The position numbers and the translations under genes are program-made. This document shows, one piece after another, positions 1 through 47,679 of a stretch of 47,679 bases of DNA. Positions within the stretch are counted from its first letter, which is position 1, and the number at the start of each line of letters is the position of its first letter. The stretch comes from a virus. A model generated the notes under the pieces. It was not told the DNA's origin. It did not search any database and was given only the letters and a program-made list of their open reading frames with translations. The stretch covers positions 1 to 47,679 of IMG/VR virus record IMGVR_UViG_3300025435_000031; one strand, 5' to 3'.

Positions 1-1
1 T

Positions 2-379
2 ATGACTAAAGGAACACCATTGAGCAGCCAGATCATTTGGCTTGAAGAACGAGTAAAAGAACTCGAAGATCAGGTGCAATATAAACAAAACACAATCGAC
101 GCACTGACTACTATGTGCAATAGGTTGCAAAATCAAACCGGTAATTCTGGGCTAGAGTCCGATAAAATTGAAAATATTTTAATGGATAGTTTGGATGCTC
201 GATACAAAAAGCAAGTTGAAAAGATCAGCAATTCTGGTGAGGGTATCTACACATCTCAGCGTGCTGCAGCTGTTTATCTGGTAGAAGAACTTGTTGACGA
301 AGTTATCAAATCGAGCTATGATGATAATCAAATCAAGCTCGCATACGCAATCGAACTGCTCAAGAGGAATCAATCTTGA
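2..379 (+). CDS. Hypothetical protein with N-terminal coiled coil
   Basis: A 125-residue protein that I do not recognise. Residues about 10-45 read as an amphipathic helix with heptad-like leucines and charged residues (IIWLEERVKELEDQVQ), so a coiled coil is likely. The C-terminal part is also helical and charged. The ATG lies at the very edge of the window, so the ribosome binding site cannot be seen and the true start could be upstream. It is the first of a run of tightly packed small rightward genes typical of phage early regions. Function unknown. Confidence 0.6.
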   Translation: MTKGTPLSSQIIWLEERVKELEDQVQYKQNTIDALTTMCNRLQNQTGNSGLESDKIENILMDSLDARYKKQVEKISNSGEGIYTSQRAAAVYLVEELVDEVIKSSYDDNQIKLAYAIELLKRNQS

Positions 380-392
380 GGGAGAAAAAGTA

Positions 393-656
393 ATGAAAGT
401 ATACGTCGACGAATATAACTCATTTGGTGGATGTGATGGTCTTCCATACGGTGTTGGTGATTACGTTAATCTTATTCCTTGGGATCTTGTTAAGGATACT
501 GATTGGGAAGCATGCAGCTATGGTAAAGACTATCAGCCAAAGGTTGTAGAAATATCCGAGGAGGATTACGCTAAGTTTCGTGAAGGATGTAAAAATATCC
601 ATGCTGTCATAAACGAAGTATACAAACAAGTGGGTGAGTGGTACGATAATGAGTGA
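393..656 (+). CDS. Hypothetical protein, 87 aa
   Basis: Not recognised. The start at 393 (MKVYVDEYNS) is chosen because a GAGGGA Shine-Dalgarno lies at 379-384. The reading frame is open further upstream but overlaps the previous gene. The protein is small, acidic and rich in Tyr and Trp, with no membrane segment or known motif. It overlaps the next gene by 8 nt (ATGAGTGA), which suggests translational coupling. Confidence 0.6.
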   Translation: MKVYVDEYNSFGGCDGLPYGVGDYVNLIPWDLVKDTDWEACSYGKDYQPKVVEISEEDYAKFREGCKNIHAVINEVYKQVGEWYDNE

Positions 657-999
657 TATTGTTGAGCGGTTGTTAAGTACTGGCGAACATTTGGCCAAAG
701 AAGCTGCTTATGAGATTGAGCGGCTAAAAGGTCACATTGAGGAGCTTGAAGGAACTGTCAGTATAGCTGCACTTGCCAATCAGCAGTTAAACAAAGAAAA
801 CAAGCGTCTTATGATCTACCGCAAAGCTATTCATAAAATGTGCTCTCACCGAATGAAGACAGTTGACCATTATATCATGGACGCCAAACAAGCCGTTGCA
901 TGGTATGAAGATCTTAGCGAAGAAGCTGTTGACAAAAAGCTAGAAGTAGACGACTATATCCGTATTGCCAAACAAGCACATCTAGATGCAGGTGACTGA
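649..999 (+). CDS. Hypothetical helical protein, 116 aa
   Basis: Not recognised. The start at 649 (MSDIVERLLS) overlaps the stop of the previous gene in ATGAGTGA and is preceded by a GGGTGAG Shine-Dalgarno. A GTG at 634 in the same frame is a less likely start. The protein is predicted to be mostly helical, with a coiled-coil-like stretch at about residues 18-60 (YEIERLKGHIEELEG). There is one Cys-Ser-His motif but no zinc-finger pattern. Likely an early or host-interaction gene by position only. Confidence 0.55.
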   Translation: MSDIVERLLSTGEHLAKEAAYEIERLKGHIEELEGTVSIAALANQQLNKENKRLMIYRKAIHKMCSHRMKTVDHYIMDAKQAVAWYEDLSEEAVDKKLEVDDYIRIAKQAHLDAGD

Positions 1000-1042
1000 C
1001 ATGATTAAAATAGTAAACTCAAACGAATATCAAGGAGACTCA

Positions 1043-1339
1043 ATGTATACCCTCAAGATTGATCCAGAAACAATGGATGGAATTATCAAGCAAGCGCTAA
1101 TCCATGATTATCGCAGTCTTCGTGATGCAACACATGATCTTATGAATCGTCCTATTCGTCCTTTTGAGACAGAAGATCTCCTTAACAATGTTAAGTGGGT
1201 AGAAGCAATGAAAACCTTACTAACATTCTATCTTGTTGATGAGGAATACGAAGATCTGATGGCTGAGGAACCTCAAGAGCAGTTTGATTGGTCTTTTGAT
1301 GAAGATGAAGAAGAGGAAGTTGAATCTGATGATGAATGA
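1043..1339 (+). CDS. Hypothetical acidic protein, 98 aa
   Basis: Not recognised. The frame is open from 986, but the start at 1043 (MYTLKIDPET) has the best Shine-Dalgarno, AAGGAG at 1032-1037. An alternative ATG at 1001 would sit one base after the upstream stop. The C-terminus is strongly acidic (a run of Asp and Glu over the last 20 residues). Its TGA overlaps the ATG of the next gene. Confidence 0.55.
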   Translation: MYTLKIDPETMDGIIKQALIHDYRSLRDATHDLMNRPIRPFETEDLLNNVKWVEAMKTLLTFYLVDEEYEDLMAEEPQEQFDWSFDEDEEEEVESDDE

Positions 1340-1568
1340 AGCTGATCAAGACCGCCATTTTGCAGACCATGCAATCGTTGATGGTCTTGAGCGTTTCAAT
1401 GTGGGAACATTCAAAACAGTAACAGAAGCAAGTTATTGGATTGAAGACTGGCGTTCACGCCATCTAAGCCGTACCCCTAATGCTTCGATACAGCAAGGAC
1501 CTCAAGGGATCTTTGCTATGTGTTGGATGAGAGCAGAGAATGAACAAGCTAAAACGAATCAAAGCTAA
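1332..1568 (+). CDS. Hypothetical protein, 78 aa
   Basis: Not recognised. The start at 1332 (MNEADQDRHF) overlaps the preceding stop in ATGAATGA; an ATG directly before it at 1329 is equally possible. The upstream part of this frame overlaps the acidic tail of the preceding gene and is not likely coding. The sequence has several Trp and His residues and reads as a small globular domain. It overlaps the next gene by 29 nt. Confidence 0.5.
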   Translation: MNEADQDRHFADHAIVDGLERFNVGTFKTVTEASYWIEDWRSRHLSRTPNASIQQGPQGIFAMCWMRAENEQAKTNQS

Positions 1569-1890
1569 AGATCCAAAGTTTGAGCTACATTTTGTTATTG
1601 GATTTTATGATCATCCATTAACAGGGCTTGCTCATTACGATGGAGAACTTGTATTCTTTGAAAGACAGTATCGTAGCAACTTCATCGAGCTATTCTCTCT
1701 GTCGTTCTTTGAGAAGTTAAAGTACAAGGTTCGTAAAGCTGGGTTTGAGATTTGTGTTGGAACACATAACACATATGACAAAGGAAAGGATGCGGATTTC
1801 TTCTATTGGCGTAGTCCAAAGTGGATCCACCGTATCCTTTATAATTATTATTACTACGGTTTGAATTTTAGTAAATGGAGAAACAAATGA
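1540..1890 (+). CDS. Hypothetical protein, 116 aa
   Basis: Not recognised. A basic, aromatic-rich protein with many Tyr and Phe residues, including a run of four Tyr near the C-terminus (YNYYYYG). No signal peptide or clear membrane segment is seen. The start ATG at 1540 lies inside the end of the preceding gene, and a purine-rich GAGCAGAG precedes it. It overlaps the following gene by 4 nt, in keeping with the polycistronic packing here. Confidence 0.5.
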   Translation: MNKLKRIKAKDPKFELHFVIGFYDHPLTGLAHYDGELVFFERQYRSNFIELFSLSFFEKLKYKVRKAGFEICVGTHNTYDKGKDADFFYWRSPKWIHRILYNYYYYGLNFSKWRNK

Positions 1891-2162
1891 GCAACGAACC
1901 TTTCAAAGCATTACTTGAGGAATATGTCAACTTGAAAGAAGAGAACAAACGTCTTCTTCATCAAAACAAATTAATGCAAAAAGAAATATCCAGTCAAGTG
2001 AAAGCTTCAAAACCAAAAGCTGACCTCTATACAATTAGTAGCAATAACCAAACCGCTAATTTGGTTGTTGGTGGTGGAATCACTCCAAAATGGGGGTTAA
2101 CTGACTTTGAATATGATACAGGACATGTTGTGGTTAGAGATGATTCTCATAACTGGGGCTAA
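1887..2162 (+). CDS. Hypothetical protein with N-terminal coiled coil, 91 aa
   Basis: Not recognised. The start at 1887 (MSNEPFKALL) has GGAG at 1877-1880; an in-frame ATG at 1875 lacks a good site. Residues about 5-40 form a leucine-rich charged helix (EYVNLKEENKRLLHQNKLMQ), probably a coiled coil. The C-terminal half is a Gly/Thr/Asn-rich segment with no known motif. This is the last gene before the intergenic promoter at 2192-2220. Confidence 0.5.
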   Translation: MSNEPFKALLEEYVNLKEENKRLLHQNKLMQKEISSQVKASKPKADLYTISSNNQTANLVVGGGITPKWGLTDFEYDTGHVVVRDDSHNWG

Positions 2163-2191
2163 CCTATTGATGTTTTTGTGAAAAAAAACTG

Positions 2192-2220
2192 TTGACTAAA
2201 TATTGTGGCCATGGTATTAT
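2192..2220 (+). promoter_or_regulatory. Sigma70-type promoter ahead of the DUF932 gene
   Basis: TTGACT at 2192-2197, a 17-bp spacer, and TATTAT at 2215-2220. An A-tract (GTG followed by eight A) lies immediately upstream at 2178-2188 and could act as an UP element. A near-copy of this arrangement occurs at 3442-3483. It sits in the 91-bp gap between two genes. Confidence 0.65.
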
Positions 2221-2253
2221 TAATAATCAAAAGTGTTCAAACGGAGAGAACAA

Positions 2254-3210
2254 ATGGCTCACAATATCGAATTTATCAATGGCAAAGCACAAATGGCATA
2301 TGCAGGGGATGTTCCTTGGCATGGCCTCGGTACTAAAGTTCCTAACGACCTCACACCAGCTCAAATGCTTGAGGTTGCAGGTCTTAACTGGACTGTTGAT
2401 AAGGTTCCTGCTTTTATTGAAACCAAGCCAGGTTGGAAGGTTCCTGTCGGCAAGTCTGCTCTGGTTCGTTCTTCAGACAGCTCAATTCTTGATGTTGTTT
2501 CTGATGACTGGAATCCAGTTCAGAACGAAACTGCTTTTGAGTTCTTCAATGACTTTGTAGCAGCTGGCGATATGGAAATGCATACAGCTGGCTCGTTGCA
2601 AGATGGTAAGATCGTTTGGGGTCTTGCCAAGGTCAAGCAGTCGTTTGAGCTGTTTAAAGGCGATGAGATTGAGTCTTACTTGCTGTTCTCTAACTTCCAC
2701 AAGTTTGGTGCTGCAACAGACGTTCGCTTTACACCAATTCGTGTTGTATGCAATAACACACTTACTCTTTCATTGAACCAGCAAGTTAACAACATGGCTA
2801 AGATTTCACATCGCCGTGTGTTTGATGGTGATAATGTTAAGATCATGCTTGGTATTGCATCTGATAAGCTCGCTCAATATAAAGAGATGGCAGCATTCCT
2901 TGGTTCTAAGCAGTATTCTGATGAGAATGTTGTTGAATACTTTAAGCGTGTGTTTCCCGTCCTTGGCCAAGCTAAGAAGAAGGAAATCTCTTCTAACGCT
3001 GCTTTGGCTCTTGATGTTATCCACGAACAGCCTGGTGCAAAGTATGCTGAAGGTTCATGGTGGCAAGCATTCAACACCGTTACCTACATGACCGATCACA
3101 TTATTGGTCGTAATGCTGACAACCGCTTGACGTCAGCTTGGTATGGTGCTAACAAGCAGCTTAAGACCAATGCATTAGAACTTGCTGTCGACTTTGCGGA
3201 GGCAGCGTAA
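2254..3210 (+). CDS. DUF932 (phage/plasmid-like) protein
   Basis: A 318-residue protein that matches the DUF932 / phage-plasmid TIGR03299 family by eye. The N-terminus has the family pattern of a protein body followed by YAGDVPWHGLGTKV, then a region about adapting to changed residues (FTPIRVVCNNTL) and a C-terminal NAWYGANKQLKTNALELA-like helix (here SAWYGANKQLKTNALELA). The molecular function of the family is not established. The start at 2254 (MAHNIEFING) is chosen over 2233 because of GGAGAG at 2243-2248. It has its own sigma70-like promoter. Its stop overlaps the next start by one base (TAATG). Confidence 0.8.
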   Translation: MAHNIEFINGKAQMAYAGDVPWHGLGTKVPNDLTPAQMLEVAGLNWTVDKVPAFIETKPGWKVPVGKSALVRSSDSSILDVVSDDWNPVQNETAFEFFNDFVAAGDMEMHTAGSLQDGKIVWGLAKVKQSFELFKGDEIESYLLFSNFHKFGAATDVRFTPIRVVCNNTLTLSLNQQVNNMAKISHRRVFDGDNVKIMLGIASDKLAQYKEMAAFLGSKQYSDENVVEYFKRVFPVLGQAKKKEISSNAALALDVIHEQPGAKYAEGSWWQAFNTVTYMTDHIIGRNADNRLTSAWYGANKQLKTNALELAVDFAEAA

Positions 3211-3458
3211 TGCTCACTGATCATGAGACCGAAATATTCTTTGTTGGTTTTTTTGCAGCAGTTATGAGTATTTGGCCTGTAGCATTCCTTTTACTCCTCC
3301 CACACGATGGTTGGAGAAAAGGATTCTACAAGGGTGAATATGAGCGAAAGATCAAATTATTGGAGAAGGATAACGAAGATTTACGTACGGATCTAGTATT
3401 CCATCAGCAAGTATTAGACAAGTATCTTCGTACAAAATTTAGTGAAAAAAATTGTTGA
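3210..3458 (+). CDS. Small membrane protein with C-terminal coiled coil
   Basis: An 82-residue protein with one strong hydrophobic segment at about residues 8-30 (FFVGFFAAVMSIWPVAFLLL) followed by a charged helix (about 45-75) with coiled-coil character. The topology suggests a single-pass inner-membrane protein with a cytoplasmic helical tail. No family is recognised. It is coupled to the DUF932 gene by a TAATG overlap, with GCGGAGGC upstream. The end of the gene overlaps the next promoter: its TGA falls inside the -35 element. Confidence 0.55.
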   Translation: MLTDHETEIFFVGFFAAVMSIWPVAFLLLLPHDGWRKGFYKGEYERKIKLLEKDNEDLRTDLVFHQQVLDKYLRTKFSEKNC

Positions 3459-3483
3459 TTTTATTCCAAGGATATTCTATACT
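3455..3483 (+). promoter_or_regulatory. Sigma70-type promoter ahead of the SWIM/PRTase operon
   Basis: TTGATT at 3455-3460, a 17-bp spacer and TATACT at 3478-3483, with seven A residues at 3445-3451 just upstream. The block GTG-A(7-8)-(C/T)TGTTGA(C/T)T is shared with the promoter at 2192, which supports a common early-promoter class. Confidence 0.65.
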
Positions 3484-3503
3484 AATACTATAGGAGATTT
3501 GTT

Positions 3504-3878
3504 ATGCGTGTAAAAGTTAAGAATCGTTTGTGGGAAAAGCGTCACCTCTATGCTAGCGGAGTTCAGAAAGAATTCTTCTGGATAGAAGGTGACATTATTG
3601 ACACTCCTAAGTGGGTTGACTATCCTGCTTTGACAATCCGTACAGGTCCTAAGCGCTATAATTTTTCTGTTATAGACTTAGCAATGGTTGTTGAGAAGGA
3701 CGGTGACGCCTTTACTGCTCCAGTTCAAAAGCCAAACGCTAAGATAGTTAAGGTCAAAGGTTCAAAGGGCGATATATATACTGTGACGATTGGTTTAAAG
3801 CATTCTTCATGTACATGTCATGCTTTTCAATTTCGTCGTTCTTGTAAACACATTAAACAGGTTATGGAAGCGGCCTAG
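3504..3878 (+). CDS. SWIM zinc-finger protein
   Basis: A 124-residue protein ending in a SWIM-type zinc-binding motif, CxC-x(8)-CxH: residues SCTCHAFQFRRSCKHIKQV near 103-120. SWIM domains bind DNA or proteins in bacterial and phage contexts. The N-terminal 90 residues are predicted to be beta-rich and carry no other known domain. A TAGGAG Shine-Dalgarno lies at 3491-3496. It is the first gene after the promoter at 3455 and is coupled to the next gene (TAGTG overlap). Its target is unknown. Confidence 0.65.
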   Translation: MRVKVKNRLWEKRHLYASGVQKEFFWIEGDIIDTPKWVDYPALTIRTGPKRYNFSVIDLAMVVEKDGDAFTAPVQKPNAKIVKVKGSKGDIYTVTIGLKHSSCTCHAFQFRRSCKHIKQVMEAA

Positions 3879-4300
3879 TGATTAATACTGATTGTAGTTT
3901 TGTTTCGCATGGTTTAATGAAAATGCTTGAAAAAGAGTACGGCTACAAGTATATTTTTGACACTTGTCTTCCAACAACAACTGGGGGTTGGTCAGCGTTT
4001 GCTGCTGGTATATTCTATACACCAGAAAATAAATATGTAGCTTTTTATGTTGATGGAAGTAGACAAAATTGGATTCAGGTTGATGCAACAGAAGCTGTCA
4101 ACGGAAGGTTCACTGGCATAAAAGCAAAAAATGGTGAAATAATATACAGTAGACATAAAACCCATCAAGCTATATCACAGGACAAATCTGTGTTTATTCT
4201 TGGCGGCCGTGAACGTGTTATTTCTTCACCAGCAGATCTTGTTGAGTTTGAAGTTGTTGGTGATAAATTAATGATTGTTGGAGAAGATAATGGAAATTGA
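3878..4300 (+). CDS. Hypothetical protein, 140 aa (GTG start)
   Basis: Not recognised. Translation probably starts at a GTG at 3878 that overlaps the preceding TAG (TAGTG); the next in-frame ATG is about 13 codons later. It is a globular, beta-rich sequence with several aromatic residues (AFYVDGSRQNWIQVDATEAVNGRF would be a beta-hairpin region). No membrane segment is seen. It overlaps the next gene by 11 nt. By position it works with the SWIM protein and the phosphoribosyltransferase, but nothing in the sequence says how. Confidence 0.55.
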   Translation: MINTDCSFVSHGLMKMLEKEYGYKYIFDTCLPTTTGGWSAFAAGIFYTPENKYVAFYVDGSRQNWIQVDATEAVNGRFTGIKAKNGEIIYSRHKTHQAISQDKSVFILGGRERVISSPADLVEFEVVGDKLMIVGEDNGN

Positions 4301-4961
4301 TCAGAAGATGCTCGATGATATGCGTGAGTGGATGCGTAATTATATTAATAACACGTGCATATATCGTGTGCAACCTGGTGAACTAGAACTTCCAAGTAAA
4401 CATCCAGATTATACGTATGCATGGCAAATTTATCTACGTCGTGGTTTGTTCAATAGTAAATTCCAATCAATATTAGGTGTGTTGTTTTGGGATATGTTTC
4501 AAGCCAAATTTAAGACAGCTAAATTTCAAATTGCTGGATTGGAAACTGGTGCAACACCAATATTATCAGCAATCGTTAATGCAGCAAGTCTTTTTGATAT
4601 TGAGTGTAATGCATTCAGCATTAGAGCTGACCGCAAGAAGTATGGGTTGTTTAATAGATTTGAAGGAATTGTTGATTATAAAACACCTGTGCTAATTGTG
4701 GATGACATTAGCAACTCAAAAGATACAATCCACAAAGCACTGTTTTACTGCACAAGTGGTGGGTTGCAGGTTGTACGCGATGCTTTCACGATTATTAACA
4801 AAGATCCAACAAACATTGAACAGGACAAGTACGTTGGCAACCAACTCAACGTAAAGAGTATATTCTCGCTCAATGATTTTGACCTCATGTATAATGATTA
4901 TATTGCAAAAAATGGAAATATAAATCTTGTTGACTTTGAGCGTGAAAGAGGCGATAAATAA
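4290..4961 (+). CDS. Orotate-phosphoribosyltransferase-like PRTase
   Basis: A 223-residue type I phosphoribosyltransferase. The PRPP-binding loop is visible at residues 134-146 (VLIVDDISNSKDT), preceded by GLETGATP at 83-90 and SIRADRKKYG at 110-119, the layout seen in orotate phosphoribosyltransferase (PyrE). The first 70 residues are extra helices. The family joins a base to PRPP; the substrate here is not proven, and pyrimidine salvage for phage DNA synthesis is an inference. The start at 4290 has GGAGAAG at 4280-4286 and overlaps the preceding gene. The stop codon lies inside the promoter motif of the tmRNA that follows. Confidence 0.7.
   Translation: MEIDQKMLDDMREWMRNYINNTCIYRVQPGELELPSKHPDYTYAWQIYLRRGLFNSKFQSILGVLFWDMFQAKFKTAKFQIAGLETGATPILSAIVNAASLFDIECNAFSIRADRKKYGLFNRFEGIVDYKTPVLIVDDISNSKDTIHKALFYCTSGGLQVVRDAFTIINKDPTNIEQDKYVGNQLNVKSIFSLNDFDLMYNDYIAKNGNINLVDFERERGDK
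4930..4960 (+). promoter_or_regulatory. Promoter for the tmRNA, with overlapping late-type motif
   Basis: TTGACT at 4930-4935, a 17-bp spacer and GATAAA at 4953-4958 give a sigma70-like promoter with the same TGTTGACT context as the other promoters. The -10 region also reads GATAAATA (4953-4960), the late-promoter form used elsewhere in this genome. The expected transcription start is near 4965. Confidence 0.5.
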
Positions 4962-4964
4962 TAT

Positions 4965-5185
4965 TGCTGAGGTTGCTGACGTAAGTAGAATAGATGAACT
5001 GGACACGAGGGCAGTACTCGTCCGGTCCACCATTTATGGGCCGGAAATAGGATCGACAGGCATAGTAAAGACTGTACCGAGACCAAAAGCAAACGTATTA
5101 GATGCAAACGATAATGCACCTATCTCTCATGCACTAGCTGCCTGAGAATGAGCTCGGTGGGGAGCTTGGAAACAGAATCCCCACC
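4965..5185 (+). ncRNA. ssrA: Circularly permuted two-piece tmRNA
   Basis: The acceptor piece comes first and ends in CCGGTCC-A-CCA (5022-5032). Five bases later the coding piece starts with GGGCCGG (5038-5044). These pair as a 7-bp acceptor stem with a G-U at the third pair, the alanine identity position. A perfect 5-bp T stem (ACGAG 5005-5009 / CTCGT 5017-5021) with a 7-nt loop abuts the acceptor strand exactly as in tRNA-like domains. The 5' piece continues with AGGATCGACAGGC, matching the tmRNA GGATTCGAC(A/G)GG element, and then the tag frame at 5104-5145. Acceptor-before-tag order is the permuted type of alphaproteobacteria. The function is rescue of stalled ribosomes with SmpB. The T loop (GGCAGTA) departs from TTCRA. 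I could not resolve the pseudoknots or P2 by eye, and the outer ends are estimates. Confidence 0.85.
5104..5145 (+). other. tmRNA tag reading frame (ANDNAPISHALAA)
   Basis: Starting at a GCA resume codon, the frame encodes ANDNAPISHALAA and then TGA. ANDN at the start and ALAA at the end are the hallmarks of alphaproteobacterial proteolysis tags recognised by ClpXP. The frame is continuous upstream to 4927, but that part is RNA structure, not protein. Confidence 0.85.
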
Positions 5186-5197
5186 ACATTTTTTTTT
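5156..5197 (+). terminator. Rho-independent terminator after the tmRNA
   Basis: GGTGGGG (5156-5162) pairs with CCCCACC (5179-5185) as a 7-bp GC-rich stem, followed by ACA and nine T residues (5189-5197). It ends the tmRNA transcript and probably sets the 3' end of the coding piece before trimming. Confidence 0.8.
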
Positions 5198-5206
5198 GAG
5201 GAACAT

Positions 5207-5284
5207 ATGGTTTTAATATCTACCACATTCTTTGTAATTGTAGGTTATTTGATATTATCAGAAATCATGGAACAGGTCCCTTAG
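5207..5284 (+). CDS. Possible 25-aa membrane peptide
   Basis: A very short frame after the terminator: MVLISTTFFVIVGYLILSEI followed by five more residues. Almost the whole peptide is one hydrophobic segment, and GAGGA at 5198-5202 provides a ribosome binding site 4 nt before the ATG. The stop codon falls in the tRNA-like fragment. No family is recognised, and a chance ORF is possible. Confidence 0.35.
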   Translation: MVLISTTFFVIVGYLILSEIMEQVP

Positions 5285-5295
5285 CTCAGCTGGAT
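5275..5295 (+). pseudogene. tRNA 5' fragment (acceptor strand plus half D-arm)
   Basis: GGTCCCT-TA-GCTC-AGCTGGAT is the first 21 bases of a normal tRNA (7-nt acceptor strand, U8-A9, D stem, D loop with GG). The tRNA sequence stops at 5295, exactly where TATAAATA begins. No matching acceptor 3' strand (AGGGACC) occurs nearby. It is best read as a tRNA gene truncated when the downstream endonuclease gene arrived. Confidence 0.65.
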
Positions 5296-5303
5296 TATAA
5301 ATA
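5296..5303 (+). promoter_or_regulatory. T4-type late promoter TATAAATA
   Basis: An exact match to the T4 late consensus TATAAATA. The start site would fall about 6 nt beyond the motif, near 5309, which is immediately downstream of the 5' arm of the hairpin at 5302-5332. Confidence 0.6.
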
Positions 5304-5332
5304 GACCTACGGACATGTATTAAGGAGGTCTA
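5302..5332 (+). promoter_or_regulatory. RBS-sequestering hairpin ahead of the endonuclease gene
   Basis: TAGACCT (5302-5308) and AGGTCTA (5326-5332) form a perfect 7-bp inverted repeat with a 17-nt loop. The 3' arm contains half of the very strong Shine-Dalgarno AAGGAGGT (5322-5329). Read-through transcripts would fold and hide the site. Transcripts from the late promoter at 5296-5303 would lack the 5' arm. T4 I-TevI and a few other T4 genes are known to be controlled this way. Confidence 0.6.
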
Positions 5333-5333
5333 C

Positions 5334-5750
5334 ATGAATACAAGAGATATAGGTAAATTTGGTGAGCTTGTTGCTATGAAAGAATTATCAAAAATTGGAT
5401 ACGATATTTTACTACCAACATCAGATCATTTACCATTTGATTTTGTTGCTTATAAAAATTCAATGCTATTTAAAATTCAAGTAAAAACAAGAAGTAAGAC
5501 AAACGGTGTTTTATCTTTCAAACTATCAAAAAACCCATATCCAAGATACAACGAAACAGTTCAAGGGCGTAAATATAGTGAACAAGATTTTGATTGGTTG
5601 TTGCTTGTTGACATAGAAACTGAATCAGTTTATAAGTTTACATGGGAAGATTTGATTGATAAAGAATCAATTAATCTAAGAATAGAAAAAACAAAAAACA
5701 ATCAAACAAAAGGCGTTTGGATAGCAGAAAATTATGCGCTCGTAGCTTAA
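5334..5750 (+). CDS. PD-(D/E)XK homing-endonuclease-like protein (I-Ssp6803I type)
   Basis: A 138-residue small nuclease. The N-terminus reads GKFGELVAMKEL with Glu11, then LPFDFVA with Asp36, and FKIQVKTRS with Gln49 and Lys51. This E...D...QxK pattern fits the restriction-fold homing endonuclease I-Ssp6803I (PDDEXK_5 family), which lives in a tRNA-fMet intron. Length is also close to that family. It lies between a truncated tRNA and an intact tRNA-Arg, and its last five codons and stop are inside the tRNA-Arg gene. There is no sign of intron structure, so it appears to be a free-standing mobile gene. Expression is probably late only (hairpin and TATAAATA upstream). A DUF4365-like nuclease of another role is the main alternative. 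Confidence 0.7.
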   Translation: MNTRDIGKFGELVAMKELSKIGYDILLPTSDHLPFDFVAYKNSMLFKIQVKTRSKTNGVLSFKLSKNPYPRYNETVQGRKYSEQDFDWLLLVDIETESVYKFTWEDLIDKESINLRIEKTKNNQTKGVWIAENYALVA

Positions 5751-5812
5751 CAGGAAAAAGCAACGGTCTTCTAAACCGTAGAGTACAGGTTCGAGTCCTG
5801 TCGAGCGCGCCA
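5736..5812 (+). tRNA. tRNA-Arg (UCU anticodon)
   Basis: Acceptor GCGCTCG (5736-5742) pairs with CGAGCGC (5802-5808), then G and encoded CCA (5810-5812). The D stem is GCTT/AAGC. The anticodon stem ACGGT/ACCGT holds the loop CTTCTAA with anticodon TCT, reading AGA. The T arm is ACAGG-TTCGAGT-CCTGT. The 5' 15 nt overlap the 3' end of the endonuclease gene. Confidence 0.93.
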
Positions 5813-5837
5813 ACAGACATTCAATCAGGAGGACTTA

Positions 5838-6014
5838 ATGCAGCAAGCTGTTAACTATTCCGTCGATATGCTCAAACGTGCAGCTTTCACAGATGAACTT
5901 AACAAACTTCGATTACAGCAGCAAAGTCCTCCTAACCCACAAAAAGATAATACCGCAATAATAATTTATCTTGAAGAACGACTAAAAGAGATTGCCAATT
6001 TACATGGTAAGTGA
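5838..6014 (+). CDS. Hypothetical protein, 58 aa
   Basis: A short frame starting MQQAVNYSVDMLKRAAF, with a strong AGGAGG Shine-Dalgarno at 5827-5832, five bases before the ATG. The peptide is helical with a Gln/Pro/Asn linker in the middle (QQQSPPNPQK) and a second charged helix at the end. No family is recognised. It fills the space between the two tRNA genes. Confidence 0.6.
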   Translation: MQQAVNYSVDMLKRAAFTDELNKLRLQQQSPPNPQKDNTAIIIYLEERLKEIANLHGK

Positions 6015-6020
6015 TATACT
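5992..6020 (+). promoter_or_regulatory. Possible sigma70 promoter overlapping the CAU tRNA start
   Basis: TTGCCA (5992-5997), 17-bp spacer, TATACT (6015-6020) with an extended -10 TG at 6012-6013. The start would fall near 6027, just inside the tRNA, so it would serve the downstream gp33-gp59 genes rather than the tRNA. It overlaps a coding end, so chance cannot be excluded. Confidence 0.35.
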
Positions 6021-6095
6021 GGGGGAGTAGCTTAAAGGTGAAGCCGGCCGCTCATAACGGTCTGAGTGTAGGTTCGAGTCCTACCTTCCCCACCA
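6021..6095 (+). tRNA. tRNA with CAU anticodon (Met, or Ile2 after modification)
   Basis: Acceptor GGGGGAG (6021-6027) pairs with CTTCCCC, then A and encoded CCA (6093-6095). The D stem is GCTT/AAGC. The anticodon stem GGCCG/CGGTC (one G-U) holds the loop CTCATAA with anticodon CAT. The T arm is GTAGG-TTCGAGT-CCTAC. The paired G1-C72 argues against an initiator tRNA. Elongator Met and lysidine-modified Ile cannot be separated by eye. Confidence 0.92.
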
Positions 6096-6112
6096 ACATT
6101 ATGGAGTCTAAT

Positions 6113-6295
6113 ATGTCATTACAATTTGTTGAACCACCATTTCCATACATTGACGAAACGATCAAGCAGCTTGAAAAAGAACTTGATCAAGCTTTGTGGA
6201 ATGAAGACCATACGCGTGCTCAACGTATCCGTTCACAAATACAAACATATGAAATCAAGTTATCGCTTGGCGAACAGTTTGTGGTATCGTTCTGA
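6113..6295 (+). CDS. Hypothetical protein, 60 aa
   Basis: A small acidic helical protein (MSLQFVEPPFPYIDETIKQL...), not recognised. The start at 6113 has GGAG at 6103-6106; an in-frame ATG at 6101 is possible but would overlap that site. Its stop overlaps the gp33 start (TGATG), so it heads the gp33-gp59 cluster. The central helix with Glu/Lys/Arg repeats could mediate protein contacts, but no function can be assigned. Confidence 0.55.
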   Translation: MSLQFVEPPFPYIDETIKQLEKELDQALWNEDHTRAQRIRSQIQTYEIKLSLGEQFVVSF

Positions 6296-6525
6296 TGAAA
6301 TCATTCTTTGATACAAACAAGTTCATTGCTCAAATCAATGAGATGTGCTCGGGTGAGAGCATTGAATACATCGATGCTGTTATTGTTTGGTGTGAAAGAA
6401 ACAATATTGAGCTTGAGTTTATTGCAAGCGTAATTAAGAAGGATCCTTTGATTAAGTCAAAGATCCAATCAGAAGCTGAACAACTTAATTTTATTAAACC
6501 AGTAGGATCAAGGTTGCCGATATGA
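6295..6525 (+). CDS. 33: gp33-like late-transcription accessory protein
   Basis: A 76-residue protein with the core YIDAVIVWCERNNIELE...LIKSKIQSEAEQLNFI, which resembles the late-promoter accessory proteins annotated in T4-like marine phages. In T4, gp33 bridges RNA polymerase to the sliding clamp gp45 and co-activates late transcription with gp55. The order gp33-gp59-gp32 is the same as in T4, which strengthens the call. It is shorter than T4 gp33 (112 aa). It is coupled to its upstream neighbour and overlaps the next gene by 4 nt. Its partner promoters would be the NATAAATA sites in this window. Confidence 0.65.
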   Translation: MKSFFDTNKFIAQINEMCSGESIEYIDAVIVWCERNNIELEFIASVIKKDPLIKSKIQSEAEQLNFIKPVGSRLPI

Positions 6526-6815
6526 TTGCTAAAGTAAAAGAAGTTGAAATAGATCTTAGTGATTTTGACGATTGGGATTTGCAAGAAGAATTAGAATCTC
6601 GTGGGTATAGAATTGATCCACAGTTGGATGATTTTGAAGATTGGGAAATCTACGAAGAATTTGAAAATCGTAAACTTGATAAACAATCTGAACATTTAGA
6701 AGACTCAATCTTTGCACTTTATGAAGAATGGTTAGCAGATGAAGGCGACAACGACCGTCGATTTGATAAAGCACTAAGAGCATTCTTCTCAAAACACTTA
6801 GATAAGAATTTATGA
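6522..6815 (+). CDS. Hypothetical acidic protein with an internal duplication
   Basis: A 97-residue, strongly acidic protein. Two similar motifs follow each other: LSDFDDWDLQEELESRGY (about 12-29) and LDDFEDWEIYEEFENRK (about 36-52), that is L-x-D-F-(D/E)-D-W-(D/E)-(L/I)-x-E-E. The second half is helical and less acidic. No known family is recognised; the motif could be a small docking helix. It overlaps gp33 upstream and gp59 downstream (ATGATG), so all three genes are translationally coupled. Confidence 0.55.
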   Translation: MIAKVKEVEIDLSDFDDWDLQEELESRGYRIDPQLDDFEDWEIYEEFENRKLDKQSEHLEDSIFALYEEWLADEGDNDRRFDKALRAFFSKHLDKNL

Positions 6816-7396
6816 TGTCAGCATTTGAATGTTACCAGCAGTACATTGCGCTAAAGAACCACTTTAGCCAGCCATCATATGATTACTTTAAATACAATGG
6901 CAAGACAAACGCAACAAAGTCTAAATTCGATGTAAGGAAAGATCGCTTGTTCTTTGAAAGGTTGGCTAAACATAAAGATCCAATTGGGTTTCTTGTTGCT
7001 AATCTTGCAGAAAACAACAAAGCATGGATTCGTGATATTGCATACAGCGAGCAAGCAAACGAACTATATGCTCAACAGCAAAAGAGAATCCAATCACTTT
7101 CGTACTTGTTTGAAAACGAGCTAAACAAGCTAAACAAAGACTTTCCAACAAACTTTGAAATCCATAACAATAAGCAACCACAGCTTGTTAAGCTATACCT
7201 CCAAAAAGAGATATCACTTGAGACTCTTGCAATCATAATTGATCTAACAAAGTGTATTGCGTTCTTTGACAAGGAACTTGAATATGATCCTAGTTGGAAT
7301 CCTCTTTCAATTAAGGTCAAGAAATATACACCTTTTATTCAGTATGATAAGAAGAAGTTCAAAAAGATAATTGTTGACAAATTCAAGTTAGGGTGA
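6812..7396 (+). CDS. 59: gp59-like loader of the replicative helicase
   Basis: A 194-residue protein resembling T4 gp59 (217 aa), which binds forked DNA and gp32 and loads the gp41 helicase. Visible similarities include the N-terminal Y...Y..LK.HF...YDYFKYN segment, KRKDR-like KDRLFFERLAKH, FLVANLAENNKAWIRDI (T4: NLVANQDAWIGDI) and the C-terminal W-N-x-x-S-I-K-V-K-K-Y (T4: WNNYSIKLKAY). It lies directly before gp32, as in T4. Two ATGs (6812, 6815) are adjacent, and either could be used. Confidence 0.85.
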   Translation: MMSAFECYQQYIALKNHFSQPSYDYFKYNGKTNATKSKFDVRKDRLFFERLAKHKDPIGFLVANLAENNKAWIRDIAYSEQANELYAQQQKRIQSLSYLFENELNKLNKDFPTNFEIHNNKQPQLVKLYLQKEISLETLAIIIDLTKCIAFFDKELEYDPSWNPLSIKVKKYTPFIQYDKKKFKKIIVDKFKLG

Positions 7397-7402
7397 TACT
7401 AT
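7374..7402 (+). promoter_or_regulatory. Sigma70-type promoter for gp32
   Basis: TTGACA (7374-7379), 17-bp spacer, TACTAT (7397-7402) with an extended -10 TG at 7394-7395 and an A-rich stretch upstream. The context TTGTTGACA repeats that of the other early promoters. The start would be near 7409, past the ATG of the small basic ORF, so gp32 is the likely target. Confidence 0.5.
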
Positions 7403-7541
7403 GGCTAAGATGATACGTACAGGTGCCAACTCAAAAGTTCGAACCAATAAGAACGGTTCTACTTCAACTTATACTAGAGCAAAGCCAGGAAGTCCTTGGA
7501 AAAAAACTGGTGGAAGCAGTCAAACTCGTAAGGGCAAATGA
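7401..7541 (+). CDS. Small basic protein, 46 aa
   Basis: A 46-residue, very basic, Ser/Thr/Gly-rich peptide (MAKMIRTGANSKVRTNKNGS...) lying between gp59 and gp32. No hydrophobic core is visible, so it is probably disordered and could bind nucleic acid. TAGGG at 7389-7393 precedes the ATG. A second ATG at 7410 would remain usable on transcripts from the promoter at 7374. No family is recognised. Confidence 0.5.
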   Translation: MAKMIRTGANSKVRTNKNGSTSTYTRAKPGSPWKKTGGSSQTRKGK

Positions 7542-7552
7542 CTAAATACTAC

Positions 7553-7571
7553 TGAGCGCCGATACAGCTCA
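7553..7571 (+). promoter_or_regulatory. Possible hairpin in the gp32 leader
   Basis: TGAGC (7553-7557) and GCTCA (7567-7571) can pair around a 9-nt loop, 32 nt before the gp32 start. T4 gp32 represses its own translation through a leader structure; this short stem is only a weak candidate for the same. Confidence 0.25.
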
Positions 7572-7603
7572 TATACAATTATACAAACACACGGAGATAT
7601 ACG

Positions 7604-8536
7604 ATGACATCATTTTTACAACTCAAGAAAAATTCTGGTAAGGGCTCTTTAGAAACTCTTACAGCCGAGCTTACAAAGCTCTCTGGCAAACAAACCCAAG
7701 AATCACGCACAGACGACCGCATTTGGTATCCATCAGTCGATAAGGCTGGAAATGGTTATGCTGTGATTCGTTTCCTTCCACCTCCCGAAGGTGAAGACGT
7801 TCCTTTCATTCGCATGTTTGATCATGGTTTCCAAGGTCCTACTGGCCAATGGTATATTGAGAACTCTCTCACAACACTTGGTAAGCAAGATCCTGTTAGT
7901 GAGTTGAATACAAAGCTGTGGGCTACTGGTCTTGAGTCTGATAAGGCAGTTGTTCGTAAGCAAAAGCGTAAGTTGAACTTCTACAGCAACATCTACATTA
8001 TCAAGGATGAAAACAACCCTGAGAACGAAGGTAAGGTATTCTTGTTTAAGTACGGCAAGAAGATCTTTGACAAGCTCAACGAAGCAATGCAGCCAGCTTA
8101 TCCTGATGAAGATCCTTTGAATCCATTTGATCTTTGGGAAGGTGCAGACTTCAAGTTAAAGATTCGTAACGTTGAAGGATATCGCAACTACGACAAGTCT
8201 GAGTTTGCTAAGCCATCTGCTCTTAGCGACGATGACAAGACACTCGAACGTATTTGGAAGCAGTGCCATTCACTACAGGCATTCCTTGCTCCTTCTAACT
8301 TCAAGTCTTATGATGAGTTAAAGACTCGTTTGAACCTTGTACTTGGTTTGGATACAAATGTATCTACACCAGCAAAGCAATTGGCTGCACATGAAGATCT
8401 TGATGATGAGATTCCGTGGCAGACACCCACGCCTGCAAAGGCTACACCTGCGCCAGCACAGCGTTCAGTTCCAGCATTTGATGATGACGATGATGATGGG
8501 TTGGAATTCTTCAATAAGCTAGCTAGCAAGGGTTGA
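7604..8536 (+). CDS. 32: gp32-like single-stranded DNA-binding protein
   Basis: A 310-residue protein close in length to T4 gp32 (301 aa). It has the basic N-terminus (LQLKKNSGKGS), the OB-core sequence DDRIWYPSVDKAGNGYAVIRFLP at about 37-59, the FYSNIYIIKD..NPENEGKVFLFKYGKKIF segment at 126-155, and an acidic tail (about 283-310) like the T4 C-terminal domain that recruits gp59 and polymerase. The protein coats ssDNA in replication, repair and recombination. Odd point: the zinc ligands of T4 gp32 seem lost. His74 remains, but the CPVC element reads D96-P-V-S99 and the earlier Cys is Ser. ACGGAGAT precedes the ATG, and a terminator follows directly. Confidence 0.9.
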   Translation: MTSFLQLKKNSGKGSLETLTAELTKLSGKQTQESRTDDRIWYPSVDKAGNGYAVIRFLPPPEGEDVPFIRMFDHGFQGPTGQWYIENSLTTLGKQDPVSELNTKLWATGLESDKAVVRKQKRKLNFYSNIYIIKDENNPENEGKVFLFKYGKKIFDKLNEAMQPAYPDEDPLNPFDLWEGADFKLKIRNVEGYRNYDKSEFAKPSALSDDDKTLERIWKQCHSLQAFLAPSNFKSYDELKTRLNLVLGLDTNVSTPAKQLAAHEDLDDEIPWQTPTPAKATPAPAQRSVPAFDDDDDDGLEFFNKLASKG

Positions 8537-8538
8537 TT

Positions 8539-8561
8539 AAAGGGGCTTAGGCCCCTTTTTT
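8539..8561 (+). terminator. Terminator between convergent gp32 and tail operon
   Basis: AAAGGGGC (8539-8546) pairs with GCCCCTTT (8551-8558) around TTAG, followed by T residues to 8561. It ends gp32 transcription. On the minus strand the stem is the same but the T run is only three bases, so its action on the leftward operon is less certain. Confidence 0.85.
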
Positions 8562-8565
8562 CTTA

Positions 8566-11295
8566 TCAAGCTCCAATATGGAATAGCTCTTTAAATCTTG
8601 TTTTAGCATCGACTGGTTCAACATGACCAACGCTGCTTGTATGATCGGACTGCGTTGTGTTCTTTGCAGGAGCATGCTGTGTATTTTGGTTGACAGTGAT
8701 ACCCTGTCTTGCAGATCTTTGATCCATTGCATCTCTTGTAGATGCTTGTGCTAACTGTGTTCCTCTTGTTGGTGTAGAAGGTTGCATGATACCACCAAGC
8801 ATTCCACCAGCGAGAGATCCAAGCATTCCACCAGCACGACCACCTAGCATTCCGCCAAGCATGCCTCCAATACCAGCAAGACCACCGCCACCACCCATGG
8901 GCATACCGCCCATACCACCCATTCCTCCAGCCATACCTTGGCCGCCCATTCCTCCGCTAGGTATACCGCCTCCAGCACCACCAGCAGCACCTACAGGATC
9001 GTTAGATACTTTATCACCACCTGATCCACCTGCAGGACCACCTCCACCAGAAGCAGCGCCTCCCTGCACTTCACCAGAAGCAACTTGTACACCACGTGGA
9101 ATATCATATGAACCCTGCTCGCCTTTTGCAGCTGAGAAGTGCATTGGATCTTTAACAGACTTCCAATTCATACCCCATCCAAGGCCATGCTTTGCAGCAA
9201 GTGCACCAGTTTCAGGAGGAAGATCGGTTTGTGTTGATTTGTTTGGATTTTGCCCAGGATTGATATCAATAGCAGCACCCATAGCGTGGTAAGATTTTAC
9301 CTTTGGGTTGTTTACGTTTGCACGATCAGCATAGCCACCAATGCTATTGATCTTATAACCTGTGGCTTCAAGATCATCGATGAATCCTTGGAAGTTGGCT
9401 GCATAAGCTGCGCCAACTTGAGCTGTCTTACCGCTTTTTGTTTTGATTGTTGTCATCGCAGGTTTCATAGCAGCTTCACCAGCTGGACCTCCACCCTGAC
9501 CAGCTGCAATCTTTTGTCCTGCAGATGGTGTAGCAGGTCCGCCAAGTGCTGCTTTTGCAGCTTCTGCTTTTGTTGGTCCGCTTCCAGCAGCTGGTGTTCC
9601 TACAACTTGTGTAGCTTGCTGTCCTAAATTACCAGTATCACTTGCAGCAGCTGCTAATTGAGTTGCAGCTTTATTTTGAGCTGGTTGTTCTGTGCCACCA
9701 CCTCTAGGACCAGCAGGTGCGGCTGATGGTGCAGCTGCTGTTTCTTCGCCAGCAGGTTTAATTTCAGCACCAGCATACTGGTTAGCAGCAGCAACTCTTT
9801 GAGCTCTTGCTGCACCAGAAGATCTTTCGTAGTATTGATCGACAATCGAAGCTGCTTCTGCAGCATCTTTTGCCATTCTTAATTTTGCACCAGCTTGTTT
9901 GTTATTGTTGTTGAGTTCCCAGTTAACAAATTCAAGTTGATCTTTAAATGACGAGCCTTCTAGTTCCTTGCCATACAATGATTTGAACATAGCTTGTCTA
10001 TCAGGATGCCACTGAGCAATACCAACAGCCTTGCCATTATCACCTTTACGCTTGCCAGATATAACATCGCTTGAGAAGTCACCAGATTCAATCTTAAGGT
10101 TACCAACAATACCAGCAGCTTGTTCTTTTGTCCACCCTTTAGATGTAAAGAATTGCATTGCTTCTGATGCACTTCCTGATACATTACCAATAGCACCTGT
10201 TTTTTCACTACCAGCATTGCTGTTATTACCAGCTGGTATTTGAGGAACACCAGATGATGGAGTACTGCTTGCTGATCTTCCACCACTTGGTAATGCAATA
10301 GGTGCAGATGTTTGTGCACCACCTTGCTGTGCTGCTTTGATATCAGCTGATTGTTCTGGCTTACCACCAGATGCCATGTCATAGATACCTTTACCAGCTT
10401 TTCCACCTAACCACGAACCCAACATACCACCGATGTATGTTCCAACACCAGGGAAAATTAAGCTTCCTAATACAGCACCAGCTGCTCCACCAGCCATTGC
10501 ACCACCACCAGCGGATAGTGCTTTACCAGCATTTCCAGATTCTGAGTATTCTGATACACCTTCTATCAGACCACCAAGCGCAGCTCCACCAGCTAGCTTT
10601 CCAACACCACCAATTCCTTTGATAGCAGCCCCAGCCTTACCAAGGAACCCTGTCTTTGGCGCAACTTTACCAGCTCCACTTGCAGCTCCACCCTTACCAC
10701 CACCAATGTTAGATAAAGCGTCAGCTACTTCACCAAGTACACTCTTTTCCTCACCACCTGCTTTTGAACCACCCTTTATTAGTTCTTTTAAAAGTGTGTT
10801 AGTAACTTGTTGATGAGCTACCATTTGCTTGAGAAGATCATTAGAGTTAGTAACTTGTTCTGCTACTCTTTCAGTGGCAATAATACCTTTTTCATCACCA
10901 AACTCTTTTTCTTCTTTTGGATCGTCTTTTTTCTCTTTGAGTTTTTCTAAACCAGGAAAAGCAGTTTTGAATGCATGTGTTCCAAAGTCCATAGCTGCCT
11001 TTTTGAAGGCATTCTTAATCATTGTTTCAGCAGTTTCAGGGCCTTGTTTTTCATTAGTATCAACAGTTGTTGTTGATCTTTGACTTGCCATATTTTTTTG
11101 AAACTTAAGCTCTTCTTTAGTAAGATCAATAAGTTCTTCTACGGCTTGTGTTGTTTTCTTTTGTTCTTTTAAAGCTTCTTCTTCAGCATCAGCTTGTGCT
11201 TTCAATTGAGCAGCAATAGCTTGCTGGGCAGCTGGCCCAAGCTTAGCTAAATCTTCTGGTGTAAGCCCTTGCTGTTTCTTTGAACCTTTAGCCAT
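8566..11295 (-). CDS. Tail protein with lysozyme and M15 peptidase domains; tape-measure candidate
   Basis: A 909-residue protein. Residues 1-175 are charged helices with coiled-coil character. Residues about 200-305 are Gly/Ala-rich and hydrophobic (GGAMAGGAAGAVLGSLIFPG). Residues about 376-507 form a phage tail lysozyme-like domain (AMQFFTSKGWTKEQAAGIVG, catalytic-type Glu403). After an Ala/Pro/Gly linker, residues about 615-722 form an M15 metallopeptidase with SYHAMGAAIDINPG (His670, Asp677) and DPMHF (His719). Residues 735-845 are extremely Gly/Met-rich. It follows the gp26/gp51-like and holin-like genes, the place where a tape measure usually follows its frameshifted chaperones, and coiled-coil plus membrane-like stretches suit that role. 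This gp5 lacks a lysozyme domain, so this protein likely supplies peptidoglycan cutting during entry. Its start overlaps the upstream stop by one base. Confidence 0.75.
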   Translation of the reverse strand: MAKGSKKQQGLTPEDLAKLGPAAQQAIAAQLKAQADAEEEALKEQKKTTQAVEELIDLTKEELKFQKNMASQRSTTTVDTNEKQGPETAETMIKNAFKKAAMDFGTHAFKTAFPGLEKLKEKKDDPKEEKEFGDEKGIIATERVAEQVTNSNDLLKQMVAHQQVTNTLLKELIKGGSKAGGEEKSVLGEVADALSNIGGGKGGAASGAGKVAPKTGFLGKAGAAIKGIGGVGKLAGGAALGGLIEGVSEYSESGNAGKALSAGGGAMAGGAAGAVLGSLIFPGVGTYIGGMLGSWLGGKAGKGIYDMASGGKPEQSADIKAAQQGGAQTSAPIALPSGGRSASSTPSSGVPQIPAGNNSNAGSEKTGAIGNVSGSASEAMQFFTSKGWTKEQAAGIVGNLKIESGDFSSDVISGKRKGDNGKAVGIAQWHPDRQAMFKSLYGKELEGSSFKDQLEFVNWELNNNNKQAGAKLRMAKDAAEAASIVDQYYERSSGAARAQRVAAANQYAGAEIKPAGEETAAAPSAAPAGPRGGGTEQPAQNKAATQLAAAASDTGNLGQQATQVVGTPAAGSGPTKAEAAKAALGGPATPSAGQKIAAGQGGGPAGEAAMKPAMTTIKTKSGKTAQVGAAYAANFQGFIDDLEATGYKINSIGGYADRANVNNPKVKSYHAMGAAIDINPGQNPNKSTQTDLPPETGALAAKHGLGWGMNWKSVKDPMHFSAAKGEQGSYDIPRGVQVASGEVQGGAASGGGGPAGGSGGDKVSNDPVGAAGGAGGGIPSGGMGGQGMAGGMGGMGGMPMGGGGGLAGIGGMLGGMLGGRAGGMLGSLAGGMLGGIMQPSTPTRGTQLAQASTRDAMDQRSARQGITVNQNTQHAPAKNTTQSDHTSSVGHVEPVDAKTRFKELFHIGA

Positions 11296-11804
11296 TAGTT
11301 AATCTTTGCTAACTTTTCTTGACCACGAGTATAAGCAGCAACACCTAAAATAGCACCAAATGCAATGTGAATCATACCACCATTAGATAGTGTAAGACTT
11401 TGCCACGCTACGTACTGCATGTCATATTTGAATGCACGCATAACAATTGGCTGAATCATAGAAAAGATTGGAAACACAATAAAGTCCATAGCACACATTG
11501 CCATGTAAAGCCATCCCATCGCAGGACGCCAATAGGCTTTTACCCAATGCTCATCTTCCTTTTCCATTTGATGCTCAACAACCTCTTTATCAACGGCTGT
11601 TTGAGCTAAACCAACAGAAGCAGTAGCTTGAGCTTGTGCTGTTTGCTGATTCATTTGGACGGTTTGTTGTGCCATCACAGATGATGCTTGGTTATTGTTA
11701 TTATTAACATCAACGACCGTCACTGCTGGTTGAGGTGTAACTACTCTTTCAACAGGTGGAGCCGCATCATCTACGTTTGGATCCTTTGGTGTGAATTTAG
11801 CCAT
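11295..11804 (-). CDS. Holin-like membrane protein (3TM GTA-holin type)
   Basis: A 169-residue protein with a disordered Gln/Ala/Asn-rich N-terminal half, then HWVKAYWRPAMGWLYMAMCA and two or three hydrophobic segments (about 95-120 and 138-158) and a short basic tail. The W-R-P-x-x-G-W start of the membrane region recalls the GTA_holin_3TM family. A holin makes the inner-membrane hole that ends infection. It sits between the gp51-like ORF (TAATG overlap) and the lytic-domain tail protein (1-base overlap). A tail-associated membrane protein acting in DNA entry is an alternative. Confidence 0.5.
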   Translation of the reverse strand: MAKFTPKDPNVDDAAPPVERVVTPQPAVTVVDVNNNNNQASSVMAQQTVQMNQQTAQAQATASVGLAQTAVDKEVVEHQMEKEDEHWVKAYWRPAMGWLYMAMCAMDFIVFPIFSMIQPIVMRAFKYDMQYVAWQSLTLSNGGMIHIAFGAILGVAAYTRGQEKLAKIN

Positions 11805-11944
11805 TATACTCTTCTCTTTTGTTCTTCTAATTCTTCGAGATACTTCATCAGTAATTCAACATAAATGTCACGTTCAAATGGTATAAGGTTTTCTAACTCA
11901 GTAATAGAATATTTATGGTGCTGAATCAAAGAGAACTGAGACAT
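11804..11944 (-). CDS. gp51-like frameshift extension / small baseplate-hub assembly protein
   Basis: A 46-codon frame from ATG 11944: MSQFSLIQHHKYSITELENL, then IPFERDIYVELLMKYLEEL and a basic end. A helical domain with aromatic and Leu/Glu residues of this kind is typical of the extension made by -1 frameshifting in tail-assembly chaperones (lambda GT, P2 E'). The frame is open back through gp26's final codons to a T7 slippery run, so a gp26 fusion of 291 residues can be made. No good Shine-Dalgarno precedes the ATG, which favours the fusion. The place right after gp26 is that of T4 gene 51. Its stop overlaps the holin-like start (TAATG). Confidence 0.65.
   Translation of the reverse strand: MSQFSLIQHHKYSITELENLIPFERDIYVELLMKYLEELEEQKRRV
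11910..11917 (-). promoter_or_regulatory. Possible late promoter CATAAATA (leftward)
   Basis: On the minus strand the sequence reads CATAAATA, inside the gp51-like frame and about 105 bp before the holin-like start. It could add late transcripts of the holin-like and lytic tail genes. It also encodes His-Lys-Tyr of the gp51-like protein, so chance is possible. Confidence 0.35.
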
Positions 11945-11970
11945 ATAGTAGTTCTCTAATGTATTGTGAT

Positions 11971-12678
11971 TCAGCGCAAGGTAAAAAAATCAGTTAACGT
12001 TGATAGTTCAATCTTACGCTCGTTTCCTAAAGTATTCTTGTACTTAATTTCGTAATGTAATTTTGGTTGACTTGTCATAAAGTCACGAACCTTATCAAAA
12101 GTCTTCACATCAAGGTTTTCAACAAAGTCCTCTATCTCTTTCATAGGAACATTCTTTGCACTGTAAACACCATCAGCATCATAGAACTTTTCAATACAGC
12201 GAAGGATTAGTTGGTAAAATGCTTCATCACCAGATTGTAAGAACTCCTTATCATTATAAAGAGATGCATCAGGATATTTCATTACAATTCCAACCTTGTC
12301 AGTAATTTGGATTGTTTTGTCAACCGTTTCTGGGAATTGTACTTCAACCTCATTAAGGTCAATATCAAAATCATAGATGTTGTTGTCTTCAAAGTCTTTG
12401 TAAGAGACACTAACGATGTTGTTAACAGATTGTGCTCTGATACGAAGGAACAAATATTCGATATCAAACAATGAGAACTTATCGATATCGATCTTATCGA
12501 TTGCGCAGTTGTTAACAACTTGCTTGATAGCTTGTAGAAGATCAGCTTCTTGTTCACTTGCTTTTGCCATTAGCAATAGTTTTTCTTCCTTAACAAGAAA
12601 AGGTCTAAATTTAACATTCTTTTGTGTTGAAGGAACTTTTAGTGTGAATACAGGGTGCTCAATTTTAGGAAGTGCCAT
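11971..12678 (-). CDS. 26: gp26-like baseplate hub assembly protein (T4_baseplate family)
   Basis: A 235-residue protein of the T4 gp26 family (T4 208 aa). The N-terminal ALPKIEHPVFTLKVPSTQKN and KFRPFLVKEEKLLLMAKAS segments are characteristic, followed by helical parts including SLFDIEYLFLRIRAQSVNNI. In T4, gp26 with gp51 helps build the central baseplate hub and is seen as the counterpart of tail-assembly chaperones. The C-terminus (TDFFTLR) contains the slippery Phe-Phe codons of the probable frameshift. It lies between gp54 and the gp51-like ORF in a leftward late operon, 21 bp after gp54. Confidence 0.85.
   Translation of the reverse strand: MALPKIEHPVFTLKVPSTQKNVKFRPFLVKEEKLLLMAKASEQEADLLQAIKQVVNNCAIDKIDIDKFSLFDIEYLFLRIRAQSVNNIVSVSYKDFEDNNIYDFDIDLNEVEVQFPETVDKTIQITDKVGIVMKYPDASLYNDKEFLQSGDEAFYQLILRCIEKFYDADGVYSAKNVPMKEIEDFVENLDVKTFDKVRDFMTSQPKLHYEIKYKNTLGNERKIELSTLTDFFTLR
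11983..11989 (-). promoter_or_regulatory. Slippery T7 site for programmed -1 frameshift
   Basis: In the gp26 mRNA the codons are GAU UUU UUU ACC, a U-UUU-UUU heptamer three codons before the gp26 stop (11971-11973). A -1 slip continues as Y-L-A-L-N-H-N-T-L-E-N-Y-Y and then joins the gp51-like frame without a stop. I see no obvious downstream stem-loop or pseudoknot. Confidence 0.6.
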
Positions 12679-12699
12679 GATATACTCCAGTTAATATAA

Positions 12700-13473
12700 T
12701 TAAGGATTACGTGCAAACGATTGTTGAAGTTGTTGTGCTAGCTGTTGACCGCCAGGACCAGATATTTGTGCAGAGAAGGATGTTCTGTTAGATTCCAATG
12801 GTGTTGATAAAATAGAAGGTGTGTTGTTACTTAATAATTTCTGTACGTTCTGGCTTGGTATGCTACCTTGTTGTGTTGTTGGTAGTGCAGAACCAACCCC
12901 AAGCATAGCCCAATCTCTAAATGAAAAAGTTACTGTTATTTTCATTAACTGATTTGTATCATTCCATCCAACGTTAATGTCGTTAACCGATTCTGGAAAT
13001 GCCTGATACATTACAATATCTTTAATTTGGTTACCAGCTTGATCATAAACATAAACGTGTAAGTCTGTTGTGTAATTAGTTTTATACTCTGTCGTGTAAG
13101 CTGCACCAGCACTATCTGTTCCAGAAAAGTCAAAGATCTTATTCATCCATGTATAGAAATACTTGTAGATTTCACCATTGCGATCAGATAAGAATGTTAT
13201 AGAGTTTGGTGTGAATGTAGCGTTATGTGGCATCTTTTGCATAGGGCCATTGCCGTATCTTGCAATATCAGTCATTAGCAATGCAACGCCTGGAATCTTA
13301 ACAGCATCAGCTCTTGTTTGCATCAAGCGTTCTGTGTGGATAACAGGCTGGCCGTCAATAGACACTTGCTGCATCACAGGTGGTGAAACAAACGCTACGA
13401 TGAACTTGTTTGTATGAAGTACGCCCGACTGTGAAAGATCTGATTTGAAACTGTTTATATTGAAACCAGCCAT
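12700..13473 (-). CDS. 54: gp54-like baseplate-tail tube initiator
   Basis: A 257-residue protein with a tail-tube-type fold signature: FNINSFKSDLSQSGVLHTNKF at the start, RADAVKIPGVAL, a YGNGP...MPHNATFTPNSITFLSDRNG beta region, and W-M-N-K-I helix, then the ITVTFSFRDWAMLGV strand near residue 190. This matches the tube-protein family that includes T4 gp54, gp48 and gp19. gp54 sits on the gp48 platform and starts tube polymerisation. It is shorter than T4 gp54 (320 aa). The C-terminal 50 residues are Gln/Ser-rich and likely flexible. Its start overlaps the upstream stop by one base. Confidence 0.7.
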   Translation of the reverse strand: MAGFNINSFKSDLSQSGVLHTNKFIVAFVSPPVMQQVSIDGQPVIHTERLMQTRADAVKIPGVALLMTDIARYGNGPMQKMPHNATFTPNSITFLSDRNGEIYKYFYTWMNKIFDFSGTDSAGAAYTTEYKTNYTTDLHVYVYDQAGNQIKDIVMYQAFPESVNDINVGWNDTNQLMKITVTFSFRDWAMLGVGSALPTTQQGSIPSQNVQKLLSNNTPSILSTPLESNRTSFSAQISGPGGQQLAQQLQQSFARNP

Positions 13474-14069
13474 TATTGTAGTGCCTTTACAGAATCGTTG
13501 TGTACTCTAGACTTTGTAGCCTTTTTGAATCTTTCAGTTGGAAGCATAAGTGCAGTGTCCCAATTCTTTGGTTGCACGTTTAAAAACTGTCCCTGAACAT
13601 TACTCCACAAATATCTCTTCAAGCATGGGCTAAAATTACTTAACTGTGATGCACTCTTCAATAGTTTATAAGATATCTTTAATCTAGTGTTGTCGTCGTA
13701 TTTATCGTCACTAGCAATACTATAAAGACCATTCATTAACTGCGCTCTATAATACGTAGGAAGGTAGTGGAGATTGATTCCTAAGAATCCATTTGGTTGA
13801 AAATCAACTAAAAACATTAAAGGAAAAATATCATAGTAAGGAAGTATGTCCTTCATCTTTGGATCATAGAAGAACATAAACATCTGGCCAATATTCTTAA
13901 TTGTTAATGATGGTACAACGTTTTGCTTATCGTTCATTAGACGATTTGTATTAACACTTGCAACTTGACTTGCAGCATCTCTATACCAATCACGAGCGTC
14001 TTGCGTAGAGTTGGGTGTGATACCCTCAGAAGTTCCTCTATCAGATATTTGTTGAAATATATAAGCCAT
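13473..14069 (-). CDS. Conserved T4-like virion protein next to gp4; gp2-like DNA end protector (tentative)
   Basis: A 198-residue protein starting MAYIFQQISDRG; the start at 14069 overlaps the gp4 stop (TAATG), and upstream codons in the frame overlap gp4. The core IGQMFMFFYDPKMKDILPYYDIFPLM, NGFLGINLHYLPTYYRAQLM and CLKRYLWSNVQGQFLNV is a family conserved in T4-like marine phages. In T4, gene 2 lies next to gene 4 and its product caps DNA ends against RecBCD. The position suggests that role, but I cannot confirm sequence similarity to T4 gp2. Confidence 0.55.
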   Translation of the reverse strand: MAYIFQQISDRGTSEGITPNSTQDARDWYRDAASQVASVNTNRLMNDKQNVVPSLTIKNIGQMFMFFYDPKMKDILPYYDIFPLMFLVDFQPNGFLGINLHYLPTYYRAQLMNGLYSIASDDKYDDNTRLKISYKLLKSASQLSNFSPCLKRYLWSNVQGQFLNVQPKNWDTALMLPTERFKKATKSRVHNDSVKALQ

Positions 14070-14506
14070 TAAAAGGTGATACCTAATTCTTTTTCTGTAA
14101 ACAATTGAAACTTCCAATTGCGATCAGCGCAATATTCACGCGCTGCTTTCCATTTAGCACTATTTATTCCCCAGGTACAAACCTCTCTAATAAACTTCTT
14201 GCTCTTTGGCTGCATCTTAGGTTCAACGGTTTGTGCATAAGGCTTGACCTCTATCATTATAGTTTCAGTCAACCCATTAGGCAACCCTTTCTTTACAACA
14301 AAGTCTGGAAAATAGCGATGTATCTTACCATCGATAGGTGATCTGTAAGGTATAATGACTTCTTCTGAGCTCCACTGAATTACATCTGGATGGTCGTCAA
14401 GATGCGACATCAATTTACACTCCCACAAAGAGCGATAAATAATATTTGTGGGATTACCTTTATATTTTTGTGGATTCTTGGGTCTAAAGTAACCTTTGTA
14501 TGCCAT
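14069..14506 (-). CDS. 4: gp4-like head completion nuclease
   Basis: A 145-residue protein close to T4 gp4 (150 aa). It has the TnsA-like/restriction-fold pattern YRSLWECKLMSHLDDHP (about 26-42), HRYFPDFVV (63-71) with the PD Asp, and MIEVKP (84-89) giving the ExK. gp4 acts late in head assembly, before tail joining. It is the first gene of the leftward operon, with a TATAAATA promoter 28 bp upstream of its start, and is coupled to the next gene. Confidence 0.88.
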   Translation of the reverse strand: MAYKGYFRPKNPQKYKGNPTNIIYRSLWECKLMSHLDDHPDVIQWSSEEVIIPYRSPIDGKIHRYFPDFVVKKGLPNGLTETIMIEVKPYAQTVEPKMQPKSKKFIREVCTWGINSAKWKAAREYCADRNWKFQLFTEKELGITF

Positions 14507-14516
14507 TGTGCTCAGC

Positions 14517-14524
14517 GATAAATA
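14517..14524 (+). promoter_or_regulatory. Late promoter GATAAATA (rightward, gp48 operon)
   Basis: GATAAATAC lies 28 bp before the gp48 ATG. It faces the leftward TATAAATA at 14534-14541; both fit in a 45-bp gap. Confidence 0.55.
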
Positions 14525-14533
14525 CTAAAATAA

Positions 14534-14541
14534 TATTTATA
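14534..14541 (-). promoter_or_regulatory. Late promoter TATAAATA (leftward, gp4 operon)
   Basis: On the minus strand the sequence is an exact TATAAATA, 28 bp before the gp4 ATG at 14506. It overlaps the untranslated leader of the divergent gp48 mRNA, so the two transcripts share about 10 bp. Confidence 0.6.
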
Positions 14542-14551
14542 AGGAAGTTAG

Positions 14552-15529
14552 ATGTCAATTGCCGGCAAGATAGTTCAGGGCGCTCAATTCATAAACAGAA
14601 ATGCTGCAGCTGCAAAAGCAATTGCTGGTGGAGCTCTTGCTCTTGGTGGCGCTGCTATCATTGGGCAAGCATTCTTTAGAACACCAGAAGCACAGAAAAG
14701 ATCAAAAGATCAAGGAGACTTAATGTTTCCAAGCGATCTAATTGATCCGTCAGCTAATCGTAACTTCTATATGACAATCCAATTTACTGAGTATCAAAGA
14801 CGTTCTATTTTCAATCAACCATTTCTCAAAGCTGTTGGTGGTATAAGATTACCAATTCCTAACAATCTAACCGATACACAAAACATATCATACGATCCAA
14901 CTGGTTCAGATCCTACACAAGGTGCTGCAATGGAAGCTGGGTTAGCAGGTAGAAATGGTGCTGGAAGTAGTGGAAACTTTGCAGGATCATTAGCATCTGC
15001 TGCGGGTGCTGCTCTTGGTGGTAAGGCTGTAGATACTGCAACAAAGCTAGCTCAGGGTGTTGGTATTGATACAGCACAAGCACTTCAACTTGGTGGCCTA
15101 GCACAAAATCCGTTCTTAACCGTATTGTTCAAATCACCATCGTTTAAAAAACATCAATTCTCATGGAAGTTAGCACCAACTTCACCACAAGAATCAGATA
15201 CTGTAAGACAAATCATTAATACATTCAGATCTAACATACTTCCAGCAATGGCACCTAATGCTGGTGGTACTTTGCTTACATATCCTAATATGTGTCAAAT
15301 ATCACTTTACCCAGACGATAGTTTTCTGTACAGATTCAAGCCATGTGTTGTTGAGAGTATGTCAGTTAATTTTGCATCGTCTGGTGCTCCTTCGTTCTTT
15401 AAAAATACAAATGCACCAACAGAAGTAACACTGACAATTGATTTGCTTGAGATTGAATACTGGCTCAAGGAAGATGTTGAAGGAACTGATTTGAGATCTG
15501 GTGGAAGCTTCCTTGGAGGATTATTCTAA
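14552..15529 (+). CDS. 48: gp48-like baseplate tail tube cap
   Basis: A 325-residue protein (T4 gp48 364 aa). The N-terminus has a hydrophobic Ala/Gly helix (AAAAKAIAGGALALGGAAII), then a tube-type domain split by a Gly/Ala-rich insert (about 125-185), followed by the diagnostic NPFLTVLFKSPSFKKHQFSWK and SPQESDTVRQIINTF and the closing EVTLTIDLLEIEYW. gp48 tops the hub and docks gp54 and the tube. It opens the rightward baseplate operon; AAGGAAG at 14541-14547 is the ribosome binding site. Its stop overlaps the gp53 start. Confidence 0.85.
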   Translation: MSIAGKIVQGAQFINRNAAAAKAIAGGALALGGAAIIGQAFFRTPEAQKRSKDQGDLMFPSDLIDPSANRNFYMTIQFTEYQRRSIFNQPFLKAVGGIRLPIPNNLTDTQNISYDPTGSDPTQGAAMEAGLAGRNGAGSSGNFAGSLASAAGAALGGKAVDTATKLAQGVGIDTAQALQLGGLAQNPFLTVLFKSPSFKKHQFSWKLAPTSPQESDTVRQIINTFRSNILPAMAPNAGGTLLTYPNMCQISLYPDDSFLYRFKPCVVESMSVNFASSGAPSFFKNTNAPTEVTLTIDLLEIEYWLKEDVEGTDLRSGGSFLGGLF

Positions 15530-16407
15530 TGCCAGATAGATATTTTGATAAGTTTCCAATTATAAGCTATGCTAATAATGCTGTTGTTAATATAACAGAA
15601 AGAGCAACGTTTGTTAATAACCTTCTTCAAAACCCTTACTTGTATTATGATTATCAGGTTGCAGAAGGTGAAAGACCAGATCAACTTTCAGACAGATATT
15701 ACAATGACCAATATAAGAGTTGGATATGGTATCTAACAAATCAAATGAAAGATCCATATTATGATTGGTATATGTCTGATGATGTTTTTTATGGTTATCT
15801 TGAAGCAAAATATAAAACAAGCATCTATACGTTACAACAAAGAACAAAATACTATATTAACAATTGGTTTCAAGATGAAAGAAAACTAAGTGTTAGTGAT
15901 TATAACGCGATGTCAAACACTCTTCATAAATTTTGGCAGCCTTTTTATCAAGGATCGCCTTCTATTGCTGGTTATGAGCGTGTACAATCTAACACAGTTA
16001 TAAACACTAATCAAATAGTAATTTATTCCGCTATCGGTACAAATTTTATAGAAGATGAAGTTGTTAATATTGTTTTTGATACAAACGATACTGGTAAAGG
16101 CCAAGTGCTAGTTTCTAATTCATCCAGTGTTACTCTAAAGCATATGGTCAATACAGTTGTGCCAAACAATACTGTTACTATAACTGGATCAAGTTATCTC
16201 TATGGTGTTGATAGTCAAACAAATGTTGCTTTCACATCAGCAAACGTAGTTACAACAAACATTCCACTAGAAGAAGTTGTATATTATACACCACTATCTA
16301 TATACGATTACGAAAGAGATATTAACGAAAGCAAGAAAACAATTAAAGTATTGAATTCTACATATACATCGCAATTAGTTACAGAATTAAAAAGTTTATT
16401 AAAGTAA
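15529..16407 (+). CDS. 53: gp53-like baseplate wedge protein
   Basis: A 292-residue protein. The first 120 residues carry the gp53 signature: DRYFDKFPIISYANNAVVNI, then YQVAEGERPDQLSDRYYNDQ and WIWYLTNQMKDPYYDWYMSD, a LysM-like part. It is about 100 residues longer than T4 gp53 (196 aa); the extra beta-rich C-terminal half (about 150-260) is Asn/Thr/Val-rich. gp53 clamps neighbouring wedges around the hub. It is coupled to gp48 upstream and to the gp27-like hub gene downstream by 1-nt overlaps. Confidence 0.85.
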   Translation: MPDRYFDKFPIISYANNAVVNITERATFVNNLLQNPYLYYDYQVAEGERPDQLSDRYYNDQYKSWIWYLTNQMKDPYYDWYMSDDVFYGYLEAKYKTSIYTLQQRTKYYINNWFQDERKLSVSDYNAMSNTLHKFWQPFYQGSPSIAGYERVQSNTVINTNQIVIYSAIGTNFIEDEVVNIVFDTNDTGKGQVLVSNSSSVTLKHMVNTVVPNNTVTITGSSYLYGVDSQTNVAFTSANVVTTNIPLEEVVYYTPLSIYDYERDINESKKTIKVLNSTYTSQLVTELKSLLK

Positions 16408-17642
16408 TGTCTGACGGTTTCAATCCTGGTGATATAGCAGTTGATACACTATCAGTTTCCTCTCAGCGAGGATCGCTAAACCTTGCCGCTTCGTTTGTTT
16501 CTGCATCTGTTTATGAAAGTATTTTTACACCAGGAATCGTTGCTGACATTGTTGTTCTTGATACGGATGATCAATTAGGGCAAATGAAAATAACTGGTGA
16601 TGAAACAGTTGATTTTTCCTTCAAAGCACCAGGTGGTGAATCTGCAACATATAAATTTGCTCTTCATGCACTTGATGATAACAAAATGACAGGTTCACAA
16701 AAATCTAAAATGTATACTATCAAGTGTGTTTCTGAAGAAGCGCTTCACTCAAAAACTAACTTTGTTCAAAAAAGCTATAACCAAACAATATCTGAAGTAA
16801 TCAAAGACATTCATCAAAATTATATGAAAAGTCAAAAGCAGTTAGACATGGAAGATACTAAAGGTACACAAAACCTTGTTATAGGACATCAAAACCCATA
16901 CAAAGCAGTTGATATTGCAAGACGTCGTGGTATATCAAACGAAAACAAATCATCATCGTTTGTGTTCTTTGAAACTAGAAGCGGTGGTAGTCAAGTATTT
17001 AAATTTACAACAATAGAAAAGTTGTTTAAACAAGGCCCTGTGAAAACATTCCAGCAATCTGATGCTGTCAATCACGACATCTCTAATCAATCAGATAACA
17101 ATATTATAGCTTATGAAGTGCCAAAGCAAGTTTCTTCAACAGACAGAATTGAGCAAGGTGGTAAGAGACGTGTGTCGTCTTTTGACTTTAGAACACACAC
17201 ATACAAAACAAAAGACATAGACACTAACTCAACAGATTATAAAACTGGTGGCTCTGGTTCTTACGATTCATCTGAATTCAAATCAAAATACTATCAAGGT
17301 GCTAAGATTCCTCCACAAGCGGTTATACCCGTTGACACCTCCCAAAGAGGAGTGACACATATTCCTGATCAAACAGCCGATCAGCAAGCGTTTTTAGCGA
17401 TCCTAATGCAGAACGCAATGAAGATAAGAGTCTATGGTGATGCTAACTTGAAAGCTGGCGACATGGTTACGGCAAACATACCAAATAAAGTTAGTACAAC
17501 TGACAATTCTCAAACAGATCCTTTATTATCAGGTGACTTCTTAATTAGTAGAATACATCACGAGATAGCAGAAGCAAATAAGAGACCAAGATATACTTGT
17601 AATATCGAGTTAATCAAGGGTAGCTTACAAGAAGGTGTATAA
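16407..17642 (+). CDS. 27: gp27-like baseplate hub protein
   Basis: A 411-residue protein (T4 gp27 391 aa). It opens with DTLSVSSQRGSLNLAASFVSASVYESIF, then DIVVLDTDDQLGQMKITGDE and a domain with ISEVIKDIHQNYM, the plan of gp27 and of the gpD-type hub family. SFVFFETRSGGSQVFKF and the C-terminal LLSGDFLISRIHHEIAEANK support this. The trimer forms a torus that links the spike complex to the tube. It lies directly before gp5, and the two genes overlap by one base. Confidence 0.8.
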   Translation: MSDGFNPGDIAVDTLSVSSQRGSLNLAASFVSASVYESIFTPGIVADIVVLDTDDQLGQMKITGDETVDFSFKAPGGESATYKFALHALDDNKMTGSQKSKMYTIKCVSEEALHSKTNFVQKSYNQTISEVIKDIHQNYMKSQKQLDMEDTKGTQNLVIGHQNPYKAVDIARRRGISNENKSSSFVFFETRSGGSQVFKFTTIEKLFKQGPVKTFQQSDAVNHDISNQSDNNIIAYEVPKQVSSTDRIEQGGKRRVSSFDFRTHTYKTKDIDTNSTDYKTGGSGSYDSSEFKSKYYQGAKIPPQAVIPVDTSQRGVTHIPDQTADQQAFLAILMQNAMKIRVYGDANLKAGDMVTANIPNKVSTTDNSQTDPLLSGDFLISRIHHEIAEANKRPRYTCNIELIKGSLQEGV

Positions 17643-19282
17643 TGACAGAAAGAGATCTTGGTAACTCGTTTTCTTGGTGGATTGGTGAGGTAGTCAATGT
17701 TAAAGACCCCGACCAATCCGGCCGTGTGCAAGTTCGTGTATTTGGACGCTACGATGATAAAGAGAATGTTAAAGATGATCAGTTACCTTGGGCAATGCCA
17801 TTACAACCAGTTACCTCAGCTGCTCTTGGTAAGATAGGAACAGCACCACTTGGTTTGTTGAAAGGTTCGAAGGTTGTAGGTTTCTGGGCCGATCGTGATC
17901 AGCAATATCCAATTATCATGGGTAGTTTTGGTAAAGCTGGTGATCCTGTTAGTGATCCAAGCACAACAGATGGCATTCCAGAAATAAACAAGGATACAGG
18001 CAGCATTCCAACTGCTGCAACTAATCAAAGCCCACCAGTTATGAAAAACCCATACAGTAAATTGTATGATGGTAGAATAACGATCAATGACATTAACAAC
18101 GGTATCAAAAGTGTTGAGAGTGTTAAAAAAAGCGAAGGTATTGTCAACAACACAGAAGTTGACAAAAAACTAAAAGAGCCTTCTATACCAACAATAGCAT
18201 CCGCGGCCAAAGGTGCTGGGACGCATGTGCTTGATTTGGTCAAGCAGGTAGATCCATCTAGTCTAAGTGCTTCATTACCTAACATGGTCAGTAACTTTAG
18301 TAATGTAAAGAACATTTTAAACATTACAAGTCCAGCTGGCCTAACTAACATGTTAAGTGGATCAATTAGTGGATTGGTTGGTTCTCTTGGTAGTCAGTTT
18401 GGTTTATCTAATGTTGTTGGACAGCTATCTGGTTTACTAAAATCAGGTGGATTGAGTGGGTTAGATCCTAATATTCAAAGAGCATTGAAAATTGGTTTAA
18501 CTTCAGCAATTAGTGCAGCTGTGTCAAATGGAAACAAGCCAGTACCACACTATGTTCCACCAGCAACACAACAAACACTAAACTCTCGTCGTCCACCTGT
18601 TAATCTAGTTGTAACATCACCACCAGATTTGTACATACAGCAATACTATACAGTTGATCAAGATCCATATCCTGGCTATATTGAGTGGCAAGGGCCATCA
18701 ACCTCAAAAGTATATACTCTTCGTGGTACCGAACCTCATTACACATCACCCACTGACCATCTACAAGGAATGGCTATTGCATCGATGGCAAGTAAATTAG
18801 GGTCAGCTTTAGCAAGTGGCAATTTAAGTGCTAGTACACTAACATCAGCACTTGGTGGTGGCATGGATTTGTTAAAGAGTGAAGGGTTGAGTAAGGTGTT
18901 GGGTAGTGGTGTTAATCCAGGGTCGTTGTTAAGTTTAGCAACGAAGCTATTGCCTGGTGGGTTAGGCGGTTCTATCAACGGTGTGGTGGGTGGACATCTA
19001 CCACAATCAGTTCTTAGTGGTTCTATGTCACAAACACTTTCTGGTTTTACTCAAGGTCAAGCATTATTAGCTGCTAAAAAATCAAGCATGAGCGCAGCAT
19101 TAAAACCAACACCCGATCAAGAAGATGCAGCATTGAAAGCACAAGAAGATAAACTAACAGCTGGACTATCTGCTGCAGATAAAGCATCTGTTCTCAATGG
19201 TGGTTTGACTACAGCTGAAAAAGCAGCTATACAACAGCAGCAGATCGAACAAACATTTGGCCCTAACATAATAAAAGGATGA
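17642..19282 (+). CDS. 5: gp5-like hub protein with OB fold but no lysozyme domain
   Basis: A 546-residue protein. Residues 1-110 match the gp5 OB-fold domain (WWIGEVVNVKDPDQSGRVQV, GRYDDKENVKDDQLPWAMPL, KVVGFWADRDQQYPIIMGSF). T4 gp5 then has a lysozyme and a beta-helix; here neither is seen. Instead there is a long Ser/Gly/Leu-rich region (about 190-300 and 375-470) and a middle segment with PPDLYIQQYYTVDQDPYPGY. The spike beta-helix is encoded by the next gene. The hub role is inferred from the OB domain and place; the low-complexity part has no assigned function. Confidence 0.8.
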   Translation: MTERDLGNSFSWWIGEVVNVKDPDQSGRVQVRVFGRYDDKENVKDDQLPWAMPLQPVTSAALGKIGTAPLGLLKGSKVVGFWADRDQQYPIIMGSFGKAGDPVSDPSTTDGIPEINKDTGSIPTAATNQSPPVMKNPYSKLYDGRITINDINNGIKSVESVKKSEGIVNNTEVDKKLKEPSIPTIASAAKGAGTHVLDLVKQVDPSSLSASLPNMVSNFSNVKNILNITSPAGLTNMLSGSISGLVGSLGSQFGLSNVVGQLSGLLKSGGLSGLDPNIQRALKIGLTSAISAAVSNGNKPVPHYVPPATQQTLNSRRPPVNLVVTSPPDLYIQQYYTVDQDPYPGYIEWQGPSTSKVYTLRGTEPHYTSPTDHLQGMAIASMASKLGSALASGNLSASTLTSALGGGMDLLKSEGLSKVLGSGVNPGSLLSLATKLLPGGLGGSINGVVGGHLPQSVLSGSMSQTLSGFTQGQALLAAKKSSMSAALKPTPDQEDAALKAQEDKLTAGLSAADKASVLNGGLTTAEKAAIQQQQIEQTFGPNIIKG

Positions 19283-19285
19283 TAG

Positions 19286-19990
19286 ATGGCAACGGATTAT
19301 AATGTTAAACATCCTAAGCTGCCGTATGAAGGAAACTATCCTAACCTGCATGTCTCGCAAGATGCTGCAGGCGGCCAAATTATTAAAAGTTTAGAGCCAG
19401 GATCTGAAGCTTATTTTGAAGTTCAACCGTCAGGTAGTTATAATGGTCATGGTCCTGATGGTGCTAGAGTTGAAGTTGTTGTTGGTAAGACACATGGGTA
19501 TCATGGTGATGGTCACTCACAAACTATAGACGGCCAAGCAGATCAAAAAGTTGGTGGATCCATGAGATCTAATAGCGATGGGGGACGTAGTTCGGAGACT
19601 GCTGGTGATAGTTATAGTGGTGGCGGTGGCCATACTGTACAAGGATCGGGTGATTCACAAGTAGGTCATTCGTCTGGTGATGTATTTGCAACAACAGAAG
19701 GCAACCACACTACTCAACATGATGGAAATGTCATGCACAGTATGAACGGTGATATGGTTACTCAAATCACTGGCAATAAACATGAGATGATTACTGGTGA
19801 GTGGGGCTTGAATAACCAAGGTGGTAATATGGATATTCAAGTTGATGCTGGTAAATTTAGATTATTTGCTGGCAATGATATACTAATACAAAGTACAACA
19901 TCAATCACATTAATGGTTGGTAGTTCTATCATAAATATTACTCCATCGGGTATTGTTATAAAAGCTTCTAAGGTTGATGTCAACCCATAA
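19286..19990 (+). CDS. Baseplate central spike protein (gp5 C-terminal/gpV-like)
   Basis: A 234-residue protein. Residues 40-175 are Gly/Asp/His/Ser-rich with repeated GDx and GNxxxx steps (GDVFATTEGNHTTQHDGNVM), and the end reads DILIQSTTSITLMVGSSII then ITPSGIVIKASKVDVNP, the standard C-terminal strands of trimeric beta-helix spikes (P2 gpV, VgrG). It would form the membrane-piercing needle beneath the hub. Several His pairs could bind a metal at the tip. It starts 3 nt after gp5, so the two proteins look like a split gp5. Confidence 0.75.
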   Translation: MATDYNVKHPKLPYEGNYPNLHVSQDAAGGQIIKSLEPGSEAYFEVQPSGSYNGHGPDGARVEVVVGKTHGYHGDGHSQTIDGQADQKVGGSMRSNSDGGRSSETAGDSYSGGGGHTVQGSGDSQVGHSSGDVFATTEGNHTTQHDGNVMHSMNGDMVTQITGNKHEMITGEWGLNNQGGNMDIQVDAGKFRLFAGNDILIQSTTSITLMVGSSIINITPSGIVIKASKVDVNP

Positions 19991-19993
19991 ATA
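19986..19993 (+). promoter_or_regulatory. Late promoter CATAAATA before gp25
   Basis: CATAAATATT overlaps the spike stop codon, 19 bp before the gp25 ATG. Confidence 0.45.
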
Positions 19994-20011
19994 TTATAAA
20001 AAAGGCAAGCT

Positions 20012-20431
20012 ATGGTTGCAAAATCAGATAGAAACACACCATTAACAAACCAAATATTTTTTAGTGATTTTCTAGACAACTTTGACTCACATCCAGTTAA
20101 TAACACACTTGCACGCGCAATAAATGCAGATGCTGTAAAACAATCTATGCGCAATTTGGTACTAACGAACCTTGGTGAGAGACTATTTCAACCAACAATT
20201 GGTTCTGATGTATTAAAGTCACTATTTGAACCAAATGATATTGTTACTGCAGAAAACATTTCATATTATATTAAAAATACTTTAAAGCAAAACGAGCCTC
20301 GTGTCTTAGTATTAACAGTTGATGTTACACCAGACACCGAATCATCTAGTTTTAATGTAACTATAATATTTTCTTTGGTAAATAATACAACAACACAATC
20401 ATTAGATATAATTCTAAAAAGAGTAAGATAA
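20012..20431 (+). CDS. 25: gp25-like baseplate wedge protein
   Basis: A 139-residue protein of the GPW/gp25 family (T4 gp25 132 aa). It has FSDFLDNFDSHPVNNTLARA, the central SMRNLVLTNLGERLFQPTIG (about 48-67), which is the family hallmark, then SDVLKSLFEP and a beta C-terminus. gp25 is a lysozyme-like scaffold of the wedge core without activity, and sits with gp6 and gp53. AAAGGC precedes the ATG. The stop overlaps the gp6 start (TAATG). Confidence 0.93.
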   Translation: MVAKSDRNTPLTNQIFFSDFLDNFDSHPVNNTLARAINADAVKQSMRNLVLTNLGERLFQPTIGSDVLKSLFEPNDIVTAENISYYIKNTLKQNEPRVLVLTVDVTPDTESSSFNVTIIFSLVNNTTTQSLDIILKRVR

Positions 20432-22254
20432 TGGCAGCCAACAGCGTTATAAATTTAACATCACTTGATTTTGATACTCTAAAAAATAGTTTTAAAGACT
20501 ATTTAAAAAGTCAAAGTGTATTTCAAGATTATGACTTTGAAGGCTCTAATATCAATGTCTTACTTGATATTATGGCATACAACTCTTATATCAACTCGTT
20601 TTATCTTAATATGGCTGTTTCTGAGGGGTTCCTTGATTCAGCTCAATTGAGAAGTTCTGTTGTTTCTCATGCTAAAGAATTGAACTACACACCCAGATCA
20701 GCTAGATCTGCTATGGCAACAATTGATGTTAATTTTGTAACAACTGGTCTAACAAGTAGTTTGTTTGAAATTCCTAAGGGAACGCAGTTTAGTGGTTCAA
20801 ATGCAAACGGATCTTTCATTTTTACTACCGACAAATCAACACTACTTTCATCAACAACATCAACGTTTTCTACAACCAACCTTCCAATTTTTGAAGGAAC
20901 ATATATTAACGAGACATTTGTTGTTGATAGTACAATTGATAATCAACGCTTTATACTATCAAACCAAAATGTCGACACGACTAGTATCAACGTTTCTACA
21001 TCAATTGACAACGGTCAAACAACGGTTGATTTTATTCAAGCAACTAACTTGTATGGTTTGAATAGTAACTCTACAGTATACTTCATCCAATCAACTCAAA
21101 ATGGCTATTATGAAATTGTTTTTGGTGATGGTGTATTTGGCCAGCAATTGTTGAACGGCACAACAATACTTGTAACATATAGAATTTCAAAAGGGGATGC
21201 AGCTAACGGTATTTCATCATTTAATATCGATGTAAACCTTGGAACAATCAATAATTGTACAGTCGTTGCAACCGTAACACCTAATATGACATCTGTTGAT
21301 GGTGCGGTAGAAGAAGATATTGAAACGATTAGATTTAGAGCTCCACGTCACTTCCAAACACAAGATAGAGCAATAACAACTTCAGATTACATGAATCTAA
21401 TATATGAAAATTTTCCAGTTGTTAAAGCGGTTAACGTCTACGGTGGAGAAACTGTGAGTGGTTCTGTTGAATTTGGTAGAGTGTTTATATCACCTCTAAG
21501 CCAATCAGGTAGCAACGTTACAAACGCGGTCAAGAACGACATTATAACTTATCTAAAAGACAAGAATGCACTAGGTATAACACCGGTGATTGTTGACCCA
21601 ACAGTATTGTATGTTGTTCCAACAACAACAGCAGCTGTCAACTTTAACCAAACACAACTATCACCTGCAGATATCCAATCGATATTACTAACAACAACAG
21701 AGACTTATAATAACAACTATCTAAAAAACTTTAATACAACGTTTAGATATTCTAATTTTATTAGTGCTTTGAATAATGCTGATCCTAGTATATCAAGTAT
21801 ACAGTTGACTATCAACATAGCAAAATCTATAACACCAATACTTGGCCAAGCTCAAGTATTATCAATAGCATTTAATAATCAAATAATTCCTGGTACAATA
21901 ATTTCAACAGAATTTGTTGCTAGTGACGGTAATGTATATCGCTTCACAGATTATAATCCAAATAACAACACATTCAAGCGTGTTGGTGAGATAACAAACT
22001 ACACGATTCAAAACACAACTAATACTCTTTACCTAGAACAAATTCAAGCTGGATCACAAAGCTACACATCTATTGGTTCTGTTAATTATGCAACAGGTGA
22101 AATTGATATAACAACAATAACAATAGTAGACTTTTTAAATAACACTGGTATAATATTTGAAACATCTGCTGTAGAAGATAACGTCTATGGTATTAAAAAC
22201 GATGTAATTGAATTAGATGTTGCTAACGCAGTCGTTAATGTAGTATCTGTATGA
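20431..22254 (+). CDS. 6: gp6-like baseplate wedge protein
   Basis: A 607-residue protein (T4 gp6 660 aa). The N-terminal 80 residues hold DYDFEGSNINVLLDIMAYNS and SVVSHAKELNYTPRSARSA, which are characteristic. The middle has YEIVFGDGVFGQQL (about 227-240) and TQDRAITTSDYMNLIYENFP (about 311-330), the baseplate-J-type motifs of gp6. gp6 dimers form the ring that holds the wedges together. It overlaps gp25 and the next gene by a few bases. The C-terminal 100 residues are beta-rich and less conserved. Confidence 0.9.
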   Translation: MAANSVINLTSLDFDTLKNSFKDYLKSQSVFQDYDFEGSNINVLLDIMAYNSYINSFYLNMAVSEGFLDSAQLRSSVVSHAKELNYTPRSARSAMATIDVNFVTTGLTSSLFEIPKGTQFSGSNANGSFIFTTDKSTLLSSTTSTFSTTNLPIFEGTYINETFVVDSTIDNQRFILSNQNVDTTSINVSTSIDNGQTTVDFIQATNLYGLNSNSTVYFIQSTQNGYYEIVFGDGVFGQQLLNGTTILVTYRISKGDAANGISSFNIDVNLGTINNCTVVATVTPNMTSVDGAVEEDIETIRFRAPRHFQTQDRAITTSDYMNLIYENFPVVKAVNVYGGETVSGSVEFGRVFISPLSQSGSNVTNAVKNDIITYLKDKNALGITPVIVDPTVLYVVPTTTAAVNFNQTQLSPADIQSILLTTTETYNNNYLKNFNTTFRYSNFISALNNADPSISSIQLTINIAKSITPILGQAQVLSIAFNNQIIPGTIISTEFVASDGNVYRFTDYNPNNNTFKRVGEITNYTIQNTTNTLYLEQIQAGSQSYTSIGSVNYATGEIDITTITIVDFLNNTGIIFETSAVEDNVYGIKNDVIELDVANAVVNVVSV

Positions 22255-24299
22255 ATAACATAGAAAAAATTATATCGCCGTTTGTTGAGTCGCAGTTTCC
22301 TTCTTTTTATAGAGATGAAGGACCAAACTTTATTGCGTTCATGAAGGCATATTATGAGTGGGCAGAACAAGCTGATCAAACAATTGGCCAAACAAGATCA
22401 TTGTATGACATAAAAGATTTAGATCATACTCAAACTCAATTTATAAAATATTTTAAAAACAAATACATTAACTCTTTACCAGAATCTATTGTTGCAGATA
22501 AGCAACTTTTGATTAAACACATTTTAGAACTTTATAGAACAAAAGGTACAAAGCGTGCTTATGAGCTTTTGTTTAGATTGCTGTTTAATGAAGATATTGA
22601 TATTTTTATCCCTGGTGATTATCTGTTTAAACTATCCGATGCTACATGGTTTATTAAAAAATACATAGAAGTTTCAGATAACCCACTACTTCCTGAACTT
22701 ATTGGAAAAGTAATATACTCTAAAAAAGAATCTCAGGCGGTTGTTGAAGATTATTACGTTAAGATTGTTAATAATAAAACTATCAATGTTTTAGTACTGT
22801 CAAACATCCAAGGTTCTTTTAAGTTTGGTGAAAAAATACTTTGTACAGATATTCCTCAAATAACAACTGACAACGCACCAATTGTATTTGGTTCACTTTC
22901 TTCGGTTAGTATTGTTAATGGTGGTAGTAATTTTAACATTGGTGATGTTTTAAATGTAACTGGTGCTGGTGGTGTTGGTGGTAAAGCAAGAGTTGTTGCT
23001 ACCACAAATCAAAACGGTAAGGTTGCGTTCAATCTTATTAATGGTGGTTATGGGTTTTCCGTAAATGCTGTTGTTACTGTAACAGGTGGCTATGGCGCAG
23101 GCGCTAACTTTGCTGTTGGTCAGATTGTTAACAAACAAATATATCAAATTAACAGAGATAAGTTAGGTAACTACTACAACACACAAATGGAAAGTAGTGC
23201 TGCTGGTGTAACGCTCAATGTTACAGGTGAGACAGGAACATTTACCAATGGTGAAACTCTTACACAACCATCATCTAACACACGCGTTTTTGATGTTACG
23301 TATGTAACTGGTGCTTCTGCTAATGGTGAATCATACTCAAATTCTTCTTTGGGAATAACTGGACTAATTGGCTATAGAGTAGACGGAACTTCAATATCTG
23401 TTTACGGTAATGATACAAGTCTAATGAGTGCTAACCTTGTTTCTGGTGTCAAATTAATTAGTAACGTATCCTCTACAGTTATATTGTTAAATAGCATTTC
23501 CGGAAAAGCTACAAACTCACCAACAGGAACTGTTGTTACATCAAACACATCACAAATAGTTGTTAATAACATCACTGGATATTATATTCCAGGTTTGAGA
23601 GTGACAGGTGGTTCAAGTACGCATACTGCAAACGTAACAAGTGTCGTAAGAAATACAGATTGGTTGTTTCCATATGCTGTAGCTGGTAACTATCTTTCAA
23701 ATCTCGACACACAAACAAAGAATATGTTAACAATTGTTATCAAAGAAGTTGGAACGATAGCTTATCTTACAAATGTTAATCCAGGTATTGGATATTCAGC
23801 TAATCCAACAGTATCAATTATTGAGCCTGACATTTACGATCTTAGAATACCAGATCCATCAGGAACAGGATTCTATGGTTATGACGCTGTTGTTACTGCA
23901 AATGCTGGTACCGCTAATGGTGTTGTTACTGCTGTGCAAATAAGTGATTCTGGTTTTGGTTACATACCAGACGAAACAGTTTTCTTATCATCACCAAACA
24001 ACGCTACATCTGTCGTTGGTGTTTCTGTCGTTGATTTGAACGGTCAGAGCTCTGGTACGTGGCTAAATAACAAAAGCTTTTTATCAGATTTGATGGCAAT
24101 ACAAGATAGCAATTACTATCAAACATTTTCTTATGAAATTTTAGCAACAAGAATGAAAGACACTTACGAAAAGTTTGTAAACGATTTGATCCACATCAGT
24201 GGTATTGCGCTGTTTGGAAGATATAGTATCAAGAGTGAACTAGTTAGCGGCGATAACGTAGTTGTACCAGTTGCAAATAACGGTATTATCCAATCATAA
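22251..24299 (+). CDS. gp7-like baseplate wedge protein (tentative)
   Basis: A 682-residue protein. The first 150 residues, SPFVESQFPSFYRDEGPNFI, IKHILELYRTKGTKRAYELL and FNEDIDIFIPGDYLFKLSD, are typical of a wedge protein found after gp6 in marine T4-like phages. The rest consists of Gly/Asn/Thr-rich beta repeats with G-x-G-Y-x(3)-P-x-V motifs. The end (DTYEKFVNDLIHISGIALFG) is helical. In T4 the gene after gp6 is gp7 (1032 aa), so gp7 is assigned by place; I cannot show homology. It overlaps gp6 by 4 nt. Confidence 0.6.
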   Translation: MNNIEKIISPFVESQFPSFYRDEGPNFIAFMKAYYEWAEQADQTIGQTRSLYDIKDLDHTQTQFIKYFKNKYINSLPESIVADKQLLIKHILELYRTKGTKRAYELLFRLLFNEDIDIFIPGDYLFKLSDATWFIKKYIEVSDNPLLPELIGKVIYSKKESQAVVEDYYVKIVNNKTINVLVLSNIQGSFKFGEKILCTDIPQITTDNAPIVFGSLSSVSIVNGGSNFNIGDVLNVTGAGGVGGKARVVATTNQNGKVAFNLINGGYGFSVNAVVTVTGGYGAGANFAVGQIVNKQIYQINRDKLGNYYNTQMESSAAGVTLNVTGETGTFTNGETLTQPSSNTRVFDVTYVTGASANGESYSNSSLGITGLIGYRVDGTSISVYGNDTSLMSANLVSGVKLISNVSSTVILLNSISGKATNSPTGTVVTSNTSQIVVNNITGYYIPGLRVTGGSSTHTANVTSVVRNTDWLFPYAVAGNYLSNLDTQTKNMLTIVIKEVGTIAYLTNVNPGIGYSANPTVSIIEPDIYDLRIPDPSGTGFYGYDAVVTANAGTANGVVTAVQISDSGFGYIPDETVFLSSPNNATSVVGVSVVDLNGQSSGTWLNNKSFLSDLMAIQDSNYYQTFSYEILATRMKDTYEKFVNDLIHISGIALFGRYSIKSELVSGDNVVVPVANNGIIQS

Positions 24300-24302
24300 A
24301 TA
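24295..24302 (+). promoter_or_regulatory. Late promoter CATAAATA before gp8-like gene
   Basis: CATAAATATAATAAAT overlaps the stop of the gp7-like gene and lies 25 bp before the next ATG. Confidence 0.45.
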
Positions 24303-24326
24303 TAATAAATTAACCTGGGTTAGGCA

Positions 24327-27300
24327 ATGGCAGTTTTAACAATAAATCAATATATTGACACAGCACAGTCTTTTATTAACAACGTTGCTAATTCGCAAAA
24401 TTCTTATTACGTTTTCTACGGAAAGCCCGATTCGTGGGTCAACACAACGACAAACGTACCAGACGATACAGCTGTTCCAGTATCAAACGGTTCAGTTGCA
24501 GCATATCAACAGCAAATATATAAAGATCTAGTGTTTGGCAAGCTAATTACTAGTGGCCATGTGTCGTCTATGATACCAAGATACAATTGGTCAAACAACA
24601 TCGTATACTCTAGCTACGACCAGAACGATCCATCATTATACGACAAACAATTTTACGTTGTTACCGATGCATATGAAGTTTATAAATGTATCGACAATAA
24701 CTATGGTGCACCGTCAGTAGTTAAACCTTCTCTAACAACAACCTCTGGTGTATTTTCTACATCTGATGGATATGTTTGGAAGTATATGTTTACAGTTGAT
24801 AGCACAGCTAATTCTGTGTTTACAACAAGCGACTATATTCCTGTTACACCAAATACAGATGTTGTAAACAATGCAACTGGCGGTTCTATTGATTTTATTA
24901 GTGTTGTGGCTGGTGGTAACAACTATCAAGCATATGATAGTGGATTTTTACAAAGCGTACAGTCACCGTTGATTGTTAGAATTGCTAATACAGCATCACC
25001 TACAAACGGCCGCTATGTTAACTCATCAATATATCTAAAAACAGGTTTTGGTTCTGGTCAGTTAAGACAAATAATAAACTACGATGGTTTAGGACGTCTT
25101 GTAACCGTTTCATCTCCTTTTGACACATATACTGTATTCAATGTAGGTAATGTTCAGGGTTCTGTTCAAAACGGTTTGTTACTAACACAACGAATTGATA
25201 GCGTTTCATTTTTATATTCAAAGGGTTTCTTCAACGTTGGTGATACAATTATCCAATCAGAAACACAAGCGACAGCTACGATCTTAACTTCAAACAATAC
25301 TGTATTCAAAACAAACAAAACAAGTTCAAACGATTTTGTTATTGGTTATCCAATTTATAACACAACACAATCAGCAGTTGCAAAGTCTGGTAAAGTTAAT
25401 CTGTTTACAAATGCTGTACAAGGCAGTGTCATTACGTTTGCTGGTTCTGGTTATTCCTCTGCACCATCCGTTACCATTGCTAACTCTATAGGTGACACAA
25501 CGGGTTCGGGTGCAACTGCTACTGCATCAAGTAATTCAAGTGGAAGAGTAACTGGTTTAACAATAACAGCCAATGGTGCTAATTTTACATTAAACCCAAC
25601 AATAACGATTGCTGCACCATCACCAATTTCTTTTAGTGGTAATACAACTAGTGTCAACGTTTCAAGTGATTATATAACTCTTGGTTCAAATGCTGCATAC
25701 TTTTCCAATGGCGACCAAGTAACTTATCTTGTTGGTACTGGTAACACAGCAATTGGTGGTTTGACAAACAACACTGTTTACTATGTCACAAACACAACTT
25801 CAACAACAATTCAGTTAGCTGCAAATTCTAGTGGTACACCAATCAATATAACTGGAGCTGCATCATCTTCACAACCAGGCCATTCATTTACAGGTCAGCA
25901 AGCTACAGCAAATACGTTTTTAGGAACATATATTGTTGCTAATGGATCTACCAATTTCACAAGCGATTTTGCTATAAGTGACTTTGTTCGTGTTGGTGAA
26001 TCAACCAATGTTAATATTAGAAGAGTTGTTGCTGTTAATAGTAGTGTTATAACAGTAGATCAACCATATCCTAATACTGCAAACGTTGGTGCTGCAAATG
26101 TTTACTCTCAACCTTATGCTGCACTTGTTACTTCATCAACACCACTAGTATCAAATGGTATTATTTCAAATACCAACTTGAACAGCGTAACAATTGCTTA
26201 TGAAAACCCAAGCATACTTGCACAGTTGTATATAAGTGGTGAACGTATTGACATGGTTGGTTCTGATAACGTTGCACAAGGTGCAAACGGTACGGTATCA
26301 TTCTCTAATTCTTCAACAGTTATTATCAGTAATGTTACTGGTACATTTTTATCTGGGGCAAATAACTACATCCGTGGTGCTTCAAGCCTTCAGAAAGCAC
26401 ATATCCAATCGGTCGTAAGCTTCCCAACAATAACTGTCCAATCACCAGCTGGATCGTTTGTGTCCGGCCAGCAAGTATATTTTAGAACGCAGCCAGATTT
26501 GACTGCAGTTGGAAATGCAACTGTTATTTCATCCTACAACTCACCTAACGAATTAACAGAATACATTATTTCTCCTACTGTCAATATCACAGGTGATGGT
26601 TCAGGTGCTATAGCTTATTCTGTTGTCAATACAACATTTGGTTCTGCAAATAACATTACAAACATTGTTGTTCTTAACCCAGGTGTTAATTACACCTATG
26701 CTAATGTTAGTATCGTTTCAAACTCGTTCTTTGGATATTATTCAAACGGAGCTCCATCTGCTGTCGCGGCAGCAAGAATAGCACCGCTATCAGGTCACGG
26801 TGCTGATCCACTAAGAGAACTTGGTGCAAGATACGTTGGTGTAAATGTTACTATAGACACAGGTATCAATGAAAGCTTTAGATTCCCTATATTTGGAAAA
26901 TATCGTAAAATTGGTATTATTGAAAATCCACAGTTCCAAAACGTTGTTGTTGGATTGAACAATTTTGATAGAGTAAAACTATCAATTGGTACAGCTTCAA
27001 CTAACTTCACTGTTAATGAGTATGTGATACAATCATCCTCAAATGCTGTTGGTCGTGTAGTATATGCTAACAACACTTTTGTTGAACTTAAAAACGTTGT
27101 AGGAACTTTTGGAACTGGCTCAAACGTATATGGGTTCACATCACTAACAAGCGCAAATGTTACAGCTGCTAACATTTCGTATTTCTCATCTCCTTCATCG
27201 GTTGAAGTAGTAAGTGAAAAAGTAAACAATGTTGTTACATCTGGTGTTATATCTGCAACTATATCACAGATTATTAGCAACACACAGCTAAGATTAACAG

Positions 27301-27974
27301 ATGTAACAGGACGTTTCCAGTCAAATGCTGTATTGTTTGATAGCTCAACTAACAGTTATGCTAACGTTTCGTCCATATCAATAGCTAATGGTACAATCGA
27401 TGTTACTTCAACTTTTGGCTTGAATTTCTCACAGCTAAGTAGATTAACATTGACTTCTAATACTGGCTCGTATATTGTAGGTGAAAGAATAGTTCAGAGT
27501 GTTGTTAATGCTTCTGCAACAGTTATGTCAACAAACACTGATTTTGATATATTATTTACAAATGCAAATGGATTATTCAATGTTGGTGATATTGTAACAA
27601 CAAATACATCATCAGGTAATGGTATTGTTACATACGCAAACAGTTCATATTTAAAGTTAACTTCAGCAAAAGGAACATTCCAAGCTGTTGGTACTCAACG
27701 AGTAATAAATAACCTTAATATTGGTGCTGATGTTGTTAATGTTTATAGTGTTCTGTTGTTGAATGACGTAAGTCCCGTTGCTAACTTCCAAACAGGACAG
27801 TATGTTATTACAGGTAACACAAGTGGCGCTGTTGGTAGAAATGCATTGGCTGGAACAATAACATATCCTGAATTAGTTAGAAACAGTGGATCAGTAATAT
27901 ACTTGGAAAACATTGCGCCTTTAACAAGAGCCAACACAACAAAAGAACAAGTAAGTTTGATTATTAAGTTTTAG
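24327..27974 (+). CDS. 8: gp8-like baseplate wedge protein with long beta-repeat extension
   Basis: A 1215-residue protein. The first 190 residues resemble gp8: YYVFYGKPDSWVNTTTNVPD, DLVFGKLITSGHVSSMIPRY, KQFYVVTDAYEVYKCIDNN and SDGYVWKYMFTVD. T4 gp8 is only 334 aa. The remaining 900 residues are tandem beta modules, many with a GE-x-I/V-x-QS start, A-x-G-x-V and AN(S/N)(T/S)-x-(I/V) (for example GRVVYANNTFVELKNVVGTF). A second gp8-like stretch (RELGARYVGVNVTIDTGIN, IGIIENPQF near 825-880) suggests that the repeats are inserted between two halves of gp8. It would lie on the wedge periphery. Confidence 0.75.
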   Translation: MAVLTINQYIDTAQSFINNVANSQNSYYVFYGKPDSWVNTTTNVPDDTAVPVSNGSVAAYQQQIYKDLVFGKLITSGHVSSMIPRYNWSNNIVYSSYDQNDPSLYDKQFYVVTDAYEVYKCIDNNYGAPSVVKPSLTTTSGVFSTSDGYVWKYMFTVDSTANSVFTTSDYIPVTPNTDVVNNATGGSIDFISVVAGGNNYQAYDSGFLQSVQSPLIVRIANTASPTNGRYVNSSIYLKTGFGSGQLRQIINYDGLGRLVTVSSPFDTYTVFNVGNVQGSVQNGLLLTQRIDSVSFLYSKGFFNVGDTIIQSETQATATILTSNNTVFKTNKTSSNDFVIGYPIYNTTQSAVAKSGKVNLFTNAVQGSVITFAGSGYSSAPSVTIANSIGDTTGSGATATASSNSSGRVTGLTITANGANFTLNPTITIAAPSPISFSGNTTSVNVSSDYITLGSNAAYFSNGDQVTYLVGTGNTAIGGLTNNTVYYVTNTTSTTIQLAANSSGTPINITGAASSSQPGHSFTGQQATANTFLGTYIVANGSTNFTSDFAISDFVRVGESTNVNIRRVVAVNSSVITVDQPYPNTANVGAANVYSQPYAALVTSSTPLVSNGIISNTNLNSVTIAYENPSILAQLYISGERIDMVGSDNVAQGANGTVSFSNSSTVIISNVTGTFLSGANNYIRGASSLQKAHIQSVVSFPTITVQSPAGSFVSGQQVYFRTQPDLTAVGNATVISSYNSPNELTEYIISPTVNITGDGSGAIAYSVVNTTFGSANNITNIVVLNPGVNYTYANVSIVSNSFFGYYSNGAPSAVAAARIAPLSGHGADPLRELGARYVGVNVTIDTGINESFRFPIFGKYRKIGIIENPQFQNVVVGLNNFDRVKLSIGTASTNFTVNEYVIQSSSNAVGRVVYANNTFVELKNVVGTFGTGSNVYGFTSLTSANVTAANISYFSSPSSVEVVSEKVNNVVTSGVISATISQIISNTQLRLTDVTGRFQSNAVLFDSSTNSYANVSSISIANGTIDVTSTFGLNFSQLSRLTLTSNTGSYIVGERIVQSVVNASATVMSTNTDFDILFTNANGLFNVGDIVTTNTSSGNGIVTYANSSYLKLTSAKGTFQAVGTQRVINNLNIGADVVNVYSVLLLNDVSPVANFQTGQYVITGNTSGAVGRNALAGTITYPELVRNSGSVIYLENIAPLTRANTTKEQVSLIIKF

Positions 27975-27982
27975 AGGAAAAT

Positions 27983-30900
27983 ATGGCTTTACAAACAGAT
28001 CTTTCGCGCAGTCCTTATTTTGACGACTATGATTCAACAAAGAATTTTTATAGAGTTCTTTACAGACCATCAGTTGCCGTTCAGACTCGCGAACTTAATC
28101 AAATGCAAACTATTTTGCAAGATCAAATCGACAAGTTTGGCCGCCATGTATTCAAAGAAGGTTCTGTTATCGAAGGATGTTCTTTTACCTTTGACCAAAA
28201 ATACAACTATGTAAAAATCAATGATAACTATGCTAACGGCACAGCATTTACTATTACTGATTTTGTTAATAACTATGTTACAAACTCAAATGGTTTGAAA
28301 GCTCTAATTATTAACACACAAGTTGGTTATCAATCACAGGATCCAGACCTTAATACAATATACGTTAAATATTTAAACACAGGTTCGTTTTCCAACGGTT
28401 CATCACAATCCGTGTTTGCAAACAATGAAACACTAACTATTGCTACATCAGCAAATGTTGTCATTGGAAATGTTGTTGTTGCGACTGTTACAAACTCTAC
28501 TGGATTTGGGTATGCTTTCACCACAACAAGTGGAACAATTTTCCAAAAGGGATTCTTCATTAGTGTTACACCACAAACACTAATTGTTTCAAAGTATGAC
28601 AATCAACCAAATAATATTTCTGTTGGTTTCAATACACTAGAAAACATTATTACTCCAGAAGCTGATTCGTCACTTTATGACAACGCAGCTGGTTCACCTA
28701 ACTATGCAGCACCAGGTGCTCATAGATTACAGTTGGTCCCAACACTAGTTACAAAAACCACATCATCTATTTCAAACACAGAAGCGTTCTTCTCGCTTTG
28801 CGATTTTAAAAGTGGTTACCCAGTTTCAATAAAAAATGATCCACAATATGCAGCACTTGGTGCTGATATGGCAAGAAGATCATATGAAACTAATGGTGAT
28901 TATGTTGTTTATCCTTTTGTCCTTTCAACAGAACAAAAAGCTTATGATGATCCTGACCATGCAACATACGTAAATCTTGTTTCATCACGTGGTTTGGGTT
29001 ATGTTAAGGGATATAGAGTTGAGTATATCAACAATAACAAAATTGCATTAAGAAAAAGTACTGATTATGAAGCAATATCAGGTCAAGTTGTAAGTACCAA
29101 TTTTGGTTATTATATTAACGTTGATCAGTATGCTGGTGAATTTGACGTTTCAAATGTTTACCAAGTTGAACTACATAACTCTCCTAAAAATGCTGTGTTG
29201 AATGGGTCATTGCTCTCAACATCTTACTCATCATCTACTAGAATTGGTACAGCGTTTCTGAGAGGGTTCAAGTATTCAGGTGGATCTATCGGTACTGGTA
29301 ACGAGATCTACAACGCATATCTTTTCAACGTTCAAATGAATCCAGGCCAGAACTTTAGCAACGTTTTGAGTATAATCTATCGTAGCAGTGGAAGCACTGT
29401 AGGTATTGCTGATGTTATTCAAACTCTTGGACCATCTGGATATAGTACTACATTCCAAAACGCTCAACTAAACAACATGATTTTCCCATTTGGCCAAAGA
29501 GGCTTGAAGTTAGATGGGTTCAATAACCAACAGTTTGTATACAGAGACAAAGCAAACGCATCGTTCAGTACACTATCTTCTGGATCAATGACAATTAACT
29601 TGCCAGCTTCACCACATGGAACTGGTACAGAAACATTCTTTGACGAAGGTACACTTTCAAACGCAAACAAAGATACGTTCATTGTTGTTCCAACTACATC
29701 AGGAACTACAACTGCAAAAACTGGTACAGTTGCTGTAACTGGTTTAACCACACCATCAGGAACTGTTTCTGGTGTTGCAGGAAGTACAGCTGTTGTTGGT
29801 TCAGGAACAACATTTACTTCTCTTACAGTTGGTAACTGGATCATTGCAAATGGTGAAAAGCATGTTATTGCATCGATTGCTAATACAACATATCTAACTA
29901 TTGCAACACCATGGGTTTCAACAGTAGCTGCTAACTCATTCCAGCAAGGTTCCATAACAGTTACTGGTACATCGACAGCATTCTTGTCAGATTACATGGT
30001 TGGTGACTTTATTACGTTTAATTCTGAAACCCACCAGATTGCATTTATTGCAAACAATACATCATTGAAAACAGTGCAATATTGGAGCAGCAGTGCATCG
30101 TCAAATACACACGCTAAGACATTCCCAGCTGGTGTTCCTCTCGATTTTACAAAATCAAATGGCGTAATTAACAGATCAATTGTTGCAACAGCTAACTCAG
30201 CAACATTTACACTTGGTGAGCAAATTACTGGATCATTCAATGCGTTTGCATATTTTGATACACTAAGATCTGCTACTGTTCCTATTAAAAAGAACCTTAA
30301 GAGAAATGTATATGTTTCTATCAACTGCGCAAGTGCTGGAACATCAGGTACGTTTAGCTTAGGTCTCCCAGACGTTTATCAAATAAACAACATCTTTATT
30401 AACAACGGTGGTACATATTCAAACGCTGGTGTTGATTATTCTTCTAACTTTACATTTGATAATGGCCAAAGAGATGGCTATTATGACCTAGCTAGTATCA
30501 CAGTTAACGGTGTTCCTCTAGCTTTGACATCTAGAATTATTGTTGATATGGATGTGTTTGTTGCAAGTACCGACCAAGGCGTTGGCTTCTTCTCAGCTAA
30601 TTCATATCCTGTTGACGATGTTTACCCTGAAAGTAATACAGGAATAAACATCGCTGCTAACACAACACCACATATTACAACTGCTCAAATTCCTCAATAC
30701 ACTGGTTCTGATGGATCCGTATTCGATCTTCGTGATTGTATTGACTTTAGACCACAAGCTGCTAATACTGCAACATATCTTTCTAACTCTTCAAATTGGA
30801 TGACAACAACACCAACTGAAAACCCATCTAATGCGTTTACAGTTAGTGTACTTTCAACTGGTGCATATCTACCTTCACCAGATAGTAATTTTCAATCAGA

Positions 30901-32470
30901 TATCCAACATTATCTAAGAAGAAAAGACAAAGCTGTTATTGCAACAGATGGCACAATGAGAATCATTGAAGGAAAGCCTAGTAACAATCCACCAGTGCCC
31001 TTAGATCTTCCTGGTTCTATGACACTTGGTGTTATAGATGTTCCTCCATATCCATCACTTTCAACACCAGAAGCAGCTAGTGCAAAGCGCTATGATTATG
31101 CGATCGCTGTAACGACAACACAAAATAAGCGTTACACAATGCAGGATATTGGTGTCCTTGCAAACAAGATTGACAATCTACAATACTACACATCATTGAC
31201 ACTACTTGAAAAGGCAGCAACTGATCTTCTTGTTAGATCTTCAACAACTGGCCAGAATAGATTCCAAAACGGATTCTTAGTTGATCCGTTTAGAGGACAT
31301 GACATTGGTAATGTTCTTGATCCAACATACAGAATTGCTATCGACCCATCTAAGACTGAAATTAGACCACAATTCTTCCAGTTCCATAGACCGTTTAAAT
31401 TTGCTAACAATTTAAGTACAAACATTGTACAAACTGGTGGTGCAACACTATTGAAATACAACGCTAATACTGTTTATATTCAGCAACAGTATGCGAGCAA
31501 GTTTAGAAATTGTATCGATGGTAATATCTTTGTCTGGAGTGGTGCAGTTACTTTTGATCCTCCAGGTGACACGCAACCCGATTTGACAAAGTCACCAGAT
31601 GTAGTAACAAATATTGATCTTGCATCAAACTTCACTGCCATTGCTGCTGCATATGGTACTCAGTGGGGTAACTGGCAAACAACAACTGCAACAACATCTT
31701 CTGCAACAGCTGTTACAGGTACAAGTGCTATAACTGATCGTTATGGCAATATTACTCAAACAACTAATAGTCAAACAGTTACAACAACTCAACAACAACA
31801 ACAAAGAGTTGGTACTCAGTTGGGTGTTTCAATTGCAACTAATAACTATAACCTTGGAACATATGTTACAGATGTTAGCATTCTTCCATATGTAAAATCA
31901 ATCTTTGTTAATATCAAAGCAACAGGATTGAAGCCAAACACACGCGTTTATGCGTTCATGAATGATGTTGATGTTAATGCGTGGATGAGACAAACTGATG
32001 CTACATATAGTGCAGCTGCAACTTTTGACGCAACACATGGTTTAATAACTGATTCAACTGGTACACTTTATGCTAAGTTTACCATACCACCAAATACATT
32101 TAAAGCAACAACACTTGTTATGAACCTCTATGACGTTCCAAACCCAATTACTGGTTTGAATGCTATTACAACACAAGCATCTGGAACATTCTACGCTACA
32201 AATATTTCTACAGCAAAAGGATCATCAATTCTATCTGCTCGTGAAGCTGTTGTTAGTGTTCAGGAAGTTACAGATCAAAAGACTGTTACAACACAATCAG
32301 TGACAAATAACCAAGCAACAATAGTTATACCTGGTCCTCCTCCACCTCCTGTTTACCCACCATACTATGGTGACGGTGGTGGTAATTTTGGTGGTGATGG
32401 CGGTGGCGGCGGTGGTGGTGGCTGTGGCAGCGGCCCTGGTGGCAGTGATTGCGGCCCTGGTAGCGGTTAA
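27983..32470 (+). CDS. DUF4815-type baseplate/tail structural protein
   Basis: A 1495-residue protein, the largest in the window. The N-terminus (DLSRSPYFDDYDSTKNFYRV then YRPSVAVQTRELNQMQTILQ, DQIDKFGRHVFKEGSVIEG) is the signature of the DUF4815 family found next to baseplate wedge genes in T4-like marine phages. The middle has beta modules and conserved YDYAIAVTTTQNKRYTMQDI near 1035-1055. The C-terminus is unusual: PGPPPPPVYPPYYG, then a Gly run with two Cys. A role like T4 gp10, linking fibres to the baseplate, is an inference. GAGG at 27974-27977 precedes the ATG. Confidence 0.7.
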   Translation: MALQTDLSRSPYFDDYDSTKNFYRVLYRPSVAVQTRELNQMQTILQDQIDKFGRHVFKEGSVIEGCSFTFDQKYNYVKINDNYANGTAFTITDFVNNYVTNSNGLKALIINTQVGYQSQDPDLNTIYVKYLNTGSFSNGSSQSVFANNETLTIATSANVVIGNVVVATVTNSTGFGYAFTTTSGTIFQKGFFISVTPQTLIVSKYDNQPNNISVGFNTLENIITPEADSSLYDNAAGSPNYAAPGAHRLQLVPTLVTKTTSSISNTEAFFSLCDFKSGYPVSIKNDPQYAALGADMARRSYETNGDYVVYPFVLSTEQKAYDDPDHATYVNLVSSRGLGYVKGYRVEYINNNKIALRKSTDYEAISGQVVSTNFGYYINVDQYAGEFDVSNVYQVELHNSPKNAVLNGSLLSTSYSSSTRIGTAFLRGFKYSGGSIGTGNEIYNAYLFNVQMNPGQNFSNVLSIIYRSSGSTVGIADVIQTLGPSGYSTTFQNAQLNNMIFPFGQRGLKLDGFNNQQFVYRDKANASFSTLSSGSMTINLPASPHGTGTETFFDEGTLSNANKDTFIVVPTTSGTTTAKTGTVAVTGLTTPSGTVSGVAGSTAVVGSGTTFTSLTVGNWIIANGEKHVIASIANTTYLTIATPWVSTVAANSFQQGSITVTGTSTAFLSDYMVGDFITFNSETHQIAFIANNTSLKTVQYWSSSASSNTHAKTFPAGVPLDFTKSNGVINRSIVATANSATFTLGEQITGSFNAFAYFDTLRSATVPIKKNLKRNVYVSINCASAGTSGTFSLGLPDVYQINNIFINNGGTYSNAGVDYSSNFTFDNGQRDGYYDLASITVNGVPLALTSRIIVDMDVFVASTDQGVGFFSANSYPVDDVYPESNTGINIAANTTPHITTAQIPQYTGSDGSVFDLRDCIDFRPQAANTATYLSNSSNWMTTTPTENPSNAFTVSVLSTGAYLPSPDSNFQSDIQHYLRRKDKAVIATDGTMRIIEGKPSNNPPVPLDLPGSMTLGVIDVPPYPSLSTPEAASAKRYDYAIAVTTTQNKRYTMQDIGVLANKIDNLQYYTSLTLLEKAATDLLVRSSTTGQNRFQNGFLVDPFRGHDIGNVLDPTYRIAIDPSKTEIRPQFFQFHRPFKFANNLSTNIVQTGGATLLKYNANTVYIQQQYASKFRNCIDGNIFVWSGAVTFDPPGDTQPDLTKSPDVVTNIDLASNFTAIAAAYGTQWGNWQTTTATTSSATAVTGTSAITDRYGNITQTTNSQTVTTTQQQQQRVGTQLGVSIATNNYNLGTYVTDVSILPYVKSIFVNIKATGLKPNTRVYAFMNDVDVNAWMRQTDATYSAAATFDATHGLITDSTGTLYAKFTIPPNTFKATTLVMNLYDVPNPITGLNAITTQASGTFYATNISTAKGSSILSAREAVVSVQEVTDQKTVTTQSVTNNQATIVIPGPPPPPVYPPYYGDGGGNFGGDGGGGGGGGCGSGPGGSDCGPGSG

Positions 32471-32476
32471 TAAATA
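32469..32476 (+). promoter_or_regulatory. Late promoter AATAAATA
   Basis: AATAAATATAATAAATC lies over the DUF4815 stop codon and 26 bp before the next ATG, like the site at 24295. Confidence 0.45.
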
Positions 32477-32501
32477 TAATAAATCAATTTAGAGGATAGA
32501 A

Positions 32502-35297
32502 ATGACAAAACCCATTGGCCAAACGTTTTTTATTAATGAACCTATTGGTGGTGTTGAAGGTGTTGTGCTTACAGCAGTTGATATTTACTTTGCTCAAGTA
32601 AGTAAAACGTATGGCATTGAGCTTCAGATTAGACAAACAGATAATGGTAGCCCAACACCATATCAATTGCCTAACGGTTCAAAAACTTTGCAAATTGCAG
32701 ATACATATCCATCAAATGCTAGATGGACAACAAACAATGCGGTTATTGCAACTGGAACACCTATTATTCAAGCCTCTGCTGATGCAAGCATTCCAACAAC
32801 GTTTGTATTTGATACACCAGTTTTCTTACAATCACAAACATCTTATGCTTTGATGCTTATACCTGTTGGTGGTAATCCGGATTATAATGTTTGGATTGGT
32901 GAAATAAACAAACAAGATGTTTCATCAAAAACACCAATTCAAACAAACAACGATACCGGTACATTATTCCTTTCATCAAATGACCTTCAGTATACAGCGG
33001 TACAATCAGAAGATATTAAGTTTACAATATATACAGCTGACTTCTCGCCTGCGGGTGGTTCCGGTCAAGCGGTGTTTGTTCCATTTAATGAAGAAAATGT
33101 TATATACGATCAGTTGAGTGGATCATTCACACCAAACGAATTTTGCTTTGTAAGTAACAACAACTTTTATCTATCGTTACTGAATATTTCATCAAATACA
33201 GCAGCTTTTACAACAGGTGAAAATATCTATCAAAGTAACGGCATTGCAAATGTTGCAGCTGGAACTGTTCTATTTGCAAATACATCTGTTATTAAAGTGT
33301 CTAACACATCTGGTACATTTGTAACATCATATCAAGTACAAGGTGGCACTTCGACAGCAAATGCCGTTGTTTCATCGGTCAATTCAAATGTAATGTGCTA
33401 TTCAAACACAACATTAACCGTTCCATTTACAAACACATCACCTGGTTCAAATATATTCTACGCAAACCAGACACTATACGTTGGTAAATCAGATAGATCG
33501 TTTATGGATATCTTAGTTGTTAACAATGTTGTTAACGCTACAACAATAACTGTAAAGTCAATAACAACAAGTTCTTTCACTGAAAATGACGCCTTACTTG
33601 GTGATATTAGAGGTGATGCTATGTCGTTGTACGGAAGATACAGCGGCCCAGTTGCTGATAACATACTACCTTCAGATAGTTCTGTAGCGTGTTTCCTTTG
33701 GGATTCACAAGCAAACTCAACCCAAAATTTTGCCAATTCAATTGGAAGATTCATGGTTGGATTGTCATCAAAAGCATCAGCTATTGTTAAAGGCGTTGTG
33801 GATTTACCTTACAACGCGGTAGTACCACAGTTTGCAATCAATCAAAGTCAATCAACAAATATAGATTTCTCTTTCACGGGTATCGATAAAAGCGATTCTG
33901 TTGATGGTGCAGCATTTGATTTAACAAATCACGTTGAGCGTGAAATGACAGACAAGACACGTTTGTTTAAATCAAGAAGCAATGAGATTGTTAACAATAG
34001 TGGTGCCTATGAGACAAAAATATACGGTGCAGTTCAAACAGCAAATAATAAATTCTCACCGTATTTTGATAAGATTCAAAGCTATACAACATTTACATAT
34101 AATAGTGTAGCAGCAAATGATACAATATATGGATACAGAGCTCAGATCAAGGGAACGAACTATCCAATTATTGGGGGTCCAATTAATGGTGAATATGTTC
34201 AGCAATTAAATGGTACTGGTATTATCTCGATAAACATTAGCGCCAATACTGGTGCTTTTACTGCAAGTGAGTTGATTTATCAAAGAGCAAACACAAGTAA
34301 TGCAACACAAAACACAGCTGTAGGTACTTTATATTATGCAAATAGCTCTGTAGTGCAGGTTATTAACACAGAAGCTTCGCGCGGCTTGTGGACAAATACA
34401 GCTCAAATTGCAGGTGCAACGTCATCTTCCAACGGAACAGTATCAACTGTTACTAACACACTAGTAACAGGAAGATTGATTAAAGCAAATAGTTCTGTTT
34501 ATTATATTGCTGGTGCAACAGGTAAGTTTGCTCCAGGCTACAAGATATATGCATCAGCAAACACACAGAAATTTACATATTGTAAAAAGGTTGACGACTT
34601 TGGTGAGAAATACACAGAGAACGTTTTCCTATATCAATCACGTTATATTTCAAAGAGTGTTATCCTTGCAGACAAGCAAGATTCTGAAGATTTGATTTGC
34701 TATCTAACTGCTTATAGACCAGCTAATACTAACTTCAGAATTTATGCTAAATTACTAAGTGCTCAGGATCCACAGAGCTTCTCAAATGTTTACTGGTCAA
34801 GAATGCCAGAAACATCATCACCAGCATTGTTAAGCAGTAAGTCAAATCCAGACGATATGCTTGAGCTAACATATTCGTTGCCAACATCACAGTTGATGGC
34901 AACCAATTCAAGTTCATGTAATACGACATCTGCAAACGTCACTGTGCTAACAACAACTGGTTATTCAAACAATTCATACATGTATATTCACGACACATCA
35001 ACAAACAAATTCAATGTTAGAAAAGTGTTGTACGTTGCTAATAATACAACACTAGTATTATCAAGCATACCATCGTTTACATCATCTAACGCTGATATTG
35101 GTTTGATTCCTGGCTTGGAAGACGTTACTTGTGCATTCCACTATGATCAAAACAACAACATTATGAGATACGTTTCTAACACAGACGTTGTTTATGACAG
35201 CTTCAAAACGTTTGCTATTAAGATCGTTCCAGTTGCTGATGATCCAAGTCTTGTTCCTAGAGCAGCAGATATGAGAACCATAGCGCTTCAGGTGTAA
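32502..35297 (+). CDS. Large virion structural protein, probable baseplate periphery
   Basis: A 931-residue protein. It starts with KPIGQTFFINEPIGGVEGVV then a jelly-roll-like domain (VDIYFAQVSKTYGIELQIRQ...), a pattern seen in structural proteins after DUF4815 in marine T4-like phages. The middle carries GE-x-I-x-Q-type beta modules (TTGENIYQSNGIANVAAGTV; ASELIYQRANTSNATQNTAV). A helical region holds LTNHVEREMTDKTRLFKSRS, and the end (DLICYLTAYRPANTNFRIYA and FKTFAIKIVPVADDPSLVP) is conserved-looking. The exact T4 counterpart is unknown; gp10 or a fibre connector are the options. Confidence 0.6.
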   Translation: MTKPIGQTFFINEPIGGVEGVVLTAVDIYFAQVSKTYGIELQIRQTDNGSPTPYQLPNGSKTLQIADTYPSNARWTTNNAVIATGTPIIQASADASIPTTFVFDTPVFLQSQTSYALMLIPVGGNPDYNVWIGEINKQDVSSKTPIQTNNDTGTLFLSSNDLQYTAVQSEDIKFTIYTADFSPAGGSGQAVFVPFNEENVIYDQLSGSFTPNEFCFVSNNNFYLSLLNISSNTAAFTTGENIYQSNGIANVAAGTVLFANTSVIKVSNTSGTFVTSYQVQGGTSTANAVVSSVNSNVMCYSNTTLTVPFTNTSPGSNIFYANQTLYVGKSDRSFMDILVVNNVVNATTITVKSITTSSFTENDALLGDIRGDAMSLYGRYSGPVADNILPSDSSVACFLWDSQANSTQNFANSIGRFMVGLSSKASAIVKGVVDLPYNAVVPQFAINQSQSTNIDFSFTGIDKSDSVDGAAFDLTNHVEREMTDKTRLFKSRSNEIVNNSGAYETKIYGAVQTANNKFSPYFDKIQSYTTFTYNSVAANDTIYGYRAQIKGTNYPIIGGPINGEYVQQLNGTGIISINISANTGAFTASELIYQRANTSNATQNTAVGTLYYANSSVVQVINTEASRGLWTNTAQIAGATSSSNGTVSTVTNTLVTGRLIKANSSVYYIAGATGKFAPGYKIYASANTQKFTYCKKVDDFGEKYTENVFLYQSRYISKSVILADKQDSEDLICYLTAYRPANTNFRIYAKLLSAQDPQSFSNVYWSRMPETSSPALLSSKSNPDDMLELTYSLPTSQLMATNSSSCNTTSANVTVLTTTGYSNNSYMYIHDTSTNKFNVRKVLYVANNTTLVLSSIPSFTSSNADIGLIPGLEDVTCAFHYDQNNNIMRYVSNTDVVYDSFKTFAIKIVPVADDPSLVPRAADMRTIALQV

Positions 35298-35298
35298 A

Positions 35299-35526
35299 AT
35301 GGACGTAGTAAAATTTGCTAAGGTTAGAGAAAATCCAAACCTAGTTCGAGATATGAATAGCAAGGCTATTTTGGAAAATGATGTAAACGCTCTCAATAAA
35401 TACAAGGAAGAGCGTGAACAAAGATTAAAAATGGCTAAGGTTGTTCAAGAACACGACCAAATGAAAAATGATGTTGCAGAAATCAAGCATTTGCTTAAAG
35501 AATTATTAGGAAAAGTTGATAAATGA
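35299..35526 (+). CDS. Small coiled-coil protein ahead of the first fibre gene
   Basis: A 75-residue charged helical protein: MDVVKFAKVRENPNLVRDM, a heptad region at about 28-48, and a C-terminal helix with KHLLKELLGKVDK. No membrane segment is seen. It begins one base after the upstream stop and overlaps the fibre ATG by 4 nt (ATGA). Small proteins of this type lie beside fibre genes in many T4-like phages; a chaperone or connector role is a guess. It resembles the ORF at 42445 in size and helical make-up but not clearly in sequence. Confidence 0.55.
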   Translation: MDVVKFAKVRENPNLVRDMNSKAILENDVNALNKYKEEREQRLKMAKVVQEHDQMKNDVAEIKHLLKELLGKVDK

Positions 35527-38500
35527 CTGTTTCAATTTCTAGTTTAACTAACAATCAAACATTTGGTGTTCTTATTGATACAACAAATCGTTTGGCACAA
35601 ACAGTATCAACAAATACTGTAACAACATATGTTGGCACCGGTGGAGCAGTAACAACAGGTAATGCTTTTGTTAATGGGTTCTTTGGATCCAACACAATGT
35701 TAATTAGTAACAACATTACCGGTGGTGATTTTTCAGCTTCTGCTAACTTAAATGTTACTTCAAACCTTAGCGTTATTAACGCAACTGCATTTTTTGGTAA
35801 TACATCAGCAAATGTTCAATTAGGTTATCTCAGCTCAGCCAGTTCTATTCAAGAAAACTTTGGTAATCAAAACAACTACGTTCAATTAGCTATTTTGAAC
35901 GGTAACACAGGTGTATCAGCCTCTGCTGACTTAGCACTGTACGTTGATCCTGTTGCAGGTTTTGCAAGTGACGGTTTTATTGATATTGGTATCAACAGTA
36001 TTAACTGGTCTAATACTACATGGACAGTCAGTGGTCCCGGTGATGGTTATCTCTACACAGGCAATAGCAACCTTTCTATTGGTTCTAATGGTGCAGGATA
36101 TATTAACTTCTTTACTGGTGGAACACTCTCAACTAACGAAGTAATGCGCATCACTTCTGGTGCCAACGTTGGTATTGGAACATCAACACCTGATGCAAAA
36201 CTTAAGGTATCAGGAACTGCAAATGTTACTGCTAACGTTAATGTTGGTGGTGTTCTCTCGGTTGCAAACGTGTTTACCACTCTTCAGGTTGGATCTGATC
36301 TTCTTCCTACATCAGATAATACATTTAGTCTTGGTAATAGCTCAGCAAAGTGGAAATCTTTGTATGTTGGTGGTAGTACCGTTTATATTAACACAGCTAC
36401 AATATCAGTCTCTGCTGGTAATACAATTAACATGCCTGCTCTTGCAGTTACTAACGCAGTAGCTGTTGGCGGTAACGTATCGTTTGCATATATTAATGCA
36501 TCTGCTAATGCTTTTATACTAACAACCAACACATCATCTACTAACCTAGCTGTTTACGGTACAACCTTATTTGCTAATGCTGTATCTTACTCAAATACAA
36601 TTGCCGTAACAGGAAATACAACACTTTCCAACACACTTGCTGTAACTGGAAATGCAACATTTTCTAATAGTGTTGCTATCACTGGTAACGTTGTTCTATC
36701 AAACTCACTAGCTGTAACAAGTAACGTTGTATTTTCTAATACATTAGCCGTAACTGGCAACACAACACTATCTAATACGTTAGCAGTTACAGGTGCAACT
36801 ACAATTGGAAACACATTGGTCGTTGCTGGTGTTACTATTGTTAATAATAACTTCACTGCTAACGGATCTATTACTGCAAATGGTTCATTTGTACAAGGAA
36901 ATGGTACTGCTACATTTTCTAATACAATAGCTGTAACTAATACAGCAACATTTAGTAATAATTTAATTGTAACTGGAAATACATCGTTAGTTTATATTAA
37001 CGCAACAGCAAATGCTTTTGTGTTTACAACCAATGCTACATCAACTAATTTAACAATTACAGGCACAACAACATTTACTAACGTTGTTAATCACTCAAAC
37101 AATATTACAGTAAGTGGTGCAGCAACGCTTAACACAGCAACGGTTACTGGTGCATTTGTAGCAAACAGTACTTTAGCTGTTAATGGTGCTGTAACAACAA
37201 ATAGTACAGTAACAGTTAATGGTGCATTTACAGTTTCTAACGCAATTATTGCTTTAACAACAAATGCAACAGCCAGTGCGCCATACATTACAATTGGCAA
37301 TACAACAGTTAATACTACTATCAACGCTTCTTCTATTTCAACAGTCAATGTAAACGCAACGACAATTGCTGGTACTTTAACAACAACCAATCAACCAAAT
37401 ATCACTGCAAATAATTCATTGTATCTTGGTGGTAATAGTGCAGCAACATTGAGAGCATATACTGATACAGCATATACAAATGCTACATCTTATACAGATA
37501 CTCGTATAGCTAGCATCAACGTTTCAATTGAAAGCTATGCTGATGGTGTTGGTGCAACAGCGTATGCTAATGCGATTGCATTTGCTAACACAGTAGCTAA
37601 TAATGCCTATACAAATGCTACTTCGTATGCATCAAACGCTTCAAATCTTACAACAGGAACTTTGGCTGCAGCTAGACTAAGTGGTAATTATACCGGTATC
37701 ACACAAACTGGTACATTGTCCGGTTTAGCAGTGACTGGAAATGGTTCTTTTACAAACAATGTTACAGCAAATAACCTTTCGCTTACAAATAATTTAACTG
37801 TAAGTGGCAATGCAACTGTTACTGGTAATTTAAGTATTACTGGTTTGACAATTCTGAATAATATTCAAACAGGTAACGTAGTACCAGCTACAAACAGTTA
37901 TTATCTTGGTAATACAACATCGAGATGGAATTTACTTGGTATAACACTAGACGTTACTGGTGGTAATTCTTCTTTTGCTAATGTTGTTATTAATGGAAAT
38001 ACAACAGCTGCAAACACATCTATTAATAATCTTGTTGTTGTAAATCAAGCTAATCTAACAGGTACAACAACTGTAAATGGTGCGTTCACAGTAGCAAATA
38101 CATTACTAACAACAGCAGCAGCAAACTTAAATTCTCTTGGTGTTGTGAATGGTGCAAACGTTGGTGGTGACCTGAGAGTTTTAGGTAGCTTGTATATTAG
38201 TGGTAGTACAATTTCATCCAGTTCATCAACAGGCGACTTGATTCCAACATCTAACGGCGTTGCACTTGGTAACACAACAAATCGCTTTAATCTTTATGCA
38301 ATGCTTGGTAACTTTGCTAATGATATCAATGTTGGTAATACAGTAGTAATTAATAGTGTTTCACAATCTGCTGCCAACAAAGTATCTATTACACCTCCAT
38401 ATGGAACATTTACACTAACAACATCTTCCAATACTGTTACAATTGGTTCTGTTCCATCGGGTGTTGTTGCAGGTCAATATGTAACAGGAACTGGTATTCC

Positions 38501-38906
38501 AACAGGAACAACTGTATATAGTGTTGGATCTGGAAGTATTGTTTTAACAAATGTTCCAACCACAGCTGGCGGCCAAACACTTACATTCAACAACCCATCA
38601 AATATTATTGATAATACACTAAGTGCTACACTCTATAGATCAGCTGATTTTACAGTAACAATTACATTAACTGATTCAAGTACACCTGGAACAGTATATT
38701 ATCAATCAAGTAAGTATAATGTTCTTCACGACGGTGTTAATACATACGGTACAGAATATGGTGTAATTAATAACGGAAACATATTAGGAACATTATCTTC
38801 GGACATTAATGGAAGTATTGTTAGGTTGAAAATGACACAAACTGCAAACTTAACTAGCACACAATCAATGAGTGTTTCGATTGCAAGAATAGCATTGGCT
38901 GTATAA
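35523..38906 (+). CDS. Tail fibre protein with 12-residue beta repeats
   Basis: A 1127-residue Asn/Thr/Val-rich fibre. Residues about 100-240 form a domain (SASADLALYVDP..., DGYLYTGNSNLSIGSNG, VGIGTSTPDAKLKVSGTANV) that also occurs in the fibre at 39567. Residues 359-442 are seven 12-residue repeats of the type TLAVTGNTTLSN. Residues 640-720 have YTNATSYTD-like coiled segments, and LYLGG/YYLGNTTSRWNLLG motifs recur. The C-terminal 150 residues (about 950-1127) are a separate beta domain and are the likely receptor-binding or trimerisation end. It overlaps the coiled-coil gene. Confidence 0.75.
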   Translation: MTVSISSLTNNQTFGVLIDTTNRLAQTVSTNTVTTYVGTGGAVTTGNAFVNGFFGSNTMLISNNITGGDFSASANLNVTSNLSVINATAFFGNTSANVQLGYLSSASSIQENFGNQNNYVQLAILNGNTGVSASADLALYVDPVAGFASDGFIDIGINSINWSNTTWTVSGPGDGYLYTGNSNLSIGSNGAGYINFFTGGTLSTNEVMRITSGANVGIGTSTPDAKLKVSGTANVTANVNVGGVLSVANVFTTLQVGSDLLPTSDNTFSLGNSSAKWKSLYVGGSTVYINTATISVSAGNTINMPALAVTNAVAVGGNVSFAYINASANAFILTTNTSSTNLAVYGTTLFANAVSYSNTIAVTGNTTLSNTLAVTGNATFSNSVAITGNVVLSNSLAVTSNVVFSNTLAVTGNTTLSNTLAVTGATTIGNTLVVAGVTIVNNNFTANGSITANGSFVQGNGTATFSNTIAVTNTATFSNNLIVTGNTSLVYINATANAFVFTTNATSTNLTITGTTTFTNVVNHSNNITVSGAATLNTATVTGAFVANSTLAVNGAVTTNSTVTVNGAFTVSNAIIALTTNATASAPYITIGNTTVNTTINASSISTVNVNATTIAGTLTTTNQPNITANNSLYLGGNSAATLRAYTDTAYTNATSYTDTRIASINVSIESYADGVGATAYANAIAFANTVANNAYTNATSYASNASNLTTGTLAAARLSGNYTGITQTGTLSGLAVTGNGSFTNNVTANNLSLTNNLTVSGNATVTGNLSITGLTILNNIQTGNVVPATNSYYLGNTTSRWNLLGITLDVTGGNSSFANVVINGNTTAANTSINNLVVVNQANLTGTTTVNGAFTVANTLLTTAAANLNSLGVVNGANVGGDLRVLGSLYISGSTISSSSSTGDLIPTSNGVALGNTTNRFNLYAMLGNFANDINVGNTVVINSVSQSAANKVSITPPYGTFTLTTSSNTVTIGSVPSGVVAGQYVTGTGIPTGTTVYSVGSGSIVLTNVPTTAGGQTLTFNNPSNIIDNTLSATLYRSADFTVTITLTDSSTPGTVYYQSSKYNVLHDGVNTYGTEYGVINNGNILGTLSSDINGSIVRLKMTQTANLTSTQSMSVSIARIALAV
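36597..36848 (+). repeat. Seven tandem 36-bp (12-codon) repeats in the fibre gene
   Basis: Seven in-frame units coding TIAVTGNTTLSN, TLAVTGNATFSN, SVAITGNVVLSN and four more variants. They probably give successive turns of a trimeric beta fibre. Such repeats can change copy number by recombination. Confidence 0.7.
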
Positions 38907-38909
38907 ATA
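38902..38909 (+). promoter_or_regulatory. Late promoter TATAAATA
   Basis: An exact TATAAATA overlapping the end of the fibre gene and 20 bp before the next ATG. Confidence 0.55.
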
Positions 38910-38928
38910 TTAGCATAAGGACACTAAA

Positions 38929-39252
38929 ATGGCAACAAAAGCTAATATAGTTATAGATCAAGGGGCAACTTTTAGTACTGAAATTTTGCTTACTGATGAT
39001 GCTGGAAATACTCTTGATCTTAGTGGATATACGGGTATATCACAAATCCGTAAATCTTATACATCATCTTCTTCAACAAGTTTTTCAGTAACACTTAATA
39101 GTGGTATGGTGCAATTGAATCTAACATCAACACAAACAGCAGCAATTACTGCTGGTCGTTATGTTTATGATGTATTTTTGACCGATTCTTCAAATACAGT
39201 AACAAGAGTAGTTGAGGGGATAGTAACTGTTACACCTAGAGTTTCACACTAA
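38929..39252 (+). CDS. Small Ig-like/BppU-type structural protein
   Basis: A 107-residue protein with the sequence ANIVIDQGATFSTEILLTDD, then DLSGYTGISQIRKSYTSSS, SGMVQLNLTSTQTAAITAGR and YVYDVFLTDSSNTVTRVVEG. This pattern (polarised D-G-x-T-F start, A-G-x-Y-x-Y-D-V end) is that of small beta-sandwich domains at the N-terminus of baseplate upper proteins and beside fibre genes. It is likely a virion component or fibre connector. It has a late promoter upstream, and its stop overlaps the next start (TAATG). Confidence 0.6.
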   Translation: MATKANIVIDQGATFSTEILLTDDAGNTLDLSGYTGISQIRKSYTSSSSTSFSVTLNSGMVQLNLTSTQTAAITAGRYVYDVFLTDSSNTVTRVVEGIVTVTPRVSH

Positions 39253-39512
39253 TGTCGATACAAGCAGTAGTCAGAAGACCTAATTTAATTGTAGCAAATA
39301 CAACGGCTTTGACTACTACGCAGTCAAACCCACCTCTTTCTTTGAAAAATAACGTTCCTGGTATAAGCCAAAACTATCTCCATAACCTATTAGATGTTGT
39401 AGAAGATCACCCAACAGATGGTGCAACGTTAGTATATAATGCAAACACTCACAAATATGAAGTAAAAACACTGACCGTTGAGGCAACCGCAGTTGATGGC
39501 GGAACTTTTTAA
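39252..39512 (+). CDS. Small structural protein ending in DGGTF
   Basis: An 86-residue protein, not firmly recognised. It has NNVPGISQNYLHNLLDVVED, then DGATLVYNANTHKYEVKTLT and the end ATAVDGGTF. The ATLVYN...YEVK stretch resembles segments found in T4-like marine fibres, and the last five residues are the same as those of the long fibre at 39567. This suggests that the terminal motif is a shared contact site or a recombination point between fibre genes. It is coupled to the preceding gene. Confidence 0.55.
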   Translation: MSIQAVVRRPNLIVANTTALTTTQSNPPLSLKNNVPGISQNYLHNLLDVVEDHPTDGATLVYNANTHKYEVKTLTVEATAVDGGTF

Positions 39513-39523
39513 TAATAAAAAAT

Positions 39524-39531
39524 AATAAATA
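39524..39531 (+). promoter_or_regulatory. Late promoter AATAAATA
   Basis: AATAAATAG lies 36 bp before the fibre ATG at 39567, in a 54-bp A+T-rich gap; GAGGG at 39552-39556 is the ribosome binding site. Confidence 0.45.
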
Positions 39532-39566
39532 GAACAAAAGTTTTCACCTAGAGGGAATAAATTAAA

Positions 39567-42428
39567 ATGGCCGCACAAGGTAATAATAAAATCCAAATCA
39601 AAAGATCTACAGCGAATCCTACAATCCCTTCACTTAGTGCAGGTGAACTAGCGTTCTCGCAAGCAAGTAATACACTATTCATTGGTGCGCCAGACGGTAC
39701 TAGTGGTAATATTCCTATTGGTGGTCAAAGAGTTCCTGGTACGCTAACAGCTAACCAAGCTCTTGTTGCTAACAGCACAAGTGGTATTGATAAAATTATT
39801 GTTGCTAATGCTGCCATCACAAAGTTATATACAGCACAAAATGGTTATGGTTCATCAGGCTACGTTCTTGCTGTTGATGGTTCTGGTAACGTATATTGGA
39901 CATCTGCTGGATCGCTAACAGTTACACCAGCTGGTTCAAACAAATATGTTCAATTTAATGATAGTGGTGCTCTTGGAGCTACATCCGGATTCCAATTTGA
40001 TAAAACAACAAACACTGTTTCTGTTTCTAATGCAGTTTCTGTTGGTAACTCATCAACCAATACTGTAATTGGTTATAACTCAACAGATTCGTCTGTAGCA
40101 GAGTTTGGAGCTAATCAAAATAACTTTATTGAAGTTGCTATCTACAATTCAAACACAGGTGTAACAGCATCTGCTGATTTGGTTATTAACGACAATGGTG
40201 GGCCTGGTACTACTAACTTTAACTTTGTTGACTTAGGTATCAACGGTTCTGGTTATTCTAATACAAGCTGGACAATTAATGGTCCTTCTGATGGTTATCT
40301 TTACACAGGTAATACAAACTTTTCTATTGGTACAGCAAATACAAATTATCTAAGCTTCTTTACTGGTGGCACACTAGCTGCAAACGAAAGAGTACGTTTG
40401 CTTGCGGGTGGTAACGTTGGTATCAATTCAACTACAGCTGACGCAACATTAAAAGTTCAAGGTACAGCAAACGTAACTGGTGCAGTTACAATTGGCGGCC
40501 AAACAACATTTGGTGCAAACCTAATCTTGGGTTCATCTGCAATTTCTGCTAATGGTGGATACGGTTCTGCTGGCCAAGTATTGTATTCAAACGGTACTGT
40601 CAACTACTGGGCAACACCAGCAGCTGGTGTAACTGGTTCTGATACACAAGTACAGTATAATGCATCAGGATCAGCTGGCGCATCTGCTGGTATGACATTT
40701 GCTTATACAACAAATACATTTACAGTATCTAATACAATCGTTGCTGGCCTTGCATTAAACATCAATGCTTATGGTACTGCAGCTAACGGTATTGCTGCTA
40801 ACTCTTCAACAATTAAAATAGGTAACAGTTCTGTTAATGCTTCTATTAATAGTACTGCATTTTCTGGAAGTGCTAACAACGCAGCATATCTAGGTGGTGT
40901 TGCTGCTTCTTCATACGCTACACAAAGTTATGTAACAAGTCAAGGTTATCTAACATCATCTTCACTTTCTGGCTATGCAACACAGTCTTATGCTGATACA
41001 GCTGCAGGAACAGCTTATTCAAATGCGATGGCTGATACGCTATCACGCAATGGTTCGTATACAGGCAACAATACTTTTGGTGGTACAAATACTGTAATCA
41101 ATTCTAATACCTTTATTAATGCTACTCTTGCTGTAAGTTCTTACGGTACTACAACGGGTGGTGTTGTTGCAAACACAACTGGTATTTTCTTTGGTAATAC
41201 TGTTTCAAATGGCTATATCAATGCAACAGCATTGTTCTTTGGTAATGCTACAGTTAACACAACACATAACACGACACTTGTTCAAGTTGCAAATAGCACA
41301 AGTACAGCTAACTTAACCGCAGCTGGTTTGACTATTGGTACGGCTGTTGTTAATACTACTGTTCACCAAATTGGTGCAAACGTTTATGCTAATGCTTCAG
41401 CATTCTTCGTAGGTAACTCAACTGTCAACTCAATTATGACAGCTGGTTCACTAGCATTGAATGGTTCAACTCTTACTGTTGGTAACTCTACTGGTACAAC
41501 AACATCAGTAACATTTGGTAACAACAGCGTTAACACAACATTTGATGGTGCATCAGTTAAAATTTCTAATGCTACCGTTACAGTGTTCCAAGCCAACACA
41601 ACCAACACTCTAGTTTATTCACTACAGACAGTTGTTAACACAGCTTCAATTGGTTCTGCAGTTTCTGTAATTGCATCTGGTAACGTTGGTATTGGTAACT
41701 CATCACCAACAGATAAGTTGTCAGTAAACGGCACTGGTTACTTTGGTGGTAACGTAACTATTACTGGTGCAAACATTGTTGCTACATCTTCTCAATTGAA
41801 TGTTAGAGACATTGTTGCAACTGGTAACTTAACAGTTTCTGGTACAGTTACAACACTCAATACACAGACACTAACAGTTAATGACAATATCATTGAACTT
41901 GGTCTAAACAACACTACAACAGATACTGTTGATACAGGGTTCTTCTCTCCAGCCGGTAATGCTACAGCTGTTTGGTATTCTGGTATCGCTCGCGTTGCAA
42001 GCTTCTCAGCAAATAACAACGCAGTATTCAGAGTATTTGTATCTAACACAAATCCAAACACAGCTTCTGTTATTGAAAATACTTCTAACACAACAACAAG
42101 TACATTAGTTGCGTACTTGGCTCCATACGCTACATCATCATCTCTTGGTGGTGCGTTTAGCGTCAATTCAACTGCGATCGCAATTACAGCTAACAGTACA
42201 GTTTCAGCTAACTTTACAGCAAACAGCTTGTCATTGTCAACAGCACTAGCAGCATCATACGGTGGTACTGGCCAATCATCCTATACGGTTGGTGACTTGC
42301 TATATGCTTCAGGTACAACTGCACTAAGTAAGTTGAGCACAGGTGGTTCTTCCGCAAATGGTTATGTGTTACAGGTTGATTCAGCTGGTCTTCCAATTTG
42401 GGCAGGCCTAGATGGTGGTACATTCTAA
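39567..42428 (+). CDS. Tail fibre protein, paralogue of the 35523 fibre
   Basis: A 953-residue fibre. The N-terminus NKIQIKRSTANPTIPSLSAG and LAFSQASNTLFIGAPDGTSG is of the major-tropism-determinant type used for baseplate attachment. Residues about 165-305 (ASADLVINDNGGPGTTNFNF, DGYLYTGNTNFSIGTANTNY, ERVRLLAGGNVGINSTTADA) are a clear relative of the domain in the 35523 fibre. The middle has STVNSIM/TTVTFGN-like Asn/Thr repeats. Residues about 760-800 (TLNTQTLTVNDNIIELGLNN) are a conserved module, and the end is YGGTGQSSYTVGDLLYASG...GLDGGTF. Confidence 0.75.
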   Translation: MAAQGNNKIQIKRSTANPTIPSLSAGELAFSQASNTLFIGAPDGTSGNIPIGGQRVPGTLTANQALVANSTSGIDKIIVANAAITKLYTAQNGYGSSGYVLAVDGSGNVYWTSAGSLTVTPAGSNKYVQFNDSGALGATSGFQFDKTTNTVSVSNAVSVGNSSTNTVIGYNSTDSSVAEFGANQNNFIEVAIYNSNTGVTASADLVINDNGGPGTTNFNFVDLGINGSGYSNTSWTINGPSDGYLYTGNTNFSIGTANTNYLSFFTGGTLAANERVRLLAGGNVGINSTTADATLKVQGTANVTGAVTIGGQTTFGANLILGSSAISANGGYGSAGQVLYSNGTVNYWATPAAGVTGSDTQVQYNASGSAGASAGMTFAYTTNTFTVSNTIVAGLALNINAYGTAANGIAANSSTIKIGNSSVNASINSTAFSGSANNAAYLGGVAASSYATQSYVTSQGYLTSSSLSGYATQSYADTAAGTAYSNAMADTLSRNGSYTGNNTFGGTNTVINSNTFINATLAVSSYGTTTGGVVANTTGIFFGNTVSNGYINATALFFGNATVNTTHNTTLVQVANSTSTANLTAAGLTIGTAVVNTTVHQIGANVYANASAFFVGNSTVNSIMTAGSLALNGSTLTVGNSTGTTTSVTFGNNSVNTTFDGASVKISNATVTVFQANTTNTLVYSLQTVVNTASIGSAVSVIASGNVGIGNSSPTDKLSVNGTGYFGGNVTITGANIVATSSQLNVRDIVATGNLTVSGTVTTLNTQTLTVNDNIIELGLNNTTTDTVDTGFFSPAGNATAVWYSGIARVASFSANNNAVFRVFVSNTNPNTASVIENTSNTTTSTLVAYLAPYATSSSLGGAFSVNSTAIAITANSTVSANFTANSLSLSTALAASYGGTGQSSYTVGDLLYASGTTALSKLSTGGSSANGYVLQVDSAGLPIWAGLDGGTF

Positions 42429-42444
42429 CAACTGAGGTTATATT

Positions 42445-42642
42445 ATGAATGAAGAATTTATTAATGTTTTCATTGAAACTATGAATAATAAAATAAGTGA
42501 TTTAACAAAGAGCGAAATGATGCTATCAACTAGGCTAACATTAGCTGAAAAGTTGATAACAGCTCTCCAAGAAGAAAACACAAAATTGCAGGCCAGCTTA
42601 AATAAGAAGCCTACAAAGAATAAGGAAGATAGTACTTTTTGA
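42445..42642 (+). CDS. Small coiled-coil protein between fibre genes
   Basis: A 65-residue helical protein: MNEEFINVFIETMNNKISDL, then a heptad region LAEKLITALQEENTKLQASL and a basic Lys/Pro/Asn end that finishes DSTF. The heptads predict a coiled coil. TGAGG at 42433-42437 precedes the ATG. No family is recognised. Its place between two fibre genes suggests a fibre-assembly factor, as T4 has small fibre chaperones, but that is inference. Confidence 0.55.
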   Translation: MNEEFINVFIETMNNKISDLTKSEMMLSTRLTLAEKLITALQEENTKLQASLNKKPTKNKEDSTF

Positions 42643-42645
42643 TCC

Positions 42646-42659
42646 CTGGTACATACCAG
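42646..42659 (+). other. Short stem-loop in the leader of the third fibre gene
   Basis: CTGGTA and TACCAG form a perfect 6-bp palindromic arm pair around CA, 18 bp before the fibre ATG. There is no strong T run after it, so it is not a good terminator; it may affect translation or mRNA ends. Confidence 0.3.
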
Positions 42660-42676
42660 TTTAATAGGGAAGCCAT

Positions 42677-44365
42677 ATGGCACAGGCAAATACAAAGTTT
42701 CAGGTAAAGAGAACGACTGTTGCTGGTCGTTCTCCAAATACTACCAACTCGTCTAATACTCAATATATTAATCCTGGTGAGTTTGCGCTAAATCTTACCG
42801 ATCAAATACTATATTCTTCTGATGGCACCAACTTAATTGAAATTGGTGCAAATAATACAAATCAAAAAGTTACCGGTACTTTAACTGTTAATAACGTCAG
42901 TGCTTCTGGTAATGTTACGATCAACAATAACGTTGATTTAAATTTTAAAGCTCTTTCAGGTGCGAACGTATCGTTTATTCAACAAAGTGACGATAACTTT
43001 GTTTTCTATTCAACATCTACAACAGGTAGTCAAAGAGCTGTTTGGGCTGTATTTGCTAACAGCAATACAAGTTCATTTAGCGTTCAAGTACCTACTATAT
43101 TCAATGCTAATATTAATATTGGCACTTCAGCTCTTACAGCAAACGGTACGACTGGTACAGCTGGCCAATTCTTAACATCTAATGGTTCGGCAGTTTATTG
43201 GTCTTCTGCTGGTGGTGCTTCTGTAAACGTAGCTGCTCAATATACTTGGACTAATACTCAAACATTTGCTGCAAACATATCGTTTACTGGTAATAATATA
43301 AGTCTTGCTTCAAATACCGGTGCTATATTATTTGCAGGTAGTAGTGATAATAATTGGAAAATTGGCCGTAATACCGGTGCAACAACAAAGTTTTACTATA
43401 CCAATAATACTCTTGATATTGTCGCAGCTGGTTCAAATCTTGAAGGGTTTGTAATTGGCCAGCCCGGTGGAAACACATACTTAGAAACTGGTTATGCTGG
43501 TACATTTACTAAAAATCCAATATATGTTGGAAACGCAACAGTAAACGCTACGATCAATTCTACATCGTTTACTGGAACATCAAATAACACTCTATACGTT
43601 GGTTCTGTAACAGCAGCTAACGTTGTATCTAATTCACAGCTATCTAGCAACCTTGCAAACTACCAAACAACAGCTGGTTTAAGTGCAAACGTTGCAACCT
43701 TAGCAGCTAACAACGCTTCATATCTTGGGACAGTTCCAGCAGCCAACTATATTCAAAATAGTGGTGCTTATACAATCAGTGGTGTTCATACTCACAGTGC
43801 AAACATTGTTATTAGTACATCTGCAGGTATTGTTGCAAACGGAACAATTGGTACAGCTAACCAAGTTCTAACTTCAAATGGTTCATCTGTTTATTGGTCA
43901 ACACCTACAGGTGGTGCATCAGTAACAATATCTGATACTGCACCATCTTCACCATCAGCTGGTAATCTTTGGTATAGCAGTGCTACAGGTGATTTGTATA
44001 TATATTACAATGATGGCGATAGTAGCCAATGGGTTAGTGTTAACGAAACGTATCTTGGCGCTCCTGTTAATACACCATTATTTACTGGTCTTGCTACATT
44101 TAGTAACGGTATCAATGTTGTTGGAAATGTTACCTATTCAAACGTAACATTCACTAACATGCCAAACTTTAGCAATAGCACGCTAACAAACGTAATTGCT
44201 AACGGAACAATAACAGCTAACGGTACAACCGGAACAGCTGGATATGTATTAGCAAGTGGTGGTTCAAGTTCAAATACATATTGGGTGCCACTAAATGGAA
44301 ATCTAGATTACGGTTTAATTACTGGATCCGTTACTGGATCAGCGGACTATGGTTCGATTCTATAA
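42677..44365 (+). CDS. Tail fibre protein, 562 aa
   Basis: A 562-residue fibre. The N-terminus NTKFQVKRTTVAGRSPNTTN, QYINPGEFALNLTDQILYSS matches the tropism-determinant-like attachment domain of the neighbouring fibres. A module GTTGTAGQFLTSNGSAVYWS is repeated three times (about 155, 396 and 523), separated by Asn/Thr-rich beta stretches. Residues about 420-460 (APSSPSAGNLWYSSATGDLY) are a small beta domain common in marine fibres. The C-terminus is DYGLITGSVTGSADYGSIL. GGGAAG at 42667-42672 is the likely ribosome binding site. Confidence 0.7.
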   Translation: MAQANTKFQVKRTTVAGRSPNTTNSSNTQYINPGEFALNLTDQILYSSDGTNLIEIGANNTNQKVTGTLTVNNVSASGNVTINNNVDLNFKALSGANVSFIQQSDDNFVFYSTSTTGSQRAVWAVFANSNTSSFSVQVPTIFNANINIGTSALTANGTTGTAGQFLTSNGSAVYWSSAGGASVNVAAQYTWTNTQTFAANISFTGNNISLASNTGAILFAGSSDNNWKIGRNTGATTKFYYTNNTLDIVAAGSNLEGFVIGQPGGNTYLETGYAGTFTKNPIYVGNATVNATINSTSFTGTSNNTLYVGSVTAANVVSNSQLSSNLANYQTTAGLSANVATLAANNASYLGTVPAANYIQNSGAYTISGVHTHSANIVISTSAGIVANGTIGTANQVLTSNGSSVYWSTPTGGASVTISDTAPSSPSAGNLWYSSATGDLYIYYNDGDSSQWVSVNETYLGAPVNTPLFTGLATFSNGINVVGNVTYSNVTFTNMPNFSNSTLTNVIANGTITANGTTGTAGYVLASGGSSSNTYWVPLNGNLDYGLITGSVTGSADYGSIL

Positions 44366-44377
44366 TAGGAGATAGGA

Positions 44378-45001
44378 ATGGCACAGCAAGTGCAATTTAG
44401 AAGAGGTGCTTCATCGGACTACGCATCGTTTACTGGTGCGGCAGGTGAAGTAACTGTAGATACAACTCTTAAAACAATAAGAGTTCATGATGGTTCAACC
44501 GTTGGTGGTAGTATTGTTGCTACAGCAAATGGTGCAACGCTTACATCTACTACTTTAACTGCTCCTACTATTACAACAGCGACAATAACTACGCCTTCAA
44601 TTGCTAATGCTTCTATCTCTGGTGCTAACAATCAGCTGTCTGGAACACTTATAGTCAATGGTGGCGCTATTGCTAACGGAACATTTACAAACTACACAGA
44701 AACATCATATTCAAATGCTGGTATTGGTGCAACGTTTACCGCTAACTTATCACTTGGTACAGTTCAATTATTGACTTTAAATAACAACTGCACATTTACA
44801 ATGCCTTCACCAACAGCAGGTAAAAGCTTTATTTTGGTATTAAATAGTGGTACCGGTGGCTATTCAGTAACATGGTCAACTGTTAGCTGGCCCGGTGGAA
44901 CAGCACCAACTTTAACCGCAGCTGCAAGTAAGAAAGACGTGTTTAGTTTCTTTGCTGATGGAACAAATTGGTATGGTGCAACTATAGGACAAAATTACTA
45001 A
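44378..45001 (+). CDS. Short tail fibre/tropism-determinant-like protein
   Basis: A 207-residue protein. The N-terminus MAQQVQFRRGASSDYASFTG, GEVTVDTTLKTIRVHDGST is the clearest major-tropism-determinant N-domain of the region (an RRG...GE...D...T...HDG pattern). A Thr/Ala repeat follows (about 60-100). The C-terminal 90 residues, LSLGTVQLLTLNNNCTFTMP and SFILVLNSGTGGYSVTWSTV, WPGGTAPTLT, form a jelly-roll-like domain found at fibre tips. GGAGATAGG lies before the ATG. Its stop overlaps the lectin gene start. Confidence 0.7.
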   Translation: MAQQVQFRRGASSDYASFTGAAGEVTVDTTLKTIRVHDGSTVGGSIVATANGATLTSTTLTAPTITTATITTPSIANASISGANNQLSGTLIVNGGAIANGTFTNYTETSYSNAGIGATFTANLSLGTVQLLTLNNNCTFTMPSPTAGKSFILVLNSGTGGYSVTWSTVSWPGGTAPTLTAAASKKDVFSFFADGTNWYGATIGQNY

Positions 45002-47058
45002 TGTTTGCTGCTGGAAAAAGTGGAGCTGTTACTACTAGTAAAGATCCACAGTTTAATTTAACATCTCTATTGGTGCACGCTGACGGAACAAACGGCGCTA
45101 ACAACAACACGTTTGTTGATAGCAGCACTAATGCGCTTAGTATAACACGCAACGGCACTCCAACACAGGGAACATTCAGCCCGTTCAGCCAGACTGGGTG
45201 GAGTAACTATATAACAAGCGGCAATATAATAACCAGCACTCTGAGCGGCACAGGATTAAGTCCTTATACTAATAATACGTGGACTATAGAGTTTTGGGTA
45301 TACACAAACAGTTTCCCCGGCGCCAACTACTATACTCTAGCAAGTAAAGGAACTAGCGCCAATAGAGATTGGGCAGTTTTCATCAACACAAGTGGTCAAA
45401 TCAGCTATTATTACAGCCCAAGTTCTGGTGATTATTTTGTTACAGCAACATCCGCATTAACCAAATACACATGGCAACATGTAGCGATAGTCAGCAATGC
45501 TGCTGCTATCACGATATACTTGAATGGTTCAAGTGTTGGAACTGGAACGCAAACACAGTTCAACAGCTCTAATCCTACGTATTTTAACTTTGGCAGTTTT
45601 ATGGACTATGGTGCTACATTCTATCCAAATGACGGATATTTAAGCAACTTTAGATATGTACAAGGAACAGCAGTATATACCGCCCCATTCACCCCTCCTA
45701 CGGCACCATTAACTGCGATAACAAATACAAAGATGTTGACTTGTCAGTCGAATCGTTTTTTAGATAACAGTACAAATGCTTACACATTTACAACAACAGG
45801 ATCACCAAGCGTCCAAGCATTCTCACCTTTTGCTCCCAGTGCTGCTTATGGCGTTAGTAGTGTGGGTGGAAGCATCTATTTAGGAACAACATCCGATTGG
45901 GTAAATGTCTCCCATAATAGTGTATTGAATCTAAGCACGAGTGATTTTACTTTCGAGTGCTGGATATATCCTACGAATCCAAATGCACAGACATACTATG
46001 GTATAGTTGGCAAACGCACAGCTGATGCTAGCTATGGCTATCTGTTATTTGGATTGAACAGTAGCCTTGGATTGATACTGCTAGCCAGTTCTAACGGTTC
46101 GGGATGGGATATAGCTAATTCTTCAGGTTCCACAGCTTTGAAGAAGAATGTTTGGAGCCATGTAGCACTGGTAAGGAGTGGTTCTGGTATCAAAGCCTAT
46201 CTAAACGGTAATTTAGAAATATCTGTGACGTCGAGTGCTGCAATATTCGATAATACCGCGGCTATGAGCGTTGGTAACTGGAGTGAAACACAATCGTCGT
46301 ATCCATGGATAGGGTATATCAGCAATTTCAGATTTGTAAGAGGGACCGCTGTATACACTGCTAACTTCACGCCGCCCGCAGCGCCAGTTACTGCTATTGC
46401 CGCTACCCAGCTGCTAATAAACGGCACTAACGCTGGCATCTATGATCAGACTGCTAAGAATGATTTGATAACCGGAAGCGGAGCTAAGATATCGACAGCG
46501 CAATCGCAGTTTGGTGGTAGTAGTATGTTGTTTAATGGTACTACTGATTATTTACAGTTATACAGCCCATATCCATCTCTAGTATTAGGATCAAGCGATT
46601 TTACTGTAGAGGGATGGTTTTATTTCAACACTTTTGGTTCAAACCAAGATTTGTTTGCGTTTGATACAGTAATTACAAACGGCTATTCTGCTTTGAGAGT
46701 GCAAAGCAATTCTACGGGGCTTGATCTATATATGAGTACTAGTGGTGGTGGTTGGGCGATTTCTTCTTCTACTTCAGGGATCACACTCGCTTCTGGTCAA
46801 TGGTATCACATAGCAGTGGTAAGATCGGGAACAAACGTAAACCTTTATATTAATGGTACGAGTAGATTGACTGCCACAGGGCTTTCTGGCGCTCTTTATA
46901 CAAGTAGTTCTACTGCCTATACAATAGGTTGCGTATACAGTGGCAGCTCGCCTGCAGGATTTTATAACGGATACATCGATGATTTCCGCATAACAAAAGG
47001 TTATGCTAGATACACATCTACTTTTACACCACCGACAAAAGCATTCCCTGATCGATAA
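45001..47058 (+). CDS. Adhesin with three LamG/concanavalin-like domains
   Basis: A 685-residue protein starting MFAAGKSGAVTTSKD at 45001 (TAATG overlap); the frame upstream of this start lies in the preceding fibre gene. Three LamG-type lectin repeats are visible at about 21-235, 240-460 and 470-680. Each has a F(T/E)x(E)FW(V/I)Y strand, a W-x-H-(V/I)-A-(I/V)-V-(R/S) strand, a L-N-G turn and a closing YISNFR(Y/F)V(Q/R)GTAVYT-x(2)-FTPP motif. Such domains bind sugars, so this is a likely receptor-binding adhesin. Codon use differs from its neighbours (more AGC, GGC), pointing to recent acquisition. Confidence 0.8.
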   Translation: MFAAGKSGAVTTSKDPQFNLTSLLVHADGTNGANNNTFVDSSTNALSITRNGTPTQGTFSPFSQTGWSNYITSGNIITSTLSGTGLSPYTNNTWTIEFWVYTNSFPGANYYTLASKGTSANRDWAVFINTSGQISYYYSPSSGDYFVTATSALTKYTWQHVAIVSNAAAITIYLNGSSVGTGTQTQFNSSNPTYFNFGSFMDYGATFYPNDGYLSNFRYVQGTAVYTAPFTPPTAPLTAITNTKMLTCQSNRFLDNSTNAYTFTTTGSPSVQAFSPFAPSAAYGVSSVGGSIYLGTTSDWVNVSHNSVLNLSTSDFTFECWIYPTNPNAQTYYGIVGKRTADASYGYLLFGLNSSLGLILLASSNGSGWDIANSSGSTALKKNVWSHVALVRSGSGIKAYLNGNLEISVTSSAAIFDNTAAMSVGNWSETQSSYPWIGYISNFRFVRGTAVYTANFTPPAAPVTAIAATQLLINGTNAGIYDQTAKNDLITGSGAKISTAQSQFGGSSMLFNGTTDYLQLYSPYPSLVLGSSDFTVEGWFYFNTFGSNQDLFAFDTVITNGYSALRVQSNSTGLDLYMSTSGGGWAISSSTSGITLASGQWYHIAVVRSGTNVNLYINGTSRLTATGLSGALYTSSSTAYTIGCVYSGSSPAGFYNGYIDDFRITKGYARYTSTFTPPTKAFPDR

Positions 47059-47069
47059 GAGAGGATAAT

Positions 47070-47300
47070 ATGATTATTGCAAGACACGAAAACGATCAAT
47101 ACATTCTTGCTCATTACCAAGATATGTTTCCACATGTAAGTTTTTCATCCAATGGTCCTAACGACGATTGGTTTGCTGATAACCAATGCTATAAGGTATC
47201 ATTGACAAAGGATTATGATTCTGAGACACAAGAGCTTGTTCCATCTGAGCCATATCTTGAAAATGGTGTTGTTTATACAGTATTAGTTTCAAATAAATAA
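47070..47300 (+). CDS. Small hypothetical protein, 76 aa
   Basis: A 76-residue protein starting MIIARHENDQYILAHYQDMF, 11 bp after the lectin gene, with AGAGG at 47057-47062 as ribosome binding site. It is globular, acidic and rich in Tyr and Asp; the end reads YLENGVVYTVLVSNK. Small proteins of this kind follow fibre genes in many phages and some act as fibre-tip chaperones or caps. I do not recognise the family. Confidence 0.5.
   Translation: MIIARHENDQYILAHYQDMFPHVSFSSNGPNDDWFADNQCYKVSLTKDYDSETQELVPSEPYLENGVVYTVLVSNK
47292..47299 (+). promoter_or_regulatory. Possible late promoter AATAAATA
   Basis: AATAAATAA overlaps the stop of the small gene, 19 bp before the next ATG, the same arrangement as at 19986 and 38902. 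Confidence 0.4.
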
Positions 47301-47317
47301 AGATAAAAGAGTAAACA

Positions 47318-47679
47318 ATGGCAATTAATTTTCCAACAGGCGTAGCTAACGGATATATCTTTACTGACTCGACTTCAGGCAGTCGTTTCCAGTATTATAG
47401 CACTCCTGGTGTTTGGAAATACATTGCTTATTCTACAACACCAACGTTAGCTAAAGCATCGCTAACAGGCGATGGCGCTACGACAAGTTTCGGCGTCCCA
47501 GGCGGTTATGTCGCGAACCAGATAAGTGTTTATCTTAATGGTTCTTATCAAAGACCTGGAGTTGACGTTAATATTGGCAGTGGTGTTAACATTGTTTTTA
47601 CCACGCCACCACCGAACGGTTCGTTGGTTGATGCTGTTGGTACTGGAACATTCTCATTCAATGGCGCATCGGTTCTTGT
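47318..47679 (+). CDS. Tail fibre/adhesin gene, cut by the window end
   Basis: The frame opens with MAINFPTGVANGYIFTDSTS, then SRFQYYSTPGVWKYIAYSTT and, after a linker, LTGDGATTSFGVPGGYVANQ, ISVYLNGSYQRPGVDVN, and runs off the window at 47679 without a stop (about 120 residues visible). The first 45 residues look like a fibre attachment segment. The second part, with DGATTSF...ISVYLNG...DV, is a beta domain common in phage fibres. The C-terminal receptor part is not in view. Confidence 0.65.
   Translation, partial: MAINFPTGVANGYIFTDSTSGSRFQYYSTPGVWKYIAYSTTPTLAKASLTGDGATTSFGVPGGYVANQISVYLNGSYQRPGVDVNIGSGVNIVFTTPPPNGSLVDAVGTGTFSFNGASVL

Follow-up and report, generated by a model that had tools for sequence, protein, structure and literature searches.

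Two-piece tmRNAs encoded by circularly permuted genes are already known from phages. Buchholz et al. 2022 (PMC9004378) described the tmRNA of the Methylophilales phage Melnitz as one of these and, of 133 unique phage tmRNA structures, counted 53 as two-piece, these cases being from a 2021 database; a 2025 tmRNA database contains 79 phage sequences (PMC11915505). An early-use role in the recycling of host proteins was proposed for the Melnitz molecule, and an early promoter is the only one named for it (PMC9004378). In RB49, S-PM2 and Syn9, T4-like phages without MotA, transcription of the same gene can begin at an early promoter and at a late one (PMC2984593).

The 47.7-kb IMG/VR fragment analyzed here at its full length (the window) comes from a T4-like phage and carries an alpha-type tmRNA gene that is circularly permuted. 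What appears to be new is that this tmRNA, like those of relatives including Melnitz, is preceded by a promoter in which an early element of host type and the phage's own late element are merged. A literature search that had most subscription journals outside its reach found no paper that connects a phage tmRNA with a late promoter.

Identification and Anatomy of the tmRNA Gene

A cmscan search matched the Rfam alpha_tmRNA model RF01849 to positions 4926-5186 (E = 1.3e-24; 94.6 bits against a cut-off of 50). The merged model tmRNA_permuted (RF04321), which is newer, matched positions 4971-5145 (E = 1.3e-16; 92.1 bits against a cut-off of 47). Both matches bear out the first-pass annotation, which had proposed a permuted gene whose acceptor half, with an encoded CCA, precedes the coding half and had pointed to the alpha-tmRNA model. 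ARAGORN reported only two tRNAs in the window and missed the tmRNA, which suggests that phage tmRNAs may be under-annotated.

All features lie on the plus strand. The acceptor piece (4965-5032; cmscan RF01849/RF04321, 5' end inferred from the promoter) holds a distal P2 strand, placed by inspection and comparison with the related contig L107, the P2 3' strand (4994-5001) and the T stem-loop (5005-5021). The 5-bp T stem, ACGAG (5005-5009) with CTCGT (5017-5021), abuts the acceptor 3' strand CCGGTCC (5022-5028), which is followed by A73 (5029) and the CCA (5030-5032). The T loop, GGCAGTA, fits GGCRGTA and is the commonest viral form (39/86). After the joining loop TTTAT (5033-5037), read directly from the sequence and presumed to be removed in processing, the coding piece (5038-5188; cmscan, with pairs assigned by eye and against L107) opens with the acceptor 5' strand GGGCCGG (5038-5044), which forms 7 bp with CCGGTCC including G3-U70. 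It continues with the D-like GGATCGAC (5050-5057), which begins the element GGATCGACAGG (5050-5060), with P2 strands at 5057-5063, 5071-5077 and 5081-5084, and with the tag reading frame (5104-5145), which runs from the resume codon GCA at 5104 to the stop TGA at 5143-5145, encodes ANDNAPISHALAA and ends in a hydrophobic degron. Both stems, the 5'-piece element and the tag are as first annotated. By analogy with known permuted tmRNAs, the window gene would mature into two RNA pieces.

In the minimum free energy fold, a 3' hairpin, GGTGGGG...CCCCACC, precedes a run of nine Ts (5156-5197) and is likely to be the intrinsic terminator and 3' end of the gene. Its loop contains AACAGAA (5171-5177), a motif shared by 120/122 tmRNAs of viruses and 95/97 of cells, as against 290/4284 random stretches. 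The tmRNA itself was correctly placed, but the unit is larger than first proposed, extending from a promoter at 4930-4960 through the 3' hairpin and T-run to 5197. In gene order, acceptor and T arms, GGATCGAC, P2, tag type and the AACAGAA hairpin, the gene resembles the alphaproteobacterial two-piece tmRNA (RF01849; Caulobacter type); unlike that type, it has a phage promoter where cells have the 5' CTATGGCGATAAAC region.

Source Virus and Genome Context

The fragment was assigned to a T4-like myovirus on the basis of encoded gp59, gp32, gp48, gp5-like hub and baseplate wedge proteins, gp33 and a T4 baseplate protein; gp55 was not identified within the 47.7 kb. The best protein relatives among isolates share <65% identity with the window, and a nucleotide search with the window tmRNA gave no match in isolated phages; matches to Staphylococcus of ∼40 nt, outside the tmRNA body, were disregarded. 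Two further IMG/VR contigs, L145 and L149, are 100% identical to the window over 4.2 and 8.6 kb, respectively, the tmRNA gene included, so the gene is not an assembly accident.

Downstream of the tmRNA on the same strand lie genes for a gp33-like late-transcription coactivator (6295-6525; PF16805, E = 1.7e-15; phrog_254), a gp59-like helicase loader (6812-7396; phrog_269, E = 1.4e-50) and a gp32-like single-strand DNA-binding protein (7604-8536; phrog_224, E = 2.8e-117). These neighbors are conserved: across 157 fetched viral tmRNA loci, in counts limited by contig ends, same-strand downstream genes for gp33-like, gp59 and gp32 proteins were found 56, 41 and 30 times, and the order tmRNA-gp33-gp59-gp32 is common to many phage contigs and Melnitz. 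Between the tmRNA and gp33 genes, GGTCCCTTAGCTCAGCTGGAT (5275-5303) resembles a tRNA 5' half truncated by a late promoter with the exact motif, TATAAATA (5296-5303), which stands before a PD-(D/E)XK endonuclease gene (5334-5750; PF11645, E = 4.4e-25) whose 3' end overlaps tRNA-Arg(TCT) (5736-5812). A PDDEXK nuclease gene also lies near the Melnitz tmRNA. On the minus strand, beside a holin gene, a 909-aa protein (8566-11295) combines a phage tail lysozyme domain with an M15 peptidase domain and shows some similarity to tape measure proteins.

The Melnitz ssrA gene (MZ577097, PMC9004378) is likewise permuted and alpha-type, lies in the same gene order and has no SmpB gene that could be found. 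It differs in a joining loop of ∼150 nt as against 5 nt and in a glutamine riboswitch downstream of the tmRNA, none being detected in the window by cmscan. The Melnitz precursor loop (L275 3573-3722) holds an ATG frame directed toward the acceptor strand and preceded by GGAG. Two other isolated phages, Rhizobium phage RHph_I1_18 (MN988519) and Rhodobacter phage RcSimone-Hastad (MW677525), also have permuted alpha-type tmRNAs; in RHph_I1_18 the joining loop is 6 nt (ATCTAT) and the fused promoter was not found. These two genes (L276 3467-3660 and L277 2498-2785, respectively) are not annotated as tmRNA in their records. The host of the window virus is probably alphaproteobacterial. The tmRNA, initially put forward as the best host clue in the window, must be used with caution for this purpose because Melnitz, with its alphaproteobacterial-type tmRNA, infects OM43.

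Covariation among Viral Relatives

A degenerate pattern recovered at least 119 viral loci. Every acceptor stem position is paired in 86/86 distinct viral sequences, compared with shuffled means of 41-82 (of 86) for positions 4-7, and these free positions show GC, CG, AT and TA alternatives. The G3-U70 pair is invariant, though position 3 was left free in the first scan. The T stem is paired in 83-86/86 sequences, with positions 1-2 at 83-84/86 compared with a shuffled mean of ∼45, and proximal P2 pairs 1 and 2 are each formed in 76/79. Judged from these sequences, the compensatory changes in the acceptor and T stems are real RNA covariation. Compensatory pairing in related phages, on which the first-pass annotation had staked its reading, is thus present.

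In all 81 distinct viral tmRNAs for which a tag was called, it ends in xAA, an ending of this type having formed part of the search rule, and in 68 of them in LAA; across phages the LAA end is intact and the middle divergent. Unusually long tags of 29-31 aa (e.g. ANDNALSNVTFVDFSAPVTAVNEDFALAA) occur in the viral tmRNAs of L033, L038, L045, L058 and L067.

The joining loop was confirmed in length and position, but the special shortness first attributed to it was not. Loops of 0-12 nt were found in 53 viral stretches and in at least 117 cellular stretches, nearly all labelled alphaproteobacterial or pelagibacterial, and the acceptor stem is fully paired in 116 of the 117 cellular stretches listed; the exception, L185 (Burkholderiales), is presumably a chance match. 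At least 116 cellular genes, nearly all alphaproteobacterial, have loops of 2-12 nt, and the TTTAT loop recurs unchanged in three of them (L158, L176 and L246). The short loop as a phage novelty was therefore rejected, being common in cellular alphaproteobacteria. A U directly precedes the predicted cut in 54/70 viral and 49/87 cellular distinct loops, which would be compatible with the leader preference of RNase P.

P2 and the Apparent Absence of PK1

Most tmRNAs contain the pseudoknot PK1. The alpha PK1 core pattern was recognized in 80/107 cellular but in only 1/132 viral sequences, and clear pseudoknots of other types occur in some phages, for example L029. The distance from GGATCGAC to the resume codon is 46 nt in the window compared with mostly 62-67 nt in cells, and only 27-28 nt in 13 viral relatives. 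Inspection of the window gave an extended P2 pairing (4994-4996/5061-5063, 4981-4986/5071-5077 and 4971-4974/5081-5084), the last element of which is also seen in L107 as GGUC/GACC. Because cofolding of the two pieces did not reliably recover P2 in the window, the distal pairs are placed by inspection and by the comparison with L107. Since this extended P2 leaves only 19 nt between its last pair and the resume codon, PK1 is apparently absent from the window tmRNA; the best pseudoknot enumerated there comprised 3+5 weak pairs. The search for PK1 and P2 proposed at the outset thus yielded P2, with proximal pairs supported by comparison, but no recognizable PK1. Without PK1, the function of the window tmRNA may be altered.

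A Proposed Fused Early and Late Promoter

The element TTGACT-N17-GATAAATA (4930-4960) places a σ70-type −35 hexamer at 4930-4935 and a late-type −10 at 4953-4960 on the plus strand, from which transcription is predicted to start at ∼4965. It is the sole match to TTGACWN{16,18}NATAAATA in the 47.7-kb window. T4-like cyanophages use the octamer NATAAATA as their late promoter motif (PMC2984593). In the window, 9/18 of its sites lie 26-51 nt before a same-strand gene start (random expectation 1.9%, P = 1.4e-11); its plain count does not exceed that of shuffled sequence, and only the position relative to genes is significant. By this placement, NATAAATA is taken to be the late motif of the window phage; the link to gp55 is suggested by the motif.

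Upstream of many viral tmRNAs stands TATAAATA, mostly 65-71 nt before TCCACCA, and the fused element recurs at the tmRNA in relatives and in Melnitz, where it is of the same kind as in the window (TTGACA-N17-TATAAATA). A −35 matching at least 5/6 positions accompanies 33/56 distinct late-motif sites at tmRNAs compared with 4/343 other NATAAATA sites, and the spacing from TTGAC[A/T] is usually exactly 17 nt at tmRNAs. Among the TTGAC[A/T] promoters of tmRNA-bearing phage contigs, the −10 is NATAAATA in 31/32 cases at the tmRNA and NATAAT in 101/102 elsewhere. When 16 records were searched whole, 8/9 fused elements lay at the tmRNA; Melnitz has one there and one at another site. The fused promoter was found in 0/110 cellular tmRNA loci and is missing from about half of the viral ones. 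These counts come from related, and so not fully independent, phage contigs, and the promoter had been spotted prior to testing. Clustering of the 31 distinct promoters by tmRNA identity gives 15 clusters at 80% and 9 at 70%, and the spacers are largely unconserved. Because of the motif statistics, the near-confinement to tmRNA genes, the 15 clusters and the unconserved spacers, we infer that an early promoter and a late one have been fused under selection, which would give early plus late expression. In RB49, S-PM2 and Syn9 the corresponding promoters are overlapping or multiple, whereas the element described here shares one −10 and is nearly confined to the tmRNA. The window −10 begins with G and its −35 is a 5/6 match. 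As σ70 prefers T at the last −10 position, which TATAAA and GATAAA lack, the early mode may be weak.

DISCUSSION

The reading that we favor, and consider probable, is that of a working, phage-owned, two-piece alpha-type tmRNA gene that is transcribed early and late, relies on host SmpB and tags stalled chains. The anatomy, covariation, promoter statistics, synteny and lack of SmpB in the records searched were obtained here; we infer processing, charging, tagging and timing, from what is known of permuted tmRNAs and T4 late transcription, as well as the benefit, along the following lines. A single transcript would start near 4965 and end at the hairpin and T-run at 5197, and its acceptor stem would close over a 9-nt loop (ACCA plus UUUAU). 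As in known permuted tmRNA maturation, RNase P would cut before G5038 and exonucleases would trim to the CCA, leaving two RNAs held together by acceptor and P2 pairing. By way of G3-U70, the product would receive alanine. Neither the window, nor 16 related records, nor the complete genomes of Melnitz and RHph_I1_18 yielded an SmpB gene, and host SmpB is therefore presumably used; with its recruitment, ANDNAPISHALAA would be added to stalled nascent chains, host proteases would remove the tagged chains and the ribosome would be freed. Host polymerase would transcribe the gene early through the σ70 −35 and a gp55/gp33-type polymerase would do so late, such that ribosome rescue stays supplied after host transcription ends.

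An exclusively early use, in which the element is a σ70 promoter with a variant −10 and the tmRNA tags host proteins or clears host ribosomes, would account for the good −35, its 17-nt distance from the −10 and the presence of a partial TGn extended −10, and agrees with the published annotation of an early promoter in Melnitz (PMC9004378). We regard it as unlikely, since this octamer serves the window phage as its late motif and is present in full at the tmRNA in 31/32 cases, and since other σ70-type promoters of the same contigs end in NATAAT in 101/102. The apparent absence of PK1 might instead indicate a decoy that competes with host tmRNA, or a functionless, decaying capture, and a tag-less tmRNA-like RNA of phage DS6A does inhibit endogenous tmRNA in E. 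coli, as cited in PMC11915505. The tag frame and LAA end are nevertheless intact here and in many divergent phages, the stems covary, and position and promoter are conserved, all of which makes a decoy or relic quite improbable. That integrative elements often carry ssrA pieces could suggest a host piece acquired through integration at the host's ssrA, or else a chance resemblance; the gene is complete (E = 1.3e-24), has a phage promoter and fixed neighbors and belongs to a T4-like genome, and the covariance-model score together with synteny refutes both ideas, to which we give practically no weight.

A tentative history, about which we are more doubtful than about the function itself, is that T4-like alphaproteobacterial phages captured a host tmRNA, placed it behind a fused early and late promoter used almost only there, trimmed PK1 in some lineages and so kept rescue under phage control throughout infection. 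Phage tmRNAs that naturally do without PK1 would reveal which parts of tmRNA are dispensable. As to the purpose for which phages carry tmRNA, the fused early and late promoter favors ribosome rescue across the whole of infection, and its presence in the cultured phage Melnitz makes this timing directly testable.

Follow-up and report, generated by a model that had tools for sequence, protein, structure and literature searches.

A PD-(D/E)XK homing endonuclease gene probably expressed from the remains of a tRNA-Arg gene in a T4-like phage

Introduction

Several phage homing endonuclease genes combine a late promoter with an RNA structure that hides the ribosome-binding site. In a review (PMC2988022), this arrangement is described for I-TevI, I-TevII, I-TevIII, T4 segB and Aeh1 mobE, the promoters of I-TevII and I-TevIII being middle or late ones. 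According to the same review, I-TevI also represses its own synthesis through an operator that resembles its homing site and overlaps its late promoter, and segB lies between the tRNA-Arg and tRNA-Ile genes of the T4 tRNA cluster.

We analysed a stretch of viral DNA of 47,679 nucleotides (IMG/VR record IMGVR_UViG_3300025435_000031), hereafter called the window, in which a nuclease gene is preceded by a promoter-like motif and an inverted repeat. The original prediction held that the promoter is placed so that late transcripts escape a hairpin blocking the ribosome-binding site, by the logic of I-TevI in a nuclease of another fold. All features given below lie on the plus strand unless stated otherwise.

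Results

The nuclease gene (5334..5750) encodes 138 amino acids and belongs to the homing endonucleases of the PDDEXK_5, or I-Ssp6803I, family. The predicted PD-(D/E)XK fold was supported by Pfam PF11645 (PDDEXK_5), which matched the product with 88.8 bits (E 4.4e-25) for a curated cut-off of 26.1 bits, and by PDB entry 2OST, the structure of I-Ssp6803I (profile E 2.8e-21; single-sequence E 1.8e-5). Residues D36, Q49 and K51 are invariant in 9 of 9 family members and also align to 2OST; this D...Q-x-K set presumably represents the catalytic residues. I-Ssp6803I is encoded in a group I intron of tRNA-fMet. An Rfam scan of the window detected no intron family, so that the gene does not fall into the intron-encoded class. 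The window-type nuclease locus is present in three copies on identical contigs, besides which the search of viral contigs found no close relative of the nuclease; a scan with the phosphoribosyltransferase returned the same contigs only.

Upstream of the gene lies a permuted two-piece tmRNA (4926..5186; Rfam RF01849, 94.6 bits, and RF04321, 92.1 bits); phage Melnitz is known to have a tmRNA of this type (PMC9004378). Behind the last stem comes a run of nine T (5188-5196), a terminator-like arrangement that could end upstream transcripts. GATAAATA was also observed just upstream (4953-4960). At the other end, the last 15 bases of the nuclease gene overlap an intact, divergent tRNA-Arg(TCT) (5736..5812; found by ARAGORN, Rfam 73 bits), and this tRNA is followed by a small ORF (5838-6014) whose relative likewise follows tRNA-Arg in loci L023-L026. 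In these loci tRNA-Arg and tRNA-Ile are about 1.8-2 kb apart, a distance suggesting that this tRNA cluster has received other insertions as well.

A tmRNA adjoining tRNA-Arg, upstream of gp32, is conserved in many relatives of this phage. Searching with the neighbouring gp32-like gene yielded 80 related loci, many of which carry a tRNA-Arg(TCT) shortly past the tmRNA, and we derived a consensus of the resident tRNA from 34 distinct tRNA-Arg genes of the relatives, many of them at this same place. In the window, only a 5' stub of the resident tRNA-Arg(TCT) occupies this position (5275..5295), identical to the consensus at all 21 bases (tRNA positions 1-21). A 7-base insert follows, two bases of which duplicate AT, and the similarity then resumes: 5301..5332, which hold both arms of the inverted repeat and the Shine-Dalgarno (SD) sequence, correspond to tRNA positions 20-51. 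In a local alignment of 5301-5330, 21 of 30 bases are identical to tRNA positions 20-49 (score 12; shuffle mean 6.0), a match reached by 0 of 1000 shuffles and, in an ungapped test, by 1 of 2000. The same stretch has no similarity to the intact downstream tRNA-Arg. The promoter motif TATAAATA is itself composed of five new bases and ATA from the tRNA D-loop. Since the similarity resumes past the insert, the promoter, both arms and the SD appear to lie within the body of a dead resident tRNA-Arg. These alignments show that the nuclease leader reads as a decayed copy of the resident tRNA-Arg up to about position 49-51. The original prediction had read the letters of the promoter and arms correctly and had overlooked the tRNA gene in which they stand.

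The decay has been uneven, the stub being perfect and the remaining leader 70% identical, and this calls either for selection on the leader or for a separate origin of the leader. All three window-type copies being identical contigs, the formation of the junction cannot be followed in an independent allele. We also considered that the stub might be the 5' half of a split tRNA rejoined downstream. This was rejected: the acceptor stem of the intact tRNA-Arg pairs with itself and not with the stub, and since it differs from that of the stub, the intact tRNA-Arg is a different gene and not a rejoined half. A 25-codon membrane-like ORF (5208-5285) has its stop codon TAG inside the stub; no relative of it was found among the loci compared.

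TATAAATA at 5296..5303 was read as a T4-type late promoter from the enrichment of ATAAATA before gene starts. As an exact string, TATAAATA shows no enrichment in the window (3 occurrences vs 4.65 expected). The core ATAAATA lies 12-45 nt upstream of a gene start at 10 of its 18 sites in the window (binomial 7e-14), the top value among all 7-mers, and most of the genes behind these sites are long ORFs of virion-like character. For T4-like cyanophages, the same motif, NATAAATA, is the reported late promoter (PMC2984593). Because ATAAATA is the 7-mer most concentrated 12-45 nt before gene starts, the late-promoter reading is well supported, and ATAAATA is clearly the late-promoter motif of this phage. 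The predicted late promoter at 5296-5303 agrees with this pattern. By T4 practice, transcription would start near 5309, about 6 bases past the TATAAATA box, and would leave out the 5' arm of the inverted repeat. Elsewhere in the window, ATAAATA occurs on both strands at 14517-14541, as back-to-back late promoters between divergent genes (14069-14506, minus strand; 14552-15529, plus strand).

The sequence elements downstream of the promoter stand exactly where the original prediction had placed them. The 5' arm TAGACCT (5302..5308) overlaps the end of the promoter, the 3' arm AGGTCTA lies at 5326..5332, the SD AAGGAGGT at 5322..5329 and the start codon ATG at 5334. The claim that the 3' arm covers the SD applies to AGGT, four of its eight bases; the AAGG part lies in the loop. 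A second hairpin, with its 5' arm CATGTA at 5314..5319 and its 3' arm at 5331-5336, would close over the AUG of late transcripts. For a stretch of 41 nt (5296-5336), a perfect 7-bp inverted repeat is mildly unusual: a repeat at least as good turned up in 68 of 2000 shuffles that kept the dinucleotide composition, in 145 of 4000 41-mers drawn at random from the window and in the leaders of 4 of 46 genes, and the fold of 5290-5400 gave a z of 0.31. When the tRNA was allowed to decay at random with the SD fixed, a stem of at least 7 bp touching the SD arose in 0.6% of trials, in a test designed post hoc. The tRNA consensus already allows four of the seven stem pairs, and the other three were completed by substitutions during its decay, which is suggestive, under the same post hoc test, of selection on the stem. 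Given the low frequency of such stems under random decay, mild selection may have acted on the stem.

The proposed switch was measured as the predicted cost of opening the region from the SD to the AUG in long upstream transcripts versus late ones, with folding energies computed without ribosomes, cotranscriptional folding or host temperature. For the window leader, this cost was 2.7-3.8 kcal/mol in upstream transcripts (6.2 for a 250-nt leader) versus 3.6 in the late transcript. The same procedure gave 12-14 versus 4.9 kcal/mol for T4 I-TevI and 15.6 versus 5.5 kcal/mol for T4 segB. On a common measure, the gain upon late initiation was 8.6-9.6 kcal/mol for I-TevI, 11.4-11.9 for segB and 0.8-2.0 for the window. 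Moreover, shuffled leaders matched the window leader in 98 of 300 cases when the context was shuffled (SD-only measure) and in 3 of 60 when the spacer was shuffled (SD-to-AUG measure), and folding at the cooler temperatures of 8-25 C did not rescue the window switch. In the predicted folds, a transcript from 5208 pairs GACCUAC with an upstream GUAGGU instead, and the late transcript forms the CATGTA/TACATG hairpin over the start codon. The folding thus lends no support to a strong switch of the T4 kind, the predicted gain being 0.8-2.0 against 9-12 kcal/mol in T4, with a rival upstream pairing and a hairpin on the AUG. What stood of the predicted hairpin switch is its geometry, with the 5' arm before the inferred start and the 3' arm on the ribosome-binding site; strong hiding of that site in upstream transcripts was not borne out, and in these models the stem may have a modest effect on translation. 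At the back-to-back promoters of 14517-14541, the predicted opening cost of the minus-strand leader falls from about 8 to 3.6 kcal/mol, a larger change than in the nuclease leader.

We then compared the locus with PDDEXK_5 homologs gathered by contig scans and alignments of family members. The nearest subfamily adjoins tRNA-Arg(TCT) in 8 of 8 lineages: the window, a cyanophage group that includes the cultured Synechococcus phage Sf-FR1, the Acinetobacter phage Herod, and loci L100, L101, L116, L117 and L136. For L101, the anticodon loop was read by eye as Arg(TCT), ARAGORN calling it Pyl. Homologs at a greater distance have other tRNAs as neighbours (My1, FKP10, Chester, SPTD1) or no neighbouring tRNA (L089, L090). 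The 3' end of the nuclease ORF falls within the 5' end of tRNA-Arg in L100 and L117, just as it does in the window. More broadly, PDDEXK_5 ORFs run into the 5' portion of the following tRNA gene (Ile, Val, Thr or Arg) and stop there in L087, L085, L110, L100 and L117, and the C-termini of these ORFs are thus encoded by tRNA genes.

In the cyanophage homologs, TATAAATA lies within an arm of an inverted repeat, some 20 nt ahead of the ATG. A long hairpin spanning the late promoter and covering the AUG was seen in Sf-FR1 and its relatives (L085, 1920-1994; L106 and L110, 1415-1494). In the Sf-FR1-like group (L106, L110, L111), the predicted switch amounts to about 8 kcal/mol, more than in any of the spacer shuffles, and the switch logic of the original prediction may therefore hold better in these relatives than in the window. 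In the other cyanophage homologs except L105, it stays within the shuffle range. Read by eye, the cyanophage leaders differ in the pair flanking TCTTAT/ATAAGA, some having G-C and others C-G; since MAFFT misplaced the 3' arm in half of these leaders, covariation in the stem rests on this reading by eye. A search of the homolog leaders for operator-like similarity to tRNA-Arg found none, except a weak case in L106 (20 of 1000 shuffles).

Discussion

We consider it probable that a homing nuclease linked to tRNA-Arg took over the tRNA-Arg locus and that the tRNA gene residing there supplied the material for its late promoter and leader. A free-standing PDDEXK_5 nuclease gene would have entered the tRNA-Arg locus between the tmRNA and gp32 of a T4-like phage. 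Judging from its linkage alone, the enzyme would cut intact tRNA-Arg genes of the resident type, and repair of the break would presumably copy the nuclease gene and the divergent tRNA-Arg into the cut site. Because the repair would bring this tRNA-Arg along with the nuclease, the tRNA supply would be kept while the old copy dies. The 7-base insert in the dead D-loop would have completed the late promoter, so that synthesis of the nuclease would be late, with transcripts beginning near 5309. Translation of read-through transcripts would be lowered only modestly by the stem, and the timing would be set mainly by the promoter.

A true switch of the I-TevI or segB type, with the SD locked in the stem of upstream transcripts and free in late ones, is unlikely in the window. 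Its geometry is right, the 5' arm preceding the predicted start and the 3' arm lying on the SD, and random tRNA decay rarely yields such a stem. The cyanophage homologs also hold TATAAATA in a hairpin arm, with a large predicted switch in the Sf-FR1-like group, and the arrangement is documented for segB, I-TevI to I-TevIII and Aeh1 mobE (PMC2988022). However, the predicted change falls far below that of the T4 controls and is equalled by a share of the shuffled leaders on both measures; the alternative upstream pairing and the second hairpin on the AUG also weigh against such a switch, as does the terminator-like stem with its nine T between the tmRNA and the nuclease leader.

It is also conceivable, if quite unlikely, that an old, unused tRNA-Arg decayed after a second one had arrived with or next to the nuclease, and that a deletion joined the promoter of the cassette to the stub, the tRNA similarity of the leader being a coincidence. 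Indeed, the cyanophage and Herod nuclease genes lie just downstream of an intact tRNA-Arg(TCT), the cyanophage members carry a late promoter of their own, and a perfect stub beside a 70% identical leader resembles a sharp junction. Nevertheless, the leader resumes the tRNA in register after seven bases, and it does so with the resident type and not with the intact copy. That the promoter-like and hairpin-like letters arose by chance in an AT-rich leader transcribed from upstream only is very improbable: the exact TATAAATA is not enriched and the inverted repeat has a chance of about 3.5% in a shuffled leader, but ATAAATA is strongly placed upstream of genes and the cyanophage homologs keep TATAAATA at the matching place.

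If the locus was taken over as we propose, the dead tRNA might have been reshaped further into a control region, the D-loop turning into the late promoter and the anticodon arm with the variable loop into the stem and SD, and the target-like remainder serving as an operator for autorepression, as in I-TevI. Such an operator is conceivable because the leader resembles the likely target; we found no independent support for one at the nuclease promoter, and we regard this extension as highly doubtful.

The locus would illustrate how a tRNA gene ruined by a homing nuclease can provide that nuclease with a promoter and a ribosome-binding site, while an overlapping second copy of tRNA-Arg keeps the phage supplied. 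It would extend the late-promoter, tRNA-linked homing genes, known from segB, to the PD-(D/E)XK fold, and it names a concrete candidate target, tRNA-Arg(TCT). Since the homolog of the cultured Synechococcus phage Sf-FR1 has a stronger predicted hairpin, the question of the switch can be addressed in that phage. Sf-FR1 and the cyanophage contigs L098-L115 share with the window the nuclease subfamily, the position by tRNA-Arg(TCT), TATAAATA just upstream and an inverted repeat over the promoter, whereas their upstream tRNA-Arg is intact, they lack a clear SD, and some of them have a stronger hairpin. I-Ssp6803I (2OST) is of the same family as the window nuclease, with the same putative catalytic residues; unlike it, the window gene has no detected intron, its target is probably tRNA-Arg(TCT) and its host is a T4-like phage.

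In T4 I-TevI, as in the window, the late start lies past the 5' arm of the stem on the ribosome-binding site (PMC2988022), but I-TevI resides in the td group I intron, is a GIY-YIG enzyme, and has a much stronger switch and an operator resembling its homing site. The closest precedent is T4 segB and not I-TevI. Like the window gene, segB encodes a free-standing nuclease next to tRNA-Arg with a predicted late promoter directly upstream, and PMC2988022 describes an inverted repeat overlapping its promoter and ribosome-binding site. In contrast to the window nuclease, SegB has the GIY-YIG fold, and its stem, at about -19 kcal/mol, is far more stable and closes over the AUG; the passages of PMC2988022 considered here describe no dead-tRNA leader for segB, whereas the window appears to have one. 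Convergence with I-TevI across folds was already known, since GIY-YIG and HNH members exist. What the window contributes is a PD-(D/E)XK member, with a dead tRNA, the probable target, as its leader and a substitute tRNA-Arg.
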